DNA from: Solibacillus sp. R5-41
GTDB taxonomy: Bacteria > Bacillota > Bacilli > Bacillales_A > Planococcaceae
NCBI RefSeq assembly: GCF_002736105.1
Contig: NZ_CP024123.1
Span: forward strand, 2,410,001-2,474,000
Reading direction: 5' to 3'
Length of the DNA: 64,000 bases
Below the pieces are notes generated by a model. It searched no databases. It had not been told where the DNA came from and saw only the letters and a list, made by a program, of their open reading frames with translations. Positions 1-64,000 of the stretch are shown here, piece by piece. The position numbers and the translations under genes are program-made. How positions within the stretch are numbered: position 1 is the stretch's first letter; each line of letters begins with the position of its first letter.

Positions 1-78
1 AGTAATTTACCAAAATAAAACAACTTTTTCCACACCTCAATCGTCTCATAAGTGAGTGACAATTAATGGGGGCTCAAA

Positions 79-570
79 ATGAAAAAGAAACATCCGTTTG
101 AAGCTATTGAAGAAATTTATTTAGCTTACTATCCATATTTAAAAAATTATTTGCTCAAACTCACCATAAATGAAGATATAGCCAACGATATTATTCAAGA
201 GCTTTTTTCCAAAATACTAAAAGATCCTTCAAGAATTTCGCAAGTTCAGCATATGAAAAGCTGGTTAACAAAGGCCAGCAAAAATACATTGCTCGATTAT
301 TATAAAAAAAAGAAACCCGAACTGTTCCAGGATGAAAATCTAATTGAGGACTTATTGGTAAATTATCAAACACCTGAATCTAAGGCTGTAATAAATGCTC
401 AAATCGAAGCGGCTTTAAAGGATTTGTCAAAAAGAGATAGATCCATTTTATTGGCAAAATTTTATTATGGATACAACTATGAAGAAATTAGTGAACTTTT
501 AAACATCTCGATTACAACAATAAAGTCTACGGTTTTTAGGATTAGAAAACAGATGGCTAAAAGAGGGTGA
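79..570 (+). CDS. ECF-type RNA polymerase sigma factor
   Basis: This 163-residue protein has the sigma-70 region 2 and region 4 layout of an extracytoplasmic-function sigma factor. Region 2 (about residues 13-80) contains NEDIANDIIQELFSKI and the promoter-melting stretch MKSWLTKASKNTLLDYYKKK. Region 4 (about 105-160) contains RSILLAKFYYGYNYEEISELLNIS followed by a recognition helix TTIKSTVFRIRKQM. It would direct core RNA polymerase to a small stress or envelope regulon. The ATG has a GGGGG ribosome site. The stop lies 4 bases before the next gene, a zinc-finger anti-sigma factor, so the two form the usual sigma/anti-sigma pair. Which ECF subgroup it belongs to cannot be told from sequence alone. 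Confidence 0.9.
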   Translation: MKKKHPFEAIEEIYLAYYPYLKNYLLKLTINEDIANDIIQELFSKILKDPSRISQVQHMKSWLTKASKNTLLDYYKKKKPELFQDENLIEDLLVNYQTPESKAVINAQIEAALKDLSKRDRSILLAKFYYGYNYEEISELLNISITTIKSTVFRIRKQMAKRG

Positions 571-574
571 GAAT

Positions 575-1066
575 ATGAAGGAATTCGAAAAAATCCATAT
601 TCTTTCACAGGAGCTAATTCCTGTGTTTGATGAATTAGAAGACGCATCGAAGAACATTATTTTGGAGCATATTGAAATTTGTAAGAACTGCCATTCTCTT
701 TATGTAAATCAATTAAATGATGAAGATTATTCTATTCCTGTGCAAGACAAAGAGCAAATTGAAATGAAGCCTTTAAAAAAATTAGTGCAATTTAACCGGA
801 GTCTTAAAGGAATGCTTTTTGTTATTCGAGGTGCATTATTGTTTTTCATTTTAGGTATTAGTTTTATTTTTTATAATTGGGAATTATCTAGTGATGCAGC
901 GGTGGAATTTATAAAGAATACCCTCTTCCTTTTCTATTTCCCGAGTACTATTTTTTTGAATTTATTTACGTTGGTTTTTTTTAATCAGAAATGGGTTTGG
1001 CTAGCTATTTTATTCGACTTAATCATTATTTTATTTTTAGATACTTTCATATCTATATTGATCTAA
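575..1066 (+). CDS. Membrane anti-sigma factor with zinc-finger (zf-HC2-like) N-terminus
   Basis: The 163-residue product has an N-terminal soluble part with the ZAS signature H-x3-C-x2-C (HIEICKNC, residues about 28-35). Three hydrophobic segments follow (about residues 85-105, 113-135 and 143-163). This fits an anti-sigma factor that binds the sigma factor in the cytoplasm and is anchored in the membrane. It starts 4 bases after the sigma gene, with the ribosome site inside the sigma gene's 3' end. The membrane part is longer than the single helix of typical RsiW-type proteins, so the sensing mechanism may differ. Confidence 0.8.
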   Translation: MKEFEKIHILSQELIPVFDELEDASKNIILEHIEICKNCHSLYVNQLNDEDYSIPVQDKEQIEMKPLKKLVQFNRSLKGMLFVIRGALLFFILGISFIFYNWELSSDAAVEFIKNTLFLFYFPSTIFLNLFTLVFFNQKWVWLAILFDLIIILFLDTFISILI

Positions 1067-1085
1067 ATAAACGGAGGTGACGAAA

Positions 1086-1751
1086 TTGGCTACAATTATT
1101 ATTTTTGGCTTTTTTATTGGTATCTTAATTTTTCTTTTTTCATTTGCTATTTCAAAAATTAATGGCCATTACTATTTAGCCCCTCTTGTAACTTTTGCTA
1201 TTGCTATATTTGTTGTTTTTTATAGCATTTTTAAAGTGGGTGGCTTTGAAGGAATGGGTTATGGCATTATAGGTGTAAGTATTTTTGTGGTAGCAGTTAT
1301 AGGCACTTTAATACTTCCATTAATAGTTAAGCAAATTGATAAAAACGGGTTAAACAAGTTCGACAAATCGATTTTAATTATCTCACCATTCCTATTATTT
1401 GCTTCTATAATATGGGTAATTAACTACGATGATGGATACTGGGTAATCAGTGAAGGTTTTATTGAGGAGAACAAGTATACAGCAGCGGGTTACTATACAA
1501 CCACCACAATATCCGAGGGGATGAAAAAAGTTAAAATACAATTAGGTGAAGCGTACGAAGGAAAGCAAATACTTGTAGAAAAGGTTAAAACCATTGGTAA
1601 CACAGAAGTGATTATTAAAATTATTGATGGTGGGAAACCACAAAAAATGCCTTTTATTGAAATAGGATTACAAACGATTGTTGAACCATTTGTTGTTAAA
1701 ACGACAGACGGCGAAATCATTGAGTCGGTCATTAATGTACCGACGAAATGA
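1086..1751 (+). CDS. Membrane protein of unknown function, third gene of the sigma operon
   Basis: The product has four to five hydrophobic helices in its first 125 residues, then a roughly 95-residue mostly polar C-terminal domain of beta-rich character (EGKQILVEKVKTIGNTEVIIKI). I do not recognise a family. The start is best placed at TTG 1086: the ribosome site GGAGG at 1073-1077 lies 8 bases upstream, whereas the in-frame GTG at 1077 overlaps that site. It follows the anti-sigma gene closely, so it is probably part of the signal-sensing or target machinery of the same operon. Confidence 0.7.
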   Translation: MATIIIFGFFIGILIFLFSFAISKINGHYYLAPLVTFAIAIFVVFYSIFKVGGFEGMGYGIIGVSIFVVAVIGTLILPLIVKQIDKNGLNKFDKSILIISPFLLFASIIWVINYDDGYWVISEGFIEENKYTAAGYYTTTTISEGMKKVKIQLGEAYEGKQILVEKVKTIGNTEVIIKIIDGGKPQKMPFIEIGLQTIVEPFVVKTTDGEIIESVINVPTK

Positions 1752-1779
1752 CTTTTCCTACGTGTATCCATTTAGAATT

Positions 1780-1876
1780 TCATGCCAGGTACAGTTACCA
1801 TTGATTTCATAAAAACACTTTTCCTCTTACTTTGCAATATTAGGAGAATTCATCTTTGATTTTGTACCTGGCATGT
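1780..1876. repeat. Inverted repeat ATGCCAGGTAC / GTACCTGGCAT flanking an 80-bp spacer
   Basis: The sequence catgccaggtaca near 1780 is repeated as its reverse complement tgtacctggcatg near 1862-1876, between the membrane protein gene and ribH. The arms are too far apart for a simple terminator and there is no clean T tract. It looks like a REP-like or small non-autonomous element. It also lies where the two convergent operons must terminate, so it may serve that role. Confidence 0.4.
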
Positions 1877-1895
1877 CATTAATCATATTTCAAAA

Positions 1896-2366
1896 CTAAA
1901 ACATTCTATTTAAATTCGCCATTTCAATAGCCGAAATTGCACTGTCATATCCTTTATTCCCTGCTTTAGTTCCAGCGCGTTCAATCGCTTGCTCGATATT
2001 TTCAGTTGTTACGATACCGAAAATAACTGGAACGCCTGATTCTAGGGATACATTGGCAATGCCTTTTGCTGCTTCGTTGCAAACGTAGTCATAATGTGTT
2101 GTGGATCCACGGATGACTGTACCTAGTCCAATGACCGCATCATAGTTCCCGGTAGCGACCATTTTTTTTGCGAGAAAGGGCACTTCAAATGCACCGGGTA
2201 CCCATGCAATATCAATATTTTCTTCTGAAACACCATGGCGCTTTAAACCATCCATTGCACCGCTCAATAATTTAGCATTAATAAATTCATTGAATCGCCC
2301 GACAATAATACCTATTTTTAAGTCTGTACCTACTAATTGTGCTTCAAATGTTTTTCCCATGTTCAT
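1896..2366 (-). CDS. ribH: 6,7-dimethyl-8-ribityllumazine synthase
   Basis: This 156-residue protein is full length for lumazine synthase, which condenses 5-amino-6-ribitylamino-uracil with 3,4-dihydroxy-2-butanone 4-phosphate in the penultimate step of riboflavin synthesis. The family motifs are clear: [15 protein letters not shown] near the N-terminus, [14 protein letters not shown], and [21 protein letters not shown], which carries the catalytic histidine. It is the last gene of the riboflavin operon and lies 146 bases downstream of the shortened ribB. That gap contains a copy of the dispersed repeat. Confidence 0.97.
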
Positions 2367-2434
2367 ATCCCCTATGCTAATTGTAATTTTCTCTTTTCGT
2401 GCAATAGGTGTTCAAACACCCATTGTAAGAAGAG

Positions 2435-2552
2435 AAGTCCCTGGCAGATGTCACAGATTTTGAAAAGTATTAATTATATTGATGGCTGCCAGATACAGGC
2501 CTCCATTTAAATTCAAAATTTGGACGCAATTACGCCACAGCGTAATTGATTT
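2435..2552 (+). repeat. Dispersed hairpin repeat, copy 1 (overlaps the 3' end of ribB)
   Basis: The segment begins with a cctggcagatgtcacagatttt stretch and ends with ggacgcaattacgccacagcgtaattgattt, matching the copies at 7440-7580 and 14936-15028. The middle is diverged. The last part forms the hairpin caattacgcc/gcgtaattg. Its right end supplies the last codons and stop of ribB, so it marks the point where the normal RibBA reading frame is cut. Confidence 0.7.
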
Positions 2553-3142
2553 ATATGCAATGCTAATGCATCAATTGTTATAAATTTTAACTGAAAGGTT
2601 TTGGCTATTTCCCATAAATCCGGTACGCGTGCCATTGTGCCGTCTTCATTCATAATTTCACAAATAACCCCTACTTGTGCGGAACCGCAAAGCTTTGCCA
2701 AATCGACCGCAGCTTCCGTATGTCCTCTACGCTCTAATACTCCACCGTCTTTTGCAAGCAGTGGAAATACATGTCCTGGTCTTCTAAAATCTTGCGGTTG
2801 AACGGTTTCATCCAATAGTGCCAACATCGTATCTGAACGCTCAAAAGCACTAATGCCTGTTGTTGTTGTTTTAAAATCAATGCTCACAGTAAATGCGGTT
2901 TGATGGACATCCGTATTTGTTTGAACCATTGACTGAAGCTGTAATTTATCCGCAATTCTTTGTGAAATCGGTGTACAAATTAAGCCGCGCCCATACGTTG
3001 CCATAAAGTTAATATTTTTTGGTGTAGCGTGTTCCCCAAGTATTAGGAAGTCTCCTTCATTTTCACGATTTTCATCGTCAACTACAATAATGACTTCCCC
3101 TGCTTTTAACGATTCTATCGCTTCCTCAATTGTATGAAACAT
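2513..3142 (-). CDS. ribB: 3,4-dihydroxy-2-butanone 4-phosphate synthase (RibBA lacking its GTP cyclohydrolase II half)
   Basis: Residues 1-195 match the DHBP synthase domain that makes the four-carbon unit of lumazine from ribulose 5-phosphate. Visible motifs are [63 protein letters not shown] and [16 protein letters not shown]. In Bacillus the gene normally continues into GTP cyclohydrolase II (RibBA about 398 residues). Here it ends at 209, and the final [13 protein letters not shown] is encoded by the dispersed repeat at 2435-2552. The DHBP active site is intact, so this half is probably functional, but the RibA activity must come from elsewhere or be missing. Confidence 0.93.
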
Positions 3143-3156
3143 CTCGGTGCACTCCT

Positions 3157-3792
3157 TTAAAATCCATGTTGTTGTAAAAAATCCATTGAAAGATTTTTTG
3201 TTTGACTATTCGTCAAATGTTGCAAAATATATTTGCCAATAAGATCGGTTTCAACATTGACGAGATTCCCTACTTTTTTCATACCGAGTACCGTCTCTTT
3301 ATACGTATGTGGAATTAATGAAACGGTTATTAAGGACGTTGTAACATTAAAAACAGTTAAACTTGTGCCATCTAGTGTAATGGAACCTTTTACTAAGCAA
3401 TTTTTTAACAGTTCTTTCGGTACTTCCAAATCCATATACACAGCATTTGCAACTTGGCGTATTTGAACAATTTTGGCCACTCCATCAATATGTCCTGAAA
3501 CGAAATGTCCGCCAAAGCGACCATTTGCTGCCATGGAACGCTCCAAATTTACTGTTGAGCCGACCTGCAATTGTTGAATGCTCGATGCTTTCACCGTTTC
3601 CGGCATAACATCTACCGTAAAAGCATTACTTGTAAAGCTTGTCACAGTTAAACAAACGCCATTTACTGAAATACTGTCCCCTAGCCTTACATCTTCTAAA
3701 ATTTTTTTAGCATGAATGGATAACTCCATTGCTTGAGGAGTTGATTTCATCTGGTGAATCTTTCCTAACTCCTCGATAATCCCTGTAAACAT
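3157..3792 (-). CDS. ribE: Riboflavin synthase alpha chain
   Basis: The protein is the trimeric riboflavin synthase that dismutates two lumazines to riboflavin. It shows the two homologous lumazine-binding barrels: [12 protein letters not shown] with [16 protein letters not shown] in the first, and [14 protein letters not shown] with [15 protein letters not shown] in the second. The start is placed at ATG 3792 because the ribosome site GAGGTGAG overlaps the upstream in-frame GTG at 3801. It is the first gene after two tandem FMN riboswitches, where ribD would be expected. The next gene begins 14 bases downstream. Confidence 0.96.
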
Positions 3793-3814
3793 CTTTCTCA
3801 CCTCATCCTATCAA

Positions 3815-3836
3815 TTTCGCCTTGGCGTAATTGCAT
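3815..3836 (+). repeat. Short remnant of the dispersed hairpin repeat (copy 4)
   Basis: The stretch caatttcgccttggcgtaatt matches the terminal hairpin of the dispersed repeat seen at 2515-2546, 7545-7578 and 14998-15025. It lies immediately upstream of ribE, exactly where ribD sits in the usual riboflavin operon. Confidence 0.5.
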
Positions 3837-3867
3837 CTAGCTTTATTTTCATAAAGAAAATAAAATA

Positions 3868-3900
3868 GAAAAAACCCCGATATTAGCTCGGAGTTTTGAT
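3868..3900 (-). terminator. Intrinsic terminator of the ribE-proximal FMN riboswitch
   Basis: Read on the minus strand, CTCCGA-GCTAATA-TCGGGG forms a 6-bp hairpin followed by TTTTTT. It lies between the second aptamer (3973-4097) and ribE and so is the expression platform by which FMN binding would stop transcription. Confidence 0.8.
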
Positions 3901-3972
3901 GAGAGTTGTAAAAATGGCATAGTCAAATAAGCTTTTTTCCATTTATTTTTGAAAAAAGTCGACCATTTTTAT

Positions 3973-4097
3973 TTCCTTCTCCCATCCAGACTATACTGTC
4001 GGCTTTGGATTCACACCAAATCCTGCCTAAAAAAGGCTCGCGGGCTTAGAATTTCTTCATCACCGCCGATTGGGATTTTCACCCGACCCCGAAGGAA
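3973..4097 (-). promoter_or_regulatory. FMN riboswitch (RFN element), ribE-proximal copy
   Basis: The minus strand carries the conserved RFN core: TTCGGGGTCGGGTGAAAATCC, CGGCGGTGATGAAG, AGCCCGCGAGCC, GGATTTGGTGTGAATCC, GCCGACAGTATAGTCTGGATGGGAGAAGG. It is followed by a terminator at 3868-3900. It is almost identical to the copy at 4251-4374; the differences seen are CCC/TCT near one end, one A in a short run, and one T/C. FMN binding should favour the terminator and shut off riboflavin genes. Confidence 0.95.
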
Positions 4098-4129
4098 AAC
4101 ATATAAAATTTTACAAAGTTTCTTCAAAA

Positions 4130-4160
4130 AACAAAAAAACCACATAGAAGATGCTCTACG
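4130..4160 (-). terminator. Intrinsic terminator of the distal FMN riboswitch
   Basis: On the minus strand CCCCGTAGA-GCATCT-TCTATGTGG forms a 9-bp stem with one mismatch, followed by a run of seven T. It lies between the two aptamers, so the distal riboswitch has its own complete expression platform and terminates before the second aptamer is made. Confidence 0.8.
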
Positions 4161-4250
4161 GGGTGATTAGAAAATTCTTTTTTAGGCGTATTTAAATAAA
4201 CCTTAGTGTAAACGCTAAACTACACAAAGGGTTCATTTTAAACCTAACCA

Positions 4251-4374
4251 ATCCTTCTCTCATCCAGACTATACTGTCGGCTTTGGATTCACACCAAATC
4301 CTGCCTAAAAAGGCTCGCGGGCTTAGAATTTCTTCATCACCGCCGATTGGGACTTTCACCCGACCCCGAAGGAT
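4251..4374 (-). promoter_or_regulatory. FMN riboswitch (RFN element), promoter-proximal copy
   Basis: This is the first aptamer transcribed from the promoter at 4393-4421. It contains the same RFN core blocks as the second copy and is followed about 90 bases later by its own terminator at 4130-4160. Transcription of ribE therefore has to pass two FMN-dependent decision points in series. Confidence 0.95.
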
Positions 4375-4392
4375 TATTCAACTATGACGCCC

Positions 4393-4421
4393 ATTATAGC
4401 AGACTATTTTTATAAAGGCAA
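4393..4421 (-). promoter_or_regulatory. Sigma-A-type promoter of the riboflavin operon
   Basis: On the minus strand the boxes are TTGCCT (4416-4421) and TATAAT (4393-4398), separated by 17 bases. They are placed just upstream of the first FMN riboswitch. The exact -10 match and ideal spacing make this a strong promoter candidate. The rest of 4422-4694 is AT-rich and shows no gene; a TATAAT at 4655-4660 probably belongs to the next plus-strand gene. Confidence 0.75.
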
Positions 4422-4694
4422 AATAAATTGAGAACACCAAACTAAAAACTTATTTTTATTTGCATTGCTATGTTCCTCAAGTGTTTTAGCCAACCTAACC
4501 TATAAGAACCATCATTAATACCACTAAATCTGCGCAATACGTCTTTTTAATGAGAGTTATTTGTAGATTTTTGTTATTTGATAATTAGCAAACAATCCTT
4601 ATTTGCTGCGAAGATATATAAAAGTAAAATGAAACCTTCAGCTTACAATCATCGTATAATGAAGGACACACGAACATAGAAAGTCGGTGAAGAG

Positions 4695-5273
4695 ATGGAC
4701 AAATTATTAGGCTGTTTTGGGATTATCATTGTGGTGAGCTTAGTTATTAGTATTATTTTGAACTTTTGGACATATATAGCAGGCTTTTTCGGGATTTTTA
4801 TTGTGATTGGATTCCTCTTTTTATGGAATCAAAAACGCAAGGAACAGCAGGCGCTGGAAACAAAGCAGCAACAACAGATTGATGCGCAAAATACGATTGA
4901 GTATAAAATGGAACGCCTGCTAACACTGACAAAAGATGCAGATCCAAAAGGGATGAAACGCCAACAATATTTGCACAAGGAGCAGTACACTTTACGGGAT
5001 TATTGGTATAAATATTTGGATTTACGGGCGAAATTATTACTGAACAATACGCCCACTCACAGAGAAGAGGCAGTTCTCCACTTAATGTGTGATGAGCTGC
5101 TTGCAAGAATGGACAACCTTGAAATAGAAGTTCAGGATTCGGTGAAAAAGGAGTTTATCGAAGAGCATTTAACCCCACTTCTGCAAGACATTGTGAATAT
5201 TATGGATGGGATTAATCCGACACAAACAATTAATATTGATGCCTATCAGCTTTTAAAAACCGCAATAGAATAA
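4695..5273 (+). CDS. Membrane-anchored protein of unknown function
   Basis: The 192-residue product has two closely spaced hydrophobic segments at residues 7-27 and 28-45. A glutamine-rich stretch (QQALETKQQQQIDAQ) and a helical cytoplasmic domain rich in charged residues follow. No catalytic motif is visible and I do not recognise the family. It starts at ATG after a GAAGAG site. It stands alone between the riboflavin promoter and a clear terminator at 5321-5365. Confidence 0.65.
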   Translation: MDKLLGCFGIIIVVSLVISIILNFWTYIAGFFGIFIVIGFLFLWNQKRKEQQALETKQQQQIDAQNTIEYKMERLLTLTKDADPKGMKRQQYLHKEQYTLRDYWYKYLDLRAKLLLNNTPTHREEAVLHLMCDELLARMDNLEIEVQDSVKKEFIEEHLTPLLQDIVNIMDGINPTQTINIDAYQLLKTAIE

Positions 5274-5320
5274 CGTGCTCCGACTTTTTTAAAGAAATAA
5301 ACGGTTCACTACTCATATAA

Positions 5321-5365
5321 GGCAGCATTTCCTTGCACGATTTAAAGGACATGCTGCTTTTTTTG
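5321..5365 (+). terminator. Intrinsic terminator
   Basis: The long hairpin GCAGCATTTCCTT...AAAGGACATGCTGC is followed by seven T. It ends the transcript of the 4695-5273 gene. Confidence 0.85.
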
Positions 5366-5478
5366 TTTATAAAAATGATGAAATAGAAATTCCCCCTCTT
5401 GATTTCCTATAATAATTAAAAATAGCTAATCATACAATGGATTAAACATGAATTAAAGATAAAAAAGGTGGTTGATCT

Positions 5479-5742
5479 ATGCAAACTGCACTTATATATA
5501 TCGTATTATTACGTATCCTTTCGGGTAGCGTTGATATTGTAGCTGCATATATTATGTTCAAATTAAATAATTTGGAAAAAGCATTTGTAGTGAATACCTC
5601 CCTTGCGCTCATTGGACCACTTATTTTTATCCTCACAACTGGCATAGGATTAGCTGGTCTTAGTGATAAAGTATCACTTCCGAAAATGATTTGTCTATTT
5701 AGTGGGGTGCTCTTAATCTTTATTAGTTTACGAATGAAATGA
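5479..5742 (+). CDS. YqhV-like (DUF2619) small membrane protein
   Basis: The 87-residue product is almost entirely hydrophobic with three predicted helices: residues 5-28, 37-60 and 68-85. The pattern RILSGSVDIVAAYIMFKLNNLEKAFVVNTSLALIGPLIF resembles the YqhV/DUF2619 family found near sporulation genes in Bacillus. Function in that family is unknown. It starts with ATG after AAGGTGG. The assignment is from recalled sequence character and is not certain. Confidence 0.6.
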   Translation: MQTALIYIVLLRILSGSVDIVAAYIMFKLNNLEKAFVVNTSLALIGPLIFILTTGIGLAGLSDKVSLPKMICLFSGVLLIFISLRMK

Positions 5743-5786
5743 TTGGACAAACGTCTGCCCATCCCGAGGAAGCTAATTTTTTATAA

Positions 5787-6644
5787 GTGCATGATTCCGA
5801 ATTCCCTCGAATACATTATGCAATGATAACTAGTATTGGAGGAGGGATAGTAATTCCTACATTTGTTACGCAATCACTGGAGGAAATACGATTTTGGTCT
5901 CGAATAATGAAGGAACATGCTTTCTTTTTAAGTCTTGGGTTCACCGCTGATCAAACCGAACTTATAAATGAAGCCAAATATTTTATCCCCGTATTTGAAC
6001 AAATTCAAGAGCAGGCAAATCAATATAACGAACAAACAGATCCTCAAGTAATTAAACAGTTTAACATTCAGGTGTTCCAAGCTACCACGTATATTTGGGC
6101 TTATAAACGTAAAGTACTCGGTTTAATTTTAAGCTGTAAAATAGTAAGTAACAATATGCCTTTATTAGTGGATCATACAAGCCGAGAAGCCTATTATTTT
6201 GCGAAACGATTAAAAGAACTAAATGAAGGCAAATTAATTCCGTTACCTGAAGCCATTATTAAAGAGAATGTGTTTTTCCTAAAAATTATGGCCGATCATT
6301 CAAAATTCATCGGTCACTTAATGGATCCATCAGAACGAAAATTAGTCGATCAGGCACGTGAATTTAGCAATGATTTCGACCAACTACTATTCCAAGCGCA
6401 AGATTTAGATCATATGCGCCCTCAATCCGAAACACCATCACTTTTAGATCAATTTCTTGATCAAAATCGCGTATCTGTTGTGGCATTACGAGACTTCAAG
6501 AAAACGGCGAGAGATTTAATTGAAGCTTGCCGTATAAAAAGTAATATTCCTGCACTGCTCGCAGACCATGTTTACCGCGAAGCCGATCATTTCCTTCACA
6601 TTATCGATGCATTCGAAGACCACCTTACTTCCCAAAAATCGTAA
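5787..6644 (+). CDS. DUF2935 protein with two hemerythrin-like four-helix domains
   Basis: The product contains two related helical repeats. The first begins QSLEEIRFWSRIMKEHAFFLSLGF, and LKIMADHSKFIGHLMDPSER introduces the second. Each has conserved EH/DH histidines, and repeated LLVDHTSREAYYF and LLADHVYREADHF segments close them. This matches the DUF2935 family, which may bind metal. The open frame begins at GTG 5787 but lacks a good ribosome site there. A perfect GGAGGAGG at 5838-5846 lies just before an in-frame ATT at 5853, which may be the true start; the domain begins right after it. A bidirectional terminator follows. Confidence 0.8.
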   Translation: MHDSEFPRIHYAMITSIGGGIVIPTFVTQSLEEIRFWSRIMKEHAFFLSLGFTADQTELINEAKYFIPVFEQIQEQANQYNEQTDPQVIKQFNIQVFQATTYIWAYKRKVLGLILSCKIVSNNMPLLVDHTSREAYYFAKRLKELNEGKLIPLPEAIIKENVFFLKIMADHSKFIGHLMDPSERKLVDQAREFSNDFDQLLFQAQDLDHMRPQSETPSLLDQFLDQNRVSVVALRDFKKTARDLIEACRIKSNIPALLADHVYREADHFLHIIDAFEDHLTSQKS

Positions 6645-6700
6645 AACGTCAGAGTCCAATAGAACAAAACATTTGATTAACTTTCACATTAACACCTAAT

Positions 6701-6736
6701 AAAAAGGCATCCGTGCTATGATGGAATGCCTTTTTA
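6701..6736. terminator. Bidirectional intrinsic terminator
   Basis: AAAAAGGCATCC...GGAATGCCTTTTT forms a stem with T runs on both strands. It separates the convergent DUF2935 gene and LysE gene. Confidence 0.8.
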
Positions 6737-6786
6737 TGTTTGTCCTTTCAATATGACAATGGTCAATTAACCTAACTCACGTTGAT

Positions 6787-7371
6787 TTAATTCACAACAA
6801 TCGAAAAAGCACTGTAAACTAATAAGCCCGCCATTACGATATTAAACGGCTGTCGATATTGCACCAACAGGTTCTGGAAAACTGAACCAAAAAGACTCCA
6901 GCTGAATGTACTCATGACACCGACTATCCCTAAAAATAAGGAAAACAACAGGTAGCTAAAATAGGAATCATAATAAGGGAGAATAAATGTTGCAACGACA
7001 GTAATCCCAAACAAAATTCCTTTTGGATTGACAAATTGGAGCAAAATCGCGATGAAGAAAAAATTTTTATGCTCCCTACTTGCATTGTCATTCCCCTCTT
7101 TACTCATCAAAATTTTATACGCCAAATACAGCATGTAGCCGACACCCAAAAGCGTCAATGGGAATTCTATTTTTGGCATCACACTTGTCAGCACGATATT
7201 AAAAACACTACATAATAATGTAATCGCAAAAAAGCCGACACCGACACCTAAACAAAATGTCACGGTTTTCTTTAAGCCATACTTATTCGCAAATGCCATC
7301 GCCATAATATTATTTGGACCTGGCGTAAAACTAGAAATGAAGACAAATAACAGAAATGAAAATATAGGCAT
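6787..7371 (-). CDS. LysE family amino-acid exporter
   Basis: The 194-residue protein has about six hydrophobic segments and the family signature near the N-terminus (SSFTPGPNNIMAMAFANKYGLKKT). It contains FVNPKGILFGI in the middle of the protein. LysE/RhtB proteins export amino acids such as lysine, threonine or homoserine; the substrate here cannot be read from the sequence. ATG has a perfect AGGAGGT site. It is divergent from an XRE-cupin regulator (7671-8231), a frequent arrangement in which the regulator senses a small molecule and controls the exporter. Confidence 0.9.
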   Translation of the reverse strand: MPIFSFLLFVFISSFTPGPNNIMAMAFANKYGLKKTVTFCLGVGVGFFAITLLCSVFNIVLTSVMPKIEFPLTLLGVGYMLYLAYKILMSKEGNDNASREHKNFFFIAILLQFVNPKGILFGITVVATFILPYYDSYFSYLLFSLFLGIVGVMSTFSWSLFGSVFQNLLVQYRQPFNIVMAGLLVYSAFSIVVN

Positions 7372-7435
7372 AGTCGGACCTCCTTTTTCTTTCTTCAGCA
7401 GAATACTCCCACTTTTATTGGTGTTGAGATGAATA

Positions 7436-7582
7436 CAGTTTTTTTCCTGTTCAGTTGGTGTTCAAATGCCCGCTGAACAAAGATAATGCCTCCAGCGGAT
7501 GGCACAGATTTTCAGAGGAGCTTTTCGAGCAAGCTCGAAAAAATCTGGACTCAATTACGCCAAAGCGTAATTGATTATGTAT
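7436..7582 (+). repeat. Dispersed hairpin repeat, copy 2
   Basis: The segment runs from ggtgttcaaatgcccgctgaa to caattacgccaaagcgtaattg and includes gaggagcttttcgag, aagctcgaaaaaatctgga and other blocks shared with 14936-15028. The start (ggtgttcaaa-ccc) matches the start of copy 1 near 2408. Two hairpins are visible, one built from TTTTCGAG/CTCGAAAA and one from AATTACGC/GCGTAATT. It lies between the divergent LysE and XRE-cupin genes. Confidence 0.75.
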
Positions 7583-7649
7583 GTTATAATGTACAAAACA
7601 CACAATATAGCGTCGTTCGCTTTATTATACATTCCAGTCGTTATATTGT
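7583..7649 (+). promoter_or_regulatory. Promoter region and dyad operator of the XRE-cupin gene
   Basis: TATAAT at 7583-7588 is a good -10 box. Downstream lies an interrupted dyad: acaatatagcg at 7602-7612 and its near-complement cgttatattgt at 7639-7649, the latter extended by tgtaca. Its position 20-70 bases before the start codon suits an autoregulatory operator for the XRE protein. This is inferred from symmetry only. Confidence 0.45.
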
Positions 7650-7670
7650 ACATAGTGGAGGCATGAGCAC

Positions 7671-8231
7671 ATGGAAGAAATTCATCTAATTGTTGCAAAA
7701 AATTTAAAAGCGATTCGCGAACAGGAAAAACTAAGCTTAGAAAAGGTCGCCCAATTAAGTGGTGTCAGCAAAACAATGATTGGTCAAATTGAACGAGGTG
7801 AGTCTAGTCCAACGTTGACAACGATATGGAAAATAGCGAACGGCTTAAAGGTTTCCTTTACATCCCTGATTAACAATCCGCAGCCAGATGCAACAGTTGT
7901 TTTAAGAAATGAGATTCAAGTTTTATCTGAAAACAGTGGTAAATATCGCGTCTACCCTTCCTTCCCGTTCCAGGGTGACCGACGCTTTGAAATATATACG
8001 GTTGAAATTGACAAAGGTGGACATTTGAAGGCGGATGCCCATAGAGAAGGTACCGAGGAATTTATTACTGTGTTTGATGGCGAACTCACGATTGCTGTCG
8101 GTGACGGTCAATATACACTAAATAAGGGTGACTCCATCCGATTCAAGGCGGACAAACCTCACAGTTATACGAATGCTGGTAGCACATTAATCCGCTTAAG
8201 TATGACGATCTTTTATCCACCTTTTCAGTGA
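7671..8231 (+). CDS. XRE family regulator with C-terminal cupin domain
   Basis: Residues 7-62 form a Cro/CI-type helix-turn-helix (LKAIREQEKLSLEKVAQLSGVSKTMIGQIERGESSPTLTTIWKIANGL). Residues about 100-185 form a cupin barrel with GTEEFITVFDGELTIAVGDGQYTLNKGDSIRFKADKPHSYTN. The family is a group of small-molecule-responsive regulators (PuuR/SutR-like). ATG follows GTGGAGG. Divergence from LysE and the upstream dyad suggest that it regulates itself and the exporter. Confidence 0.92.
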   Translation: MEEIHLIVAKNLKAIREQEKLSLEKVAQLSGVSKTMIGQIERGESSPTLTTIWKIANGLKVSFTSLINNPQPDATVVLRNEIQVLSENSGKYRVYPSFPFQGDRRFEIYTVEIDKGGHLKADAHREGTEEFITVFDGELTIAVGDGQYTLNKGDSIRFKADKPHSYTNAGSTLIRLSMTIFYPPFQ

Positions 8232-8304
8232 CGTGAAATTCAACATTTGACGAAGCTTCATAAATAAACCCCAAAAAGCATTCTTCCATCCCGGATTGCT
8301 ACAA

Positions 8305-8342
8305 GAAAACAGCCACTTCACGGAGAAATGGCTGTTTTCTTT
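8305..8342 (+). terminator. Intrinsic terminator after the XRE-cupin gene
   Basis: AAACAGCCACTTC-ACGGA-GAAATGGCTG forms a hairpin followed by TTTTCTTT. Confidence 0.75.
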
Positions 8343-8351
8343 GGATCACAT

Positions 8352-8731
8352 TTACTTAGTGTCTTTAAGAACTTCGCTTAATTGCAATCGAGATATCGTC
8401 CCTTGATGTAAAAATAATTGCCATCTGCTATCAATAAGTTTCCATATCGAACTTCTTAACGTGTTACGGTTTCTCGTTTTATCAACAATAAAATAGGTAG
8501 CAAAAACCACATCAGGTGCTAACGGATAAATTTCGTAGTTATGTAGTGACATCTCAGTCAAAACAACACCCGTTTCAAGGCATTCTTTTTTATCATACAT
8601 ATACCCTGAACTACCATTTTCAAAAAACTTGTTTGCCAGTATTTAACTAGTTTTTTTGGGCTTTTCCGCACTTCAAGTACTGTGTGACTTTCCTCTATTT
8701 GCTTTAAATGTTCTTTTAAATTCACATCCAT
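8352..8731 (-). pseudogene. DUF4440 (NTF2-like) protein, frameshifted
   Basis: The N-terminal part starts at ATG 8731 after an AGGATGG site and reads MDVNLKEHLKQIEESHTVLEVRKSPKKL. One base then appears to be missing near 8643. The family sequence continues in another frame as LANKFFENGSSGYMYDKKECLETG and on through VVLTEMSLHNYEIYPLAP to FLHQGTISRLQ. Together they give a complete DUF4440/NTF2-like fold of about 125 residues. The frameshift makes this a probable pseudogene unless it is a sequencing error. Confidence 0.7.
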
Positions 8732-8809
8732 TGTATATCCATCCTATTTTTATAGTTATTATATATATGGTTATATTAATGAGCAATGTATGCGCCAAAC
8801 AGTTAAACT

Positions 8810-10174
8810 TCACTGCAAATCAATTTTCACTGAATCCAATTCGACTGGCATATTCGAACTAAGGGTGCTTAAACTCACTCGTAGAACATAATCTATTGGA
8901 TTGAAGCTCTTCACTTTACCAATTTCAAAGGTACTTCTAAATCGCAACTTTTCTTCATCCAGCACTTCCGTTGTATGTTTCATCGGCTCCTCATACACTT
9001 CTTTCTCTGTTTCTTTCACAAGTATAAGATTATTTTTTGCGTAATTTTTAAAGAACGTCAAATTCTGTTGACCGCGCTCGCCACTATTCACTTGAAAATC
9101 TACAATGAACTTTTTATCATATATCTCCATTTTTTCAATATCTACTGATAAATTTTGGCGATTAGATTGGATGGAATAAGGCGTTGGTTGAGCTAATAAT
9201 ACAAAATGATCTTTTTCATTAATCGCAACTTTTGGTTCGATGACGATGTAACTTGTTTGTTCTATTAAAGACTGCGCAAATACCGTTCTTCCTTTTACCG
9301 TTTTGTGATTTTCAAATTTGTGCGTTTCTAAATCAATACCATCGGACAAAACGTTAATTTCATTGCCTTGATCGTCAAAAATATCTAAACGGACTTGATC
9401 ATTTTTACTTTCAAGCGGAAAAGAAGCTGTGTAATTAATTGCCGTAGATGCTTCCCCATGAATAATCGAATCAAATAGGACGTTTACTTCCGCCTTTATA
9501 TTACTTCGTTCTTCATTAATATCCCTTTCTTCATACGCTAATTGCTTAATTGGAACATCAAATTTCCATGTTCCTTCCTTATTTCCTAACCGCTTAAATT
9601 CAAGCGGAAACGTCGTATTTGGTGGTAATTCCGTTTTCGGATAATTTAATCGAATATTCCCTACAAAGCCACCATCTGTTTGATCCAAATAAACAAGCTC
9701 TTTACTATCCGCAATCCCGTCATCACCATCAAATATTTCATAGAACCCCATTAAGCGACCATTTGACTCTGTTTTCACATCACCTTTCACATGAAACGTT
9801 ACACCAACTACCGCTCCATCATAATAGGCACTTGTCACGGTGACATCAATCCCTCGATGGCTAGCGGATGCATTCAATTCGGTAATCAATTGTTGTGACG
9901 CTAAACTTCTTCCAACTAAATCATTAAAATTAGTATATAGTGTGCCAATCAACGGAACCTCTGCTAAAGCCTGTGACATGGACGGAACAATAAAGCTTGA
10001 GCTAATAAAAATTGCTGCAGCGGCCGACAAAATAAACGGTTTCCTTCGCCTGTTATTTCTTCTTGATACTTTATGTAAACTTGCGCGGCCGATCCCCGTT
10101 TGTATCGCTTTTAACACATCTTCTTGGGGTACTTCAATTTTTTCATATTCATCTCGAAACGGTTTCTTCTCCAT
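8810..10174 (-). CDS. DUF4179 anti-sigma-type transmembrane protein
   Basis: The 454-residue protein has a cytoplasmic N-terminal segment (residues 1-46) and one transmembrane helix at about 47-68 (FILSAAAAIFISSSFIVPSMS). A large extracellular part begins ALAEVPLIGTLYTNFND, typical of the DUF4179 domain, followed by a DUF5643-like region. Such proteins partner ECF sigma factors and sequester them at the membrane. Its start overlaps the upstream sigma gene by 26 bases, indicating translational coupling. Confidence 0.85.
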   Translation of the reverse strand: MEKKPFRDEYEKIEVPQEDVLKAIQTGIGRASLHKVSRRNNRRRKPFILSAAAAIFISSSFIVPSMSQALAEVPLIGTLYTNFNDLVGRSLASQQLITELNASASHRGIDVTVTSAYYDGAVVGVTFHVKGDVKTESNGRLMGFYEIFDGDDGIADSKELVYLDQTDGGFVGNIRLNYPKTELPPNTTFPLEFKRLGNKEGTWKFDVPIKQLAYEERDINEERSNIKAEVNVLFDSIIHGEASTAINYTASFPLESKNDQVRLDIFDDQGNEINVLSDGIDLETHKFENHKTVKGRTVFAQSLIEQTSYIVIEPKVAINEKDHFVLLAQPTPYSIQSNRQNLSVDIEKMEIYDKKFIVDFQVNSGERGQQNLTFFKNYAKNNLILVKETEKEVYEEPMKHTTEVLDEEKLRFRSTFEIGKVKSFNPIDYVLRVSLSTLSSNMPVELDSVKIDLQ

Positions 10175-10688
10175 TATATGTATGCCCCCTTAAGCGTTTT
10201 TTTAATTCGACCTTTCCTCTTGAAAGATACGTTTTTACTGTATTTACTGGCACATCCATTGTTTTAGCTACCTCTTTAATCGAAAAATCCTTAAAGTAAA
10301 ACAAGATGATGGCGGTACGATAGTGACCCTTTAATTGACTGACAGCGCTAACTAAATCTAAATTTTCATCTTTTGTTTCAAGTAGCCCATGAGAATTTTC
10401 CATTATTTCATCCGCTGGTATTTCTTTGTTTTTCTTTTTCATCACATCAAAGGCGCAATGGATCAAAATTCTTGTCAGCCATGTTAAGAAAAATTGTTCA
10501 TTTTTTAATTGTTCAATTGCAATCAGCCCTTTGTACGCCGTTTCTTGCACGATATCTAGTGCATCTTCACGATTTCCAACATATAGAAAAGCGGTGCGGT
10601 ACAATTGAGTACTATGCATGACGAGAAGTTCTTCAAACGCTTCATCGTTACCTTTCATTGCCTTTTTTACAAGCTTCCTTTCATTCAT
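10149..10688 (-). CDS. ECF-type RNA polymerase sigma factor (SigM/SigV-like)
   Basis: The 179-residue protein has region 2 (EELLVMHSTQLYRTAFLYVGNREDALDIVQETAYKGLIAIEQLKNEQFFLTWLTRILIHCA) and region 4 (LKGHYRTAIILFYFKDFSIKEVAKTMDVPVNTVKTYLSRGKVELKKRL). It is full length for the group. The overlapping DUF4179 gene is its probable anti-sigma factor. Its ATG has a GGAGG site. Genes with cell-wall functions are common targets of this group, but nothing here shows its own regulon. Confidence 0.93.
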   Translation of the reverse strand: MNERKLVKKAMKGNDEAFEELLVMHSTQLYRTAFLYVGNREDALDIVQETAYKGLIAIEQLKNEQFFLTWLTRILIHCAFDVMKKKNKEIPADEIMENSHGLLETKDENLDLVSAVSQLKGHYRTAIILFYFKDFSIKEVAKTMDVPVNTVKTYLSRGKVELKKRLRGHTYNGEETVSR

Positions 10689-10882
10689 GTTCTTGCCTCC
10701 TTTCGTTCATTAGAGCAAAAACAGCCCAAAAAAGTTTCAACTATTTTATTCGATTTCAATTACTTTCAGTATGTAGACTGGAACGGATAAAACGATTAGT
10801 TAAATTGTAATTATATAGTAAACTAACTAGTATAGGATAAAATCGGTAAATCCAAAAATATGTATTTGGTGGTGATGATTTT

Positions 10883-11338
10883 ATGAAAAATTTTTCTTGG
10901 ATAACGGGTCTTATTTTCGGTGCAGTATTGTCATTGGTCTCTGCATTAATTTTCATGCTTCTCGCGCAAACATCGGCTGGTGGAATCACTTCATTTTGGG
11001 GTGAAAGTTGGTTATATTTTGCCGTCATCATTCCATTTGTCATCACCTTTGCCATTTTAGGTGGCTATTTTCACAATAGAAACGAACTATCCAATAGAAA
11101 ACTTTGGCTTATCAGTCTTATCAGTGCGTTTTTAGTCACGCTATATAGTGGTACGATTGGGGCTATCTTTGGAGAAACGATCGTTCGGGGTGGTATGGAA
11201 ACAATTAACGTAGAAGGCACACTCATTTGGGGAACAATTTATGCATTTATTTTACTGCCTCTTACCACTCCGTTCGCGAGATTTTTGTTAGGTATTTTTT
11301 ATTCGATAATAAAAAAGTTTCCGCCCCTAATTAAATAA
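10883..11338 (+). CDS. Membrane protein of unknown function
   Basis: The 151-residue product has four hydrophobic helices, at about residues 8-30, 40-62, 74-98 and 112-140. There are no recognisable catalytic residues. A GGTGGTGATGATTTT sequence precedes the ATG. It is divergent from the ECF sigma gene and could be part of the same stress response, but this rests only on position. Its last codons contain a minus-strand terminator. Confidence 0.65.
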   Translation: MKNFSWITGLIFGAVLSLVSALIFMLLAQTSAGGITSFWGESWLYFAVIIPFVITFAILGGYFHNRNELSNRKLWLISLISAFLVTLYSGTIGAIFGETIVRGGMETINVEGTLIWGTIYAFILLPLTTPFARFLLGIFYSIIKKFPPLIK

Positions 11339-11350
11339 GAGCGGAAACCT
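11311..11350 (-). terminator. Intrinsic terminator for the amidase gene
   Basis: GTTTCCGC...GCGGAAAC is followed on the minus strand by TTTTTT. It overlaps the 3' end of the convergent plus-strand membrane-protein gene. Confidence 0.75.
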
Positions 11351-11373
11351 ACGATATACAGCTGACACAAAAT

Positions 11374-12120
11374 TTATTGTGAGCGATTTAAATAGGCAAG
11401 CAACAAACTAAGAATTTTGCCATCTGAATACTGTTCGATTTTATCACTGTGATCTACGCTAAATACGCCTTTTTCATACAGCTTTCCGAATAATTTTTTT
11501 GCTTCTGATACACCAGTCGCGTCTAATGTATTTTTGGACGTTTCCACTTCATTCCCCTCCTCCTTTGCGGGTGTTGAAAATGGATGACCAATGGCTGCTG
11601 CTAATACTTTTGCTATGGCTAGGCAAATTGCTTCCAAATTTTGATCCAGCAATTCGATATCCTTCTTACTGTTTACAAAGCCGAATTCTATTAAAATGCC
11701 TGGCTCGTATGTTTTCGTTAAAACGCCAATATTGTTACGGTAAATGGCGCCACGATTTTTTAAGCCGGAAGCGTCACTCATCGCTTTTGCTACTTTTGCC
11801 GCTAAATCTTTTTGTGTACTGTATAGTACTTCTCCTCCGATTGGTTGATCGGTTAACGGAGTCGTTGAATTTAAGTGACCACTTACAATAAGCCCATTGC
11901 GATCTTTGTTATGATAGGATACTAAATGATTAATGTTTTGGGTTTGGTTTTTAGAGATTTTATCCTCATAGAATGTCGCTGCAACTTTATTGGCGATCAA
12001 AATCTCATAAATTCGCTTTATAAATTTCCGGGCATATTGCACCTCATCAACATACCCACGCGAACCCGTTCCATCACCGTAATGTCCTACATGCAATTCT
12101 ATTTCTACTGGCTGTGTCAT
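11374..12120 (-). CDS. N-acetylmuramoyl-L-alanine amidase (Amidase_3), phage-endolysin-like
   Basis: Amidase_3 zinc hydrolases cut the bond between muramic acid and L-alanine in peptidoglycan. The visible ligands are HVGHYGDGTGSRG near the N-terminus, SGHLNS around residue 95, and the catalytic glutamate in GILIEFGFVNSKKDIELL. The C-terminal 60 residues (TLDATGVSEAKKLFGKLYEK...) form a short helical tail. The start is set at ATG 12120 after GGGAGG; the longer open frame begins upstream of that site. There is no signal peptide, which suits a phage endolysin or a spore-mother-cell enzyme. The neighbouring DnaD-like gene suggests a phage relic. Confidence 0.85.
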   Translation of the reverse strand: MTQPVEIELHVGHYGDGTGSRGYVDEVQYARKFIKRIYEILIANKVAATFYEDKISKNQTQNINHLVSYHNKDRNGLIVSGHLNSTTPLTDQPIGGEVLYSTQKDLAAKVAKAMSDASGLKNRGAIYRNNIGVLTKTYEPGILIEFGFVNSKKDIELLDQNLEAICLAIAKVLAAAIGHPFSTPAKEEGNEVETSKNTLDATGVSEAKKLFGKLYEKGVFSVDHSDKIEQYSDGKILSLLLAYLNRSQ

Positions 12121-12254
12121 TTCATATTCCCTCCCTTCAAAAACTAAGATGTATTTTAGAATATACATAACCCACTTTTATTGAATGTGTTATAAACTAC
12201 TATTTTATTATTTGCTTAATAAATAGCATTATTTATTGCTAAACTATCTTGCTG

Positions 12255-13064
12255 TTATAGATTTTGACTAGCAAACTTTAGCATTTCTAACTTCTCGCGC
12301 ACCGCTTTTACTTGTGCTTCATCTAAAACTTCTTCCTCAATTACGTCGTGACGTGCTGTGAACCAATCCGGAATCTTTTCGTTGCGTTTTTTTGACCCCC
12401 CTTTTTTCTGCCATGCCTGCAAAATGCCATTCACATACGGCCAATTTAAAATATCACGTTTCACAGCTACGTTGACCGCTCTTATTATTTCTCCCTCCGA
12501 AAAATGAGTTTGCCATTCGAGCAATTGTTGTTCATGCTTTTTCGTTAAATGAATACCAAAATTCCGAAAAACATGTTCTATGTTATTTAATCTATCATTA
12601 GTCTTTGTATTAGTCTTTTGTATTGGTGTGGCCATTTTGGACGGTGGTGTATGACAAATTGGTCCCTCTTCAACCGGACATTGTGGCCTATTGATCCTGT
12701 CATTCTGTCCTGAAACGTCATAAAAAGAAGCCTCATTCAGAAGCTGATTTAATTGTTTATAATGAATGCGATACCATTTCGTTTTATCAAAGTTCGCACG
12801 GTTATAATTCGCGCTGATTAAAACCCCTAATTCATCCAGCCTTTTCACGATGCGCCGAATTGTACGTTCACTCCAGAAAGGGAATTGTTTTTGCCAGCTT
12901 GTGTACGCATTGTAAATCCATTTTTCGCCATCAAGTGTGATGCCACTTTTCGTCACCCAATAATGCAGTTGTTGCAAAAAAAGTGCCTCGTTCAGTCCGA
13001 CCGCCTTCGCTAACTTCGGTTGGACAATTAACACATAATCCGCTTCTAATAATTTCATGGACAT
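12255..13064 (-). CDS. Phage-type replication initiation protein with winged helix and DnaD-like domain
   Basis: Residues 1-110 resemble phage replication organisers: LEADYVLIVQPKLAKAVGLNEALFLQQLHYWVTKSG, followed by YTSWQKQFPFWSERTIRRIVKRLDELGVL, a winged-helix module that binds origin DNA. The C-terminal part (about 160-250) resembles a DnaD domain (FGIHLTKKHEQQLLEWQTHFSEGEIIRAVNVAVKR...WPYVNGILQAWQKKG), which recruits replicative helicase loaders. It is complete, with an AGGAGG site. Next to the amidase it is probably a survivor of a lost prophage or integrated element. Confidence 0.75.
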   Translation of the reverse strand: MSMKLLEADYVLIVQPKLAKAVGLNEALFLQQLHYWVTKSGITLDGEKWIYNAYTSWQKQFPFWSERTIRRIVKRLDELGVLISANYNRANFDKTKWYRIHYKQLNQLLNEASFYDVSGQNDRINRPQCPVEEGPICHTPPSKMATPIQKTNTKTNDRLNNIEHVFRNFGIHLTKKHEQQLLEWQTHFSEGEIIRAVNVAVKRDILNWPYVNGILQAWQKKGGSKKRNEKIPDWFTARHDVIEEEVLDEAQVKAVREKLEMLKFASQNL

Positions 13065-13269
13065 TCCTCCTTTATTATATGTATTACTGAAATTCGGGCA
13101 AAAAGGGACTATTTTATTATTGCTCTTTAGTCTGCTCTTTAAAACTACAGCTAGCTAATAAGGGTAACCACGGTATTTCAAGAGTTCCACAAACAAAAAT
13201 TCATGATAGATATAAATATATTTCAAGTTATACTATAGATGCAGGTAATAATAACTGAGGAGATATATT

Positions 13270-14901
13270 ATGGTAAAAGAAAAATATCAACAAATGATTT
13301 ATAAAAGTATGTACGAGAACTTTCAAAAATGGGATGAACTAGAGTTTGTTACAGAACGACAAATATATTATTTTCTACATAGCTTAAAAGGAACAGCTGG
13401 ATCAATCGGATTATGTGAACTAACTACTATTGCTAGTGAGAAAATAGAACCTTTAAATGAAAATGAGGAAAGACATTGGAGTAAGTCTGAATGGAAGAGT
13501 TACCTTGCACCTATAATTGAAGGAATTAGTTTTTATCAAACAAATTTTAATGTACAGCAAGTAGAAAATACACAATTAATTTCAACTGATAATAGTTATG
13601 ATCAAGAATTTATATTAATTATAGATGATGATATTGTATTTATTTCTTATTTAAAAGATGTTTTAGAAAAAAAGGGTCATTCCGTTATCGTTGCGTACAA
13701 TGGCAAACGTGGATTGGAACTAATTTATGAATTAAAACCTTCTATTGTATTTTTAGATATTATGCTACCTGATACATGTGGTTTTTCTATATTAAAAAAT
13801 GTAAAGAAGATAAAAAAGGATCGTATGTTTGTTGCTGTTATGAGTTCCAATGATTGCAAGGAAAACAGAATACGAGCATATGACATGGGTGCTTTAGATT
13901 TCATTTCTAAACCTATAGAGGAAGATATTTTGAATTCCTATGTAACGAATCGCTTAGCTTATAGAAAAGAGTTAGAACAGTCAATTATTATTGATGAATT
14001 AACACAAATCTATAATCGTAAATTCATGGACTCACAACTTATAAAGTTAATCCAGCAATACAATCGTAATAAAGAACCATTTGCTCTTGCGATAGCTGAT
14101 TTAGATTATTTTAAGAAAGTCAATGATACATACGGACATTTGGTTGGAGATGAAGTCTTAAAAGGATTTGCAGATTTAGTAATGAATTCTAAACGTGAGC
14201 AAGATGTTTTTTGTCGATATGGTGGTGAAGAATTTGTCATGTTAATGCCGCAAACCACTGTCGATCAGGCATACATGCTATTAGAACAACTTCGTGAGTC
14301 AATGAAACAAAAACATTTTACAGCGAGCGGTGCAAGATTTCAGGTAACCTTCTCTTCTGGAGTAGTTGAAGCCACTACCAAAAATCTTCATCCCAAAAAA
14401 ATACTCGAAGAAGCAGATCAAGCGCTATACAATGCAAAGGAATTTGGAAGAAATCAGACTGTTATGTTTGATAGCCTAACAGCTGGAGTGCAGAAGAAAA
14501 TAAAAGTTAAAATCATTGTGATTGATGATGTTTATATCATTAGGAATCTAATTACAACTCACTTCGAAAATTGGAAATCAAGTGAAAACTTCGATATTGA
14601 AGTTATATCTTATGGTGATGGTGTTAGCTTCTTAAATTCTAATTGGTATACGCCAAATTATAAGTATATTATTTTACTAGATGGCATGATGCCAGAAATG
14701 GATGGTATTGAAGTACTTAAAAAAATTAGAGAAAAACATACTTCAAACGATGTAATCATTTCAATGTTAACAGGTCTTAAAGGTGAGAATTACGTCTTAG
14801 AGGCACTAGAAAATGGAGCAGATGATTATATTGTTAAACCGTTTAATATCATTGATGTTTCAACGCGAATAATGAGTCTGATTAAACGCTTATTTATTTA
14901 A
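13270..14901 (+). CDS. HPt-REC-GGDEF-REC diguanylate cyclase
   Basis: The 543-residue protein combines four modules. An HPt domain carries HSLKGTAGSIGL (His37). A receiver domain (about 113-230) has phospho-acceptor Asp163 in FLDIMLP and Lys214. A GGDEF domain (about 240-400) has active-site GGEEF at 318-322, and the product-inhibition I-site REQD sits at 309-312, exactly five residues upstream. A second receiver (about 412-540) has Asp471 in LLDGMMPEMDG. It should make cyclic di-GMP under control of phosphorelay. AGGAG precedes the ATG. It heads a cluster with a lone receiver and a hybrid kinase, its likely phosphate donors. Confidence 0.93.
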   Translation: MVKEKYQQMIYKSMYENFQKWDELEFVTERQIYYFLHSLKGTAGSIGLCELTTIASEKIEPLNENEERHWSKSEWKSYLAPIIEGISFYQTNFNVQQVENTQLISTDNSYDQEFILIIDDDIVFISYLKDVLEKKGHSVIVAYNGKRGLELIYELKPSIVFLDIMLPDTCGFSILKNVKKIKKDRMFVAVMSSNDCKENRIRAYDMGALDFISKPIEEDILNSYVTNRLAYRKELEQSIIIDELTQIYNRKFMDSQLIKLIQQYNRNKEPFALAIADLDYFKKVNDTYGHLVGDEVLKGFADLVMNSKREQDVFCRYGGEEFVMLMPQTTVDQAYMLLEQLRESMKQKHFTASGARFQVTFSSGVVEATTKNLHPKKILEEADQALYNAKEFGRNQTVMFDSLTAGVQKKIKVKIIVIDDVYIIRNLITTHFENWKSSENFDIEVISYGDGVSFLNSNWYTPNYKYIILLDGMMPEMDGIEVLKKIREKHTSNDVIISMLTGLKGENYVLEALENGADDYIVKPFNIIDVSTRIMSLIKRLFI

Positions 14902-14932
14902 CATGATTCAGCCGGGGGCTGAATCATGTTAA
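14902..14932 (+). terminator. Perfect inverted repeat after the GGDEF gene
   Basis: aacatgattcagcc-ggg-ggctgaatcatgtt is a long perfect hairpin immediately after the stop codon. There is no strong T tract, so it may attenuate rather than fully terminate before the response regulator. Confidence 0.5.
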
Positions 14933-14935
14933 ATC

Positions 14936-15028
14936 TCCTGGTGGATGTCACAGATTTTTTAGAGGAGCTTTTCGAGCGAGCTCGAAAAAAATCTGGACGC
15001 AATTACGCCGAGGCGTAATTGATTTAGT
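14936..15028 (+). repeat. Dispersed hairpin repeat, copy 3
   Basis: It contains cctggtggatgtcacagatt, agaggagcttttcgagcgag, ctcgaaaaaaatctggacgc and aattacgccgaggcgtaatt, the best preserved copy of the element also found at 7436-7582. It lies inside the spacer between two signalling genes in the same transcription direction. Confidence 0.8.
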
Positions 15029-15046
15029 GAAGAAAAGAGGGAAATT

Positions 15047-15409
15047 ATGAAGAAAATTTTAGTTGTAGATGATGAAGAAATTTTAAGAATGCTTATCTGT
15101 GATACCTTAGAAGACCTAGGATTCGAAATTGACGAAGCAGAGGATGGGGCTGAAGCACTTCAAAAAATCAATGAGCAAGTTTATGACTTAATGATACTCG
15201 ATTACATGATGCCAAATTTAACGGGCGTAGAGGTAATTGAGCAGCTACCAGATGATGTAAAAAACAACACTCCTATTCTGATGCTTACTGCTAAAGCACA
15301 AGAAGCAGACCGTCAAATCGTATTAGAGAAAGGCGCTCATTTTTTTATGTCCAAACCCTTTAGTCCTGTTGAATTGTTGGGCTTAGTGGAGGAAATTTTA
15401 AATGTATAA
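15047..15409 (+). CDS. Single-domain response regulator (CheY-like)
   Basis: This 120-residue protein is a complete receiver domain without output module. It has the acidic pair DDE at 8-10, phospho-acceptor Asp52 in ILDYMMP, Thr81 in MLTAKA and Lys103 in MSKPF. Its last codons overlap the hybrid kinase gene by 8 bases, so the two are translationally coupled. It is probably phosphorylated by that kinase and may shuttle phosphate to the HPt domain of the upstream cyclase. Confidence 0.95.
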   Translation: MKKILVVDDEEILRMLICDTLEDLGFEIDEAEDGAEALQKINEQVYDLMILDYMMPNLTGVEVIEQLPDDVKNNTPILMLTAKAQEADRQIVLEKGAHFFMSKPFSPVELLGLVEEILNV

Positions 15410-18221
15410 ATCTTTCCCACGACTAGATAAAAACATTCGTAGTCAATTTCTAAAAATGTTGTTTAAAGTATCCATTACATTTTTAATAATCGTGATTGTT
15501 TTCTTTTTGTATGTTAAATCTAGTAATGAGAGTTTAAAAGTAGAACGAGAAGCTGTAAGGGAAAAAGCAGAAATTGTAGGTGGACTAGCGGATAGTTTTA
15601 ATGGCATTAATTTCAGGGCTAGAGGGTATTATGCATTTCAAAATAAACAAGAACTACAATTATTACATGAAAATTTAGAGGAATTCGAATTATATTTAAA
15701 TAAATTCGGTCAATTACCTCACACAAAAGAAGAAAAAGCATTGTATGAAGAATTACTTGAATTTAGTCAAAATTATAAAACAGTCATCCTCCCTCAAGCT
15801 ATAAGTTATGTAGATGCAAATGACTATGAAGCTTTAAGGAAGCTTTCCGGCGATGGGACAAATAATCTTGTAAATAAATTTGTAGCCTATACAAATACTT
15901 ACAACAAAAAAAATGAGATTGAATTAAACAATTTATTCTCAAAATCGATTGAAAAGGCTCAAAATTTCACATTAATATCCCTATTATTAGGAATAATTCT
16001 TCTATTTTTTGTAGCAATCATAATGCGCAGAGTACTTTCTAATGTGATTCAACCAATTGAGCAGTTAACAAATGCTACAAATGCCATAACATCAGGACAT
16101 TTCATAGATCTTAGTAGTCTAGTTCAGAAAGAAGATGAGCTAGGTATTTTAGCTAATTCATTTCATAAAATGACGATGTCTATTCAAGAGAAAGAAGAAG
16201 TTTTGACGACTCAAAATGAAGAACTGACTGCACAACAAGATGAATTACAGGGAAATCAAATTCAATTACAACACTCACTAAGTCAGTTACAAAAATATAA
16301 TGATTTGAATCATGTTTTAACGTTCACACTCGATAAACAACAATTATTGGAGAATCTTAACGAATATTTAAATGATATCTACAAGTTCGATACTAGTATC
16401 TTGTATTTATTAGAAGGGCATGTTTATGTATCTAAAGGGTTAACAAAAAAATCAACCGAGCTTCTTGTTGGCAACCTTAATAAAGATAAACAAGTTCGTT
16501 TAGAGGAAGAAAAGTCTTTTGTCATTACGCGAAAAGTAATTCCAGGTGCACAAGATATTGCACAACACCCCTATTATTGCTATGACCTCTATTCATCTGT
16601 CTTGAATTCTGAGGGGCATTTAGTTGCTGTTATGATGGCTACTCGAGAAGGTTTTCCATTTACTTGTCATGAAATAGAAGATTTAAACGGATTAATGAAT
16701 CGTGTGTCTATCGCCTTTGAACGTATACTAATGTATGAAGAAGTTGAGCGTTCACGACAACTGAATCAAAATATTATTGACAATGTAAATGAAGGAATCC
16801 AACTGGTATCCTCCACAGGAGATGTTGTCTTAGTCAACAAAGCGTTATCTCAAATAATTCCTTCACAAAACAAATTAAACAAGCAACATGTTTCTCAACA
16901 AACTTGGCTGGAAGATTTACAGAATATTTGTGATCATCCCGAAGAATTGACTCATTTTTTCACAGAAGCTGTTGTAGAGGATTTTATAGATAAAAGAACT
17001 TTCCGCTATTCAATTTCACAAAGTACTCAAGTTTTTGTTGAAGTATATGCAACCAGCGTGTATGAAGGTGAAGAAAAAATTGGAACTATGTTTGTTCACC
17101 GTGACATCACTAGAGAATACGAGGTAGATCAAATGAAATCTGAGTTGGTAAGTACAGTTAGTCATGAACTACGTACGCCATTATCTAGCGTCTTAGGATT
17201 TACTGAGCTTTTGTTAACAAAAGAATTAAAACCGGAACGTCAAACAAAATATATTGAAACAATTCATAAGGAAGCTGTTCGTCTAACAAATCTAATTAAT
17301 GATTTTCTTGATTTACAGCGAATGGAATCTGGTAAACAACAGTATAGTATGCAGCAACTATCAATGGATGAGCTATCCATTAATATCGTTAACCGATTCC
17401 GTCACGAAACGAACCATCATGTACATTTAATTGATAAAGCAAAATTCGTGAATGTGAACGGAGATTCAGAAAGACTAGTTCAAGTATTTATTAATATCAT
17501 CGGGAATGCTATCAAGTTCTCCCCCACAGGAGGCGATGTGACCATATCTCTCGAAAACGTCAATGAAATGCTGCAAGTTAGTGTAAAAGATCAAGGAATT
17601 GGTATCCCCAAAAATGAAATTCCAAAACTATTTCAGAAATTTAAACGAATTGATAATAGTTCAAGACGACAAATTGGTGGTACTGGGTTAGGACTATCAA
17701 TTTGTAAAGAAATTATTACCAAACATGGTGGCGATATTTGGATTAATTCAGAAGAAGGACAAGGGACAACCGTATACTTTAACTTACCACTTAACATTAA
17801 GACTTCAGCAAGACAAAATATTGAAGGAAATGATTTAGATGAAGAACAAACTGGTTTAAACGTTATGATCATAGAAGACGATTTAAGTTTAGCCTTACTC
17901 TTATCAGAAGAATTAAAAAGTAAAGGTTTTACTGTTCTTTTTCATGATAATACGAGGCTTGCTTTTGAAGAAGCGCTTCAAACACCTTTAGTTGGAATTG
18001 TGATTGATTTAATGCTAGGAGATGAAATAAACGGATGGGATTTTGTACAACTCCTAAAAGAAACAGAACAAACAAGTAAAATTCCAATTATTATTTCTTC
18101 TGCATTAGATGAGTCAAAAGAAAACGTTGAAAAATACAACATTGAAAAGTATTTTACGAAACCATACCCTCCAGAAGAACTTTCAAAAATACTTGTGGCA
18201 TCCGTAGTTTGCCAAGTATAG
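15402..18221 (+). CDS. Membrane hybrid sensor histidine kinase
   Basis: The 939-residue protein has a transmembrane helix near residues 18-38, then an extracellular helical sensor region of about 150 residues (CHASE3-like by position) and a second helix near 190-210. A HAMP linker (RRVLSNVIQPIEQLTNATNAI), a coiled coil, a GAF-like and a PAS-like region follow. HisKA comes next with the H-box STVSHELRTPLSSVLGF (His588). The ATPase domain has N-box FINIIGNAIKFSP, VKDQGIGIP and GGTGLGLSI. A C-terminal receiver carries Asp in VIDLMLG and Lys in TKPYPP. It overlaps the upstream receiver gene and is followed by a terminator. It probably drives a phosphorelay to the HPt-GGDEF protein. Confidence 0.93.
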   Translation: MYKSFPRLDKNIRSQFLKMLFKVSITFLIIVIVFFLYVKSSNESLKVEREAVREKAEIVGGLADSFNGINFRARGYYAFQNKQELQLLHENLEEFELYLNKFGQLPHTKEEKALYEELLEFSQNYKTVILPQAISYVDANDYEALRKLSGDGTNNLVNKFVAYTNTYNKKNEIELNNLFSKSIEKAQNFTLISLLLGIILLFFVAIIMRRVLSNVIQPIEQLTNATNAITSGHFIDLSSLVQKEDELGILANSFHKMTMSIQEKEEVLTTQNEELTAQQDELQGNQIQLQHSLSQLQKYNDLNHVLTFTLDKQQLLENLNEYLNDIYKFDTSILYLLEGHVYVSKGLTKKSTELLVGNLNKDKQVRLEEEKSFVITRKVIPGAQDIAQHPYYCYDLYSSVLNSEGHLVAVMMATREGFPFTCHEIEDLNGLMNRVSIAFERILMYEEVERSRQLNQNIIDNVNEGIQLVSSTGDVVLVNKALSQIIPSQNKLNKQHVSQQTWLEDLQNICDHPEELTHFFTEAVVEDFIDKRTFRYSISQSTQVFVEVYATSVYEGEEKIGTMFVHRDITREYEVDQMKSELVSTVSHELRTPLSSVLGFTELLLTKELKPERQTKYIETIHKEAVRLTNLINDFLDLQRMESGKQQYSMQQLSMDELSINIVNRFRHETNHHVHLIDKAKFVNVNGDSERLVQVFINIIGNAIKFSPTGGDVTISLENVNEMLQVSVKDQGIGIPKNEIPKLFQKFKRIDNSSRRQIGGTGLGLSICKEIITKHGGDIWINSEEGQGTTVYFNLPLNIKTSARQNIEGNDLDEEQTGLNVMIIEDDLSLALLLSEELKSKGFTVLFHDNTRLAFEEALQTPLVGIVIDLMLGDEINGWDFVQLLKETEQTSKIPIIISSALDESKENVEKYNIEKYFTKPYPPEELSKILVASVVCQV

Positions 18222-18296
18222 TAATACGGTAATCTCAGTATTAAATTCCTAATTTTAAAATAGATTGTAGGACAAAATACGTTAACTTGTCTTTGC

Positions 18297-18333
18297 ACGA
18301 CCCAAGTGAATTTATTCGCTTGGGTCGTTTTTG
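18297..18333 (+). terminator. Intrinsic terminator of the signalling cluster
   Basis: CGACCCAAGTGAA-TTTA-TTCGCTTGGGTCG followed by TTTTT, about 75 bases after the kinase stop codon. Confidence 0.85.
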
Positions 18334-18405
18334 GCTTATAATTTCTATTACCAACCCTGTAATGGACTTTCACCAACGAGTTGTTGCGCAAGCCGGGCAC
18401 ATTAA

Positions 18406-18443
18406 AAAAGTACCTTGGAATTTTTACTAATTCCAGGTACTTT
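18406..18443 (-). terminator. Intrinsic terminator of thyA
   Basis: On the minus strand AAAGTACCTGGAA...TTCCAAGGTACTT is followed by TTTTT a few bases after the thyA stop. Confidence 0.85.
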
Positions 18444-18447
18444 AATT

Positions 18448-19428
18448 TTATACAGCTATTGGTGCTTTAATCGTTGGATGCGGGTCATAGCCTTCGATCG
18501 TTAAATCTTCCAACTCGATATCGAAAATTGATTTTTTTGCTACATTGATTGTTAATGTTGGCAAGTCTTTTAGTTCGCGGCTTAGCTGCTCTTTCACTTG
18601 CTCGACGTGGTTCGAGTAAATATGCGCATCCCCAATACTATGCACGAACTCCCCTACTTCTAGACCACATTCATGTGCAATTAAATGTGTTAATAAAGCA
18701 TAGCTTGCGATGTTGAATGGAATGCCGAGGAATGTATCCCCACTACGTTGCGTCAACATGCAGCTTAACTTTCCATTAGCTACGTAAAATTGGAACATCA
18801 CATGGCAAGGTGGTAATGCAGCCTTACTTCCTTTTGCGCCGGCATTAATAACATCTTCAGGATTCCATGCGTTGACAATGATGCGACGAGAATCTGGATT
18901 GTTATTAATTTGGTCAATGACATCTTGGAGCTGATCAATTTCATTTCCTTCTGAGTCTGTCCAACGGCGCCATTGTTTCCCGTATACATTGCCTAGTTCC
19001 CCATATTTTTCAGCAAATGAATCGTCTTCTAATACACGCTCACAATAAGAAGCCATTTCCGCTTTGTAAAGTTTGTTGAAATCTTCATCTACTAAACAGC
19101 GGTTTCCGAAATCTGTCATATCGGGACCATCATATTCATCCGATTCCACCCAGCGCTTAAACGACCATTCATTCCAAATATGATTATTATTTTGCAATAA
19201 GTAACGAATATTCGTATCACCTTTAATAAACCAAAGAAGCTCACTCGCAACAAGCTTAAATGGCACACGCTTCGTCGTAAGTAACGGGAATCCTTGCGCT
19301 AAATCAAAGCGCATTTGATGACCGAAAACGCTATACGTCCCCGTTCCTGTACGGTCTTCCTTTTTTACACCATTATTTAAAATAGACTGTAAAAGATCTA
19401 AGTATGTTTGTTCTAGTTTATTTGCCAC
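18448..19428 (-). CDS. thyA: Thymidylate synthase
   Basis: ThyA methylates dUMP to dTMP using methylene-tetrahydrofolate. The 326 residues are the long form (as in Lactobacillus casei), with the extra loop around residues 90-140. Signature regions are [42 protein letters not shown] with the catalytic cysteine, [25 protein letters not shown] and HIYSNHVEQ. It starts at ATG with a GAGGTGC site and stands alone with its own terminator. A dihydrofolate reductase gene, a common neighbour, is absent. Confidence 0.98.
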
Positions 19429-19646
19429 GATCGTGCACCTCCGAAATATTTCACTTACCCATTATAGCTGAAATTTTTCTTTTTTGTAGAATTTACGTGG
19501 AGGTTTTATTATCTTTTATCGTACGCACTAAACTTAATTGTTCATTGATATGGAATATGGTTAATATTAAATATGAAATCGTTATTAGTAAGCCTGAGTA
19601 CACAAGTATTGATTTATGTTTATCAAGACTATTTGAAACCTGATTA

Positions 19647-19721
19647 CCTCCCAGGCAGGATTCGAACCTGGGACTGACGGCTTTGTAAACCCGTTGCTCT
19701 ATCTTGCTGAGCTACTGAGAA
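19647..19721 (-). tRNA. tRNA-like sequence, probably degenerate (anticodon region TAC)
   Basis: On the minus strand a cloverleaf can be drawn. The acceptor is TTCTCAG/CTGGGAG, the D stem GCTC/GAGC, and the T arm CAGG-TTCGAAT-CCTG, with a good T-loop. The anticodon arm ACGG-GTTTACAAAG-CCGT has one base too many, giving a G.G mismatch or an 8-base loop; TAC would read valine codons. No CCA is encoded and the first T-stem pair is mismatched. I regard it as a tRNA pseudogene or a divergent tRNA. No other tRNA gene was noticed in the window. Confidence 0.5.
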
Positions 19722-19761
19722 TACTGTATTAATGAATAAAATAATCTACTATTCGGTTTAT

Positions 19762-20955
19762 TTAATTCTCACGCCTTTGTTTTTTCGCCAAATAAACCAA
19801 CAAGACAAGCATGAACATTGTCTGTACTAAAAATACAATAGCATCCCAAAAAGCTGCACGATCTCCTGCTCCCAGAATATTTAAATAAATTGTACTAAAC
19901 ATATAATAGAGCTGCGGTAAAAAATACAAAACTGTCAAAAGTAACGTCAAAAAAACTCCGACTATGTAAAATGCACTATATATACGAATCAAATTCCATT
20001 CATCCTGGAACATCTCTTTATGATCCTTCCCTGATTTCCGATGTTTATTAAGGAATGAACTTAAATATATTTTGCCACTCTCCATCAGGTTATAACATCC
20101 TGTTACATTTTCTACAACATAATATACATCTGTTTTCATATAGAAACAGCATTGATATATTGATTTAATAAAAATATCTAACACGATGATGCTAAGAATT
20201 CCTACAAAATTTGCATTTGGAAAAAGAAGCATAAAACCGAATGAAAGGAAAAGAATGATCTGCTCAAAAGACATTCCCGCAAGATACAGGATATTCCTCT
20301 GTTTAGGTTCAAGTTTCCACGCCTGAGTCAGGTCGGTTTCAAAAACAATAAAAATCAGCCGGTTTCCGATACTTAATTTAGCTGGCAAATCATACGATCG
20401 AATGGCAAGGATATGCCCAAATTCATGAATTAAAATTAATACTATAGAAATCAATAGATAATTAATTACATTTAGCACCATGGAATCGAATAGGAATATG
20501 TCTTTGTAATGGGGAAAAAGTTCTGGATTCAGTATAAGAATTATTACGTTCGATACTAGCAGAAGCAAGTAAACCATGTTCATCGTTCCATTAAAAAACA
20601 AACGTCCAACCCAGTGAGGGACCCATAAGAAACCACCTGCATCAGATGCAGATTTAGCCCGCTTCTCTTTATCTCTATTAACTCGGACCCCATCCACTTC
20701 TTGAACAATGCCTAACTCCACCAATTGCTCCACAAATTCAATGATATCCACTTCTTCCTCAGGATAAGAATCTTTTAGTGTCTTTTCAATCGCAGCTAGT
20801 CCTTCACCTTTGTCCAATCGTTTAATTGCATCAACACTTATCTCAGGCAATTCAAAGAAATCACCAGAAATCGGCTCCTCCACGATATAATTTTTGCTAT
20901 CTTTTTGAATGGATAGCGGATATAACGTTATTTCGGATTGCAAGGATACCTTCAA
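19762..20955 (-). CDS. Membrane M50 zinc metalloprotease with PqqD-like N-terminal domain, probable peptide-maturation protease
   Basis: Residues 1-90 (ISGDFFELPEISVDAIKRL...VEQLVELGIVQEVDG) have the compact layout of a PqqD-like RiPP recognition element that binds precursor leader peptides. The rest is a multi-helix membrane protease: HEFGH at 177-181 supplies two zinc ligands and the glutamate, and MKTDVYYV (Asp276) fits the third-ligand position of YydH-type peptide zinc metalloproteases. The start is TTG 20955 with a perfect GAGGAGG site. The gene lies 64 bases downstream of a 22-codon peptide gene, beyond a terminator-like hairpin, so it is likely expressed by read-through. Cleavage or export of that peptide is inferred from this arrangement. 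Confidence 0.85.
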   Translation of the reverse strand: MKVSLQSEITLYPLSIQKDSKNYIVEEPISGDFFELPEISVDAIKRLDKGEGLAAIEKTLKDSYPEEEVDIIEFVEQLVELGIVQEVDGVRVNRDKEKRAKSASDAGGFLWVPHWVGRLFFNGTMNMVYLLLLVSNVIILILNPELFPHYKDIFLFDSMVLNVINYLLISIVLILIHEFGHILAIRSYDLPAKLSIGNRLIFIVFETDLTQAWKLEPKQRNILYLAGMSFEQIILFLSFGFMLLFPNANFVGILSIIVLDIFIKSIYQCCFYMKTDVYYVVENVTGCYNLMESGKIYLSSFLNKHRKSGKDHKEMFQDEWNLIRIYSAFYIVGVFLTLLLTVLYFLPQLYYMFSTIYLNILGAGDRAAFWDAIVFLVQTMFMLVLLVYLAKKQRREN

Positions 20956-20970
20956 CGTATAGCCTCCTCT

Positions 20971-21007
20971 ATAAAATAAAATAGGATGCTAAAATTACAG
21001 CATCCTA
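20971..21007 (-). terminator. Hairpin between the CWWCWW peptide gene and the protease gene
   Basis: On the minus strand TAGGATGCT-gtaatttt-AGCATCCTA is a perfect 9-bp stem, followed by TTTTATTTTAT. Placed just after the peptide stop and before the protease, it should give far more peptide message than protease message, a usual ratio for precursor and maturation enzyme. Confidence 0.8.
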
Positions 21008-21019
21008 AAACGTACTTAC

Positions 21020-21088
21020 TCATCCTACTGGAGTCCACCAACACCACCAGCAAGTCACTTTAATTTTATTTAGTTTGCGAATTTTCAT
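21020..21088 (-). CDS. 22-residue Trp/Cys-rich peptide (CWWCWW core), candidate RiPP or signal precursor
   Basis: The frame opens at ATG 21088 with a strong AGAGGAGGAG site lying inside the 3' end of the HD-GYP gene, overlapping it by 23 bases. The product has a basic N-terminal half (MKIRKLNKIKV) and a C-terminal half TCWWCWWTPVG with four tryptophans and two cysteines. Such a composition is most improbable for chance coding. The basic start may be a leader recognised by the PqqD-like domain of the next gene. A hairpin terminator follows immediately. I know of no described family with this core; a membrane-active peptide is an alternative. Confidence 0.7.
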   Translation of the reverse strand: MKIRKLNKIKVTCWWCWWTPVG

Positions 21089-22262
21089 GTTTTTCTCCTC
21101 CTCTCATGTTCATACCCTTCCGATATGTTTTAGAAATTTGCATCCATTGGGGGTAAACCTGTTTAAATAATTCGATAAGTTGTGGATCGAACTGACTCCC
21201 TTGTCCATCGAGAATTCGTTGATATGCTTCTTCAAATTGAAGTGCTGGGCGATAGGATCTGGATGAAGTCATCGCATCAAAAGCATCGGCCACCGCCGTA
21301 ATTCTAGCTAAAAATGGAATATCTCCCCCTGATAGTCCATCTGGATACCCTTTCCCGTCCCATCTTTCATGATGGTGGTAAATCACTTCAAGATTATCGG
21401 CAATCCCGTCAACTTCTCGAATAGCTTCGGCTCCAACAACCGGGTGCGTCTTAATTATATCATATTCTTCATCTGTTAATCTACCAGACTTTGTTAAAAT
21501 TGAGTCGGGAATATTAACTTTTCCAATATCATGTAACAGACAGGCGTAATAAAAATAATTTAACTCAGATGGTTTAAATTTTCCAGTAGCTTCCGCCATG
21601 TTCATTGCATATGCAGCAACTCGTTCACTATGTCCACGAGTATAGGGATCCTTCAACTCTAGAATAGCAATAACTCCCTTAACAATACCTTCCAATTGTT
21701 CGTCGTACGAATATTTCAATGCTTTAATATAATTTAAAAAACGAAGCAGTAGTAAAAAGGAAATAAATGATAGTACAATCAATGCACTAATTGGAAACAA
21801 AACCAATGGATCATGTATAAATATACCAACCAAAATATATTTTAGAATTAAACCACCTGTAATAAAATATGTAAATTTTTTATTCACAAAAATCGGTGAG
21901 AAAAGGACAATTACAAGTTCTACCATGTTTCCACTAGTGTAAGTAAGCGTACTATCTTTATAATACAATATATCTGAAACTACATTCGTTAAAAAATAAC
22001 CGGAAAATAATATGTATTTTACAGATTTTGTTTTCTCCGTTTTTATCAAATAAATAGATAAAGGGATGAGCGCAAATATGATTCCATATTTAAAAAACAT
22101 AAAATCGTCCCATTTGGAACTCTTTGCATTAACATCGCCCCATGGAAATGCTGGGAAAAGATTATAATAAATTATTTCATAAACAAAAAACACAACAAAA
22201 AATAGCCATAAAAATAGTACCGTTGAATGCTTTTCTTCTTGTAACAAAGATGTTTTCTTCAT
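21066..22262 (-). CDS. Membrane HD-GYP domain phosphodiesterase
   Basis: The 398-residue protein has about six hydrophobic segments in its first 185 residues, then a cytoplasmic HD-GYP domain. Motifs are DPYTRGHSERVAAYA, LLHDIGKVNIPDSIL, THPVVGAEAI, YHHHERWDGKGYPDGLSGGDIPFLARI and AVADAFDAMTSSRSYRPAL. The HD dyad and the GYP-type motif (here KGYPDGL) are present, so it should hydrolyse cyclic di-GMP. ATG follows AAGAGGTGA. Its last codons carry the ribosome site for the CWWCWW peptide, so translation of the two is coupled. Whether cyclic di-GMP regulates the peptide is an open question. Confidence 0.9.
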   Translation of the reverse strand: MKKTSLLQEEKHSTVLFLWLFFVVFFVYEIIYYNLFPAFPWGDVNAKSSKWDDFMFFKYGIIFALIPLSIYLIKTEKTKSVKYILFSGYFLTNVVSDILYYKDSTLTYTSGNMVELVIVLFSPIFVNKKFTYFITGGLILKYILVGIFIHDPLVLFPISALIVLSFISFLLLLRFLNYIKALKYSYDEQLEGIVKGVIAILELKDPYTRGHSERVAAYAMNMAEATGKFKPSELNYFYYACLLHDIGKVNIPDSILTKSGRLTDEEYDIIKTHPVVGAEAIREVDGIADNLEVIYHHHERWDGKGYPDGLSGGDIPFLARITAVADAFDAMTSSRSYRPALQFEEAYQRILDGQGSQFDPQLIELFKQVYPQWMQISKTYRKGMNMRGGEKHENSQTK

Positions 22263-22367
22263 TTTTCACCTCTTAATTTTCGTAATTTATTTACCAATCA
22301 AACGACCTTATGTTCCACATCCAACTAAAACACGAGAATATCATTTGTAATATTTCCTATTTATCTT

Positions 22368-22532
22368 CTAAAAGCAATCCTCTATCAAACCCGCAATCAT
22401 ACTAGACTGAAGCTGATTATCAATTTTTAGAACGCTCTGAGTACAAATACCTTTATCTAATACATCTAAAAATCTAAATTTATCTAAAACACCCGGGAGC
22501 TTTAATGCCATACCGAGTGATGACGATATCAT
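22368..22532 (-). CDS. Possible small protein, 54 residues
   Basis: An open frame from ATG 22532 to TAG reads MISSSLGMALKLPGVLDKF, then FLDVLDKGICTQSVLKID and QSSMIAGLIEDCF. It looks protein-like (amphipathic, balanced composition). Its ribosome site is weak: AGGTG lies about 13 bases upstream. It lies just upstream of the HD-GYP gene in the same direction. No family is recognised and it may be a gene fragment. Confidence 0.3.
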   Translation of the reverse strand: MISSSLGMALKLPGVLDKFRFLDVLDKGICTQSVLKIDNQLQSSMIAGLIEDCF

Positions 22533-22969
22533 CCAATTATTTCACCTACAAATTTCTATTTTATACTACAAAATTAGGTCCAACCTACACCGAACAGGTC
22601 TTTAGATCTTTTATTTTAATATAAAATTTCATTTCTTTATTACTGTAATTATAGTGGTTTTTTTTAAAATGTAAATGAAACTTTGTAATAATCAGGTATT
22701 AATTCCAACGGTATTTTTTCCGTTCTGGTGCAAAACAGTTAACTTTGTGAGGAATAATAAAAAGTAGTTAGAAGAACTAATGGGTTAAAATTTATAGTTG
22801 GTTTTTAAAATGGATTACATTGTACAGATTATTGCTTTAAAGTTTCTTAATTTATTTCCAATCGCAAATTTCACTTAACCCTTTATAGCCTAAATATCGG
22901 ATTGTTGTATGAGCTGATATCGATTATGTGGTTCCTTCATTTTTATGTATCACTTAAAAATGGGCACAA
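22533..22969. other. AT-rich intergenic stretch without recognised gene
   Basis: About 440 bases lie between the possible small ORF and a terminator at 22970-23013. The composition is AT-rich with stop codons in all frames. I see no RNA gene, repeat or clear promoter. Confidence 0.5.
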
Positions 22970-23013
22970 TAAAAGGCGCTGCTCGTATTACTTTTGCTGA
23001 GCAACGCCTTTAG
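22970..23013 (-). terminator. Intrinsic terminator
   Basis: AAAGGCGTTGCTCAGC...GAGCAGCGCCTTTT on the minus strand forms a long hairpin about 50 bases after the stop of the 23061-23252 gene. Confidence 0.7.
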
Positions 23014-23060
23014 TCAAATGTGTCTAAATCATCGTAAAGTTCAATTGTTTTTTCCAATTA

Positions 23061-23252
23061 CTAAGTAGCCTCCTTTAGGATTGTCTTATTGTTTTCAAGA
23101 ATGTGAATGAATTGATTTAAAATCTTCTCCTCCATTTTAAAAGAGATATTCACTTCTTTTGCAATAATTTTATTTAGTTCTAAAATTGTGCTTACGTCGA
23201 GCTTATGTTTTTCCGCTAATTGGAATGCTCGCTCTAACTGACCGGTCACCAT
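23061..23252 (-). CDS. Small hypothetical protein, 63 residues
   Basis: The product (MVTGQLERAFQLAEKHKLDVS...ELNKIIAKEVNISFKMEEKIL) is predicted all-helical and soluble. The ATG is preceded by AGGGGGA. The size recalls Spo0E-type aspartyl-phosphate phosphatases, but the SQELD signature is absent, so no function is assigned. A terminator follows. Confidence 0.6.
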   Translation of the reverse strand: MVTGQLERAFQLAEKHKLDVSTILELNKIIAKEVNISFKMEEKILNQFIHILENNKTILKEAT

Positions 23253-23675
23253 CGGCAGTCCCCCTTTTCATATGATATGCTCTAATTTTACCTTATTTAC
23301 TCAAAAATTTCACCTATCCAAACAAAATTTTTAAGTAATTTTTGTATAATAACGAATATTTATACTGTTTACGTAGCTTGTTCGGTAAAAAAATTACTAA
23401 CACCTCCCAATGGATTTGTACTTAGAACCGTCTGAATCGCTAGCAAATTTGTCTGACCCTTAAATTTCGCTAACATTCTCAGTTCTTGTACGGAATTTAC
23501 ATCCGTTCTTAATAAATATTTTTTGCTGTTTTATAATATTCATTCATTAAATTATATAGGTATTTTTGTTAAGTAGGTTTCAAATGATTCTAAAAGTGTT
23601 CTATATTTTTACTATGGAATGTTGTTTTAATAAATATTTATGGAATTTTTCCCTTGTGAAATTGTAGTAAAAATC
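23253..23675. other. Intergenic stretch without recognised gene
   Basis: About 420 AT-rich bases with no open frame of coding character and no recognisable RNA. It contains the upstream region of the 63-residue gene on its left side. Confidence 0.5.
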
Positions 23676-23714
23676 AAAAAACCTATGCCCGGTGGAATAC
23701 TGAACATAGGTCCA
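23676..23714 (-). terminator. Intrinsic terminator of the alpha/beta hydrolase gene
   Basis: ACCTATG...CATAGGT followed on the minus strand by TTTTTTGATTTTT, downstream of the hydrolase stop codon. Confidence 0.65.
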
Positions 23715-23799
23715 TGAAGTAGCCTAAATACAATTGTCTAACTTTCTTAGGTCAGTTATTGGGTGCTTCATACTATCGATGACATCCACTTACAGTAGG

Positions 23800-24687
23800 T
23801 CATTCGCGACCCGCCTCGTATAACTTCTGTGCCACCATAGCCGGTCTTGTAAGCGTATCTGTAAAGTGGTCACCGTCCCCTACAATCAATCGGAATTGCC
23901 CAAGCCGGCTAGACATATTCGGATGCCAACCGTAACCCTCTCCTTGTGGCAATGCGTTGTCTTGATAGAAATAGACATAACTTTTTGGCGTAGATAACGA
24001 GTAGAACCTTTTAAGGTCCAATTTCTCGAAAAGCGGCTTAGCCGGTTCCGGAGTGACTCCATTATACATCCGTTGAGCTTCCTCCAAAGTGGCCGTATTG
24101 ACGAATGAATCCCGAAACAGAGGAAACGGAAGCATAATCGTATCATCCTGTGAGTTAGCTCTAAGGTGCTCGAAACCATACCTCATTTGGGCAGGAAACG
24201 CATCGGCAACTGATTCGCCGTCTCTCAGTACGAACGCGTCCCAGAAGACAAGGCGTTTTATGCGCTCCGGTACCTGTTCTGCAACCTTTTGGATGACTGT
24301 TCCGCCGAAGCTGTGCCCAACGAGAATAAAGTTACGTAGGTTCCATTTCGTTATAAAATCAACAACGGAATTCGTAATCATCGCATGTGTTACATTTTTG
24401 TTCGGATCATTGCCGTGACCTGCATATTCAGGTGTATAGACGACATGCCCTTGACTGCGAAGTTCTGCCGCTACTCCATCCCAAAAGTGAGCATCTGCCC
24501 AAGAACCATGGACAAGCACAAAGGTAAGTTGTTGTTGTGAGGGTAAAAGGTATTTCTCGTCAAATTCAAGGGCACCATTAGTCTGAAGCGACGATACATC
24601 AGAATAAGGAGAGTAATAAAAACAGCTGGGCATAAACCTATAATTGATATAGGGAAATTGATGAATTTTTTGGTGATAAGGAAACAT
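23800..24687 (-). CDS. Alpha/beta hydrolase
   Basis: Residues about 55-293 form an alpha/beta-hydrolase fold. The oxyanion-hole segment is FVLVHGSWADAHFW, the nucleophile elbow GHSFGG, and a histidine near the C-terminus lies in GDGDHFTDTL. The sequence resembles esterases of the EstA/methylesterase-like group (VYTPEYAGHGND). The 50-residue N-terminal extension is rich in Tyr, Phe and Pro (FPYHQKIHQFPYINYRF) and unlike usual family members, so the real start may be internal. The substrate is unknown. Confidence 0.85.
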   Translation of the reverse strand: MFPYHQKIHQFPYINYRFMPSCFYYSPYSDVSSLQTNGALEFDEKYLLPSQQQLTFVLVHGSWADAHFWDGVAAELRSQGHVVYTPEYAGHGNDPNKNVTHAMITNSVVDFITKWNLRNFILVGHSFGGTVIQKVAEQVPERIKRLVFWDAFVLRDGESVADAFPAQMRYGFEHLRANSQDDTIMLPFPLFRDSFVNTATLEEAQRMYNGVTPEPAKPLFEKLDLKRFYSLSTPKSYVYFYQDNALPQGEGYGWHPNMSSRLGQFRLIVGDGDHFTDTLTRPAMVAQKLYEAGRE

Positions 24688-24734
24688 CTATAAAACACCC
24701 TTTCAAATTGACAAATATTATAAGCTTATGCCCA

Positions 24735-25115
24735 CTACGTTTGAGAGGTTCCCATACTTGAATCGCTAAAAAAAACAGAAGTGAGCATATTTTCTACTTC
24801 GCGTTTTAATTGGACGTTATTGTACATTAATGACCCTTCAATTCCGTTTAGCATGAAATGATAATTGGTATGCGTATCATTTGCACGTTTCCATTTGCCA
24901 ACATGAATTTTATTTAATGTTAAAAGCCGTTTATGGTTATGATAGTCCTGATGAAGTTCATCGAGCAATTTATTAATTAAGTTTAATTGCAATTTAGCGG
25001 TTTTAAAGTTGTCTGCATATTTCTCGATATACTCTTTGTCAACTTTTACAGACCTTTGCGCCATATCGATTAGAATAAACTGGTGTACTAGCTGCCTTAG
25101 TTCTTCTGTAATCAT
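24735..25115 (-). CDS. Partner protein of a small SOS-type cassette, copy 1
   Basis: The 126-residue helical protein shares layout and motifs with the product of 39890-40240: RQLVHQFILIDMA near the N-terminus, DYHNHKRLL in the middle, and a beta-rich segment before VENMLTS. I recall similar proteins beside YolD/UvrX genes in Bacillus, but the function is unknown. Its start overlaps the stop of the upstream 73-residue gene (ATGA), so the two are coupled. The paired LexA-like boxes upstream suggest DNA-damage induction. Confidence 0.6.
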   Translation of the reverse strand: MITEELRQLVHQFILIDMAQRSVKVDKEYIEKYADNFKTAKLQLNLINKLLDELHQDYHNHKRLLTLNKIHVGKWKRANDTHTNYHFMLNGIEGSLMYNNVQLKREVENMLTSVFFSDSSMGTSQT

Positions 25116-25333
25116 ACGATACCACGCTCTTTATATACGACAGGAAAAACAGCTAAGACATTATTGATAATAAAAGAACGCTTGGCTTGCCTATTAAAAC
25201 AAAATGCTTGAAACGAGTCACCAGTTATCTTAAGAATTTTTATGCGACGTTTACTAATGACGCCATCCTTTGCTATATACATCAAATAAATTAATTGATT
25301 TCGCTGCATCGCTTTTATTAATTGTTCCTTCAT
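25112..25333 (-). CDS. Small WYL-like regulator, cassette copy 1
   Basis: The 73-residue protein (MKEQLIKAMQRNQLIYLMYI...SKRRIKILKITGDSFQAFCF) is close to the product of 40240-40461. It resembles a stand-alone WYL-type beta barrel, as in the small proteins that accompany UvrX/YolD in Bacillus. It could bind nucleic acid or a nucleotide ligand; this is inference. The ATG has GGAAGGGG upstream and the promoter region carries two GAAC-n4-GT boxes. Confidence 0.65.
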   Translation of the reverse strand: MKEQLIKAMQRNQLIYLMYIAKDGVISKRRIKILKITGDSFQAFCFNRQAKRSFIINNVLAVFPVVYKERGIV

Positions 25334-25349
25334 TGTTATCCCCTTCCAA

Positions 25350-25396
25350 GTAAAAACAGAACGTTTGTTTGTTTCATTATACGCACATGCGTTCTA
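25350..25396 (-). promoter_or_regulatory. Two LexA-like boxes upstream of cassette copy 1
   Basis: gaacgtttgttt and, on the other strand, GAACGCATGTGC both approximate the Firmicutes LexA (DinR) site CGAAC-n4-GTTCG with one or two mismatches. They lie 20-60 bases before the start codon, and the same double arrangement is found before cassette copy 2. Confidence 0.55.
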
Positions 25397-25584
25397 TTTT
25401 AAAAGCGGTAATAAAAAGAAATTTTAAAATAAACGGGAAGGATTCAACTTTTTAAAAATTTACTCTAATAACTCATCATTTTGGTTCGAACAACAACCTT
25501 AAACCAAAGAATAAATATTTTTCCTTTGTACAAAATAGATTGAATGCTTTTTTAACATAACAACACAAAAAACGGGGTGCGTAT

Positions 25585-26427
25585 TTGAAAAAGGGAATAA
25601 TTATTTTAGTTATTACTTACTTTGTATTGTTCTCGAATTTCTCCCCCACAAAAGGATACAATGACGAGAAAATTCCTGTACTTATGTATCACCATCTAGA
25701 AGAAAAACTGGATAACAATTTGGTTATTTCTCGGGAAAATTTCGATAATCAAATGAAATCACTTAAAGAAGAAGGATACAATACCATAACAGCCCAGCAA
25801 TTATACAATTACTTAATTGGTGGCATGCAGTTACCGCAAAAGCCAGTGTTGATCACCTTTGATGATGGGTATTTAAGCAACTATGAAATAGCTTATCCAA
25901 TTTTGAAAAAATACAAAATGCATGCGGAAATCTTTGTTATCACTAGTCGTATTTTAGAAAACACTGTTGATAAGCCAAACTCCAAAGAGATTCCCAAAAT
26001 GAATTGGAATCAATTAAGAGAGATGAAAGATTATATTACTATCCAAAGCCATACTTGGGACTCGCATTATAAATTTAAATCAAGCAATGGAAGTACAAAT
26101 ACCGCTTTATATGGTCCTGGTTACATTAATAATAAGTTGGAAAATCAAACAGAATATATAGAAAGAGTAACAAATGATTTTATTCAGTCCAGAAAAATTA
26201 TTAAAGAGAAGTTAGGTTATGAACCAATTGCTATTACCTATCCCTATGGTGTTATTTCCAATGAAGCAATAAACTCGGTCAAAGCAGCTGGGTTTAAATT
26301 GGGGTTTGTAATTAATAATAAAAGTGTTATTAAGGGCGACAATCGGTTTGTATTAAGTAGAATAACGGTAAATGGAAATGATTCCGGGGTAGAATTAATA
26401 AATAAAATAAAAAATAGTAATCTTTAA
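25585..26427 (+). CDS. Secreted polysaccharide deacetylase
   Basis: The 280-residue protein starts at TTG with a GGGGTG site and a signal peptide (KKGIIILVITYFVLFSNFSP). The NodB domain follows: VLMYHHLEE, LITFDDGYLSNYEIAYPILKKY with the metal-binding aspartates, and SHTWDSHY with the zinc histidines. A later YPYG segment and a C-terminal GFVINNKSVIKGDNRFVLSRITV complete it. It should remove acetyl groups from cell-wall or biofilm glycans (PgaB/IcaB or PdaB-like). It is monocistronic and followed by a hairpin. Confidence 0.9.
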   Translation: MKKGIIILVITYFVLFSNFSPTKGYNDEKIPVLMYHHLEEKLDNNLVISRENFDNQMKSLKEEGYNTITAQQLYNYLIGGMQLPQKPVLITFDDGYLSNYEIAYPILKKYKMHAEIFVITSRILENTVDKPNSKEIPKMNWNQLREMKDYITIQSHTWDSHYKFKSSNGSTNTALYGPGYINNKLENQTEYIERVTNDFIQSRKIIKEKLGYEPIAITYPYGVISNEAINSVKAAGFKLGFVINNKSVIKGDNRFVLSRITVNGNDSGVELINKIKNSNL

Positions 26428-26432
26428 CTTGT

Positions 26433-26487
26433 AAAAGTGATTCCGAGCCCACTACCATTGAAAGGTAACGGGCTTGGAATCACTTCT
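26433..26487. terminator. Long inverted repeat after the deacetylase gene
   Basis: aagtgattccgagccc and gggcttggaatcactt form a 16-bp arm pair with one mismatch and an 18-base loop, followed by tcttattatt. It probably terminates both the deacetylase transcript and the remnant on the other strand. Confidence 0.7.
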
Positions 26488-26645
26488 TATTATTACAAAG
26501 CATCGTAATAACTTCCTCGTAAGTAGTTGGACGTTTTATAAATGTGCCATCCGATACATCGTTTCTCTCGCTTTTCATTTGTTGTATCGCCCTAATACCC
26601 CAAGCCGAACTGAAACTATTGTATCTGATAATGTACCATCAAAAT
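26479..26645 (-). pseudogene. Remnant of a phage endolysin C-terminal domain
   Basis: On the minus strand the frame SSAWGIRAIQQMKSE...DVSDGTFIKRPTTYEEVITML matches the C-terminal tail of the prophage endolysin at 41319-41966 (ATWAKDAVEWTKENG, VSDGTFLKRPATREEVIVML). No catalytic domain remains. It is a scar of an earlier prophage or of recombination with one. Confidence 0.6.
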
Positions 26646-26845
26646 ATTTTTGGGGTAGCGTTATAAAGCCCCTCATATCCGCTTAAGGGACTTTAAATTC
26701 GTCTATTTAGTTATTGTGGTAATTGGAGTTATTGAGTCATAGGAGAGCTACACCACGTATTATTACAAACGAAATATATAAGTATATGGTCGGAAAATAA
26801 AATTCCTTAAATGGTGACATCCAAGCATAAGAGATTCTTATGTAT

Positions 26846-26880
26846 CGCCGCAGCGCTTGTACTCGCTGCGGCTTTTTTAG
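26846..26880 (+). terminator. Strong intrinsic terminator without an obvious gene
   Basis: GCCGCAGCG-cttgtact-CGCTGCGGC followed by TTTTTT. No plus-strand gene is visible in the 170 bases upstream (26680-26846), so it may end an unannotated small RNA or a lost gene. Confidence 0.7.
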
Positions 26881-26899
26881 TAAAAATACTGGGGGTTAT

Positions 26900-27064
26900 T
26901 TACTTATTATTTTGAGTATTGTCAGATTGTTTTACTTGATTTGAATTCTTATACTGTTCTTCTGTTAGATCGTTTTCTTCACGTATATCTAAATCGTCTG
27001 GACTTAAATCTGTACCAAATTCTTCTTTTTTTACTTCTTTTTTATTGCCCTTCTTTTTCTGCAT
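26900..27064 (-). CDS. Small charged protein, 54 residues
   Basis: A perfect GGAGGTG site precedes ATG 27064. The product begins with a lysine-rich block (MQKKKGNKKEVKKEEFG) and continues acidic and polar (LSPDDLDIREENDLTEEQYKNS). It is probably disordered and soluble. I do not recognise a family. The strong ribosome site and clear codon bias support it as real. Confidence 0.6.
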   Translation of the reverse strand: MQKKKGNKKEVKKEEFGTDLSPDDLDIREENDLTEEQYKNSNQVKQSDNTQNNK

Positions 27065-27143
27065 ATTTAACACCTCCAATAAATAAATTAACCATTTGGG
27101 AATAATCTATTCTTGCAAGGGTTAAATCTAATTGACCTATTGT

Positions 27144-27377
27144 TCAGTAATTGTTTTTTATATCTTCTGTAAGGCTTGCAACAATGTAAGAAACATCGGA
27201 TAAAATCGCACCTGGACTTTTTGGTTCAACACCATATATTTCAAATAGTTCATTCTCTATTTTCATAAGATCGTGTCTCACGTCATTTAATTTTTCAATA
27301 ATCTTCTCTTTCTCCATTTCAAACTCCCTTTCGTACTGCACATCGGTGTATAAAACTCTTATTAACTGTTTTATCAT
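27144..27377 (-). CDS. Small hypothetical protein, 77 residues
   Basis: The product is helical and charged (EREFEMEKEKIIEKLNDVRHDLMKIENELFEIYGVEPKSPG) with a hydrophobic C-terminal third. The start is set at ATG 27377, 5 bases after GAGGGG; the in-frame GTG at 27383 overlaps that site. No family is recognised. It lies in the same direction as the 54-residue gene 80 bases downstream. Confidence 0.55.
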   Translation of the reverse strand: MIKQLIRVLYTDVQYEREFEMEKEKIIEKLNDVRHDLMKIENELFEIYGVEPKSPGAILSDVSYIVASLTEDIKNNY

Positions 27378-27737
27378 TCTCACCCCTCAGTAAAATGATT
27401 CTTGCAATTGACAAAATGTTTAGCAAATTAATTCTAGTTGTCTTGGTTTACATTCGCCCTTTGAGTAATCACTACTTTATAAAGTATTTTCCTTCTCACT
27501 TTCTATTTAGGGGGTTTTTACACCTAATAAAAAATCAAAGAAAATAATTGCTGAATTGAAATAAAAAGAGAAAAGCTATAAATAACTATGCATTAGATAA
27601 AGGGTTGGAAGTGATAAGTAATAGATTTAGTTTACGATTTAGAAGAACTAAAAAAATATAAGAAGTAAATACAAAATGAGTCCACAAGAAAATATGGAGC
27701 AAGAACGCGAAGAAAGGCAATATTCCTTTTGTGAATA
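27378..27737. other. AT-rich stretch without recognised gene
   Basis: About 360 bases. A few short plus-strand frames exist (for instance one beginning MSPQENMEQEREERQYSF at 27676), but it runs through the terminator at 27738-27766 and is not convincing. Confidence 0.4.
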
Positions 27738-27766
27738 TAAAAAGAGCACCCACAACTGTGAGTGCC
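27738..27766 (-). terminator. Intrinsic terminator
   Basis: GGCACTCAC-agtt-GTGGGTGC followed on the minus strand by TCTTTTTAT, downstream of the small peptide frame at 27848-27928. Confidence 0.7.
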
Positions 27767-27847
27767 TTATTTTGAAAATATTAAAATAGCTTTCGATACT
27801 AAATTAAGCAGAAAATGCCTAAAATCTCATTGAATTGATTATCCCTG

Positions 27848-27928
27848 TTAAGTCGGAAGACAAGGGTTTGGTAAGTTAACGCAGGACGGTGGTTTACCTC
27901 CTCCACCTCCTTCAACAGGTACGTTCAT
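27848..27928 (-). CDS. Possible 26-residue glycine/proline/cysteine peptide
   Basis: A GGAG site lies 8 bases before ATG 27928. The product contains MNVPVEGGGGGKPP and ends SCVNLPNPCLPT. Upstream in the same frame TVTGASA looks like the end of a signal peptide, but stop codons interrupt it, so this may be the mature part of a decayed secreted peptide gene rather than a complete one. A terminator follows at 27738-27766. Confidence 0.35.
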   Translation of the reverse strand: MNVPVEGGGGGKPPSCVNLPNPCLPT

Positions 27929-28188
27929 AGCACTTGCTCCTGTAACTGTTTATAAAGTAACTCATGATAAAGCTTTACGACATTAATTAGTGAACTTCGC
28001 TAGTGTTAGGTAGTTCAACTTTGTATTACATAATAAATCACATAGAGCCATCCAAATATTCCGTGGAGGATTGCCCACAGTATTGACTTGTTGACACTCA
28101 AGGAGATGAATATTGCAAATACAACTCCAAATCCAATAACACTAAATATAACTTTTCTTACTTTCTTTACTTTTATTGATTTTAACAT

Positions 28189-28490
28189 TTACACCCAACC
28201 AATCCTTTCTGTCGTCTTATCAATCAAAATATTCCGTTTACGTAATACCTTATGCCGTAACATATACAACTTATCCGCAATATCTCCCCATACATAAAAG
28301 CCGACCTTGTCCCAGTAACGCATATCTACAATGGTCTATTGGTCGTTGTCTAACTCGCTGTACAATTTTTCAATTACATTTACGATGTTCTGCAAATGCG
28401 GATAATTTTTTTCCTCTGCTAATAAGATTGCACGATTACCTGTTGTTTCAGAAATCTTAATTCTACTACCAACCTGTTCATGTTTCTGGT
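28189..28490 (-). pseudogene. Remnant of a phage late-gene regulator (ArpU/sigma-like), with internal stop
   Basis: On the minus strand one frame reads SRIKISETTGNRAILLAEEK, LQNIVNVIEKLYSELDNDQ, an in-frame TAG, then TIVDMRYWDKVGFYVWGDIADKL and KVLRKRNILIDKTTERIGWV before a TAA. This is the layout of ArpU-type phage regulators (VDLRYW...WDEIADEL...R). The internal amber codon and lack of a clear start make it a pseudogene. Confidence 0.6.
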
Positions 28491-28726
28491 GAAAATTCAA
28501 TTATTCCCATTCGCGAAATATTGTTTGCGGTAATCATAGGTGTTCAAGGCATAATAAAAAGCCGTACCATAATTAATTAGCACGACTTTGATGTAAAATT
28601 CGGTAATATTAATTTACATGGTTTTTTTTAGTAATTCGCTATATGTCACAATTACGCATTTTACTAAATGTTGAATGAAAAATCATGGTATTATTTTCAA
28701 TATAAATTGTATTGGAGGTAATCAAT

Positions 28727-29056
28727 ATGTTTTTTGAAAATACACCCACTCCCCCATATTATGCTGTTATTTTTACTTCCCAAAGGAATATGAACAATCA
28801 TGACGGCTACCATACTATGGCTGATTTAATGGTAGAACTTGCTTCAAAGCAACCAGGATTTTTAGGAGTTGAAAGTGCTAGAGAAGCTAACGGATTAGGC
28901 ATTACAGTCTCTTATTGGGATTCATTAGAGTCTATCCAACAATGGAAAGAACATCATTCCCATATGAGAGCACAAGAAAAAGGAAAGACAGATTGGTATT
29001 CTTCATACACAACTCGAATTTGCAAAGTTGAAAGAGATTATACAAATAGAATCTAA
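28727..29056 (+). CDS. Antibiotic biosynthesis monooxygenase (ABM) domain protein
   Basis: The 109-residue single-domain protein has the dimeric alpha/beta ABM fold: YYAVIFTSQR, MADLMVELASKQPGFLGVESAREANGLGITVSYWDSLESIQQWKEHHSHMRAQEKG. Members act as small monooxygenases or stress proteins; the specific role here is unknown. The start is ATG 28727 with GGAGGT 8 bases upstream, rather than the in-frame TTG at 28712. Confidence 0.85.
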   Translation: MFFENTPTPPYYAVIFTSQRNMNNHDGYHTMADLMVELASKQPGFLGVESAREANGLGITVSYWDSLESIQQWKEHHSHMRAQEKGKTDWYSSYTTRICKVERDYTNRI

Positions 29057-29217
29057 TTTACTGAGCTTCCTAAATTTTGTGAAGGTCTTCCTCAATAATT
29101 TTGTTCAATTAAGTCACAATATTTTCTATAAGATTAGTAAAATTCATAATTTGTTGATGATATATATGTAATCAAATTCTAGTTTTTAAGAATGTTATTA
29201 TAAAAGGAGTCTGTTAA

Positions 29218-29577
29218 ATGGAAAAAAATAAACTTCAATCTTTTTGCCTCACCCTACCCGGAACGACACATGATTACCAGGTAGACTGGCAAGCGGATCG
29301 TTATCATGTTGGCGGTAAGATGTTTGCAATGATGGGAGGAGACGCTGAAAGAAAGCCTATCATCACTTTGAAATGTGACCCTGCTCGTGCTGAAGAATTA
29401 CGAGAAACCATTCAAGGCATTATACCAGGTTATTATATGAATAAGACACACTGGAACTCAATTTATTTAGATTCAGATTTATCCAATGATTTGATAGAAA
29501 ATCTAATTCTGCATTCCTACCAGCTAGTATTTGAGAAACTAACAAAGAAAGTTCAAAACCAAATTAATCCTAAATAG
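29218..29577 (+). CDS. MmcQ/YjbR family protein
   Basis: The 119-residue product shows the family layout: LQSFCLTLPGTTHDYQVDWQADRYHVGGKMFAMMGG, then ITLKCDPARAEELRE and GYYMNKTHWNSIYLDSDL. YjbR has a double-wing fold of the CyaY type and is often called DNA-binding, with little direct proof. AAAGGAG precedes the ATG. It stands alone with a terminator-like hairpin at about 29637-29667. Confidence 0.88.
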   Translation: MEKNKLQSFCLTLPGTTHDYQVDWQADRYHVGGKMFAMMGGDAERKPIITLKCDPARAEELRETIQGIIPGYYMNKTHWNSIYLDSDLSNDLIENLILHSYQLVFEKLTKKVQNQINPK

Positions 29578-29636
29578 TTTTCATCAACATCTTAAGTGCA
29601 CAATTATTTAGAACCATACAAACATACGCGCTTTGC

Positions 29637-29667
29637 TGATCTGGGTTGGAACTCAGGTCTTTTTTTA
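29637..29667 (+). terminator. Intrinsic terminator
   Basis: GATCTG-ggttggaact-CAGGTC followed by seven T, about 60 bases after the YjbR-like gene. Confidence 0.65.
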
Positions 29668-29813
29668 TGCTCAAATTGCTCATTGTTATTGACATATTGT
29701 TTAGTAAGTTTCTTTGTTTTTATTACCCGCTCTAAAGAAAAAACCATAATAAGTTAACTAAAAACTGAGTTTGTGTTAACATATTATTAATACCATTATT
29801 TGGAGGTGTTTTT

Positions 29814-30002
29814 TTGACTGTCAAGAATAGAACATTACTTAGCTCAGTTAGTGGTTTGGCATTATTTTCATTAGGCGCATATAGAATCTTTTCAAACAAC
29901 ATAGAAGCTATGTCAATTGTAGTAGCATATATTTTCTTGATTAGCGGATTGATAGGCTTTGTTTTTAGTGTTGTAAAGTTATTTAAGATTGAACGAACTT
30001 AG
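29814..30002 (+). CDS. Small two-helix membrane protein, 62 residues
   Basis: The TTG start has a GGAGGTG site. The product has two hydrophobic helices (LLSSVSGLALFSLGAYRIF and SIVVAYIFLISGLIGFVFSVVKLF) separated by a short polar loop. No family is recognised. A weak hairpin AGCGTTGC...GGCAGCGCT overlaps its stop region. Confidence 0.55.
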   Translation: MTVKNRTLLSSVSGLALFSLGAYRIFSNNIEAMSIVVAYIFLISGLIGFVFSVVKLFKIERT

Positions 30003-30057
30003 CGTTGCTTTATGGCAGCGCTATTCTTATTGCTATTGAACAATATGCTACGAATGC

Positions 30058-30086
30058 ACAAAAAAAGCCAACAAATTGTTGACTTA
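30058..30086 (-). terminator. Intrinsic terminator
   Basis: GTCAACAA-TTTGTTGGC followed on the minus strand by TTTTTTT, 30 bases after the stop of the 30113-30715 gene. Confidence 0.75.
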
Positions 30087-30112
30087 ACTTGTTAGATTAG
30101 CGTCCCCGTCCG

Positions 30113-30715
30113 TTACTTTAAGTGAAATGTTTCACAAATTCCATTTTTCCCGCGTTCCATTGATTTAGAGTAACCAAAACAATCTCTAAATAACTTCCTG
30201 CCAATATATTTATGAAAATTATTGTATCTATCTTGGTAATACTCGTTCCAATAACTAATCATTCTATTATAGCTTTTGCAAAACGGCACAATATTTTCAA
30301 GACAAAATCTCTTAATCCGTTCTGTTTCCTGCTCTTTTAAAATATCATAAGTCATTTCTAATATTTCTACGACATATTCATCACATATTTTTACGATATA
30401 AGGAATAGCCCAGTCCTCATAATCCATCTGGAGCAACGAATAAATATGCTTTTGGCGAACAAACCCGTTACAACTTCTTGAATAAATACAGTGCAAAATC
30501 ATTTTTTGTCGTAGACTTAAATCGTCTATAACTTCATCTGAACTATCAATGTAATAAATACGATACGGAAATCTAATCACGGCTTTATCTTGAAAATATT
30601 GAATAGTATCCTCGGACACACCAATAGCGACATTATTATAAATTTTATGTGGAATATTTCCAACCACTGTAGTTACATCATCTCTCAAATAATTTGGAAA
30701 TCCATCATGAAACAT
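30113..30715 (-). CDS. Hypothetical protein, 200 residues
   Basis: The product is soluble and rich in Tyr, Phe and Cys (SLRQKMILHCIYSRSCNGFVRQKHIYSLL, IPYIVKICDEYVVEILEMTYDIL). There are no transmembrane helices and no known catalytic motif. The middle part resembles a helical repeat domain. AAGGATGTGATTG precedes the ATG. It is complete, with its own terminator. I cannot assign a family. Confidence 0.6.
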   Translation of the reverse strand: MFHDGFPNYLRDDVTTVVGNIPHKIYNNVAIGVSEDTIQYFQDKAVIRFPYRIYYIDSSDEVIDDLSLRQKMILHCIYSRSCNGFVRQKHIYSLLQMDYEDWAIPYIVKICDEYVVEILEMTYDILKEQETERIKRFCLENIVPFCKSYNRMISYWNEYYQDRYNNFHKYIGRKLFRDCFGYSKSMERGKNGICETFHLK

Positions 30716-30748
30716 TCAATCACATCCTTGCTTCGAATAATGCTACAA

Positions 30749-31457
30749 TCAAGCATTTAAGTCTGTTATTGCAGGGATATTAATTTCCTTAACACATGAA
30801 ACTGGTGATAAATTAATTACACATTGAACAATAGATACAATATCTTGTACAGGGATTCTTGTACCTTCATATAAATCAATTGCCTTTTTGGCACCTTCTT
30901 CATAAGGTACTTCTGCTGCCAGTTCTCCAGGATTAATACAAGTGACTGAGATTTTATCTTTTCTCAAATGTTCACGTAGAGCATTTGTAATGCCTCGCAA
31001 GCCGAATTTAGATGTAACAAATGAAACTTGTGCACTGTTTGTGTGATCTAAGCCTGCCGTTGAACCAATTAAAATGACTTTTCCATTTTTCGCTTGTCTT
31101 AAGTTTGGTATAAGCGCCTGAATATATGTAATAGTAGAAGTTAGATTTATATTGATCAAGTTGAAAACATCTTCAATTTCATCCTTATCAAATGTATAGT
31201 CATCCTCGAAACCACGCTTTTCCCATACACCAACATTAGAAAGGAATGTCTTTTAACATTTCTTTTAAAGTTGGAATTTGTTGTTGACTAGACAAATCAA
31301 TTGGTAGCCATTGGCGATTTACACCATCATTTATGTCTAAACTTTTAGGTCGGGTACGTGACACCATCCATACAGTATCCCCCTTTACGGGTAAACCTTT
31401 TACAAACGCATCACCTAGTCCTTGGCTTGCTCCAAAGATAATGAAATTCTTGCTCAT
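30749..31457 (-). pseudogene. Short-chain dehydrogenase/reductase, frameshifted
   Basis: The N-terminal part (from 31457) has the NAD-binding motif IIFGASQGLGDAFVKGL. It stops after LKEMLKDIPF at about 31237, where the frame changes by one base. The other frame continues LSNVGVWEKRGFEDDYTFDKD...LININLTSTI, then VILIGSTAGLDH and SFVTSKFGLRGITNALREHL with the catalytic Ser/Tyr-Lys region (here F-x3-K, tyrosine replaced) and CINPGELAAE. Both the frameshift and the altered catalytic residue argue that it is inactive. Confidence 0.75.
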
Positions 31458-31608
31458 TCTATCACCCTCTCAAAATAACTATCATTTATTAATTATAATA
31501 ATCAAAAAGATATGTAGCAATGAAATTCCTTGAATCACTAGTTTGTATAAACGACGTTACTGTACATTTAGCGTCAATTATTTCATTCCCTTTCAACTTA
31601 AAAAGATT

Positions 31609-31953
31609 TTATTCTACATCTATTTTGACGAATGGTATAGGTAAATTATTTAGTTGGTACTGGTTGTTTAGAATAGAGTCGAGATTTCTGATGTCTATGC
31701 ACTCTAGTACTACGAATGAACCAGAGATAGTATAATCTACGCCATCTCTTATTACTTCAACAAAGTTTGAATCAGAACAGATATAGATGTTACAAGTGTT
31801 TGAGATGTAGACGTAGTTCATTTGTGGTGTGAAGTGGATTAGCACATCGACGTTATAATCTTCCTCGGTGTCTATATTCTTTCTAGAGTAATCTTGCTCG
31901 TTATTGCTATAAGGATTTAGTTGTTCGGATTGCTTTTTACGGTTAAAGAACAT
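31609..31953 (-). CDS. Hypothetical protein, about 114 residues
   Basis: Starting at ATG 31953 (AGAGGT site) the product begins MFFNRKKQSEQLNPYSNNEQD and continues with a beta-rich domain (VDVLIHFTPQMNYVYISNTCNIYICSDSNFVEVIRDGVDYTISGSFVVLE). There is no signal peptide and no family that I recognise. The longer open frame to 32010 has no ribosome site. Confidence 0.55.
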   Translation of the reverse strand: MFFNRKKQSEQLNPYSNNEQDYSRKNIDTEEDYNVDVLIHFTPQMNYVYISNTCNIYICSDSNFVEVIRDGVDYTISGSFVVLECIDIRNLDSILNNQYQLNNLPIPFVKIDVE

Positions 31954-32070
31954 GTGTATACCTCTTTCTTGGCAATAAAAAAGTTTAAGAAAATTATTTA
32001 ATTCATTCATTAAATTCCCTACTTTAGCCTATTTACGTTCGTTAAGTAAAAAAGTTTCATAAATTCCTTC

Positions 32071-32200
32071 ACAGTATTAGTTGGAGATACAATAGAAGCA
32101 ACTTATAAAACATATGCCCATTCTTTTAAGAAGGATGAAATCGAAATAGAGTGAATTTTGGGTACATGGTTTATAGCATGAAAATTTCACTCTATTTGCA
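32071..32200 (+). pseudogene. Probable tyrosine-recombinase C-terminal remnant, copy 1 of a direct repeat
   Basis: The plus-strand frame TVLVGDTIEATYKTYAHSF followed by KKDEIEIE and stop at 32154 resembles the last segment of phage integrases (LGH-x-TIETTL-x-TYAH). After the stop the sequence gggtacat-tttat-gcatgaaaat continues the similarity with 33570-33660. There is no upstream catalytic part. Confidence 0.4.
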
Positions 32201-32545
32201 AATTATTTGTCGTTAACAAACTGAAGAATGCCTAATTTATCAAGGTTTCAACTGAAAAAAACAGCCACAACCACTGGTGCTGGTCGTTTACAATCCTCAC
32301 ACTGCAATACAGAATTCATATTTTCACTCTTTTCTGGACATGGAAAAAAGAGCACTGAATAAGTAGTACTCTTCCATTACATAGCAATATAGAGCCCCTC
32401 GGATTTATAAAATTCTTAGAACATAGGAAGTTTCGGGCTTTGCCTTCCTACCTCCCTTTGATTGTAAATAATACTTACGTTTACTGTGCGTGGATGCCAG
32501 GGCTTTTTTTATGTTCAGTTACACACCAGCTGCATATTCACGGAT
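32201..32545. other. Intergenic stretch with decayed hairpins
   Basis: Apart from terminator-like fragments (aaaaaacagccacaaccact near 32257) no gene can be recognised in these 345 bases. Confidence 0.4.
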
Positions 32546-33361
32546 TTAACGCCAAATTAGTTCCTTTGTAAATCTCACGGAATTCGTTATATACCCATCA
32601 ACTAATAATTTGCGAACTCGTTTCTGTTCGAATTTTTCAATTATTGGTATATTGAAATATACGTGAATTTTTTTGTCAGCCTCGTGTAAACGCTTCACTA
32701 TTTTTTCCGATACAACTAGAGATTCTAAGCCAATCAATTCATAATCATTTTCTACTGCATCTTTAAGTGAGAATTCACTATTTTTGTAGAGGCGAACAAG
32801 TGGGATAGATGGGGCGATTTCTTTTATTTTTTCCAAACTTTCCGTCTCAAATGATGCAATGGTTATGAGCTCTTTATCTAGTAAATCGTATTTTTTCAAG
32901 AGTGAAATCAATTTAGTTTCCACTAAAAGCTTCCCATCTACTGATCTTGTTTCGATATAATAATGCATATTTTGACCAAACTTTTGGAATACTTCTTCTA
33001 ACTTAGGAATTGGTGCCCTATGACCATTCTTTACTGTTTCAAATTGGGAAAGTTGTTTCCATGTCAGATCATTTACCTCACCTGTACCTGTTGTTGTACG
33101 GTCTATATCAACATCGTGCATTGGTACAAGTACACCGTCACTTGTCATACGTATATCTATCTCAATCCAGTTTGCACCGTCTTTTATAGATTGCTCATAT
33201 GCTTCGATGGTATTTTCATTGAATTGATCTACCGCCCCTCTGTGTGCAATAATCAAAGCTTCATTACTTACCTTTTCCACATCTTTACTATTAGGATTAT
33301 AAAAGTAAAAAAGGACCGCTACGCTAAAAAATATTGCAAAACAAGTAAATATCCTAATCAT
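32546..33361 (-). CDS. Glycerophosphodiester phosphodiesterase, membrane-anchored
   Basis: The protein has an N-terminal hydrophobic helix (IRIFTCFAIFFSVAVLFYFY), acting as signal or anchor, then a GDPD TIM barrel. Motifs are LIIAHRGAVDQFNENTIEAYE and WIEIDIRMTSDGVLVPMHDVDIDRTTTGTGEV, giving the catalytic histidines and calcium-binding Glu/Asp, with YIETRS further on. It hydrolyses glycerophosphodiesters (phospholipid or teichoic-acid turnover) outside the cytoplasm. The start ATG 33361 has an AGGGGA site. The gene is flanked by about 100-bp direct repeats carrying integrase-like tails. Confidence 0.9.
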   Translation of the reverse strand: MIRIFTCFAIFFSVAVLFYFYNPNSKDVEKVSNEALIIAHRGAVDQFNENTIEAYEQSIKDGANWIEIDIRMTSDGVLVPMHDVDIDRTTTGTGEVNDLTWKQLSQFETVKNGHRAPIPKLEEVFQKFGQNMHYYIETRSVDGKLLVETKLISLLKKYDLLDKELITIASFETESLEKIKEIAPSIPLVRLYKNSEFSLKDAVENDYELIGLESLVVSEKIVKRLHEADKKIHVYFNIPIIEKFEQKRVRKLLVDGYITNSVRFTKELIWR

Positions 33362-33540
33362 CAAACAATTCCCCTGACTAATTCATGAAATATTTCCATT
33401 AAGGACATCGGAATAAAGCCTTCCTAATTTTATCTTATGCACTGAGATTTACTTTTATATTTCAAGCTAAAAACCTCTTTTCATGCTACCCAATATATTA
33501 GCAATATCACAATTATCCGCTGACAGTTAATTTGTATCTT

Positions 33541-33665
33541 GCGCTTGGATATACACCTGAAACAGTATGTAACATATGCCAATTCATTTGAAAAAGATGA
33601 AATCGAAATAGAGTGAATTTGGGGTACATCATTTATTGCATGAAAATCATGGTCTGTTTGCAAAT
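33541..33665 (+). pseudogene. Probable tyrosine-recombinase C-terminal remnant, copy 2 of a direct repeat
   Basis: LGYTPETV, then a one-base frame change, then TYANSFEKDEIEIE and stop at 33616. The following ggggtacatcatttattgca matches the sequence after copy 1 at 32154-32200. The remaining bases 33365-33540 and 33666-33967 hold no recognisable gene, only the terminator-like caccca-caataatca-tgggtg near 33727. Confidence 0.4.
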
Positions 33666-33967
33666 GATTTATTGTTGTGAACAATTCGTAAAAACCGTGA
33701 AATATCAAGCTTTTAACCGCAAAAAAACACCCACAATAATCATGGGTGCCTTGTATTATTTATGATAACCACTTAGGAGGCGTGTTTTTGCTCCAGAGTT
33801 CAATTAGGTTGGCAATGAATAGTTTTTTATTGTTCGCCCCTTTGATTATCGACGTTTGGAATTATTAGAATTTCTATCGCTTTTACTTTCGTATATTATA
33901 ACATATCGAATTGAGGTACTTTTGTGGTACTGATAATTTAAGTTATGAAATAACAATAGAAATAAAA

Positions 33968-34004
33968 ATAAGCCCTCCACACAAGTGGAAGGGCTGTTTT
34001 TAAT
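33968..34004. terminator. Intrinsic terminator after the MBL-Excalibur gene
   Basis: AGCCCTTCCAC-ttgt-GTGGAGGGCT followed on the minus strand by TATTTTTATTTC; the plus strand also has a T run. Confidence 0.8.
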
Positions 34005-34009
34005 AAATT

Positions 34010-35608
34010 TTATTCACAGGCATGTCCGTCGCCGTCACCATCCATTTTAGATTGGTATGCTGGGTGACCTCTTTTCACTCCATCAGGATAATCTACTTTT
34101 AATTCCGAACAATTTTTATATGTTTTTACCGGAGGTGTAGTAACTGGCGGCGGTGTTGGGGTAACCGGCAGAACTGGTTCTGGATCAGGTATTGGTGTTA
34201 CCGTTTCTGACTCACAAGCCCAACCATCGTTATCACCATCATGTTTAAGCTCATAAGCTGCATGACCAACAGGTACACCACTTGGATAAACTGCTTTTAA
34301 TTCCGTACAGTTCTTAAATAAACTTTCAGGTTTTTCTTCTGGTTTAGTAGTCGGTGGTGTTTTATCAACTTCATACTTAAATTCTTTTGCAATTGAGTAA
34401 TCACCACAGTTAATTGTAGCTATAATCGTACCATCTTGAGCAGTTGAATACGCTTTAGCGCCAACAGATTTAATATTAGACATTACCTCTTTATGAGGAT
34501 GACCATAAGAATTGCTAGCACCGTAGCTTAAAATAACAGCTTCTGGATCAACAGCTTTCAAGAATGAAAGTGAGCTACTTGTGTTCGAACCATGATGACC
34601 AGCTTTTAAAATTTCAGCTTGAATTTCCTCGTATTCTTGAATCATTTCAGATTCAACTTCTACACCAGCATCAGCCATTAGTAACACATCATTCGTACAA
34701 TACCCAGCTGCAACAACTAAACTCGCGTCATTATTATCATCTGCGTTTGGATTTGCGTTTAAAATCTGTAAATATGTCTCTGCATCTTCGCTTAAGATAT
34801 CTTCTTCCTCAGGCACAATGTACTTAATATTCTTGTTTTGAATCGTTAAGAGCATGTTCTCGTATGTTTTTGATGTATGTACTTTACCAGAATCAATAAA
34901 ATTGCTAATTGTAAATGCATTTAATACATCAACCATTCCACCAATGTGATCAGCATCCGGATGTGTTGCGATTACATAATCGATTGTTTTGATACCTAAT
35001 GATTTTAAGTAGGCTACCACTTTTTCTCCTGCTGCATCGGTCCCGGCATCGATTAAGGCTGTTTTACCGTTTGGCATTTGAATAAATGTTGAATCACCTT
35101 GTCCTACGTCAATAAAGTGAACTTTCATCGGCTTTTTAGTATTTGGCTTTGATGGAACTTCACCAGTAACTTCTTTAGGTGCTGTAATATTTATCGTTTT
35201 AGAAGATTGATTCCACTTAACTTCTGCGCCTAAAGCTTCACCTATAAAACGTAATGGCACAAGTGTGCTGCCATTAACAACTTGTGCTGGCACATCGATA
35301 TTTACCGTTTTACCATTTACTTTTGTCGCTTTAGAGCCGATTTTCAGCCATATTTTAGTTGTACCTTTTGTTGCGTCAATTGTTTTAGATGTTTGGTCCC
35401 ACTTAACCTCTGCTCCTAAAACTTCAAAAATGCCACGTAACGGCACTAAAGTGCTTCCACCTTTTAATACAGCTTTATTGCTATACGATTGTTTTTCATT
35501 GTTCACATAAATCGTAATGTTACTTGAGGCGTTTGCATCACCTACATTAGCAAAAGAAAATGTAACAGAGAATAGCATTACTGCAAGTATAACTTTTAAA
35601 CTCTTCAT
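34010..35608 (-). CDS. Secreted MBL-fold hydrolase with stalk domain and two Excalibur domains
   Basis: The 532-residue protein has a signal peptide (1-27). A copper-amine-oxidase-N (stalk) domain at about 30-142 has repeats LVPLRGIFEVLGAEVKW and LVPLRFIGEALGAEVKW. A metallo-beta-lactamase domain of the ComEC/Rec2 type (about 162-415) has GQGDSTFIQMPNGKTALIDAG, ATHPDADHIGGM, MADAG and KAGHHGSNTSSS. Two Excalibur calcium-binding motifs follow (DGDNDGWACE and DGDGDGHACE), joined by a proline-rich linker. It probably acts outside the cell as a hydrolase or nuclease bound to the wall. AGGTTT and GGAGG lie before the ATG. Confidence 0.92.
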   Translation of the reverse strand: MKSLKVILAVMLFSVTFSFANVGDANASSNITIYVNNEKQSYSNKAVLKGGSTLVPLRGIFEVLGAEVKWDQTSKTIDATKGTTKIWLKIGSKATKVNGKTVNIDVPAQVVNGSTLVPLRFIGEALGAEVKWNQSSKTINITAPKEVTGEVPSKPNTKKPMKVHFIDVGQGDSTFIQMPNGKTALIDAGTDAAGEKVVAYLKSLGIKTIDYVIATHPDADHIGGMVDVLNAFTISNFIDSGKVHTSKTYENMLLTIQNKNIKYIVPEEEDILSEDAETYLQILNANPNADDNNDASLVVAAGYCTNDVLLMADAGVEVESEMIQEYEEIQAEILKAGHHGSNTSSSLSFLKAVDPEAVILSYGASNSYGHPHKEVMSNIKSVGAKAYSTAQDGTIIATINCGDYSIAKEFKYEVDKTPPTTKPEEKPESLFKNCTELKAVYPSGVPVGHAAYELKHDGDNDGWACESETVTPIPDPEPVLPVTPTPPPVTTPPVKTYKNCSELKVDYPDGVKRGHPAYQSKMDGDGDGHACE

Positions 35609-35697
35609 AATAAACCTCCATGTATTTGTTGTACGCCCTAATTATGGTACGTAATGAGATATTTAGCAATAGTAATAGTCAGTACTGAAAATCAAAA

Positions 35698-35728
35698 ACC
35701 TTCCACAATCAATAATTTGTGGAAGGGG
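35698..35728 (-). terminator. Intrinsic terminator for the DUF4362 gene region
   Basis: CCTTCCACAA-attattga-TTGTGGAAGG followed on the minus strand by TTTTTGATTTT. Confidence 0.75.
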
Positions 35729-35764
35729 TCCCATCAGAAAAACGCGGATTTACAACGTTAAGAA
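35725..35764 (+). repeat. Left arm of a 40-bp inverted repeat flanking two genes
   Basis: ggggtcccatcagaaaaacg followed by cggatttacaacgttaagaa is the reverse complement, with a few mismatches, of 37701-37744. The two arms enclose a 2-kb segment with the DUF4362 lipoprotein and the stalk-domain protein. Confidence 0.6.
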
Positions 35765-35935
35765 ATATACACGATTTTATGCTAAGTGAAAAACAAACCA
35801 AACAAGTAAAAATACTGCTACATCAACCGTTTATGCCACCTGTATAAAAAGACGTATAAACAATGTTCATAGGAAAAACCACGAAACGTTGATGTCACAA
35901 CATTTCGTGGCTTTTGGTGGCTTCCCAAACTTTTA

Positions 35936-36003
35936 TTTGGGAACGTTATTTTGTTTAGTTATGTATACGTTATAAATCCTTGTTTCACTAAAGTCCCTGT
36001 TAG
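35936..36003 (+). repeat. Direct repeat downstream of the lipoprotein gene, copy 1
   Basis: tttgggaacgttattttgtt, then atgtatacgttat and cactaaagtccctgtta, are repeated with few changes at 36566-36634 after the stalk-domain gene. The repeat lies at the 3' end of each of two neighbouring minus-strand genes. Confidence 0.65.
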
Positions 36004-36410
36004 TTGAATTTATTCTGAATTGATAATAACTCGAAATCCCCAATAAAATTCCCAGTACATTCGCTGAGAATATATTTTTGTGTTTCTTCTTCAGTTTCAA
36101 CTATTACTTTTTTGCAATTATATTCTGAAACAAAATCACCATCTACACTATGAGAAACATTTACTTGTACACCATCGAACGTTAATGTCATAACTCCTCG
36201 TTGACCCTCTATCCCATACTGAATATATTTTACTTTTGCTTCGTTTTGATTTTCTACATTCTTAACAAATCTGTCTAACCCCCCTAAATTTTGAATATCA
36301 TTGTGGTTATTTATCACTTCTTCAACTTTCTTTGGTTCTTGAGAACATCCAACTAATGCAAAACACAATAATAAAGTAAATACCTTTTTTATAATTAACA
36401 CTTCTTTCAA
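36000..36410 (-). CDS. DUF4362 lipoprotein
   Basis: The 136-residue protein has a lipoprotein signal peptide with lipobox LVGC and a DUF4362 domain (NHNDIQNLGGLDRFVKNVENQNEAKVKYIQYGIEGQRGVMTLTFDGVQVNV). It should be anchored to the outer face of the membrane; the function of the family is unknown. The start is uncertain: TTG 36410 has no clear ribosome site, and AGAAGTG lies inside the frame, so an internal start a few codons downstream is possible. Confidence 0.8.
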   Translation of the reverse strand: MKEVLIIKKVFTLLLCFALVGCSQEPKKVEEVINNHNDIQNLGGLDRFVKNVENQNEAKVKYIQYGIEGQRGVMTLTFDGVQVNVSHSVDGDFVSEYNCKKVIVETEEETQKYILSECTGNFIGDFELLSIQNKFN

Positions 36411-36565
36411 TTAGACATTAAATTTAAAATAAAGTTTCAAATCCTTGTTCAACTAACTTACACCGTTAGTTGAACAAGAAATACACCCCAAATGAGGTTT
36501 GGGGACATACTGATCATAAGCAGCCCCCCCATTCAATTGAATGGAGGTGATTCCCTAACTTGCGT

Positions 36566-36634
36566 TTGGGAACGTTATTTTGTTTATTGATGTATACGTT
36601 ATTCGTTCTGGTTGCACTAAAGCTCCTGTTAACA
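36566..36634 (+). repeat. Direct repeat downstream of the stalk-domain gene, copy 2
   Basis: This is the partner of 35936-36003: tttgggaacgttattttgtt and atgtatacgttatt, with cactaaagctcctgttaac near its end. Confidence 0.65.
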
Positions 36635-36659
36635 CAATAAGAAAACACCTTTGTCTACT

Positions 36660-37505
36660 TTATGGAACTGTATTAATAATAACCGTTACAAAGCCGCTCA
36701 CCGAAGCTCTATCAATTAATTGATCAATGGCTTGTCCTGCGGGATCACTAAACAAATACCATTGATTTTCAGTAGGCACATGAATCAAAGTTTGGGGTGG
36801 AAGGGGCAACTTTTCATCATAACCTCGAACTAAATTATAGATATCAAAACGTTCTACGCTGTTCCCTTCTTGGTCTAGAAAATCATATTGACCACCTTTA
36901 TAATACCCCCCAGTTGTGATGCTATGAACTGACCATGTGTAATCTGAAGGCGGTTCGACCTTACTTCCTTTGTTTTCTATAAAAATATTATAAATGGCTT
37001 CGTTATAACCATTTCCTTTGATTTGCTGTATTACTCCGCCCATTGTCGCATGATATTCATACTGTAATGCTTTTACTATTACACCATCTATAACGAATGG
37101 CTTTGTATCAATCGTCACTATGCCGTTTTTGTAATCAACGTTACTGCCAAATGTTTCGGCAATAAAACGCATCGGAACAAAAGTACGATTATTCTTCATG
37201 TATGGCTTTACATCAAGAAGTTCCGTTTTACCGTTTTTCACCACTTTATTGCTATTAAGTTTTAAGATTACTTTCATATCGTTTTTAGTAAGTGTGACTT
37301 GCGAATCCGACCATTTGACGTTGGCTCCTAAATTTTCACTAATAACACGTAATGGAACCATTGTCCGGTTACTCTTACTTTCGGGATTCACATCGGATAC
37401 AATCGTAACACCGTCAATTTTTATTTGAGTGGTCGCCGCATAAGTAGGTGATGATGTAATGATTAGAATCATAACAAGTAAAATTCCTGAAAATACTTTT
37501 TTCAT
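36660..37505 (-). CDS. Secreted protein with copper-amine-oxidase-N (stalk) domain
   Basis: A signal peptide (1-23, LVMILIITSSPTYAATT) leads into two beta-sheet stalk repeats (MVPLRVISENLGANVKWSD and FVPMRFIAETFGSNVDYKN). A roughly 140-residue C-terminal domain follows, with beta character (YNIFIENKGSKVEPPSDYTWSVHSI), resembling an extracellular DUF4352-like immunoglobulin fold. It is probably a wall or surface protein. The upstream region has AAGGAG. It lies between the arms of an inverted repeat with the DUF4362 gene. Confidence 0.85.
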   Translation of the reverse strand: MKKVFSGILLVMILIITSSPTYAATTQIKIDGVTIVSDVNPESKSNRTMVPLRVISENLGANVKWSDSQVTLTKNDMKVILKLNSNKVVKNGKTELLDVKPYMKNNRTFVPMRFIAETFGSNVDYKNGIVTIDTKPFVIDGVIVKALQYEYHATMGGVIQQIKGNGYNEAIYNIFIENKGSKVEPPSDYTWSVHSITTGGYYKGGQYDFLDQEGNSVERFDIYNLVRGYDEKLPLPPQTLIHVPTENQWYLFSDPAGQAIDQLIDRASVSGFVTVIINTVP

Positions 37506-37700
37506 TTTTTGATAACTCCTTTTTTAAATGTAAATATCCCCCAAGAGGTTAATTGTTGAGACCTTAAGCCTTTAAAAATAACCAAAACCTTTACTGCTAA
37601 TGCACTAATTCAATATAGGTTTATAAAATTCCTTCATTCCTAGATATTTGCTAAGTTAGTTGAGGTACAAACCTTCCCAAGGCGTCGTTTGGTAACCATT

Positions 37701-37744
37701 CTTTCCTTAACGTTGTAAATCCGCATTATTCTGACGGGACCCTT
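37701..37744 (-). repeat. Right arm of the 40-bp inverted repeat
   Basis: ctttccttaacgttgtaaat followed by ccgcattattctgacgggac mirrors 35725-35764. Confidence 0.6.
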
Positions 37745-37757
37745 TGAAGGTCTTTTG

Positions 37758-37961
37758 TTATACTCTATAACCTGGTACTTCATATGTCTGACCATCAATT
37801 TCGATTCCCTTCAATTCCGCTAAGTTAATTCCTATCTGTGCATCTTCGAAAAATAACATGCTTACTCCATTAATAATCATTACTTCAATTTCGGGTAAAT
37901 AAAGATTGCTCTCAAACTCGTAGCCCCCAGTGTTGTTTGCATTAAATTTATATTTATACAT
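37758..37961 (-). CDS. Small hypothetical protein, 67 residues
   Basis: The product is beta-rich (YEFESNLYLPEIEVMIINGVSMLFFEDAQIGINLAEL) with an AGGGGAGAG site before the ATG. It lies 36 bases downstream of the 90-residue gene in the same direction; the two probably form an operon. No family is recognised. Confidence 0.55.
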   Translation of the reverse strand: MYKYKFNANNTGGYEFESNLYLPEIEVMIINGVSMLFFEDAQIGINLAELKGIEIDGQTYEVPGYRV

Positions 37962-37997
37962 TTCTCTCCCCTTTTTTGAAATCCAGTTTACATGATG

Positions 37998-38270
37998 CTA
38001 TTTCCAATAACGGTTTTCGTCCTCCATCGCTCTTATCACAGCCTCTTCAACCGCTAAAAGTGTATCTTCTTTTGTAGGTCGATTCATACAAGTACCTTCC
38101 GTTGTTTTCCCATCTTCTCTTTCAATTTCGTATCCGGCGGTATAAAATCCTCCCCCAAAAATTTTCAACTCGATGGAAACAAAAGCAGCATAACTTAAAA
38201 GTTCCATGCAATACGTTTCTACATGGTATTCTCCGGTTGGTTTTAAAAAAGAATTTGATAGTGCATACAT
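37998..38270 (-). CDS. Small hypothetical protein, 90 residues
   Basis: The product (MYALSNSFLKPTGEYHVETYCMELL...NRPTKEDTLLAVEEAVIRAMEDENRYWK) is soluble. GGGGGTGAG precedes the ATG. It is followed closely by another small gene. Such pairs are common in mobile or contact-dependent immunity regions, but no evidence here identifies a toxin. Confidence 0.55.
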   Translation of the reverse strand: MYALSNSFLKPTGEYHVETYCMELLSYAAFVSIELKIFGGGFYTAGYEIEREDGKTTEGTCMNRPTKEDTLLAVEEAVIRAMEDENRYWK

Positions 38271-38722
38271 TGTCTCACCCCCTTATATGCCAAGTTACAA
38301 TAAAATGGTAAAATAATCTATAAAAGGTATCAAAATTTCTTTTTAGGTATTATTGTGAAGAAAATTACTTAAACAATTTGGAAGTTTGGTTTAATAAGCG
38401 CCTAGAAAAAAAGACAGTACCTATTTATTTTAGGTACTGTCTCTTTTTCTTGTTACTTTCACTATTTCAAACCATTAGAATAAAGTTTGATTATAAATTA
38501 ATCTAAACTCTTAATAACACAGCATATAAAAAGCTATAGCTTTGAATAAAGATTGATCGAAATTAAATACAATTATTAATATAACATTATTTTCTTGATT
38601 TTAATAAGGTCCAAACAGTGTAACTTGGTTATATACCGGTAGTTATCAATCGTTGTCATCTGGTTGATCTGGGGGACTATTTACTTTTTTTAGCAAAAGG
38701 GTCAGTCCCTATACTTAAATTT
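38271..38722. other. Intergenic stretch with one bidirectional terminator
   Basis: About 450 AT-rich bases hold only the hairpin GACAGTACCTA-tttatttt-TAGGTACTGTC (38413-38441), which has T runs on both strands. No coding frame is convincing. Confidence 0.55.
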
Positions 38723-39559
<837 letters not shown>

Positions 39560-39889
39560 ATAATTCCTCCTAGTTTTTCTCATACATAATCCCATTTAAA
39601 ACACTTCTCCTTCCTCATGACGCATCCACTTGATTATCTCCTAATGCGTCACATCCCTACATACCCCATGTTTAAACAAATCTCTTACTTTTGCCCTAAC
39701 ATCACAAATTATAATAGCGCACAACTGAGGTAGTTCCATTATATCAATTTTTTATATTTTTGGTAATTTATTTTAATTATTTAATATTTTAGTAAAATAT
39801 CTTAAAGTATATTAATGACCTTCGATTATACTGTTTTACTGTAAATAAAAAGTTGTCGTTTAATTAATCTTTATTAAATACGGTAGCTA
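39560..39889. other. AT-rich intergenic stretch
   Basis: About 330 bases upstream of the F5/8-C gene and downstream of cassette copy 2. It presumably contains the promoter of the former; nothing else is recognisable. Confidence 0.45.
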
Positions 39890-40240
39890 TTATTTATTCA
39901 TACGACCAATAATCAACTGCTCTACTTGCGTTTTTAAAGCTTGTTTTGCATAGCGTAATGTAATGTCTTCACCAACCGTAGCAACTACCACATCACTAAA
40001 ATGCTCATCAATTTTAACCCATTTCACAACGCGTATTTTATCTTTAGCCAGCAAACGCTTTTGGTTTAAATAATCATTACGCACACTTTTTAGTATGTTA
40101 TCTATGATTGGTAAATAAATTTTTTTCATCTTCATTTGTTCGGTTTGTTCCATCTTACTGTAGTCCGTTTGAAGTGACTGAACAGCTAAATCTAATACCA
40201 AATATTCATGCACTAATTGACGATGGTCAATACTTAACAT
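39890..40240 (-). CDS. Partner protein of a small SOS-type cassette, copy 2
   Basis: The 116-residue protein is a paralogue of 24735-25115: RQLVHEYLVLDLAVQSLQTD, then DNILKSVRNDYLNQKRLLAKDKIRVVKW and VEQLI. It is mostly helical with a short beta segment. Its start overlaps the stop of the 73-residue gene by one base (TAATG). Function is unknown. I recall the family near YolD/UvrX genes, but neither is present here. Confidence 0.6.
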   Translation of the reverse strand: MLSIDHRQLVHEYLVLDLAVQSLQTDYSKMEQTEQMKMKKIYLPIIDNILKSVRNDYLNQKRLLAKDKIRVVKWVKIDEHFSDVVVATVGEDITLRYAKQALKTQVEQLIIGRMNK

Positions 40241-40461
40241 TAGATTACCATCCCTTCTTTACGAATCACTGGAACAGCAGCAAGAACATTATCGATAATA
40301 AAAGTACGCTTTGCCTGTTTCGTAAAACAAAATGCCTGAAACTTACCACCAATCATTTTGATTATTTTAATACGTCGTTTACTAATGACACCATCTTTTG
40401 CTATATACATTAAGTCGATCAATTGATTGCGTTGCATAGCTTTTATTATTTGTTCTTTCAT
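40240..40461 (-). CDS. Small WYL-like regulator, cassette copy 2
   Basis: The 73-residue protein is strongly similar to 25112-25333 over its whole length (MKEQIIKAMQRNQLIDLMYI, SKRRIKIIKMIGGKFQAFCF, RTFIIDNVLAAVPVI). The ribosome site is GAGGGG. It is the first gene of the cassette, directly downstream of a promoter overlapped by two LexA-like boxes. Confidence 0.65.
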   Translation of the reverse strand: MKEQIIKAMQRNQLIDLMYIAKDGVISKRRIKIIKMIGGKFQAFCFTKQAKRTFIIDNVLAAVPVIRKEGMVI

Positions 40462-40473
40462 TGTTATCCCCTC

Positions 40474-40521
40474 ATAAAACAGAACATTTGTCTGTTTGTA
40501 TTATACGCACATTTGTTCTCT
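40474..40521 (-). promoter_or_regulatory. Promoter with two LexA-like boxes upstream of cassette copy 2
   Basis: On the minus strand GAACAAATGTGC is followed by the -10 box TATAAT and then GACAAATGTTC, so two DinR/LexA-like sites (consensus GAAC-n4-GTTC) bracket the -10 box. The same arrangement precedes copy 1. LexA binding would block transcription until DNA damage. Confidence 0.6.
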
Positions 40522-40655
40522 TTTAAAAGAGGTAATATCAAGAAATTTGAAATAAGCCCTTACTTTTTATCAGATAACTAATACAGTTGTCTGCTTTTTA
40601 TTATGTACTTCTCAAAACATTGCTAATAAAATGGAAAAGAAGGAGTATGGTACAT

Positions 40656-41240
40656 ATGATAAAGACCTTAACAGGATTGGTGACTAAATCTATTAATACT
40701 AAGTCTGGGGTGCCCATAACTGAACCCTGGAGTTCTTCAATGTATTTTAATGCACCAATGGAAAAGCGTGTTCGTTTTTCAACAGATTATTTTAGAGAAG
40801 TTCGAGTGGAAGGAATTCAAAAGTTTATTAATAACCTCACGCTAGATGATCCCACTGTTGATCTATTCATTTCTTTAGAATACGATAATAAAAAGAATTA
40901 CATCCCTCTTAACTTATCCAAGCGTATACGCTTAGTTAATTGGAAAGAATATAAACTTACAAGTGAAGAGATTGATTTTTATGAAGGCTTTGGTAAGATT
41001 GCATTAATAAAAAATGTAGCAGTAAATGACATCATTTTATTTACAATAGATGTGCTTCTCAACAAAAATAGACGTGCCTCTAATGCTGGATTTTTTATTG
41101 TCACAAGTAAGTATTTAATTTATTTTGGAACAAGTGGGGACGTAATCAATATACTTTCTACAAATCCTATAAATATTAAAAACCTAAAAATGAATTATAA
41201 AGGTATTTTTGATACTTTTTATGATGAACCTTTAAGCTAA
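40656..41240 (+). CDS. Hypothetical protein at the prophage edge, 194 residues
   Basis: The start ATG 40656 follows AAGGAG. The product is soluble and basic/aromatic (SGVPITEPWSSSMYFNAPMEKRVRF, TVDLFISLEYDNKKNYIPLNL, FYEGFGKIALIKNVAVNDIILFTIDVL), with a PH-like beta pattern near its end (NAGFFIVTSKYLIYFGTSGDVINIL). No family is recognised. It faces the leftward prophage genes and could be a lysogenic-conversion gene or the first host gene beyond the prophage. Confidence 0.55.
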   Translation: MIKTLTGLVTKSINTKSGVPITEPWSSSMYFNAPMEKRVRFSTDYFREVRVEGIQKFINNLTLDDPTVDLFISLEYDNKKNYIPLNLSKRIRLVNWKEYKLTSEEIDFYEGFGKIALIKNVAVNDIILFTIDVLLNKNRRASNAGFFIVTSKYLIYFGTSGDVINILSTNPINIKNLKMNYKGIFDTFYDEPLS

Positions 41241-41267
41241 CTTCAGTAATTAAATATGTAAACGCAA

Positions 41268-41307
41268 AAAGCCCGCCACTACTGCATTTAACAGTGTGAC
41301 GGGCTTT
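41268..41307. terminator. Bidirectional terminator at the left end of the prophage late operon
   Basis: AAAGCCCGCCAC...GTGTGACGGGCTTT pairs over 12 bases with T/A-rich flanks; it ends both the endolysin transcript and the 40656-41240 gene. Confidence 0.75.
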
Positions 41308-41318
41308 GAATTTAAAAC

Positions 41319-41966
41319 TTATTTTATTTTTTGTACATTATGAAGCATTACAATAACTTCTTCGCGTGTTGCTGGGCGCTTTAAAAATGTGCCATCTGAT
41401 ACGCCGTTTTCCTTAGTCCATTCAACTGCATCCTTTGCCCACGTAGCTGGTGCTGCATCTTTTTCGTATGTTTCTTTTGCCACAATTTCAGCCTCCTTCG
41501 ATTCATCTTTTACAATTAATTGTACTTTCATTTTGCTATTGGATGGTACGATAACCTGTCCTTCTAGTTTGTAGCCTGTTGGCGCTGACCAATTAGTCTT
41601 AACTTCAAAATGTGGTCGGTCGATATTTTTAGACCAATCACCACCCCATGTAATCCCTAACTTACGAGCAATAGCACCAACTTTATTTAATGTAGTTAAA
41701 TCGTATAAGGATTTTGGTGGGCCAACCGCAATATCCCATGCTAAACGGCCACTATGATTGCTATTAAGTGTCCATGTAACAATTTGACCTGGTCTTGTAC
41801 GACCTTGTGAGTATAAGTATTTTTGGCGCTCTGGACTACGGAAAGTTTCTGTAATAAAAACATCCTTAATGCCTGCTTTAAAACACTCCTGGAATAATAA
41901 ACGGCACGCTAATTCGGCTACCTTTGTTAGTTCAGATAAGTCACGGCATGTTGTTGTTACACTCAT
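41319..41966 (-). CDS. Prophage endolysin, M15 family peptidase with C-terminal tail
   Basis: The N-terminal 125 residues are a VanY/CwlK-like LAS peptidase: ETFRSPERQKYLYSQGRTRPG, SNHSGRLAWDIAV with the zinc-binding His and Asp, and DRPHFEV with the last histidine. It cuts peptide bonds in peptidoglycan. The C-terminal 50 residues (PATWAKDAVEWTKENGVSDGTFLKRPATREEVIVML) resemble an S-layer-like module that probably binds the wall. Its ATG overlaps the holin stop (ATGA), so lysin and holin are coupled. Confidence 0.9.
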   Translation of the reverse strand: MSVTTTCRDLSELTKVAELACRLLFQECFKAGIKDVFITETFRSPERQKYLYSQGRTRPGQIVTWTLNSNHSGRLAWDIAVGPPKSLYDLTTLNKVGAIARKLGITWGGDWSKNIDRPHFEVKTNWSAPTGYKLEGQVIVPSNSKMKVQLIVKDESKEAEIVAKETYEKDAAPATWAKDAVEWTKENGVSDGTFLKRPATREEVIVMLHNVQKIK

Positions 41967-42226
41967 TTACCACCACCCTTTACAACTTTACTTAAATCAA
42001 ATGCCCCTGATGCTGCTAAGCCTCCAATTAGTCCTGCAACAGCCATCGTATAAATGTTGTAGTCCGTTAGTGGCTGAAATAAAAGACCAAATAAAATACC
42101 GACTGCCACGGAGACAATCGGTACATATCGTTTTGTTAAATTGAGTGTCGTTTTTAATACCTGTACAAGAGCTGTAATTAATCCTACAATTGCCAATGCG
42201 ATGATAAATAATGTTGTTAAATCCAT
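41963..42226 (-). CDS. Holin (A118/Hol118-like)
   Basis: The 87-residue protein has three hydrophobic helices (LFIIALAIVGLITALVQVL, YVPIVSVAVGILFGLLF, YTMAVAGLIGGLAASGAF) and a charged C-terminus. This is the layout of Listeria A118-type holins that permeabilise the membrane for the endolysin. The start is ATG 42226, 8 bases after AGGGAGAG. The stop overlaps the endolysin start. Confidence 0.85.
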   Translation of the reverse strand: MDLTTLFIIALAIVGLITALVQVLKTTLNLTKRYVPIVSVAVGILFGLLFQPLTDYNIYTMAVAGLIGGLAASGAFDLSKVVKGGGK

Positions 42227-42227
42227 G

Positions 42228-42581
42228 TTATGCACTCTCCCTTTTTTCGAATTTCTCTAAACGTAAACGTAAATCCGTAACATCTGTCTTTACCTCATTA
42301 ACTGTAGCTCCCATGGTATTGATGGCTGTCACGATTTCCTTTTGTGTCTCACTCAACGATAAATTTGCTTCAATTGATCTATTTATTTGCTCATTCATTT
42401 TTTTCTCGCGCTCTTTCGATTCCTCTCGATGGGCTTGATCTAAATTGATTAAATAATTGAAAATATATCGCCCAGCTAATAATGCTGCAATGATTAAAAT
42501 GATTGATAAGTAAATCCACGGATTTGGACTGCTAGCCACTTTTTCTGCTATACCTGCCCCTGTTACTACTAATAGTTCCAT
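42228..42581 (-). CDS. Phage membrane protein with coiled coil (BhlA/XhlA-like lysis accessory)
   Basis: From ATG 42581 (GAGGTGAGG site) the product has one transmembrane helix (WIYLSIILIIAALLAGRYIF). A long charged coiled coil follows (HREESKEREKKMNEQINRSIEANLSLSETQKEIVTAINTMGATVNEVKTDVTDLRLRLEKF). Its position just upstream of the holin suits a BhlA/UviB or XhlA-type lysis accessory protein. Confidence 0.7.
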   Translation of the reverse strand: MELLVVTGAGIAEKVASSPNPWIYLSIILIIAALLAGRYIFNYLINLDQAHREESKEREKKMNEQINRSIEANLSLSETQKEIVTAINTMGATVNEVKTDVTDLRLRLEKFEKRESA

Positions 42582-42749
42582 TGCCCTCACCTCTGCCCGT
42601 AAAAATAGCACTGCTCGGTACAGTGCGTTGCTGGTGCCTTGATGTACTGTTCTACTATTTTGATTTCTTTCGCTATGAGACGCATCGAGATTCTACTTTG
42701 TAGGTAGTTGCCCGTCTCGATTGCGCTCACGAATCTAAAAACAATATAA

Positions 42750-42777
42750 AAAGCACCCCCGGTTGAGAGCGCTTATA
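42750..42777 (-). terminator. Terminator within the prophage late region
   Basis: AGCGCTCTC-aacc-GGGGGTGCT followed on the minus strand by TTTTTATATTG, right after the 88-residue frame. A terminator of nearly the same sequence follows the lipoprotein gene at 51953-51984. Confidence 0.7.
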
Positions 42778-43027
42778 AATAATATTTAATTTTTAAACTA
42801 GCCCCTTTATCCTTAGGAGGCTTTTCTAAGATTTCATCTTTATCAGACATAGCATCATACATGGCATCGCAACATACTGGCATGCGATGGTCTTTCCCTG
42901 GATATCCACCTACTAACTTATGAACATCTTTTGATGATATAACTAATTCGGACAATTCATTTTGCTTTGCGACTTGTTTCAATAAATTAATACATTTAGT
43001 AAATGTTTCTTTAGTTAAGTTACTCAT
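42773..43027 (-). CDS. Small phage protein, 84 residues
   Basis: From ATG 43027 the product MSNLTKETFTKCINLLKQV...HKLVGGYPGKDHRMPVCCDAMYDAMSDKDEILEKPPKDKGASLKIKYYL has a folded helix-beta pattern. GTGGGGTTC upstream is a modest ribosome site. Similar small proteins occur in phage lysis regions; function is unknown. It has its own terminator. Confidence 0.6.
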   Translation of the reverse strand: MSNLTKETFTKCINLLKQVAKQNELSELVISSKDVHKLVGGYPGKDHRMPVCCDAMYDAMSDKDEILEKPPKDKGASLKIKYYL

Positions 43028-43107
43028 ATAGAACCCCACTTTTTTTTACTAAAAATCGGCTTATCGAATGATTAACAGATACTACACATTTTAAGACTAA
43101 GTCGAAA

Positions 43108-43845
43108 TTAGAGATCACTAGCTCGGAACTTATACAAAAGATAGCCAGAAAATATCATTACGCAAATAAATAAACAAGCAAATATCATCCACTTTACATC
43201 ATGTAAAGTTAGATATAAGGGTAAAAATACAAAGAGTAAACCAGTTACTGTCAAAGGGATTAAGCCAATTGTGATTATTACTTTTAATCTAGCATTCGAT
43301 GATTTCTTCATTGCTTTCTTCATTGCTTTTTTTTTCGTATTTATATATTTTTCAATCACCAATTCTTGAAGAGGATTGAATTGCTGTTTAGAACTAAACT
43401 TCTCATAAGCTTCAATCTCATCTCTAATTGCATTAGTAACCAACGGTTTTTCTTCTTCAACTTCTTTATAATACTGCTCATTGTTCTCATACGGAGACAA
43501 AACCAAATCACTTCTTCTACCATTAAATTGTTCAATACTAGCATCAATATATTCCCCACACACCTCATTAATAAAATGAGAATAAACCCTTGTGTTTAAA
43601 CCTTCGCCAAATTGAATCAAACAATGATGGACTTTGTTATTTTCATCAGATATTCCATGTTCCTTTTTTACTATATGATAAATCAAACTAGAAATTCTGT
43701 AGCAACTCTCATTTAAATAGTGAACTCTGCTATCATGTATTGCAAATAAATCGCCCTTTTCTATTCTTGCTTCCAATGCCAATTTATACGACATTTTCGC
43801 GATATCAACTAAGTCCGCCTTCTGTTCTACGGTCAATGATTTCAT
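43108..43845 (-). CDS. Phage-encoded membrane protein of unknown function
   Basis: The start ATG 43845 follows GGAGGA. The 245-residue product has a helical cytoplasmic part (VEQKADLVDIAKMSYKLALEARIEKGD...) and a lysine-rich stretch (KKKAMKKAMKKSSNARLK). Two C-terminal transmembrane helices follow (VIITIGLIPLTVTGLLFVFLPLYL and WMIFACLFICVMIFSGYLLY). It is placed between lysis and tail genes, where non-essential host-interaction genes occur. No family is recognised; exclusion or defence is a possibility only. Confidence 0.6.
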   Translation of the reverse strand: MKSLTVEQKADLVDIAKMSYKLALEARIEKGDLFAIHDSRVHYLNESCYRISSLIYHIVKKEHGISDENNKVHHCLIQFGEGLNTRVYSHFINEVCGEYIDASIEQFNGRRSDLVLSPYENNEQYYKEVEEEKPLVTNAIRDEIEAYEKFSSKQQFNPLQELVIEKYINTKKKAMKKAMKKSSNARLKVIITIGLIPLTVTGLLFVFLPLYLTLHDVKWMIFACLFICVMIFSGYLLYKFRASDL

Positions 43846-43947
43846 AAATCCTCCAAATAAGCATAATACATATAAATATATCATGAGTCTGCATTTTGTC
43901 ATATTCTTACTTTATGATTCTACTAATTTCTTTAAGACTATTGTATA

Positions 43948-44208
43948 TTATCTATTAATATTTCGAGTAGCAGTTTTCCCTAACTTAACATTTCTAATTT
44001 CTCTCATAATAGTCGATATGTTATCAAAATAAAAGCTTGTCCCCATTCTATTCTCATTACGCTCCTTAGCATCTTCAGCTTCTGAAAATGATAGCACTAA
44101 CCTTAACTTTTCTTCAAAATTTAAATTCCCATCAATGGAACCCATAAAATTCAATGTTTTATTTGCAGGTTCTACCGATAAAATGAAAATTTGTTCTTTT
44201 TTCAACAA
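43948..44208 (-). CDS. Possible small phage protein, 86 residues
   Basis: The product is charged and helical (NFEEKLRLVLSFSEAEDAKERNENRMGTSFYFDNISTIMREIRNVKL). The start (TTG near 44208) has no clear ribosome site. It follows directly after a CD1375-like small gene. It is listed because codon use looks real, but translation is uncertain. Confidence 0.45.
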   Translation of the reverse strand: MLKKEQIFILSVEPANKTLNFMGSIDGNLNFEEKLRLVLSFSEAEDAKERNENRMGTSFYFDNISTIMREIRNVKLGKTATRNINR

Positions 44209-44218
44209 TATCTAAATA

Positions 44219-44383
44219 TTAAATACCTTCAGTATCACTTAAAATATAATCCTCAATCGCTTTACGATAGTCTGGATTAGTGACGTCGTCAATCACATAA
44301 ACCAACTCTGTCTTTGGGTTTAACCCACCCTTCATAATTCTTTCCGCCGCAATTCTTACCACTACTGCATTTACATTTGTCAT
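44219..44383 (-). CDS. CD1375/XkdX-like small phage protein, 54 residues
   Basis: ATG 44383 overlaps the stop of the preceding gene (TAATG). The product MTNVNAVVVRIAAERIMKGG continues to KTELVYVIDDVTNPDYRKAIEDYI, resembling XkdX/CD1375-type proteins that sit after tail fibre genes. Function is unknown. Confidence 0.65.
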   Translation of the reverse strand: MTNVNAVVVRIAAERIMKGGLNPKTELVYVIDDVTNPDYRKAIEDYILSDTEGI

Positions 44384-44682
44384 TATAAAATACCCCCAAA
44401 TTCATTTTCTGTTTGTAATAACAGTTCATCTTCCAACTCTCTAATGCGTCTTTGCTCTTCCGTTTCGTATATTGGTTTTTCTACCAGTATTGGCTTTAGA
44501 GTAACGGTGTCGATGCCGACAACATCCCATTTCGTAAGGTCTATCTCGCCATACTCTAAGTCTATATAGTCGATAGAGGTTAATTCTTTACGTGACAATA
44601 CATCGCCTGAACATTCACCTTCTGTGTGAATGATATTACCATCTTGGTCAAATATAAATCTCCAACCAACCTTAATGTTCAT
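44383..44682 (-). CDS. Phage tail-associated hypothetical protein, 99 residues
   Basis: The product (IKVGWRFIFDQDGNIIHTEGECSGDVLSRKELTSIDYIDLEYGEIDL...EEQRRIRELEDELLLQTENEFGGIL) has the layout of XkdW/BppU-linked small proteins: a beta-rich N-terminus and a helical end. It lies between the fibre and XkdX-like genes. The role is inferred from position. Confidence 0.65.
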   Translation of the reverse strand: MNIKVGWRFIFDQDGNIIHTEGECSGDVLSRKELTSIDYIDLEYGEIDLTKWDVVGIDTVTLKPILVEKPIYETEEQRRIRELEDELLLQTENEFGGIL

Positions 44683-44706
44683 AATATATTCCCCATTTCA
44701 TCAATA

Positions 44707-45762
44707 TCATGGATACCCGAAGGCTTCCCAGTTAAATAATACAGAATTAATCGAATCTACTTGTAACCAGAACTCCGAACTACTCACTACTTTACTGCTA
44801 TTTGAGTATATCCTTCCGTCATCGGATATCCTAAAATCTAAATCACCGTATATTTCGTTGGATATATAATATATTGCACAATATCCATCCTTTGCTGATT
44901 TGCCATTCTTTTTGGCTACTACTAGTTTGGGTTGGAATCCTATATTAGTCAGTTTAAGATATTCGACACTACCAGTTGAGTTATATGCTTGCCCTTTGGC
45001 ATATTGCCCTCCAAGTGTACCAACTATGCCAAAAATACTAGTGCCTTTTTTAATATTAGCTGGTATGAAGTTGCTGTCAGTTACCCTAACACCACTGTTA
45101 GATGCTCCGTTGTAATATCCTTCTGGCGGTGTTACATCTATATACGTAGAGCCTGCACCACTTCTTGAGCCACCAGACACGAATCCTATCCTGCTTGTCA
45201 TTGTTCCAGAAACAACGCCATTGTCTGTGCCGATGGTGTATCCCGTCAATACCTGCGGTCTGTCTGCCGAACCATACTCACCACCTTCACCCAACAAGAT
45301 AAAATTTACGCAATCATAGCGTACTTGATAAACCCCACCAACCTTTAGATTTCCGCTGGTTAAGGGGTTTCCGTTAGATTTTCGGATTGACTTGTTATCC
45401 AATCCGTTAATGCCAAGTGTAACCGCCCCTGTATTGGTTGTTGTGTTCTTAAATGCTACTAACATACCTTCTACATAAGAAGTTACATTATCGACTGACA
45501 TTTTAAGTGCATTTGTTCCTGTTGCAATACCATACACTCCATGTGTCACTAAATCGTCCAAATGCTTAGTAACTACTCCATCTTGCCTAACTAGTTCATC
45601 CTCAATTTTATTCATATTTACTGCCATAATCGGTGTTCCTGGTTTATTTACAACCCCTTCAGCCGGTATTAATGTAACTGTTCCATCTGGATTGTTTTGC
45701 ATTGTAAATGTCCGTGGTCTTTCAACTTCACGGTTTTCCCATATAGTTGGTTGATAAGCCAA
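44707..45762 (-). CDS. Phage tail fibre / receptor-binding protein
   Basis: The 351-residue product begins with an adaptor-like segment (MAYQPTIWENREVERPRTF, TVTLIPAEGVVNKPGTPIMAVNMNKIEDEL). A repetitive beta-rich shaft follows (GYTIGTDNGVVSGTMTSRIGF, GVRVTDSNFIPANIKKGTSIFGIVGTLG) and a C-terminal domain ends in FNWEAFGYP. This is typical of host-recognition fibres in Bacillus prophages. TTG start with GGAGG 8 bases upstream in the end of the preceding gene. Confidence 0.8.
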   Translation of the reverse strand: MAYQPTIWENREVERPRTFTMQNNPDGTVTLIPAEGVVNKPGTPIMAVNMNKIEDELVRQDGVVTKHLDDLVTHGVYGIATGTNALKMSVDNVTSYVEGMLVAFKNTTTNTGAVTLGINGLDNKSIRKSNGNPLTSGNLKVGGVYQVRYDCVNFILLGEGGEYGSADRPQVLTGYTIGTDNGVVSGTMTSRIGFVSGGSRSGAGSTYIDVTPPEGYYNGASNSGVRVTDSNFIPANIKKGTSIFGIVGTLGGQYAKGQAYNSTGSVEYLKLTNIGFQPKLVVAKKNGKSAKDGYCAIYYISNEIYGDLDFRISDDGRIYSNSSKVVSSSEFWLQVDSINSVLFNWEAFGYP

Positions 45763-46158
45763 TCAAACCGCCTCCTCTCCACATGTAAAAGCACCACAAA
45801 TGGGCACGAGTTCCGTGTTGCCCTTGTAGTGCTGATATAGCAAGTTTAAATTGTGTTCAAGCCGTTGGGCATCGTTAAAAGTGAAAGGATTATTTGATAC
45901 CCAGTCGAGCTTATTCTGTAGCCACCCCATAGGAGTATAACGCTGCCTTAATATATTTTGATTGCTTTCTAAGCGATTTAAACTGTCAGCAAATTCGATA
46001 CGTTTCATGTCGCGATTCGTAATGGTTAACATGGAAGGTAACAGGATAAAATAACGAATCAACTCTGCAATGACTTCTGTGTTATTTTCCACCCGATTCA
46101 AGTCCTGAAAGTTATAAAAGTCAGATGATTTCCAATCTAATTTAGGCGTAATCCACAT
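45763..46158 (-). CDS. Phage baseplate-associated protein, 131 residues
   Basis: The sequence contains two similar halves with NFQDLNRVENNTEVI and TFNDAQRLEHNLNLLYQHY and tryptophan-proline-rich starts (WITPKLDWKSSDFYNFQDLN, WLQNKLDWVSNNPFTFNDAQ), suggesting an internal duplication. It sits between the distal tail protein and the fibre. No enzymatic motif is present. Confidence 0.7.
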   Translation of the reverse strand: MWITPKLDWKSSDFYNFQDLNRVENNTEVIAELIRYFILLPSMLTITNRDMKRIEFADSLNRLESNQNILRQRYTPMGWLQNKLDWVSNNPFTFNDAQRLEHNLNLLYQHYKGNTELVPICGAFTCGEEAV

Positions 46159-47787
46159 TTAAACACCGCCTTTTGTTTCTGTTTTGCCGCTTAAATAGCC
46201 GGCGAATTCAAACTCCTGCTTTGTGATTCGACTTTGCTTTTCAGTACCAAATGAATCCTCAATGATAACGATATCACCGCATTCAAGAGCAGGATTTTGA
46301 CGCCAATTGACTTGATACAGAGCGCGTAGATTACTTTCATCGATGATCCATTGGGCAATGTCTGCCGCATGTCCCACCGAATTAATGAGGGGATTGTCGC
46401 ACTTCATGCTGGCACCCTCTTTGACGTCTGTATTCATGAAAGTGTGTTCCTCCTTTACTCCGCTTACATACACCGTCATTACAAGCGATTGAATCAGCTT
46501 GTCTAGCTTAATTTGTGGTTCGCTATAAACGTTGTCAAATGTAATATTCAACATATCGTAGCCGCTATATACGGTAGGTGTGGTCATCCCTGTAAACATG
46601 TCAGGACCAGCAAAGTAAATATAGCTCGTACTTTCATCCAAAATGACGAAAGGCTTGATAATTAGCACGCCATCTCTATTTTGGTAAATGGCACTTTTAC
46701 TCGCTATACCGATGCATTGGAGGGCTTTCCGGAATGTTATTTTCTCTAGGAAACCTTTTGTAGGAATTTCCTTTAACTTTTCATCGATTTTAAAATAAGT
46801 CACACCAGCTTTGATTAGAATATCCTCAGCCAAATCATATAGTTTTTCAAATGCACCTGATTGCAAATATTCTTTTTCAAGCAGTTCAAAAATGTTCCTA
46901 GCGGTGAAAGTTGTTGTTAGAGCACCTTCATCTGACTGCCAATCGGTCAAATAATAACCTTTGGTAGTCACATACTCAAATACATTTTCCTCAATCTCAA
47001 TGCCGATACCCATTGTTAGTTCCTGTCGTTCTTTTAAAAAGCGGTAGAATCCTATGGGGTTTAAGATATTAAAGTTTTTGTCCGAGTTATCAATGGTGAA
47101 TTTAATTTCATTGGCTGGCAATGTATCACCAACCACGTTCATCTGCTCAATCAAATTTACTTTAATTAGCTTGTCGCCCTCATAAACCTGAAAAACACCG
47201 AAATCAATCTCAACGATGCGAGCTCGTCTAAACGGTTTAGCCCACTTTCGAATGATGATTTCAATCTTTTCATATGCATCCAAACCACGAACCCATACAT
47301 AAACATTTGCATTGTTCCCTCTCACAGTTTCTGATGCTATCAAAGTGTCACCTGCAGAATATGCAATAATGTCAAAATCAGTCGCATGCTCATTGGTTAG
47401 CGCGTCAAAATGGATAGTTAAGCCCATCGAATCATGTGGCTCATCAAAGGTAAACGTGACGACTTGAGGGACGGCAAAAACACCGTCTGCACCACACAAA
47501 TCACCACTCCACCAACCTAGCTCGCTATCATCCTCACCTGGTGGTGGAGGTATACGGAAACTTCCGTCCAGTTTGAAATAGTCCTGTTCGAACGTAGCAT
47601 ATTTATGGGTCATATTTCGTACCTTATTGACAAGCTGCCCTTTTTTGCTTATTTTAGCTTCCGAATTTGCAGAAATAACAGCATCTGCATAAGCAGCATT
47701 ATCCAAGATTTCAAAGATAACTTTGGCTGCTGTTTTTCTTATAGGAGCATAAACCGCTTGCTTAAAATCACGACTTACCTCAATCAC
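46159..47787 (-). CDS. Phage tail/baseplate hub protein (minor structural)
   Basis: The 542-residue product resembles siphoviral tail-associated proteins of the Dit/Tal type. It has a galactose-binding-like region (LGWWSGDLCGADGVFAVPQVVTFTFDEPHDSMGLTIHFDAL, YVWVRGLDAYEKIEIIIRKWAKPFRRARIVEIDFG). Later come baseplate hub segments with NEIKFTIDNSDKNFNILNP. GTG start. It lies between the DUF6711-like gene and baseplate genes. Assignment is from position and general features. Confidence 0.75.
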   Translation of the reverse strand: MIEVSRDFKQAVYAPIRKTAAKVIFEILDNAAYADAVISANSEAKISKKGQLVNKVRNMTHKYATFEQDYFKLDGSFRIPPPPGEDDSELGWWSGDLCGADGVFAVPQVVTFTFDEPHDSMGLTIHFDALTNEHATDFDIIAYSAGDTLIASETVRGNNANVYVWVRGLDAYEKIEIIIRKWAKPFRRARIVEIDFGVFQVYEGDKLIKVNLIEQMNVVGDTLPANEIKFTIDNSDKNFNILNPIGFYRFLKERQELTMGIGIEIEENVFEYVTTKGYYLTDWQSDEGALTTTFTARNIFELLEKEYLQSGAFEKLYDLAEDILIKAGVTYFKIDEKLKEIPTKGFLEKITFRKALQCIGIASKSAIYQNRDGVLIIKPFVILDESTSYIYFAGPDMFTGMTTPTVYSGYDMLNITFDNVYSEPQIKLDKLIQSLVMTVYVSGVKEEHTFMNTDVKEGASMKCDNPLINSVGHAADIAQWIIDESNLRALYQVNWRQNPALECGDIVIIEDSFGTEKQSRITKQEFEFAGYLSGKTETKGGV

Positions 47788-47795
47788 TTAATCAC

Positions 47796-48140
47796 CTACT
47801 TTTCAATGACGCTAAATTTAATATCTTTCCAACGAATATCACCATTAATGTAATCAAGCGCACCAACATTTCTATCACCGGAATAGAACGTTCCTGTTTT
47901 CTGTGAGCTGGTTAACGGGTCGATGTAGCTAACTGAAAAGAACACTGGACTAACCGCATTCATTACCGTTTGTAAGTCTGATTTACTTAGGTATTTCCAC
48001 CCGAGTTCAATCTTTCTTTTTGTAGCTATCCGTTCAATGATCATATCGCCCCTGGCATTACGTTCAGCCTTTGATATGTCCATAATACCTACTTGGTAAT
48101 CAGAAGGAGTGGGGATCTCCTTGCCGTCAATTTTTATCAT
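47796..48140 (-). CDS. DUF6711-like phage tail protein
   Basis: The 114-residue product (IKIDGKEIPTPSDYQVGIMDISKAERNARGDMIIERIATKRKIELGWKYLSKSDLQTVMNAV...FFSVSYIDP) matches the pattern of small proteins that follow the tape measure gene in Firmicutes phages. It is probably part of the distal tail. Confidence 0.75.
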   Translation of the reverse strand: MIKIDGKEIPTPSDYQVGIMDISKAERNARGDMIIERIATKRKIELGWKYLSKSDLQTVMNAVSPVFFSVSYIDPLTSSQKTGTFYSGDRNVGALDYINGDIRWKDIKFSVIEK

Positions 48141-48155
48141 TTGTCCCTCACTCCT

Positions 48156-51100
48156 TTAGATTGGTTGAATGATTGTAGAACCTAAACGTTGACCTTCTTT
48201 TGCAAGGTACGGGTTAAGAATACGGGCAAATGTAGTTCCATCTACGTTTAGTACAATGTCGCCACCGTCACTCGATTGTTGACCGCTGTTACCCATTTGC
48301 ATAGCTGCCATTACAGCAGTTCCTAATGCAGATGCCAGTTTGTCCACAAACGGTGTATTTTCGAGTGGCACAATCATTTCCGCACCAGCTTCACCGGCAA
48401 TGTAATTCCCAAAGTTAGTAGCGCCATCGACGATACCGCCACGTGCTAATTTTGGAATCCTAGGTGGAGATATAGGATTAATTTTTATATCAATTCCTGG
48501 AACAGCCCCAACTAGATCGTTCACGCTGCTAATCACCCTATTAATACCATTAAAAATTCCGCTTATTGCAGCGTTTACGATATCAATAGTAAGATTTAAT
48601 ACGCTTTTAAAAATCCCTGAAATACCTGTTACAATACCGTCAAAGACCGAAACAACGCCATCCCAAGCTTTTCGCCAATCCCCTGTAAAGGCACCAACAA
48701 TAAATTTAATCAAACCGCCTAATATTTGGAGCAAACTCTTTATTAAGTCAGCGATTAAACCGACGGCTGTCCCAATTATACTAACGACCAAATTAAAAAC
48801 TGTTGTAAATGTCGGCCCGAGTTCTTTTACCAAATAATTTATAACTGGCAGAATAAATTTATTTAAAATATCTAAAGCTGCATCAACTAATTTCAGTACA
48901 AATTTCACTACTTCATCAACAACACCCTTTAGATGCTTATCCCACAATGTTGATAATTGTTCTAAGAACGGTTCAACAATTGGCTTTAGCACCTTGTCCC
49001 ACAAAGTCTGGAATATATCTTGTAAATTCTTAAATAAGTCTTTGAGGTTTTTCAACAAGTCTTTGCCGTGCTTATCCCACGCATCAGTAATGATCTTTAA
49101 TGTATCTGTTACAATTTTCTTTACTAAATCAAACGTAGGATTTATCACGGATTTATAAATATCGTTCATTAAATCGGCTGCCCCCTCAAAAGCTTCTGCT
49201 GCAACTTCAAATGCTGCTACTAAAATGTCGGTAAAAATCGGTACAACTGTTTTGATAATAGCATCTGCAATTGGGATAGCGAACCCGTTTAAAATGTAGT
49301 CTACAAAAGGCTTAATAGTACCATCTAGTAAAGTCTGTAGCGCATTTCCCATCCGAGGTAAGAAATCCAAGAAAGCATCTCGAATACGCTCAAGCGCTGG
49401 GATTATTACAGTTGAAGTTAGATTGTTAAGAGTATCCGTAACTTTTTTAAATGTTTTAGCAAACAGTTCTAGCGCAAACACTAAAACGTCCGTAAAGATG
49501 GGAACTAGCACTCTATTAAGCTGATCTACAATTGGTAATAAAAATTGATTTAAAATAAATTCTGTTAGCGGCTTGATTGTGCCATCTAGTAAACTTTGTA
49601 ATGATTGAGCAATAGATTTACTCGCATCTAACCAGGCTACTTTTATCGCTTCTAATGATGGCAACCATACCTCGTTCCATGACGCAATAATTAAATCCGT
49701 TACGTTTTGGAATGTCTCTGCAAGTAAATTCATGCCCCATACTGCTGCATCAGCAAATACTGGAGCGAAGTCTTCTACAAACCCAGTTACGATGCTTGGA
49801 ATGAAATCAAACAGAATATAGCTTGCCGCAGGTTTTAAAAATTCTTCGATTAACTGAAGAAAAGTCTCGCCAATTTGTTTTAATGATTGCTTAATAGGAT
49901 CCGCAGCGTCACGTAAAGGCTGAAGCGCTGGTCCAATACCGCTAAAAGCATCAGCAAAAAGTGAGCCTGTATCTTTTATACCGCCCCACATGTCCTTAAA
50001 TATTTCTTTGATTTTGTCTGCCATCGCTTGGATGTGAGCTGGAATTGTTTCTGTATCGATATCCGGCATATCTAAATCGTCAAAGCCCATATCGTCCATG
50101 CCGCCAATTCCGCCACCAGAACCTGCACCAGATCCTCCACTTCCCGAACCACTGTCAGTTTTTTTTGACGGCTCTGTTAATGAGTTGATTTCGTCAAATC
50201 CTGCAACTGACCGTTTTGCTTCTTCAGCTGCTTTCTTTGTCTTTTTACCTGCCTTCTCCGCTTTCTTGCCTGCATTTTCAGCTGCGACACCAAACGAATC
50301 TTGCGCGGCTGCACCTCCACCTGCCGCTATATTCGATTGTTTCTGTGATTTAGAAACGCCAAAAAACGCCTGCATGAAATATCGGAAGTAAGCGGTGACT
50401 TTTACAAGCCAGTTTGCCAGGGTCTGAAGCAGTGGTAAGACTATATTAGCTATTGGCATGAACGCATCACCAATATTTGTCTGAATGTCACCTAGCGTCT
50501 TGCTTAGGAGAGAGAGTCTACCAGCAAATGTATCAGCATATGCCGCCGCGTCCCCAACCTGGAATTTTGTTTCTTCCATAATGCCATTCACTTCGGCTTG
50601 GATTTTTTGCTGTTGGGTTAAATTGTTAGCTGTGGTACCAATTGATGTAGCGTATTCATCCCACATCTTAGCAACATTTTTTGTCACACCTGCGTTATCG
50701 ACAAGTATGCTATTTTCTGCCTTCAAACCTTCTGCGGCTGACGATACTGCCTGCCCTAAAGATAAAGATGATTGTCTACCAAATGCCGCTGCATCTTTCA
50801 GCCGTTCCATTGTTATTTGTATCTGTTCGTCATTATAACCACGTGCAGCCAAATTTTTGTAAGCATTAACAGCATCACCAAGTGGTACCAAACCATCAGC
50901 AATATAGTCATTAATAAAACTTTTAGCTTTTGCGAAGGAACGCCCTTGCCCCTCAATGATGCTTTGCAAACCAAGAAAGGCTCCCTCTAAATTACTAGAT
51001 GCTTGGACAGCATCTTTTATATACTTACCAAGGCCAAGGGTAGCTAAAGTGGCAACTACGCTTTTAAATGCATTTTTCATTGCTTCTGTAGATTGTTTAA

Positions 51101-51209
51101 CCGCTTGATCCAATCCACCTAGCTCTTTTTTAACATTAGTTAGTTCTTTTCTTAAGCCCGAGGTCTCTGACGTGATCAAAATTTGTAGTTCTTCAATTGT
51201 CATCGCCAT
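48156..51209 (-). CDS. Phage tail tape measure protein
   Basis: The start is ATG 51209 (GAGGTGAG site), giving 1017 residues. The N-terminal coiled coil (IEELQILITSETSGLRKELTNVKKELGGLDQAVKQ) is typical, as is the conserved tape-measure region (VNAYKNLAARGYNDEQIQITMERLKDAAAFG, TFAGRLSLLSKTLGDIQTNIGDAFMP). A glycine/serine linker lies in the middle, and a C-terminal LARGGIVDGATNFGNYIAGEAGAEMIVPLENTPF is seen in many TMPs. The middle contains a roughly 90-residue repeat built on LLDGTIKP...PIFTDVL. It sets tail length and aids DNA ejection. Confidence 0.93.
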   Translation of the reverse strand: MAMTIEELQILITSETSGLRKELTNVKKELGGLDQAVKQSTEAMKNAFKSVVATLATLGLGKYIKDAVQASSNLEGAFLGLQSIIEGQGRSFAKAKSFINDYIADGLVPLGDAVNAYKNLAARGYNDEQIQITMERLKDAAAFGRQSSLSLGQAVSSAAEGLKAENSILVDNAGVTKNVAKMWDEYATSIGTTANNLTQQQKIQAEVNGIMEETKFQVGDAAAYADTFAGRLSLLSKTLGDIQTNIGDAFMPIANIVLPLLQTLANWLVKVTAYFRYFMQAFFGVSKSQKQSNIAAGGGAAAQDSFGVAAENAGKKAEKAGKKTKKAAEEAKRSVAGFDEINSLTEPSKKTDSGSGSGGSGAGSGGGIGGMDDMGFDDLDMPDIDTETIPAHIQAMADKIKEIFKDMWGGIKDTGSLFADAFSGIGPALQPLRDAADPIKQSLKQIGETFLQLIEEFLKPAASYILFDFIPSIVTGFVEDFAPVFADAAVWGMNLLAETFQNVTDLIIASWNEVWLPSLEAIKVAWLDASKSIAQSLQSLLDGTIKPLTEFILNQFLLPIVDQLNRVLVPIFTDVLVFALELFAKTFKKVTDTLNNLTSTVIIPALERIRDAFLDFLPRMGNALQTLLDGTIKPFVDYILNGFAIPIADAIIKTVVPIFTDILVAAFEVAAEAFEGAADLMNDIYKSVINPTFDLVKKIVTDTLKIITDAWDKHGKDLLKNLKDLFKNLQDIFQTLWDKVLKPIVEPFLEQLSTLWDKHLKGVVDEVVKFVLKLVDAALDILNKFILPVINYLVKELGPTFTTVFNLVVSIIGTAVGLIADLIKSLLQILGGLIKFIVGAFTGDWRKAWDGVVSVFDGIVTGISGIFKSVLNLTIDIVNAAISGIFNGINRVISSVNDLVGAVPGIDIKINPISPPRIPKLARGGIVDGATNFGNYIAGEAGAEMIVPLENTPFVDKLASALGTAVMAAMQMGNSGQQSSDGGDIVLNVDGTTFARILNPYLAKEGQRLGSTIIQPI

Positions 51210-51935
51210 TTTTCTCACCTCGTTTCCGTTTCTCAGCTGCATAAGCATCAATTCTAGCTTTCATGATTTGCCAATTCTGTTGTTTCACTAGTTGTAGTTG
51301 CGCTTGTTTTTCAAGCTCAGGGAAAACACCTGGGAAAGCTTCGTGCAAAGCTTGTGGATTTTGCTTACTACCTAGCGAGATACCTACTAGATGTGAGATA
51401 AGATTTGCTTGGTGATAAGCGATAATTGATTGATATTGCAATTCTGCTTCTTGCCTTTTCGATTTCCCTTTAATAGCTGCTAAAATTTCTTTGTAGGTCA
51501 TATCCCAATAAAAAACTGCATCCACTCCGCTTTCTACGGCAATTGGATACAGTTTTTCGAATAGTTCTGTTAAGTTTTTTATAGGCTCGCTGTTATTGTC
51601 GCTGCCTCCTCCTTCTTCACTGTCTTGAAAAAACCGCTAGTTCGGAATGTGTCGACCATAACTGGAATTAAATCAGTGTACGAATTACCTGCATCAACAT
51701 AATCATCGTAAAGCTCTAACACTTTTTCGAACGTCATGCCATGATGGTACTTTTGTAAAGATGCATGTAAGATGAGTAACAAGCTACTAACTGATGGGAT
51801 TTCACCGTTTTCAACCGTCATAAGTACTTGCAGTGGATTGCGTCCTCCTAACTTTTTCTCCAGCTCGATAATAGCTGATGCCGTAGCGCGTAATTTAAAC
51901 TCCTGTTCCCCAACTTTAAATTCTGTATATAACAT
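51193..51935 (-). CDS. Tail assembly chaperone GT fusion made by -1 frameshift
   Basis: Within the upstream frame the codons GGT TTT TTC form the slippery heptamer T TTT TTC at 51627-51633. After a -1 slip the frame stays open (QDSEEGGGSDNNSEPIKNLTELFEKLYPIAVES) and joins the 51193-51525 frame to give a gpGT-like fusion of about 246 residues. The second frame has no ribosome site of its own. Overlap with the tape measure start is typical. The two parts resemble lambda G and T, which recruit tail-tube protein to the tape measure. Confidence 0.8.
51579..51935 (-). CDS. Tail assembly chaperone, short (gpG-like) product
   Basis: This is the unshifted 118-residue product: MLYTEFKVGEQEFKLRATA with SAIIELEKKLGGRNPLQVL, then helical SSLLLILHASLQKYHHGMTFEKVLELYDDYVDAG. 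It resembles DUF6096/gpG-type chaperones that precede tape measure genes. The ATG follows GGAGG. Most ribosomes should end at TAA 51579, with a minority shifting to the T frame. Confidence 0.8.
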   Translation of the reverse strand: MLYTEFKVGEQEFKLRATASAIIELEKKLGGRNPLQVLMTVENGEIPSVSSLLLILHASLQKYHHGMTFEKVLELYDDYVDAGNSYTDLIPVMVDTFRTSGFFKTVKKEEAATITASL

Positions 51936-51952
51936 TTTTGTATTCCTCCAAT

Positions 51953-51984
51953 ATAAAAAGCACCCCCAAAATTTGAGAGTGCTT
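51953..51984 (-). terminator. Terminator after the prophage lipoprotein gene
   Basis: AGCACTCTC-aaattttg-GGGGTGCT followed on the minus strand by TTTTTATATTGG. It marks the lipoprotein gene as an independent unit inside the tail operon. Confidence 0.75.
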
Positions 51985-51989
51985 CTAAA

Positions 51990-52541
51990 TTATTTATTTT
52001 GTTGATTTAAATCATCCGGATAAACAATAGTATCTATCGTTTCCCCTGACTCTTTATCTTTAACGATAATAGTAGCTTTGACTTTATCTTCTTTTACACC
52101 GTTAAATGTCTGGTAGTAAATGCCGGATATACCTAATCCCATAGCTGCAAAACCATCAAAACTACTTTCGAACTTCCCTTTTTCTACAACCATAGTAAAC
52201 TCTGTGAAGTCCTTGTTAGAAGTGATTTCCTCAATAGAGGCAAACTCTTCACTTGTTTTAGTTTCTTCGATAGTTCCTAGTATGCTAGTTTTCATTTCCT
52301 CTAGCATTTCTTTATGTTTTGCTTTTGACATTTTATAAGTGAATGATCCGTCGCTATTACTAACAACATCCTCTACACCATCTTTTTTAGCTTCTGAAAT
52401 AATAGTATCGGCGTCTTGATCTTTAAACATCGAAGCAGGTAAAGTGATTTCAACATCTTCTTTACCGCATGCCACAACAACTACGCCTATCAACATAATA
52501 ATCATCATCAATAAAAACTTTTTCAACTTGTTCTCCCCCAA
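51990..52541 (-). CDS. Prophage lipoprotein (moron in the tail module)
   Basis: The 183-residue product has a lipoprotein signal peptide (LKKFLLMMIIMLIGVVVVAC, lipobox VVAC). A secreted domain follows (DVEITLPASMFKDQDADTII, SDGSFTYKMSKAKHKEMLEEM, SSFDGFAAMGLGISGIYYQTFNGV). It sits between the tail tube and tail chaperone genes but has its own terminator, so it is an insertion. Surface lipoproteins of some siphoviruses, such as Ltp of phage TP-J34, block superinfection at the tape-measure step. That role is a hypothesis here. Confidence 0.75.
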   Translation of the reverse strand: MGENKLKKFLLMMIIMLIGVVVVACGKEDVEITLPASMFKDQDADTIISEAKKDGVEDVVSNSDGSFTYKMSKAKHKEMLEEMKTSILGTIEETKTSEEFASIEEITSNKDFTEFTMVVEKGKFESSFDGFAAMGLGISGIYYQTFNGVKEDKVKATIIVKDKESGETIDTIVYPDDLNQQNK

Positions 52542-52657
52542 ATATGTTTGTCAAATGTATTTGCGTAAATATTCTACCATAACAGAGAGAGACCAACCAG
52601 TTAAATTCCAAGTATGTTAAGTTTCAACATTTACCGCTATCTCTAAATTCATAATTG

Positions 52658-53077
52658 TTATGGTGCTGGATTTGTCACGGTTATATCACTTTGCAAGCTC
52701 ATTCCAACCGTAAATGTCATGGCCGCATTAACTGCCGCAGCATCCATTTTTACATTCACGAATGCGCTAAATTCGTGTCCTGTACCATCTGGATACTCAA
52801 CCTTAAATTCAGCTGCTGTATTCGCATCTTGCAACCCTTTTAACACACGGAAGTTACTGTCTGCCGTGTCATTATCATATAAGAACTTGAATGTTAAATC
52901 TCCAAGGTCTTTTACCCCATTGATGTACTTCTTTACACCATCAGATAGCGTGGTAACTTCAACCTTTTCTGGGTCGCCACCCATTTCTGGAACTTCCATA
53001 AGGTGTTCCAGTACTGTATATGTCGAACCACTCTTTTTGTAGCTCAGTGTTGTGTCTTTCGATAATAATCCTGCCAT
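52658..53077 (-). CDS. Phage major tail (tube) protein
   Basis: The 139-residue product MAGLLSKDTTLSYKKSGSTYTVLEHLMEVPEMGGDPEKVEVTTLSDGVKKYINGVKDLGDLTFKFLYDN shows the beta-barrel pattern of tube proteins, with a conserved VEVTTLSD and KDLGDLTF. It assembles around the tape measure. Its place after the tail terminator gene fits. Confidence 0.88.
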   Translation of the reverse strand: MAGLLSKDTTLSYKKSGSTYTVLEHLMEVPEMGGDPEKVEVTTLSDGVKKYINGVKDLGDLTFKFLYDNDTADSNFRVLKGLQDANTAAEFKVEYPDGTGHEFSAFVNVKMDAAAVNAAMTFTVGMSLQSDITVTNPAP

Positions 53078-53092
53078 TATTTACACTCTCCT

Positions 53093-53446
53093 CTATTGAT
53101 GAACTAAGTTCGTTCGTTTATCGACAACGCCACGAAAGCGCATCGTTTTACGTTTCATTCCGCTTGGATCATTTAAATCTGATTGAAACTGTCGAAGAAA
53201 ACCAATGCTAGCCATCTTGTCGTTTACCGCTTTTGCAATAGTTCCAGTCGACTTTGTATGCCACACATCAATTAATATAATTATTTCAGATTGCAACTCT
53301 ACCCGCATATTACGATAATTAGCATTATCAGCTTCTTTAAATGTGATATGTGGTGTTTGCGCTGGACCCGATGGAAATTGATCAGATACTGTTACACCAG
53401 CAATTGTATTCAGTAACGTATTTATTTCCGGCTTTGCATCGTACAT
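53093..53446 (-). CDS. Phage tail terminator / completion protein
   Basis: The 117-residue product (TVSDQFPSGPAQTPHITFKEADNANYRNMRVELQSEIIILIDVWHTKS) resembles SPP1 gp17/DUF3168-type proteins that cap the tail tube. The ATG is separated from the upstream stop by less than a codon, indicating tight coupling. Confidence 0.8.
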   Translation of the reverse strand: MYDAKPEINTLLNTIAGVTVSDQFPSGPAQTPHITFKEADNANYRNMRVELQSEIIILIDVWHTKSTGTIAKAVNDKMASIGFLRQFQSDLNDPSGMKRKTMRFRGVVDKRTNLVHQ

Positions 53447-53887
53447 TTAACCACCTAGCTTTCGTATTTCTTTTTTCAAGTGCTCTTTCGCAATCTTTTT
53501 TACATTTTCTTTATTTTGATTTAGTGCTGGGTACAGATATGGTTGGGCATCCATACCAGCCCAATCTTGACGGTAATTTAAATTCTCTGGAGATTTAGGC
53601 GGGGATGGTGAACCTTCGCCACGTTGACCTGTGCCAAACTCTACGTAAGCACCGTGTTCGACGTTTGTAGATACTTTTCCGATGATTACGCCTGACTTTT
53701 CTTCAACTGTACCTTGAATACTGTTTCTCAATTGGCCGCCGTCAACCTCAGCGATTGGAGCAAGTTCTTTTGCATCGCCCTGTACCACCTTTATTCCTTG
53801 TTGGATACCTGTTTTAAGAGCCTTTTGACTGTTACCGCCAAGTGCATCAATTTTACGCATAAGACTGTCTAAACCTCGAATAGTCAT
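53447..53887 (-). CDS. HK97 gp10 family phage protein
   Basis: The 146-residue product has the gp10 pattern: LDSLMRKIDALGGNSQKALKTGIQQGIKVVQGDAKELAPI, DGGQLRNSIQG, VSTNVEHGAYVEFGTGQRG, GMDAQPYLYPALNQNKENV. It acts in tail completion or head-tail joining. Confidence 0.92.
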   Translation of the reverse strand: MTIRGLDSLMRKIDALGGNSQKALKTGIQQGIKVVQGDAKELAPIAEVDGGQLRNSIQGTVEEKSGVIIGKVSTNVEHGAYVEFGTGQRGEGSPSPPKSPENLNYRQDWAGMDAQPYLYPALNQNKENVKKIAKEHLKKEIRKLGG

Positions 53888-53889
53888 GT

Positions 53890-54213
53890 TTATACCTTCT
53901 CCAAATCAACGACATAATGGGCATTCCATCGTCTTATTGCTACAACTTTATAATCAGGATCTTTATCAATTGAAACATAAATACAGAGACCGTCGTTTTC
54001 AGAAAGACCTTCAATCGTTTCTGCATAAGCAACTAACATGTACTTTAATTTTGCTCCATACATTTCCACAAGCATTCTTCCACCTGCAGGTTGTACATTT
54101 GCAAGAAGAGTCCCTCCATCATCCCACCCATCATATGTGGTGCCATCGGGTTCAGACAGCTTCTTCCATTGCTTTATCCTATACGGCTTTAAATCGCGTT
54201 GTCTAAGTCGCAT
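53890..54213 (-). CDS. Phage head-closure / head-tail adaptor protein
   Basis: The 107-residue product (RIKQWKKLSEPDGTTYDGWDDGGTLLANVQPAGGRMLVEMYGAKLKYMLVAY) is an SPP1 gp16-like stopper. It contacts the connector protein and the tail. Its start overlaps the connector gene by 11 bases. Confidence 0.82.
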   Translation of the reverse strand: MRLRQRDLKPYRIKQWKKLSEPDGTTYDGWDDGGTLLANVQPAGGRMLVEMYGAKLKYMLVAYAETIEGLSENDGLCIYVSIDKDPDYKVVAIRRWNAHYVVDLEKV

Positions 54214-54517
54214 AGCGTACCGCCTTTAATAAACGGGATTGGTTGATAGTGTTTTGTATAGACTGCGGCAAATCATCAAAAGAACGGCTAATGCCTCCCT
54301 CTGAATGTGAGGATTGCCCCTCAACACCCTGCATGTTGTAACAGATGGTAGCCATTTGCCGTTGAACGGATTCTAGCGACGGTGATAGTTCAACTCGATT
54401 CGTCCATGTGAGAATATCGTTACGAGCATCATCTAAAAACAATTGCAATAAATCATCTTGCAAATCATCTTTTATACCTAGAGCAATTTTTAGCTTATCC
54501 AGTTGAGATTTAATCAT
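54203..54517 (-). CDS. Phage head-tail connector protein
   Basis: The 104-residue helical product (LDKLKIALGIKDDLQDDLLQLFLDDARNDILTWTNR...QMATICYNMQGVEGQSSHSEGGISRSF) is a gp6/SPP1 gp15-like adaptor that binds below the portal. The SxSEGxxS pattern is common in this family. Confidence 0.88.
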   Translation of the reverse strand: MIKSQLDKLKIALGIKDDLQDDLLQLFLDDARNDILTWTNRVELSPSLESVQRQMATICYNMQGVEGQSSHSEGGISRSFDDLPQSIQNTINQSRLLKAVRYAT

Positions 54518-54527
54518 TTAATCACTC

Positions 54528-54558
54528 CTAAGAAAAAAAGAGCGACTAATTGTCGCCC
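54528..54558 (-). terminator. Hairpin at the end of the 53-residue gene
   Basis: GCGACAATTAGTCGC followed on the minus strand by TCTTTTTTT. It overlaps the stop of the 53-residue gene and may reduce expression of connector genes relative to capsid. Confidence 0.65.
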
Positions 54559-54707
54559 TCTTGTTTTTGTTTGCTATCTTTTCTCTGTTCAGACACTTTT
54601 TCTACAAGATTCTCATCGAAATACTTTTCCGCCATATCAAACGTTTCATCTGGTTGATAGGACTTACCATTATATCGAACAGGTACTTTTTTAACTCTTA
54701 CTTTCAT
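54546..54707 (-). CDS. Small phage head protein, 53 residues (DUF7210-like)
   Basis: ATG 54707 to TAG 54546 encodes MKVRVKKVPVRYNGKSYQPD and continues with ETFDMAEKYFDENLVEKVSEQ. Small basic-then-acidic proteins of this layout lie between capsid and connector genes in many Firmicutes phages. It is too short for the usual gene-length cut-off but fits the operon without gaps. Confidence 0.7.
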   Translation of the reverse strand: MKVRVKKVPVRYNGKSYQPDETFDMAEKYFDENLVEKVSEQRKDSKQKQEGDN

Positions 54708-54721
54708 TTAACGCGCCCTCC

Positions 54722-55744
54722 CTATGCAATCGGTTGTGCTTGAAATACTTCATCAGCAGCTGGGAATGATGGTATAGCAGTTGCTACAGCTTTTGTCCAA
54801 GTTGATACTGGGTCAACATTTTCCTCGTACACCATTGCAAGCACGTTACCGATTTTACTAGTTTCAATCGATGGATCACGAGTCAAACGATTTTCTTCAG
54901 CGGTTGGCCCAAATAAAGTTTCCCCCATCGCTCCATCACCGAACATAACAAATGAATTCGCTGGGAAATAGCGATGCGTTGAATATGTTCCGTTTGCCAG
55001 TTGCTTGCGGAATTTAGCATCATACGAAGCAAGTTTTGGAAGTTGAAGACTCTCTAAAAACGTGTTCAACTCTCCAATTGAAACGATTCGACCTGAATCC
55101 TTTCCGTATAAAGCTGATTTAACATTAGGGTTTGTTAATAAAGCAGCCAACACGGTATTAGATGTTAAGGCTCTAGTAGGTGTAATAGATAACGAATTCG
55201 CCCATCGAATCATATCTTCAATTGGGTTTGAAGATGGATCTGTCCATAAATTAGTTCCAGATAAAGCTTCTTTATTTTCGGTTGGCACGCCATAATCTAG
55301 GACTGCGCTCAACCCGTTTTCTGCCAATGTTAGAGTACCTTTTGCAAGTACCTCCATGCGCATTTGTTCAACACGCGCATTTACACCAGCCACTAACACG
55401 TCAATGTCATTGTATACATTTTGCATTAAATATTGTTGTTCCGCTGCATTACGCGGACTTTCTAAAGCGATAATTTCTTTTTCAGTTAATGGTAATTTAC
55501 GTTTAATCAACGCTGCCTCTAAAGCCATCTTACTAGCTTCTCGCGAGCCAATTTCTGCTTCTGTATCAAACGAGTGAACAGAGGCAACAACCGGTGTACG
55601 TCCTGCACCTTTGATTAAGTCGAATTCAAGTGTTGGTTTCTTGATTTCAGGGAATAAACTAGCACCTAAAAGCGCTGGATATTCACGATTTTGTAAGTAA
55701 TTTAAAACTTCTCGTTGGTTAAATAAATCTAATACGCTCGGCAT
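54722..55744 (-). CDS. Phage major capsid protein (E family)
   Basis: The 340-residue product contains LFNQREVLNYLQNREYPALLGASLFPEIKKPTLEFDLIKG, a region of the lambda-E-type capsid family. NSFVMFGDGAMGETLFGPTAEENRLT and EENVDPVSTWTKAVATAIPSFP appear towards the end. It follows scaffold and decoration genes, as expected. Confidence 0.93.
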   Translation of the reverse strand: MPSVLDLFNQREVLNYLQNREYPALLGASLFPEIKKPTLEFDLIKGAGRTPVVASVHSFDTEAEIGSREASKMALEAALIKRKLPLTEKEIIALESPRNAAEQQYLMQNVYNDIDVLVAGVNARVEQMRMEVLAKGTLTLAENGLSAVLDYGVPTENKEALSGTNLWTDPSSNPIEDMIRWANSLSITPTRALTSNTVLAALLTNPNVKSALYGKDSGRIVSIGELNTFLESLQLPKLASYDAKFRKQLANGTYSTHRYFPANSFVMFGDGAMGETLFGPTAEENRLTRDPSIETSKIGNVLAMVYEENVDPVSTWTKAVATAIPSFPAADEVFQAQPIA

Positions 55745-55771
55745 ATTGCGATTCCTCTTTTCTATTATTTA

Positions 55772-56083
55772 TTATCGAAATTTGATTTCAGTTAATGTGG
55801 CTTTTGCAGCAGCATCAGGAGCTACTGGAAGTCGAGTTTCCAAGATATACGCTTCTACCAGTAAAGCTCCAGGTTGTGGACCTTCTGTTACGTCTACATC
55901 ATTTAGCAAAATACCTTTTGCCGTTGCATCGTTTTTCGGATAAATTGTTCCAGCAGGTACGATTTTGCGTCCCTTCGCATTAGCAACCACCCCCGTTTGT
56001 TCTACCTGAGTAGTAAACGATTGAAAACGCGCACTTGCTAAAAAGTTAATTTGTTTTGCTGTTTCTTTTTTTGATACGTACAT
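55772..56083 (-). CDS. Phage head decoration protein
   Basis: The 103-residue product contains VVANAKGRKIVPAGTIYPKNDATAKGILLNDVDVTEGPQPGALLVEAYI. This is the pattern of lambda D-like capsid-stabilising proteins in Firmicutes phages. It precedes the capsid gene closely in the operon. Confidence 0.85.
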   Translation of the reverse strand: MYVSKKETAKQINFLASARFQSFTTQVEQTGVVANAKGRKIVPAGTIYPKNDATAKGILLNDVDVTEGPQPGALLVEAYILETRLPVAPDAAAKATLTEIKFR

Positions 56084-56098
56084 TAAAATTCTCCTCTC

Positions 56099-56788
56099 TT
56101 AAGTCCATAATGTTGTTGCAATTGGCTTGCTTTTTTCGTTCAGTGATTTGGCGAAGTTGGCTCCAACACTTACTTCACCATTGCCTTTCCCTCCGCCACC
56201 AGGTGGATTGCCACCTCGTAGACGTTCGTTCACACCAGCCTCAACTGCTTCACGAAATGACTTTTCTACTGCATCTAAGCTAGCGTTAGTAGATGCAGCG
56301 TCAGTGAATACGAGAATTTCCGCTAACGATAATGGAAGACTCTTATCTGCTAATGTTTCAAGTGCCGTGGCACGAAGCTCACGACGAGTGATTTCACTCT
56401 CACGTTTCGCTAGCTCATCTTCTCGCTTTTGACGTTCGTATTCTGCCTTTTGATCAGCATTCATTTTGGCTAACTTTTCAGCTTCTGTTTTAGCAGCTTC
56501 GAGTTTTGACTGGTAATCCTTTTCCCATTTTGCTTGTTCTTTCCCTAATCGTTCGCCGAGGATGCGATCTAGTTCAGCCTGTTGTTCTGGTGTGAACTCA
56601 ATTTTGTTAGGCGGATCAGTTGGAGGGGCAGCAGGTGGATCTACTGGGTCCGTCGGTGGGTCAGTTGGATCCGAGAAGAATTTAATATCTAACGGTAATA
56701 ACGGCTCAAATTTACTGAAAGGATCTGCTTGCTTAGTTTTTCCAAACAAGATTTTAATGTACAAAATAAACATTTGAATAAATTTCAT
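56099..56788 (-). CDS. Phage scaffold protein (DUF4355-like)
   Basis: The ATG at 56788 follows GGAGGAGG and gives 229 residues. There is a hydrophobic N-terminal stretch (KFIQMFILYIKILF), then a proline/aspartate-rich region (DPTDPPTDPVDPPAAPPTDPP). A long coiled coil follows (FTPEQQAELDRILGERLGKEQAKWEKDYQSKLEAAKTEAEKLAK) and a glycine-rich end. This is the typical scaffold layout. The hydrophobic start is unusual for scaffolds and may be a real feature or an upstream small segment. Confidence 0.85.
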   Translation of the reverse strand: MKFIQMFILYIKILFGKTKQADPFSKFEPLLPLDIKFFSDPTDPPTDPVDPPAAPPTDPPNKIEFTPEQQAELDRILGERLGKEQAKWEKDYQSKLEAAKTEAEKLAKMNADQKAEYERQKREDELAKRESEITRRELRATALETLADKSLPLSLAEILVFTDAASTNASLDAVEKSFREAVEAGVNERLRGGNPPGGGGKGNGEVSVGANFAKSLNEKSKPIATTLWT

Positions 56789-56860
56789 AACTACCTCCTC
56801 CGTTTTACGCCCGTCGGCTTTATCCATGCACCTTTTAATGTCGTGGTCACGTTTTGGACA

Positions 56861-56888
56861 AAAGAAAAAGCCGCTAAATTAGCGACTG
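56861..56888 (-). terminator. Terminator between the minor head and scaffold genes
   Basis: GTCGCTAATTTAGCGGC followed on the minus strand by TTTTTCTTTT. Confidence 0.7.
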
Positions 56889-56919
56889 ATTTAAATCGTT
56901 TAAAAGTTATATAATCGAC

Positions 56920-57078
56920 CTAACCTTTCGATTTATCACCTATTACTAAATTTGTAAAGATTCCTAATAGCAAAAGTAACACAAGGTATTCAAACGTGGT
57001 TCCTTCTTCAAAGAAAAAGTAACTTCCGAAACATATCGTAAGTGCCACCAAGAAAAAACAATTAAAATATTTCAACAT
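56920..57078 (-). CDS. Small phage membrane protein, 52 residues
   Basis: ATG 57078 follows GGGGTGATAGTG. The product has two hydrophobic helices (LKYFNCFFLVALTICFGSYFFF and YLVLLLLLGIFTNLVIG). The longer open frame extending to 57276 overlaps the minor head gene and has no support. Function is unknown; it could be an exclusion or holin-like protein. Confidence 0.6.
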   Translation of the reverse strand: MLKYFNCFFLVALTICFGSYFFFEEGTTFEYLVLLLLLGIFTNLVIGDKSKG

Positions 57079-57085
57079 CACACTA

Positions 57086-58129
57086 TCACCCCGCATTCGA
57101 ATATTTCTTCCTCCATTCAAGATATGCCATATTCGCTGGAACGAGTTCATTCTTACCTGTGATTGGATTGCGTGCTCTACGTTGAATATTCTTGAGTGTT
57201 TGCGGCCCAAAATAAGCACGAGTTGTAGAACGACAAAAAACATGCATAGGAGGCATGTTAACACCTGGTTTAGCATCTTTTACTTTGTAAGCTTTCTTAT
57301 CTTGCTCTTGGCATTGTGGTGATGTGCGCATGTCTAATGTAGCAAGAAACATATACTCATCGACTTCTGACTCTTTATAACTTTCCATTTCAGCAGCATT
57401 TGCCATATACGTTGTTTCGGTGCGGATTAGGCGACTAGCAGCAAACTTCCCTACACCCATGCGTTCCGCTAAATCCTGTATCATTTTGCGAGTGCCAGTA
57501 CCAGACATGAAGCCTGCTGTAATCACTTCTGATATTTGACTAGCAAGCGTATCCGTATTGTCCCAAACTCGCTGACTGAAATGTTTGCCACTCCATGGAT
57601 TTTTTAAAATTAATTCAACAGTACTTGCAGGCATAGCAGCAAACTCAAATCCCACTCCTAAACCTCGATGGACATCATACATCATTCGATAGTAAGCATC
57701 GTTAATTGTCTGCGCAAAGCCCGTCGTCGTTTCCCTTATTTCTGCATCGGCAATAATTTTGGACTGTAAGTAGGTGTTTTCTTTTAACGCCTCTAAACGA
57801 GTAATACGTGCGGCATATGCTGGCGCATTCAATCGATTTAGCATTTGTCGTTTTATTTTCGGGTCCTTGATATCTTTTATCTTTGCTTTAATTTCATTCC
57901 ATTCGGCTTTAGAAATCGGCTCATTCAATATTTTACGAGCTTCTTCTGTGGACAGCTTTCCATCTTTTGCGAATTTATCAAATATCTTTTGAGTTTCAGC
58001 TGCAATATCCTGCTGCGCCTTTTCATAGGCCTTATTCACCGTTTGAACTGTAGCATCAGCAGAACGATGATACTCAGCCATGCGTTCCATTGACCGCTTA
58101 TCCCAATAGCCGTTACCCCTCGTCTTCAT
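57086..58129 (-). CDS. Phage minor head protein (SPP1 gp7 / MuF family)
   Basis: The protein starts at ATG 58129 (GAGGT site inside the portal gene). It contains the MuF-like C-terminal module with GTRKMIQDLAERMGVGKFAASRLIRTETTYMANAAEMESYKESEVDEYMFLATLDMRTSPQCQEQDKKAYKVKDAKPGVNMPPMHVFCRSTTRAYF. It is a head morphogenesis protein that travels with the portal and may be ejected with DNA. Confidence 0.93.
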   Translation of the reverse strand: MKTRGNGYWDKRSMERMAEYHRSADATVQTVNKAYEKAQQDIAAETQKIFDKFAKDGKLSTEEARKILNEPISKAEWNEIKAKIKDIKDPKIKRQMLNRLNAPAYAARITRLEALKENTYLQSKIIADAEIRETTTGFAQTINDAYYRMMYDVHRGLGVGFEFAAMPASTVELILKNPWSGKHFSQRVWDNTDTLASQISEVITAGFMSGTGTRKMIQDLAERMGVGKFAASRLIRTETTYMANAAEMESYKESEVDEYMFLATLDMRTSPQCQEQDKKAYKVKDAKPGVNMPPMHVFCRSTTRAYFGPQTLKNIQRRARNPITGKNELVPANMAYLEWRKKYSNAG

Positions 58130-59492
58130 AGTCAACAACCTCTGGCGGATCTATTGGGAAATTGAATGCGGATTGCTGTCGCTCCAAATCTTCTTTTAGC
58201 TGTTGTTTTAATTTAATCACCTCTTCTGAAACATCCTCTACAAATGGAAGGAGCGAAAGAAGCGTTTCATTACTTACTAATCCAATTAGAGAAACAATAT
58301 CTTGAATTGTAAGATCATTTACAGGTAGGTTACGGATCATCGTAATAAGAACTCCAGCTATTTCAACCGCTTTTGCTTTCACCTTTAGGATGTTGGCAAA
58401 CAGCTTCAAGCGCTTTCGTAATCCTTGGATGTAGAAGCGCTCCTTGATGACAGCCAACTGCTCTAAGCCAAATAACTTGTACTTCATTGCCACGCCAGAC
58501 GAATTAGATGCAAAGTTTTCGTCTGTCAGATTAGGAACCATGGAAAACTCATGAATATCAGACTTGATAGAATCCTTGAGTATTTCTACTTCAGCTTCAT
58601 TAAGTTGCTTAACAAGCCAATCAGCATCTGCACCAGCTTCAGGCAACTCTAAAATCCTATGTTTCTTTATCATCGTTGCCGTTTTAGATACCTCGTCCTC
58701 ATCATCACCAAAAGAAACACCTACCACTTTTAACAGTGCATCTACCAGCTGTTCCTTGTCATTCACACGGTCAGATTGGAGCAAATTATAAGCATCGATT
58801 AAACTGATTTGCTGTTCAAAGTCGCCCTGCTCTTCCTCATTGTTCAGAAATTCCGTAATAGGAACAGCTCCCCAATAATGTGGGACTTCTTTAACTAACG
58901 TGAAGTCTTTTGAATCTACCTTTTCAATAAAGAATTCAACTACATTTGTATCTGAATAGACAAAGACTTTGAAGCCAATCACTTCATTGTCGATATTACG
59001 CTTTTCATAATAATGAACACCAAACATCGGCTTATATTCAACCGTATCGTCGACCACAAGGAAAATCTGCCGTGGATCAATGACAGATACTTTTGAGATT
59101 GGCTCTTCATCGCTTGACATGAAATAAAGCTCTAATCCTCGTCCAAATACAGATAAATCTTTAGAGAGCTCCGAGTCATGTGAAACAATATCAATCGCTT
59201 TATATGCCTCTGTAATAGCTTCAATCTGTTCGCCCTCGTATTTGACGGGTTTGCCAAATACGTAACCAGTAGCGATATCGGTAATGTATTTTGCATGGTT
59301 TGCTACCAGCTTGTTATTTGGCAGCCCCTTGTCCTCATCTGACGGACGGTCAAGGATAGCATGTATACCTTGGTAGTAATCGTCCAGTTTGTTTAGGCGG
59401 ATAATGCCTTCCTGGTGCTCCTTAATGCAGCTAGCTATCAGTTCAACTGGAATGCCGTTCTCTATTAAATCCCTGTCACGAATAACCGCCAT
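58113..59492 (-). CDS. Phage portal protein (SPP1 gp6 family)
   Basis: The 459-residue product shows the SPP1 gp6 layout: LDDYYQGIHAILDRPSDEDKGLPNNKLVANHAKYITDIATGYVFGKPVKY, VIDPRQIFLVVDDTVEYKPMFGV, EFSMVPNLTDENFASNSSGVAMKYKLFGLEQLA. It forms the dodecameric channel for packaging. It overlaps the minor head gene and lies 4 bases from the terminase. Confidence 0.96.
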   Translation of the reverse strand: MAVIRDRDLIENGIPVELIASCIKEHQEGIIRLNKLDDYYQGIHAILDRPSDEDKGLPNNKLVANHAKYITDIATGYVFGKPVKYEGEQIEAITEAYKAIDIVSHDSELSKDLSVFGRGLELYFMSSDEEPISKVSVIDPRQIFLVVDDTVEYKPMFGVHYYEKRNIDNEVIGFKVFVYSDTNVVEFFIEKVDSKDFTLVKEVPHYWGAVPITEFLNNEEEQGDFEQQISLIDAYNLLQSDRVNDKEQLVDALLKVVGVSFGDDEDEVSKTATMIKKHRILELPEAGADADWLVKQLNEAEVEILKDSIKSDIHEFSMVPNLTDENFASNSSGVAMKYKLFGLEQLAVIKERFYIQGLRKRLKLFANILKVKAKAVEIAGVLITMIRNLPVNDLTIQDIVSLIGLVSNETLLSLLPFVEDVSEEVIKLKQQLKEDLERQQSAFNFPIDPPEVVDYEDEG

Positions 59493-59496
59493 ATTC

Positions 59497-60831
59497 TCAC
59501 CTCAATCCTAATCTTGATTTGTTGCTTACTTTCAGCTTCGTATTTGTTTTCATATCCTCTTCAAATGCATACCGTGTAGCGTCAATCGTATGATTATCCT
59601 TATCCTCTAAGCGAGGCAATGGATTGCCGTCTCTATCCGTTTGATAATCGATATTTTCAAACTCTTTAGCAATATTCGGCGTGCGTAATGGATCAATGCA
59701 AATGAAATCTAAATCGTCTAGCCATTCCTCGCCGTACTCCACGCTATCAGGTCCTTTTTTAACTGTGTAAAGCCTTTTAATACCTAGTTCGTTTTTTAAT
59801 TCTGCGTTAGATTTTGGCTCTGCACTCTCTGCTGCAATACGGTCATTTTCATAGCCTTTTGCATGTAATTTATTAGAAAGTTCACGGTTACTAATTTTCA
59901 CGCCATACACTTCATCGATAGCATAGATACCGTTCTTTTTCTTGTCATAATGCCATCGGACAAAAGCAAGAGGGTCTGTTGCATAACCATAGTCGATGCC
60001 ATTACGGATATTGTCGAAGGACTTAGCCATTTCATCAGTGATGCTACCGGCTTTCACTTGTAAATTATCAAACGGTACAACACCCGAGCCAATCGCTTCA
60101 CCCATGTACTCCCACCGATATTTCAAAGGCTTATTTCGCTTTACATTTTCAGCCTCTTCAATGAATTTCTTCGATAAATGCGGATTTCCTAAATAAGTCG
60201 AATGATGAACATACGTATTAGCATCAATAAATGAACCCTCATACTTTTTATTCACCCACGACTGCTTTCGTTTCGGTGGATTGTAAGAATAATAAAAAGA
60301 GTAGTCGAAAGGGTACGCCTGCTGTCTTTCAGCTTGCGAGAATATCTTCCCTTCCAACTCCTCTCGTAGAATAGAGTTTTCAATTGTCGTTACATCATCT
60401 TCTGACTTAAATTCAGCTAATTCCTCGAACCATACAATAGCAAGCGGGAAATCAGCGTCTTTAATCGATTTGATTTTCTCGGGATCATCGGCACCAGCAA
60501 AGTAAATTTTATTACCTCGACCTAGGTATGTGATTTCTAACTTAGAATCGACGAAACGAAAATCATCACGGACCCCCATAATATTGGCGGCCGCTTTAAA
60601 GTTGGCATAAACGGATTTAAGAATGGTATTTTGTACCTTACGAATACCTAATGCCGAAACTGGATATTCCATGATGTCTAATAGAATCCGCATTGGTATA
60701 TGAAACGACTTGCCCGAACCACGCCCACCTTTTAATACATAGCGTAGATGTTCTTTTGCTCTAGAAGCTCTCCAAAATGGTTTAAATTGTTCTGTGAGTA
60801 TACTCTTTATACTTACATGTCGTTCACCCAT
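59497..60831 (-). CDS. Phage terminase large subunit (PBSX family)
   Basis: The 444-residue product has an N-terminal ATPase with Walker A GGRGSGKSF and Walker B segment LAIVWFEELAEF. A C-terminal RNase-H-like nuclease has GIDYGYATDPLAFVRWHYD, IAAESAEPKSNAEL and DNHTIDATRYAFE. It cuts and pumps DNA into the head. Its start touches the terS stop (TAATG). Confidence 0.97.
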   Translation of the reverse strand: MGERHVSIKSILTEQFKPFWRASRAKEHLRYVLKGGRGSGKSFHIPMRILLDIMEYPVSALGIRKVQNTILKSVYANFKAAANIMGVRDDFRFVDSKLEITYLGRGNKIYFAGADDPEKIKSIKDADFPLAIVWFEELAEFKSEDDVTTIENSILREELEGKIFSQAERQQAYPFDYSFYYSYNPPKRKQSWVNKKYEGSFIDANTYVHHSTYLGNPHLSKKFIEEAENVKRNKPLKYRWEYMGEAIGSGVVPFDNLQVKAGSITDEMAKSFDNIRNGIDYGYATDPLAFVRWHYDKKKNGIYAIDEVYGVKISNRELSNKLHAKGYENDRIAAESAEPKSNAELKNELGIKRLYTVKKGPDSVEYGEEWLDDLDFICIDPLRTPNIAKEFENIDYQTDRDGNPLPRLEDKDNHTIDATRYAFEEDMKTNTKLKVSNKSRLGLR

Positions 60832-61607
60832 TACACATCATCCACAATCACCACTCGAACTGATTTATCACGACCTTTATCAAGGTTAGTGATTTCTACT
60901 TTCGTCTTATCAATATTCAACTGCATCTGCTCCAGCTTCAAGCGACGTTCATCCTCTGCATCAACCATCTCAATAAACTGACGAATAGAAGAACGCAACT
61001 CCCCAATAGCTCGTGATTGAGCTGTGAGTAGTTGCGCCTGTCGTTCCCAAGAAAACTGGAAGTTGTATTCTACTTCATCCAATGTTCGTTCATATTTTGT
61101 TCCGGTATCGCCATCATCATTTGTTGTTTCAACTTCTGAATAGCCATACTTTTCTTTCTTGATTTCCTTAATCATTTCTTCTTTCGATTCAACATGCATT
61201 ATCCGTTGAGCACGAATAATAGCAGCGTATTGTATTTGGATTTGGTCCCAAATTAAATCTGCTGGGGAACGCTCATTCATCGCTTCCATGATTTCTAATG
61301 TTTCTTCGGGTAGGAATTTAGCAAAGAAACCATGTGTAGTAGCGTTCTGATTTTGCTTAGGTGCACCATGACCCTTAGCGTTGTTATTGCCAACAGGTGC
61401 ACCTTTCGCTCGTTTAGTAACGTTACCATTGGATTTAGTAACGTTACCATTCAACTTCCCATCCCAACCATCTTGATTCTTCCACTTACGAATTTGGGAA
61501 TCGGATAGATCTAGTTGTTCTGCAATATCTTTCAGGAGCATTTGCCCCTTGCTTTCAAGCCACATTTGAAACGCTTCATCACGCTTTGGATTTCTCGGTC
61601 TAGCCAT
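60831..61607 (-). CDS. Phage terminase small subunit (PBSX-like)
   Basis: The 258-residue product has an N-terminal helix-turn-helix (LLKDIAEQLDLSDSQIRKWKNQDGWDGKL) that binds the packaging site. A flexible glycine/asparagine-rich linker (KGAPVGNNNAKGHGAPKQNQ) and a coiled oligomerisation part follow. It is the first gene of the packaging/head operon. A duplicated GNVTKSNGNVTK segment lies in the linker. Confidence 0.93.
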   Translation of the reverse strand: MARPRNPKRDEAFQMWLESKGQMLLKDIAEQLDLSDSQIRKWKNQDGWDGKLNGNVTKSNGNVTKRAKGAPVGNNNAKGHGAPKQNQNATTHGFFAKFLPEETLEIMEAMNERSPADLIWDQIQIQYAAIIRAQRIMHVESKEEMIKEIKKEKYGYSEVETTNDDGDTGTKYERTLDEVEYNFQFSWERQAQLLTAQSRAIGELRSSIRQFIEMVDAEDERRLKLEQMQLNIDKTKVEITNLDKGRDKSVRVVIVDDV

Positions 61608-61682
61608 ATCTCATAACCACCACCTCCAACATTTGTTTGTTTTGTAATCACCCGGTATGCTAGTTGCTTATTTTAGTCAAAA

Positions 61683-61712
61683 GAAAAAGCACCTCCGAAG
61701 AGATGCTCTGAT
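61683..61712 (-). terminator. Terminator after the two-gene membrane/soluble unit
   Basis: AGCATCTC-TTCG-GAGGTGCT, with a TTCG tetraloop, is followed on the minus strand by TTTTTCTTTT. It isolates the 61722-63087 pair from the terminase operon. Confidence 0.85.
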
Positions 61713-61721
61713 AGTTTAACT

Positions 61722-62171
61722 CTATCCCTTTTCCTGTATGCTTTTAACAACTGTTAAAAATATCTTTACAACACTATTTATTAGTAACAACGAAAAAGTC
61801 AACAAGAATATCCACAAATAAAATAACCACTCTAAATATTCTTGGATCTGCCCTATTGTATTTGTAAATAACAATACCAAAGATATTATTGAAATAAGAA
61901 GTAAAAATCTGATAGTGACTATTAATAACCTCATTAGTTTTTGATCGGTCTTCAATTCCTTCAACTTCTTAAAAAATTCGTTTTCCGAAAGTGAAGGTAT
62001 CATTGATACTGAAGCCACTAAAAAACCTATACCTATTGAATTTAATGTGATGGTTCCTAATAGGACATTATCAAAATTCCCTATATCCTTTAATGTTATT
62101 TCGAGAAAGTATAGGGAAACAACAACTGCTAAAGAAATTATAGTGAAAAATACTTTTTCTAAAATCCCCAA
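61722..62171 (-). CDS. Four-helix membrane protein, prophage accessory
   Basis: The 149-residue product has four hydrophobic helices (VFFTIISLAVVVSLYFLEI, VLLGTITLNSIGIGFLVASVSM, LLIVTIRFLLLISIISLVLLF, WLFYLWIFLLTFSLLLINSVVKIFL) with a charged loop FFKKLKELKTDQ. It follows the 298-residue gene after about 20 bases and ends at a strong terminator. I cannot name a family. Its pairing with a soluble protein recalls membrane-effector defence pairs such as Kiwa, but no homology is claimed. Confidence 0.65.
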   Translation of the reverse strand: MGILEKVFFTIISLAVVVSLYFLEITLKDIGNFDNVLLGTITLNSIGIGFLVASVSMIPSLSENEFFKKLKELKTDQKLMRLLIVTIRFLLLISIISLVLLFTNTIGQIQEYLEWLFYLWIFLLTFSLLLINSVVKIFLTVVKSIQEKG

Positions 62172-62190
62172 CAGTTATCACCTCCTCTGC

Positions 62191-63087
62191 TTATTTTGAT
62201 CTAACAAACATATTATCAAACAACTTTTTCTTTTCGCGGTAGGCTTCTTCAATTTTCTGCTTGACTAGAACAAAAGTTAGTTTTTTCCCTCTTGGAATAT
62301 TAATTACCTTTAAGGACTCAATTTTTCCATTAATGAGATCTAGTGTGTCAGTATTCTCTGATACATTTCCTTTAACTTTAAGAACGGACACTTCTTCATT
62401 TATAAAAGGTAAGAGTGCTTTTACTTTTTTTACAGCCATCTCTCTGTTAATAAAGCTTCCCTTTTCCGGTGTAATTATTACTTTCATTCTTCCAGCCTCT
62501 AATTTTGAACCTAAATCTAAATCCGCATTTATACTTCTACCTGATGCAAGCTTACTCCATCTTTGCGGTGCCGCAATACTATATTCTATTTCTCTAATTC
62601 CTGGAATTTTTTCTAATTTATCAATAACAGCATCATCCACGATTACTTCTAAGTCTAAATCTTCATCATCTGTAATCTGCTTAAAAAAACTAGTCACCTG
62701 TGCATAGCTAAGCGCATTTGTTCTATGGCTTGATACAATACCGTTAAATGGATCGTATAAAATTATTGTGTCCTTTATCGGTCCTTCGTCATCTGCTTCA
62801 CCATATGTTGCTCTTGCCCCATCTATCTTACCAACATATGCTTCCGAATAGGTATCTATTTTTTCAATGTGACCTATCAAAAAGTAATGCGAGTTCGGAG
62901 TAGTATCGACAAGTACTTTTTTTATCTCTCTCAATCTGACAAAATATCCGTTGATTGATTTGTTTCTTAGAACTTCAGGACTTTGCCTCAATTCTGATTC
63001 AATTTCAACTAGACAGTCCAATAACGAGTTACTGTTCACTCCCTGTTGTAACTTGTAATAATCAAACCTGATGTCTCTTTTTACCAT
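62191..63087 (-). CDS. Soluble protein of unknown function (DUF6731-like layout), prophage accessory
   Basis: The 298-residue product starts VKRDIRFDYYKLQQGVNSNSLLDCLVEI. Its middle section reads GHIEKIDTYSEAYVGKIDGARATYGEADDEGPIKDTIILYDPFNGIVSSHRTNALSYAQVTSFFKQI, and the C-terminal half is alpha/beta. The layout resembles phage-associated DUF6731 proteins, but I am not certain. It has its own promoter (63128-63156) and is followed by a four-helix membrane protein. A defence or exclusion role is possible from position. Confidence 0.6.
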   Translation of the reverse strand: MVKRDIRFDYYKLQQGVNSNSLLDCLVEIESELRQSPEVLRNKSINGYFVRLREIKKVLVDTTPNSHYFLIGHIEKIDTYSEAYVGKIDGARATYGEADDEGPIKDTIILYDPFNGIVSSHRTNALSYAQVTSFFKQITDDEDLDLEVIVDDAVIDKLEKIPGIREIEYSIAAPQRWSKLASGRSINADLDLGSKLEAGRMKVIITPEKGSFINREMAVKKVKALLPFINEEVSVLKVKGNVSENTDTLDLINGKIESLKVINIPRGKKLTFVLVKQKIEEAYREKKKLFDNMFVRSK

Positions 63088-63127
63088 CTTTCATATCCCC
63101 TTTTTAACTATATGAATTATCGGTATA

Positions 63128-63156
63128 ATCATACAGCATTTGGATATTACAGTAAA
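63128..63156 (-). promoter_or_regulatory. Promoter of the accessory two-gene unit
   Basis: On the minus strand TTTACT (63151-63156) and TATGAT (63128-63133) are separated by 17 bases and lie 40 bases before the ATG at 63087. This supports independent expression in the lysogen. Confidence 0.6.
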
Positions 63157-63228
63157 CTAATAGTCCTAAAAAGAACATTTGTTCCAATTATATTATCTTA
63201 TACCCGCGACAAAATCAAACAAAATCTA

Positions 63229-63402
63229 CCGCACACTTTAAAGGGGATTAAAGAGAATGCGGTAGTTATAAAAAGATCACAATATCATCTTAATACGTTC
63301 ATATTGCCCTTGTGAATGTCCCTCGATCGCCCTATTCCATTTCTACCGATTTTATTTCCACTCATATATACAGACTTCGTACGTCAATCGTACGTCTTTT
63401 AT
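63229..63402. other. Divergent intergenic region with two hairpins
   Basis: CTACCGCA...TGCGGTAG (63229-63268) is an inverted repeat with a T-rich minus-strand tail. CGTACG-tcaat-CGTACG with TCTTTTAT (63378-63400) looks like a plus-strand terminator. No gene is seen between the divergent units at 63087 and 63483. Confidence 0.5.
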
Positions 63403-63482
63403 AAAATAAAAAAGGGTTTATGTAAATTTATGTCGAATATGAAATAATTGTAAGTAAAATAACCGTTTAGGAGGAGATTCTA

Positions 63483-64000
63483 TTGTACTATCCACTATTA
63501 AAAAATAATAATAATGAAATGAAGGCATTAAGAAATCTTAAAGAAGATAGCCGTTCTAAATTAATTCCAATTATTGAATCGAAAAGGATTAAACCCGAGA
63601 ACATTAACAATTGGGAATCAACATTCAATACTTTAGGGAGTTATTTAGGTGAAAGATTAGAAAACATCAAATTTATCTATGACTTTAACACTACCTTAGA
63701 TGATCTAGGTTCTGATGAAGAATTCCTTAATACTAAAAACCAAAATCTTGTGACTTTTTGTATAGAAAAAATGGAAGACAAAAATCTAGATTTTATTCCA
63801 TGTTTCCAACATGATTCACCTAGCTGGATTATCAAAACTATTTTCGAACATGATTTTAAGGAAATTGCTATAAGGGTCAGATGTCATGATTTTAAGGAAC
63901 CATTAGATGAATTAGTTATGCAGAACTTATTGAAAATTATTAATACCTCTGAAGTTAGTGCCAAATTCACTATCATCTTAGATTTTTACAATCTACCAGC
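63483..64000 (+). CDS. Beta/sce7725-like protein, partial (cut by window end)
   Basis: The TTG start has an AGGAGG site 8 bases upstream. The 172 visible codons begin MYYPLLKNNNNEMKALRNL and continue SKLIPIIESKRIKPENINNWE, then YDFNTTLDDLGSDEEF and FCIEKMEDKNLDFIPCFQHDSPSW. The opening (tyrosine-rich start, alignment of LKE and IIPIIE) resembles the phage Beta protein/sce7725 family, often found with an sce7726 partner in mobile regions. Function of that family is not established. The 3' end and any partner lie outside the window. Confidence 0.65.
   Translation, partial: MYYPLLKNNNNEMKALRNLKEDSRSKLIPIIESKRIKPENINNWESTFNTLGSYLGERLENIKFIYDFNTTLDDLGSDEEFLNTKNQNLVTFCIEKMEDKNLDFIPCFQHDSPSWIIKTIFEHDFKEIAIRVRCHDFKEPLDELVMQNLLKIINTSEVSAKFTIILDFYNLP

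What the first reader, a model, noticed from the sequence alone, without database searches (positions are those of the whole stretch)
19762..22262. A 22-residue CWWCWW peptide gene between an HD-GYP gene and a PqqD-like/M50 protease: candidate new peptide system
Seen: ATG 21088 with AGAGGAGGAG encodes a basic N-terminal half and a TCWWCWWTPVG end. Its ribosome site lies inside the HD-GYP gene. A perfect 9-bp hairpin with T tract follows, then a TTG-started membrane protease with HEFGH and a PqqD-like N-terminal domain. Known: PqqD-like (RRE) domains bind RiPP leader peptides, and YydH-type M50 proteases mature or export small peptides such as YydF. Inference: the peptide is the substrate, the hairpin sets a high peptide-to-protease ratio, and cyclic di-GMP turnover may be tied to peptide production. 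No radical SAM, lanthipeptide or ABC gene is adjacent, so the system would be unusually small, or the tailoring enzymes lie elsewhere.
Basis: partly seen in the sequence, partly recalled or inferred. Interest (0 to 1): 0.88.

Follow-up and report, generated by a model that had tools for sequence, protein, structure and literature searches.

The report
Conserved CWWC peptide signalling cassette
A 22-residue peptide gene, a membrane enzyme that probably matures the peptide, and a membrane sensor that probably breaks down the messenger cyclic di-GMP stay together across several families of bacteria, which suggests a very small, undescribed peptide-signalling system.

Summary
The 22-aa frame (21088-21020, -) is a real, conserved gene: in 97 of 97 complete loci from at least four families it lies between a MASE12-HD-GYP gene and an M50 protease gene. 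Consensus MKIRKLKK[VI]K[TVA]TCWWC plus a variable 2-10 residue tail; leader dN/dS 0.07, tail 0.43. In 398 genomes of the class, peptide, close protease and MASE12 domain each occur in the same 9. The protease N-terminus folds like leader-binding RRE domains. HD-GYP and M50 active-site residues are kept in 97 of 97. In one family a MASE12 histidine kinase lies just upstream. In two loci that lost the protease, apparently independently, the leader has decayed but CWWC persists. Best reading: the RRE-M50 protease binds the basic leader and releases a CWWC peptide, which the six-helix MASE12 receptor senses, changing c-di-GMP turnover. That the protease is the peptide's partner is near certain; that MASE12 is the receptor is inferred. 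No tailoring enzyme is shared by the loci compared.

The parts
21066..22262 (-). MASE12-HD-GYP gene, 398 aa: predicted six-helix membrane sensor plus c-di-GMP phosphodiesterase domain
   Evidence: Pfam MASE12 6e-59 and HD_5 1.4e-40; six N-terminal helices and HD-GYP fold in the model; HD, HH and GYP residues kept in 97 of 97
21095..21104 (-). Ribosome-binding site AGAGGAGGAG of the peptide, inside the HD-GYP gene
   Evidence: read; at least 5 of 6 letters of AGGAGG upstream of the peptide in 97 of 97 loci
21020..21088 (-). Peptide gene, 22 codons plus stop: basic leader MKIRKLNKIKVT, core CWWC, tail WWTPVG
   Evidence: conserved in 97 of 97 complete loci; leader dN/dS 0.07, tail 0.43
20982..21007 (-). 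Perfect 9-bp hairpin (TAGGATGCT / AGCATCCTA), terminator-like
   Evidence: strong stem in 64 of 97 loci against 1 of 291 shuffles; covariation
20972..20981 (-). Interrupted T tract TTTTATTTTA after the hairpin
19762..20955 (-). RRE-M50 membrane metalloprotease gene, 397 aa, TTG start
   Evidence: H-E-x-G-H and K-T-D kept in 97 of 97
20680..20955 (-). RRE/PqqD-like domain of the protease (residues 1-92)
20413..20427 (-). HEFGH zinc-site codons (residues 177-181)

Best explanation
A minimal peptide-signalling cassette. Step 1 (shown by conservation): the HD-GYP and peptide genes overlap or nearly touch, and a hairpin separates them from the protease gene. Step 2 (strongly supported, not shown biochemically): the RRE domain of the M50 protein binds the basic leader MKIRKLKKVK, and the membrane metalloprotease cuts near the invariant Thr12/first Cys, releasing a hydrophobic CWWC-plus-tail peptide, probably to the outside, where CWWC could close as a disulphide. 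Step 3 (inferred): the product is sensed by the six-helix MASE12 domain and changes the activity of the attached HD-GYP c-di-GMP phosphodiesterase; in one family a second MASE12 protein, a histidine kinase, may read the same signal. It would work like agr or ComQXPA (names and logic recalled), but with c-di-GMP breakdown as output.
For: Exact three-way co-occurrence in 9 of 398 genomes, each part found by its own search. In four family searches covering 475 genomes, 98 genomes have a clear MASE12-HD-GYP: 96 of them have peptide and protease directly downstream and the other 2 a peptide without protease. Two protease losses in separate clades: leader decayed (4 and 7 of 8 conserved positions changed, against at most 3 in 97 complete loci), CWWC kept. 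The leader is the most constrained part and the tail the least. RRE fold. Active-site residues kept in 97 of 97. MASE12 occurs on two different outputs, HD-GYP and histidine kinase, as a sensor would. Repeated loss of HD-GYP, peptide and protease together, leaving the kinase: 15 genomes with only a MASE12 kinase lack the peptide and the close protease.
Against: No binding, cleavage or export is shown. The tail does not co-vary with MASE12 beyond HD-GYP relatedness (partial Mantel r 0.03, p 0.135), while it does correlate weakly with HD-GYP given MASE12 (r 0.16, p 0.005). MASE12 kinases occur without the peptide in 15 genomes. One HD-GYP gene with a weak MASE12 match (G504, L234) has neither. 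The membrane part of the protease model is poor (mean pLDDT 62.9) and Foldseek E-values for the RRE matches are only 0.06-1.6, none under 0.001. No exporter is shared by the loci compared.
Confidence: 0.58

Rival explanations
1. Cell-autonomous microprotein switch: the peptide stays in the producing cell's membrane and directly regulates the MASE12-HD-GYP protein (and kinase), and the RRE-M50 protease removes it in regulated proteolysis. No export and no cell-cell signal.
For: Overlap or near contact of HD-GYP and peptide genes (51 of 97 overlap) suits stoichiometric partners; no exporter is shared; M50 proteases act in membranes (established knowledge).
Against: The RRE domain fits binding of a leader for maturation rather than disposal; both protease-less loci keep CWWC but not the leader.
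Confidence: 0.22
2. A RiPP-type modified product (cofactor-like, metal-binding or antimicrobial): CWWC is modified by an enzyme encoded elsewhere, the protease releases it, and HD-GYP/kinase only regulate production.
For: RRE domains usually recruit modifying enzymes (established knowledge); M50 proteases TglG/TmoG release modified residues in pearlins and EpeP makes an antimicrobial epipeptide (passages of PMC10885120); cationic, Trp-rich peptides can be antimicrobial (recalled).
Against: No modifying enzyme, ABC exporter or immunity gene is common to the 24 loci compared, although only up to about 10 kb each side was seen; the tail varies freely.
Confidence: 0.12
3. Regulatory leader peptide: ribosome stalling on Cys/Trp codons controls the downstream hairpin and hence protease expression (attenuation).
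For: Tandem Cys/Trp codons with a terminator-like hairpin 1-33 nt after the stop.
Against: No anti-terminator pairing: 0 of 57 loci reach 0.8 of the terminator stem score; mean ratio 0.46 against 0.44 in shuffles. Leader amino acids are conserved beyond the Cys/Trp codons (dN/dS 0.07) and Trp is replaced by Phe, Tyr or Ile in 8 of 97 peptides. The downstream gene has no link to Cys or Trp metabolism.
Confidence: 0.04

Closest known systems
Epipeptide system epe/yyd of B. subtilis (EpeX/YydF with M50 protease EpeP/YydH)
   Same: Short ribosomal peptide with a membrane M50 protease thought to cleave and export it (abstract and passages of PMC7026026; passages of PMC10885120)
   Different: Epipeptides need a radical SAM epimerase and have an ABC transporter; neither is shared here. 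A c-di-GMP enzyme is not part of that operon. Homology to EpeP was not tested.
Quorum-sensing systems agr and ComQXPA (recalled)
   Same: Peptide gene, membrane or processing enzyme and multi-helix membrane sensor side by side; conserved leader and variable end
   Different: Other protease or modifying enzyme families; here the sensor carries HD-GYP or a kinase without an adjacent response regulator seen by eye; no tail-sensor co-variation found
Enterococcal sex pheromones processed by the M50 protease Eep (recalled)
   Same: M50 protease releasing a short hydrophobic peptide signal
   Different: Those come from lipoprotein signal peptides and Eep is not RRE-fused or co-encoded (recalled)
RRE-M50 with ThiF/E1-like or TPR partners (relatives found here)
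   Same: Related RRE-M50 proteins (best E per genome 1e-68 to 4e-7 to the profile, in 30 other genomes of 398) and, in many, a short Lys-rich-leader peptide nearby
   Different: No MASE12 in those genomes; other peptide cores; other partner genes
Daptide biosynthesis intramembrane metalloprotease (NF041824)
   Same: Weak match of the membrane protease part, E 9.5e-4
   Different: 18.4 bits against a cut-off of 300; no daptide genes seen

Membership tests
RRE-containing peptide-maturation protein | PqqD/RRE winged-helix domain that binds leader peptides | tested here: met
M50 metalloprotease | HExxH zinc motif in a membrane helix plus a conserved distal Asp | tested here: met
   H-E-x-G-H and K-T-D in 97 of 97; HEFGH lies in helix 158-188 of the model. 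Pfam M50 18.2 bits against a cut-off of 27.2.
HD-GYP c-di-GMP phosphodiesterase | HD, HH and GYP metal-site and signature residues | tested here: met
   97 of 97; Foldseek to HD-GYP structures at E 3e-8
HD-GYP c-di-GMP phosphodiesterase | Hydrolysis of c-di-GMP | not testable with these tools
   needs an assay
RiPP | Ribosomal precursor with a conserved leader and a separate core | tested here: met
   leader decays when the protease is lost
RiPP | Post-translational modification beyond cleavage, with a modifying enzyme | tested here: inconclusive
   No modifying enzyme shared in 24 loci, but an enzyme encoded elsewhere is not excluded
Epipeptide | Radical SAM epimerase at the locus | tested here: not met
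   no such gene shared near the loci
Daptide protease NF041824 | Curated score of 300 bits | tested here: not met
   18.4 bits
Peptide quorum-sensing system | Secreted peptide that activates a cognate membrane receptor | not testable with these tools
   genetic linkage only
Peptide quorum-sensing system | Peptide variable part co-varies with the receptor domain | tested here: not met
   partial Mantel tail-MASE12 given HD-GYP r 0.03, p 0.135; many real systems need not show this over six residues
Amino-acid attenuator | Alternative anti-terminator pairing with the terminator arm | tested here: not met
   0 of 57 loci reach 0.8 of the terminator stem score; observed mean 0.46, shuffled 0.44

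The most novel reading that the evidence does not exclude
MASE12 is a receptor class for a secreted CWWC peptide, so that one pheromone directly controls a c-di-GMP phosphodiesterase and, in one family, also a sensor kinase that may feed the sporulation phosphorelay: peptide quorum sensing that writes straight into second-messenger turnover without a response regulator. The RRE-M50/ThiF and RRE-M50/TPR loci would be further branches of the same short-peptide superfamily.
Probability: 0.4. Interest if true: 0.93.

Novelty: new variant of a known kind. Interest (0 to 1): 0.86.

Why it matters
What signals control membrane-bound c-di-GMP enzymes is largely unknown (general knowledge). Here a sensor domain for which I found no described ligand has a gene-encoded candidate ligand next door in 98 of 98 genomes with a clear MASE12-HD-GYP found by four family searches, in 96 of them with a dedicated protease. 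That makes ligand identification directly testable. The peptide matches no Pfam, NCBIfam, PHROGs or PADLOC model, so related systems may be widely overlooked.

Tried and rejected
Attenuation by Cys/Trp codons: tested, not supported. Pherotype-like co-variation of tail and MASE12: tested, not found; weak correlations leader-RRE given MASE12 (r 0.13, p 0.010) and leader-MASE12 given RRE (r 0.09, p 0.010) do not single out one partner. Phage origin: no PHROGs match; IMG/VR gave 242 pattern matches, none confirmed. Defence system: PADLOC gave only HD-domain matches to Cas3 models for the HD-GYP protein (best E 9.5e-7), none for protease or peptide. Plasmids: 27 of 72,556 records hold relatives of the protease, all under 60% identity, 21 of them Streptomyces. 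PDB by sequence profile: one match, E 0.064, a lipoate-ligase subunit. Rfam in 18000-23500: only a tRNA match.

Lipobox idea: both protease-less peptides have a lipobox-like triplet before the first Cys (ITAC, IVSC), but so do 2 of 97 with the protease, and the leaders are short for signal peptides. Kept only as a curiosity.

Crude steps: M50 start codons were not resolved in 14 of 97 loci, so hairpin counts there are lower bounds; avoids this with a fixed 85-nt stretch. The 109 close pairs for dN/dS are not independent, pairs were picked by a string-similarity ratio of the protease, and no ratio could be given for CxxC because synonymous sites were saturated. The 44 sequences were chosen mostly because a hairpin was seen (43 of the other 96 loci plus the window). 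Two doubly held records (L019, L020) were dropped before the counts. Of 30 stretches around distant M50 relatives, my ORF picker recovered the M50 in 28; L107 and L115 were not recovered. The partner genes there are Pfam-tested in 4 cases (3 ThiF, 1 TPR), the rest judged by eye. The comparison for shared neighbours used 24 loci of 11.6-23 kb, one of them (L066) without peptide.

Literature: ten searches, judged by listings and abstract starts, showed no paper on such a cassette. Of the two hits for MASE12, PMC7190382 (passages) holds only locus tags; the other, on image processing, was seen in the listing only. PMC10885120 and PMC7026026: passages only. Absence is claimed for those searches alone.
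Full report
WHAT IS THERE. On the minus strand the window carries, in order, a MASE12-HD-GYP gene (22262-21066), a 22-codon frame (21088-21020, MKIRKLNKIKVTCWWCWWTPVG), a perfect 9-bp hairpin (20982-21007) followed by TTTTATTTTA, and a TTG-started 397-aa membrane protein with HEFGH (20955-19762). Pfam finds MASE12 (6e-59) and HD_5 (1e-40) in the first gene, and matches below the cut-offs to Peptidase_M50 (0.0016) and PqqD (0.0031) in the last. The window lies in a 4.28-Mb single-contig genome.

IS THE PEPTIDE REAL. The protease was found in 15 of 101 genomes, among them 12 of the 16 same-genus genomes searched, window included. Apart from the two most distant (L015, L016; 25% and 23% identity), every protease locus, down to 44% identity, has the peptide just upstream: 16 of 16 distinct loci. 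A profile of 14 peptides against 398 genomes of the class gave 9 matches at E <= 5.9e-5; the next is 0.0027. With the protease profile the same 9 score E < 1e-137, and 30 further genomes have more distant relatives, best E per genome 1e-68 to 4e-7. With Pfam MASE12: exactly the same 9, and 0 of 14 control genomes. So three different queries pick the same 9 of 398 genomes.

Four family-level MASE12 searches (22 of 250, 66 of 111, 23 of 110 and 3 of 4 genomes) and the stretches around the hits, with L021, gave 119 distinct loci after two doubly held records were dropped. Of these 97 are complete HD-GYP/peptide/protease sets (21, 50, 22 and 3 from the four searches, plus L021). Nineteen loci hold only MASE12 histidine kinases, without peptide or protease. 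Two have HD-GYP and a peptide but no protease. One (L234, G504) is an HD-GYP gene with a weak MASE12 match (34 bits) and neither neighbour. There are 90 distinct peptides. Leu6, Thr12 and both Cys are invariant in 97 of 97 while their codons vary; the core is CWWC in 89, CFWC in 4, CWIC in 2, CYWC in 1, CWFC in 1. Net charge over residues 1-12 is +5 or +6 in 92 of 97. Among 109 close pairs dN/dS is 0.07 for residues 2-12 and 0.43 for the tail. Starts are ATG 86, GTG 6, TTG 5; the distance from the HD-GYP stop runs from -23 to +64 nt, with overlap in 51 of 97 and -4 the commonest value (30 of 97).

THE SENSOR. The model of the window's HD-GYP protein (seven sequences, mean pLDDT 69.3) shows six N-terminal helices before the HD-GYP domain; Foldseek finds HD-GYP structures 4r8z, 4mcw and 9rbz at E 3e-8 to 1e-6. 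HD, HH and GYP residues are kept in 97 of 97. MASE12 is the most diverged domain (mean pairwise identity 0.41; HD-GYP 0.70, RRE 0.51, M50 0.50). In the G150 family 49 of 50 complete loci have a MASE12 protein with kinase motifs upstream, and the fiftieth (L242) a MASE12 protein without the motif; L021 has one too; none of the other 46 complete loci has. Pfam confirms MASE12, HisKA and HATPase_c in 3 of 3 kinases tested. The best NCBIfam matches of one are AtoS, ZraS and the sporulation kinase KinD, all far below their cut-offs, so a sporulation role is a guess.

NATURAL EXPERIMENTS. L238 (G708) and L270 (G641, listed at 5% contamination) lack the protease. Their HD-GYP proteins fall in separate clades (9 members, support 0.999; 14 members, support 0.995), so the losses look independent. 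Their peptides, MNILKLKKLITACWWCAWLGV and MKLIRFLMLIVSCWWCLWWQP, depart from 8 conserved leader positions at 4 and 7 places; in the 97 complete loci the count is 0 in 74, 1 in 21, 2 in 1 and 3 in 1. Taking loci as independent, 2 of 2 against 0 of 97 has a chance of 1 in 4851 (my arithmetic). CWWC is unchanged in both. So the leader appears to be kept for the protease and the CWWC core for something that remains, and HD-GYP and kinase are what remain. Conversely, 15 genomes with only a MASE12 kinase lack the peptide (best E 0.04) and the close protease: one keeps a 52-residue protease remnant (G637) and one has a distant relative (G638). The kinase can thus live without the peptide; the HD-GYP form nearly never does.

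THE HAIRPIN. A strong stem occurs within 85 nt of the peptide stop in 64 of 97 loci against 1 of 291 shuffles. In 44 sequences chosen mostly because a hairpin was seen, a 7-pair stem is paired in 98.1% of cells and 4 pairs have changes on both sides (reached by 2 of 500 shuffles). T runs after it are 3-5 long in 50 of 61, so partial termination with read-through is plausible; that it sets the peptide-to-protease ratio is inference.

OTHER GENES. In 24 compared loci, apart from M50 (24 of 24) and the cluster that holds HD-GYP and kinases (23 of 24), no gene cluster is shared by more than 12, the next being ABC-transporter-like by eye. So no common modifying enzyme or exporter lies within the stretches seen.

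MECHANISM. Shown: a conserved gene set with kept active-site residues. Strongly supported: the RRE-M50 protein is the peptide's partner (co-occurrence, fold, leader decay upon loss). Inferred: cleavage near Thr12 and the first Cys, export, disulphide closure, binding to MASE12, change of c-di-GMP. The tail does not track MASE12 beyond HD-GYP relatedness (partial Mantel r 0.03, p 0.135), which speaks against strict pherotypes, though a short tail carries little signal.

WIDER SETTING. Distant RRE-M50 relatives lie beside ThiF/E1-like proteins or TPR proteins (Pfam in 4 cases, otherwise by eye). Short peptides with Lys-rich leaders recur beside them: MKKxxxKKTExVKLT..LY..C-like in 8 TPR loci (L120-L126, L129), at least four distinct ones in L126; and MKIQAKKVESVRTTAVAA-like upstream of the ThiF gene in 7 loci (L109-L114, L118). 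A 29-aa TPR-locus example matches no Pfam or NCBIfam model, a 21-aa ThiF-locus example no NCBIfam model. The window's cassette looks like one branch of a broader RRE-M50/short-peptide superfamily.

NOVELTY. Each part is of a known kind (RRE, M50 peptide protease, HD-GYP). The combination, with a dedicated c-di-GMP phosphodiesterase sensor as near-constant partner, did not appear in the ten paper searches made (listed under Tried and rejected).

Noticed in passing
L120-L126 and L129, e.g. L121 171 nt upstream of the M50 gene: Short peptides MKKxxxKKTExVKLT..LY..C (e.g. MKKMSIKKTEAVKLTTAASLYGEPCWVIA) recur upstream of distant RRE-M50 genes that are followed by a large TPR protein; at least four distinct copies in L126.
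   Followed up: partly
L109-L114 and L118, about 1.2-1.35 kb upstream of the M50 gene; L116, L117: Short peptides MKIQAKKVESVRTTAVAA or MKKIKIKKVEKLVALVNHHA upstream of a ThiF/E1-like gene and an RRE-M50 gene: possibly another undescribed peptide-maturation pair.
   Followed up: partly
window 19647-19721 (-): tRNA-like gene with a four-base anticodon reading (taca) by ARAGORN, just downstream of the protease gene; Rfam tRNA 37.3 bits; no tRNA in 14 related loci scanned and no exact copy in loci of other genomes.
   Followed up: partly
L238 and L270: Both protease-less peptides have a lipobox-like triplet before the first Cys (ITAC, IVSC), perhaps a switch to another processing route; 2 of 97 complete loci have it too.
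   Followed up: partly
L302, L306, L312, L315, L323 and the HK-only loci of the G150 family: MASE12 histidine kinases away from any peptide gene, in some genomes beside a complete cassette elsewhere (G752, G728, G782, G797): eavesdroppers, remnants or other ligands.
   Followed up: partly
window about 41300-61600: A run of phage-like structural genes by eye (tape-measure-, portal- and terminase-like ORFs), probably a prophage.
   Followed up: no
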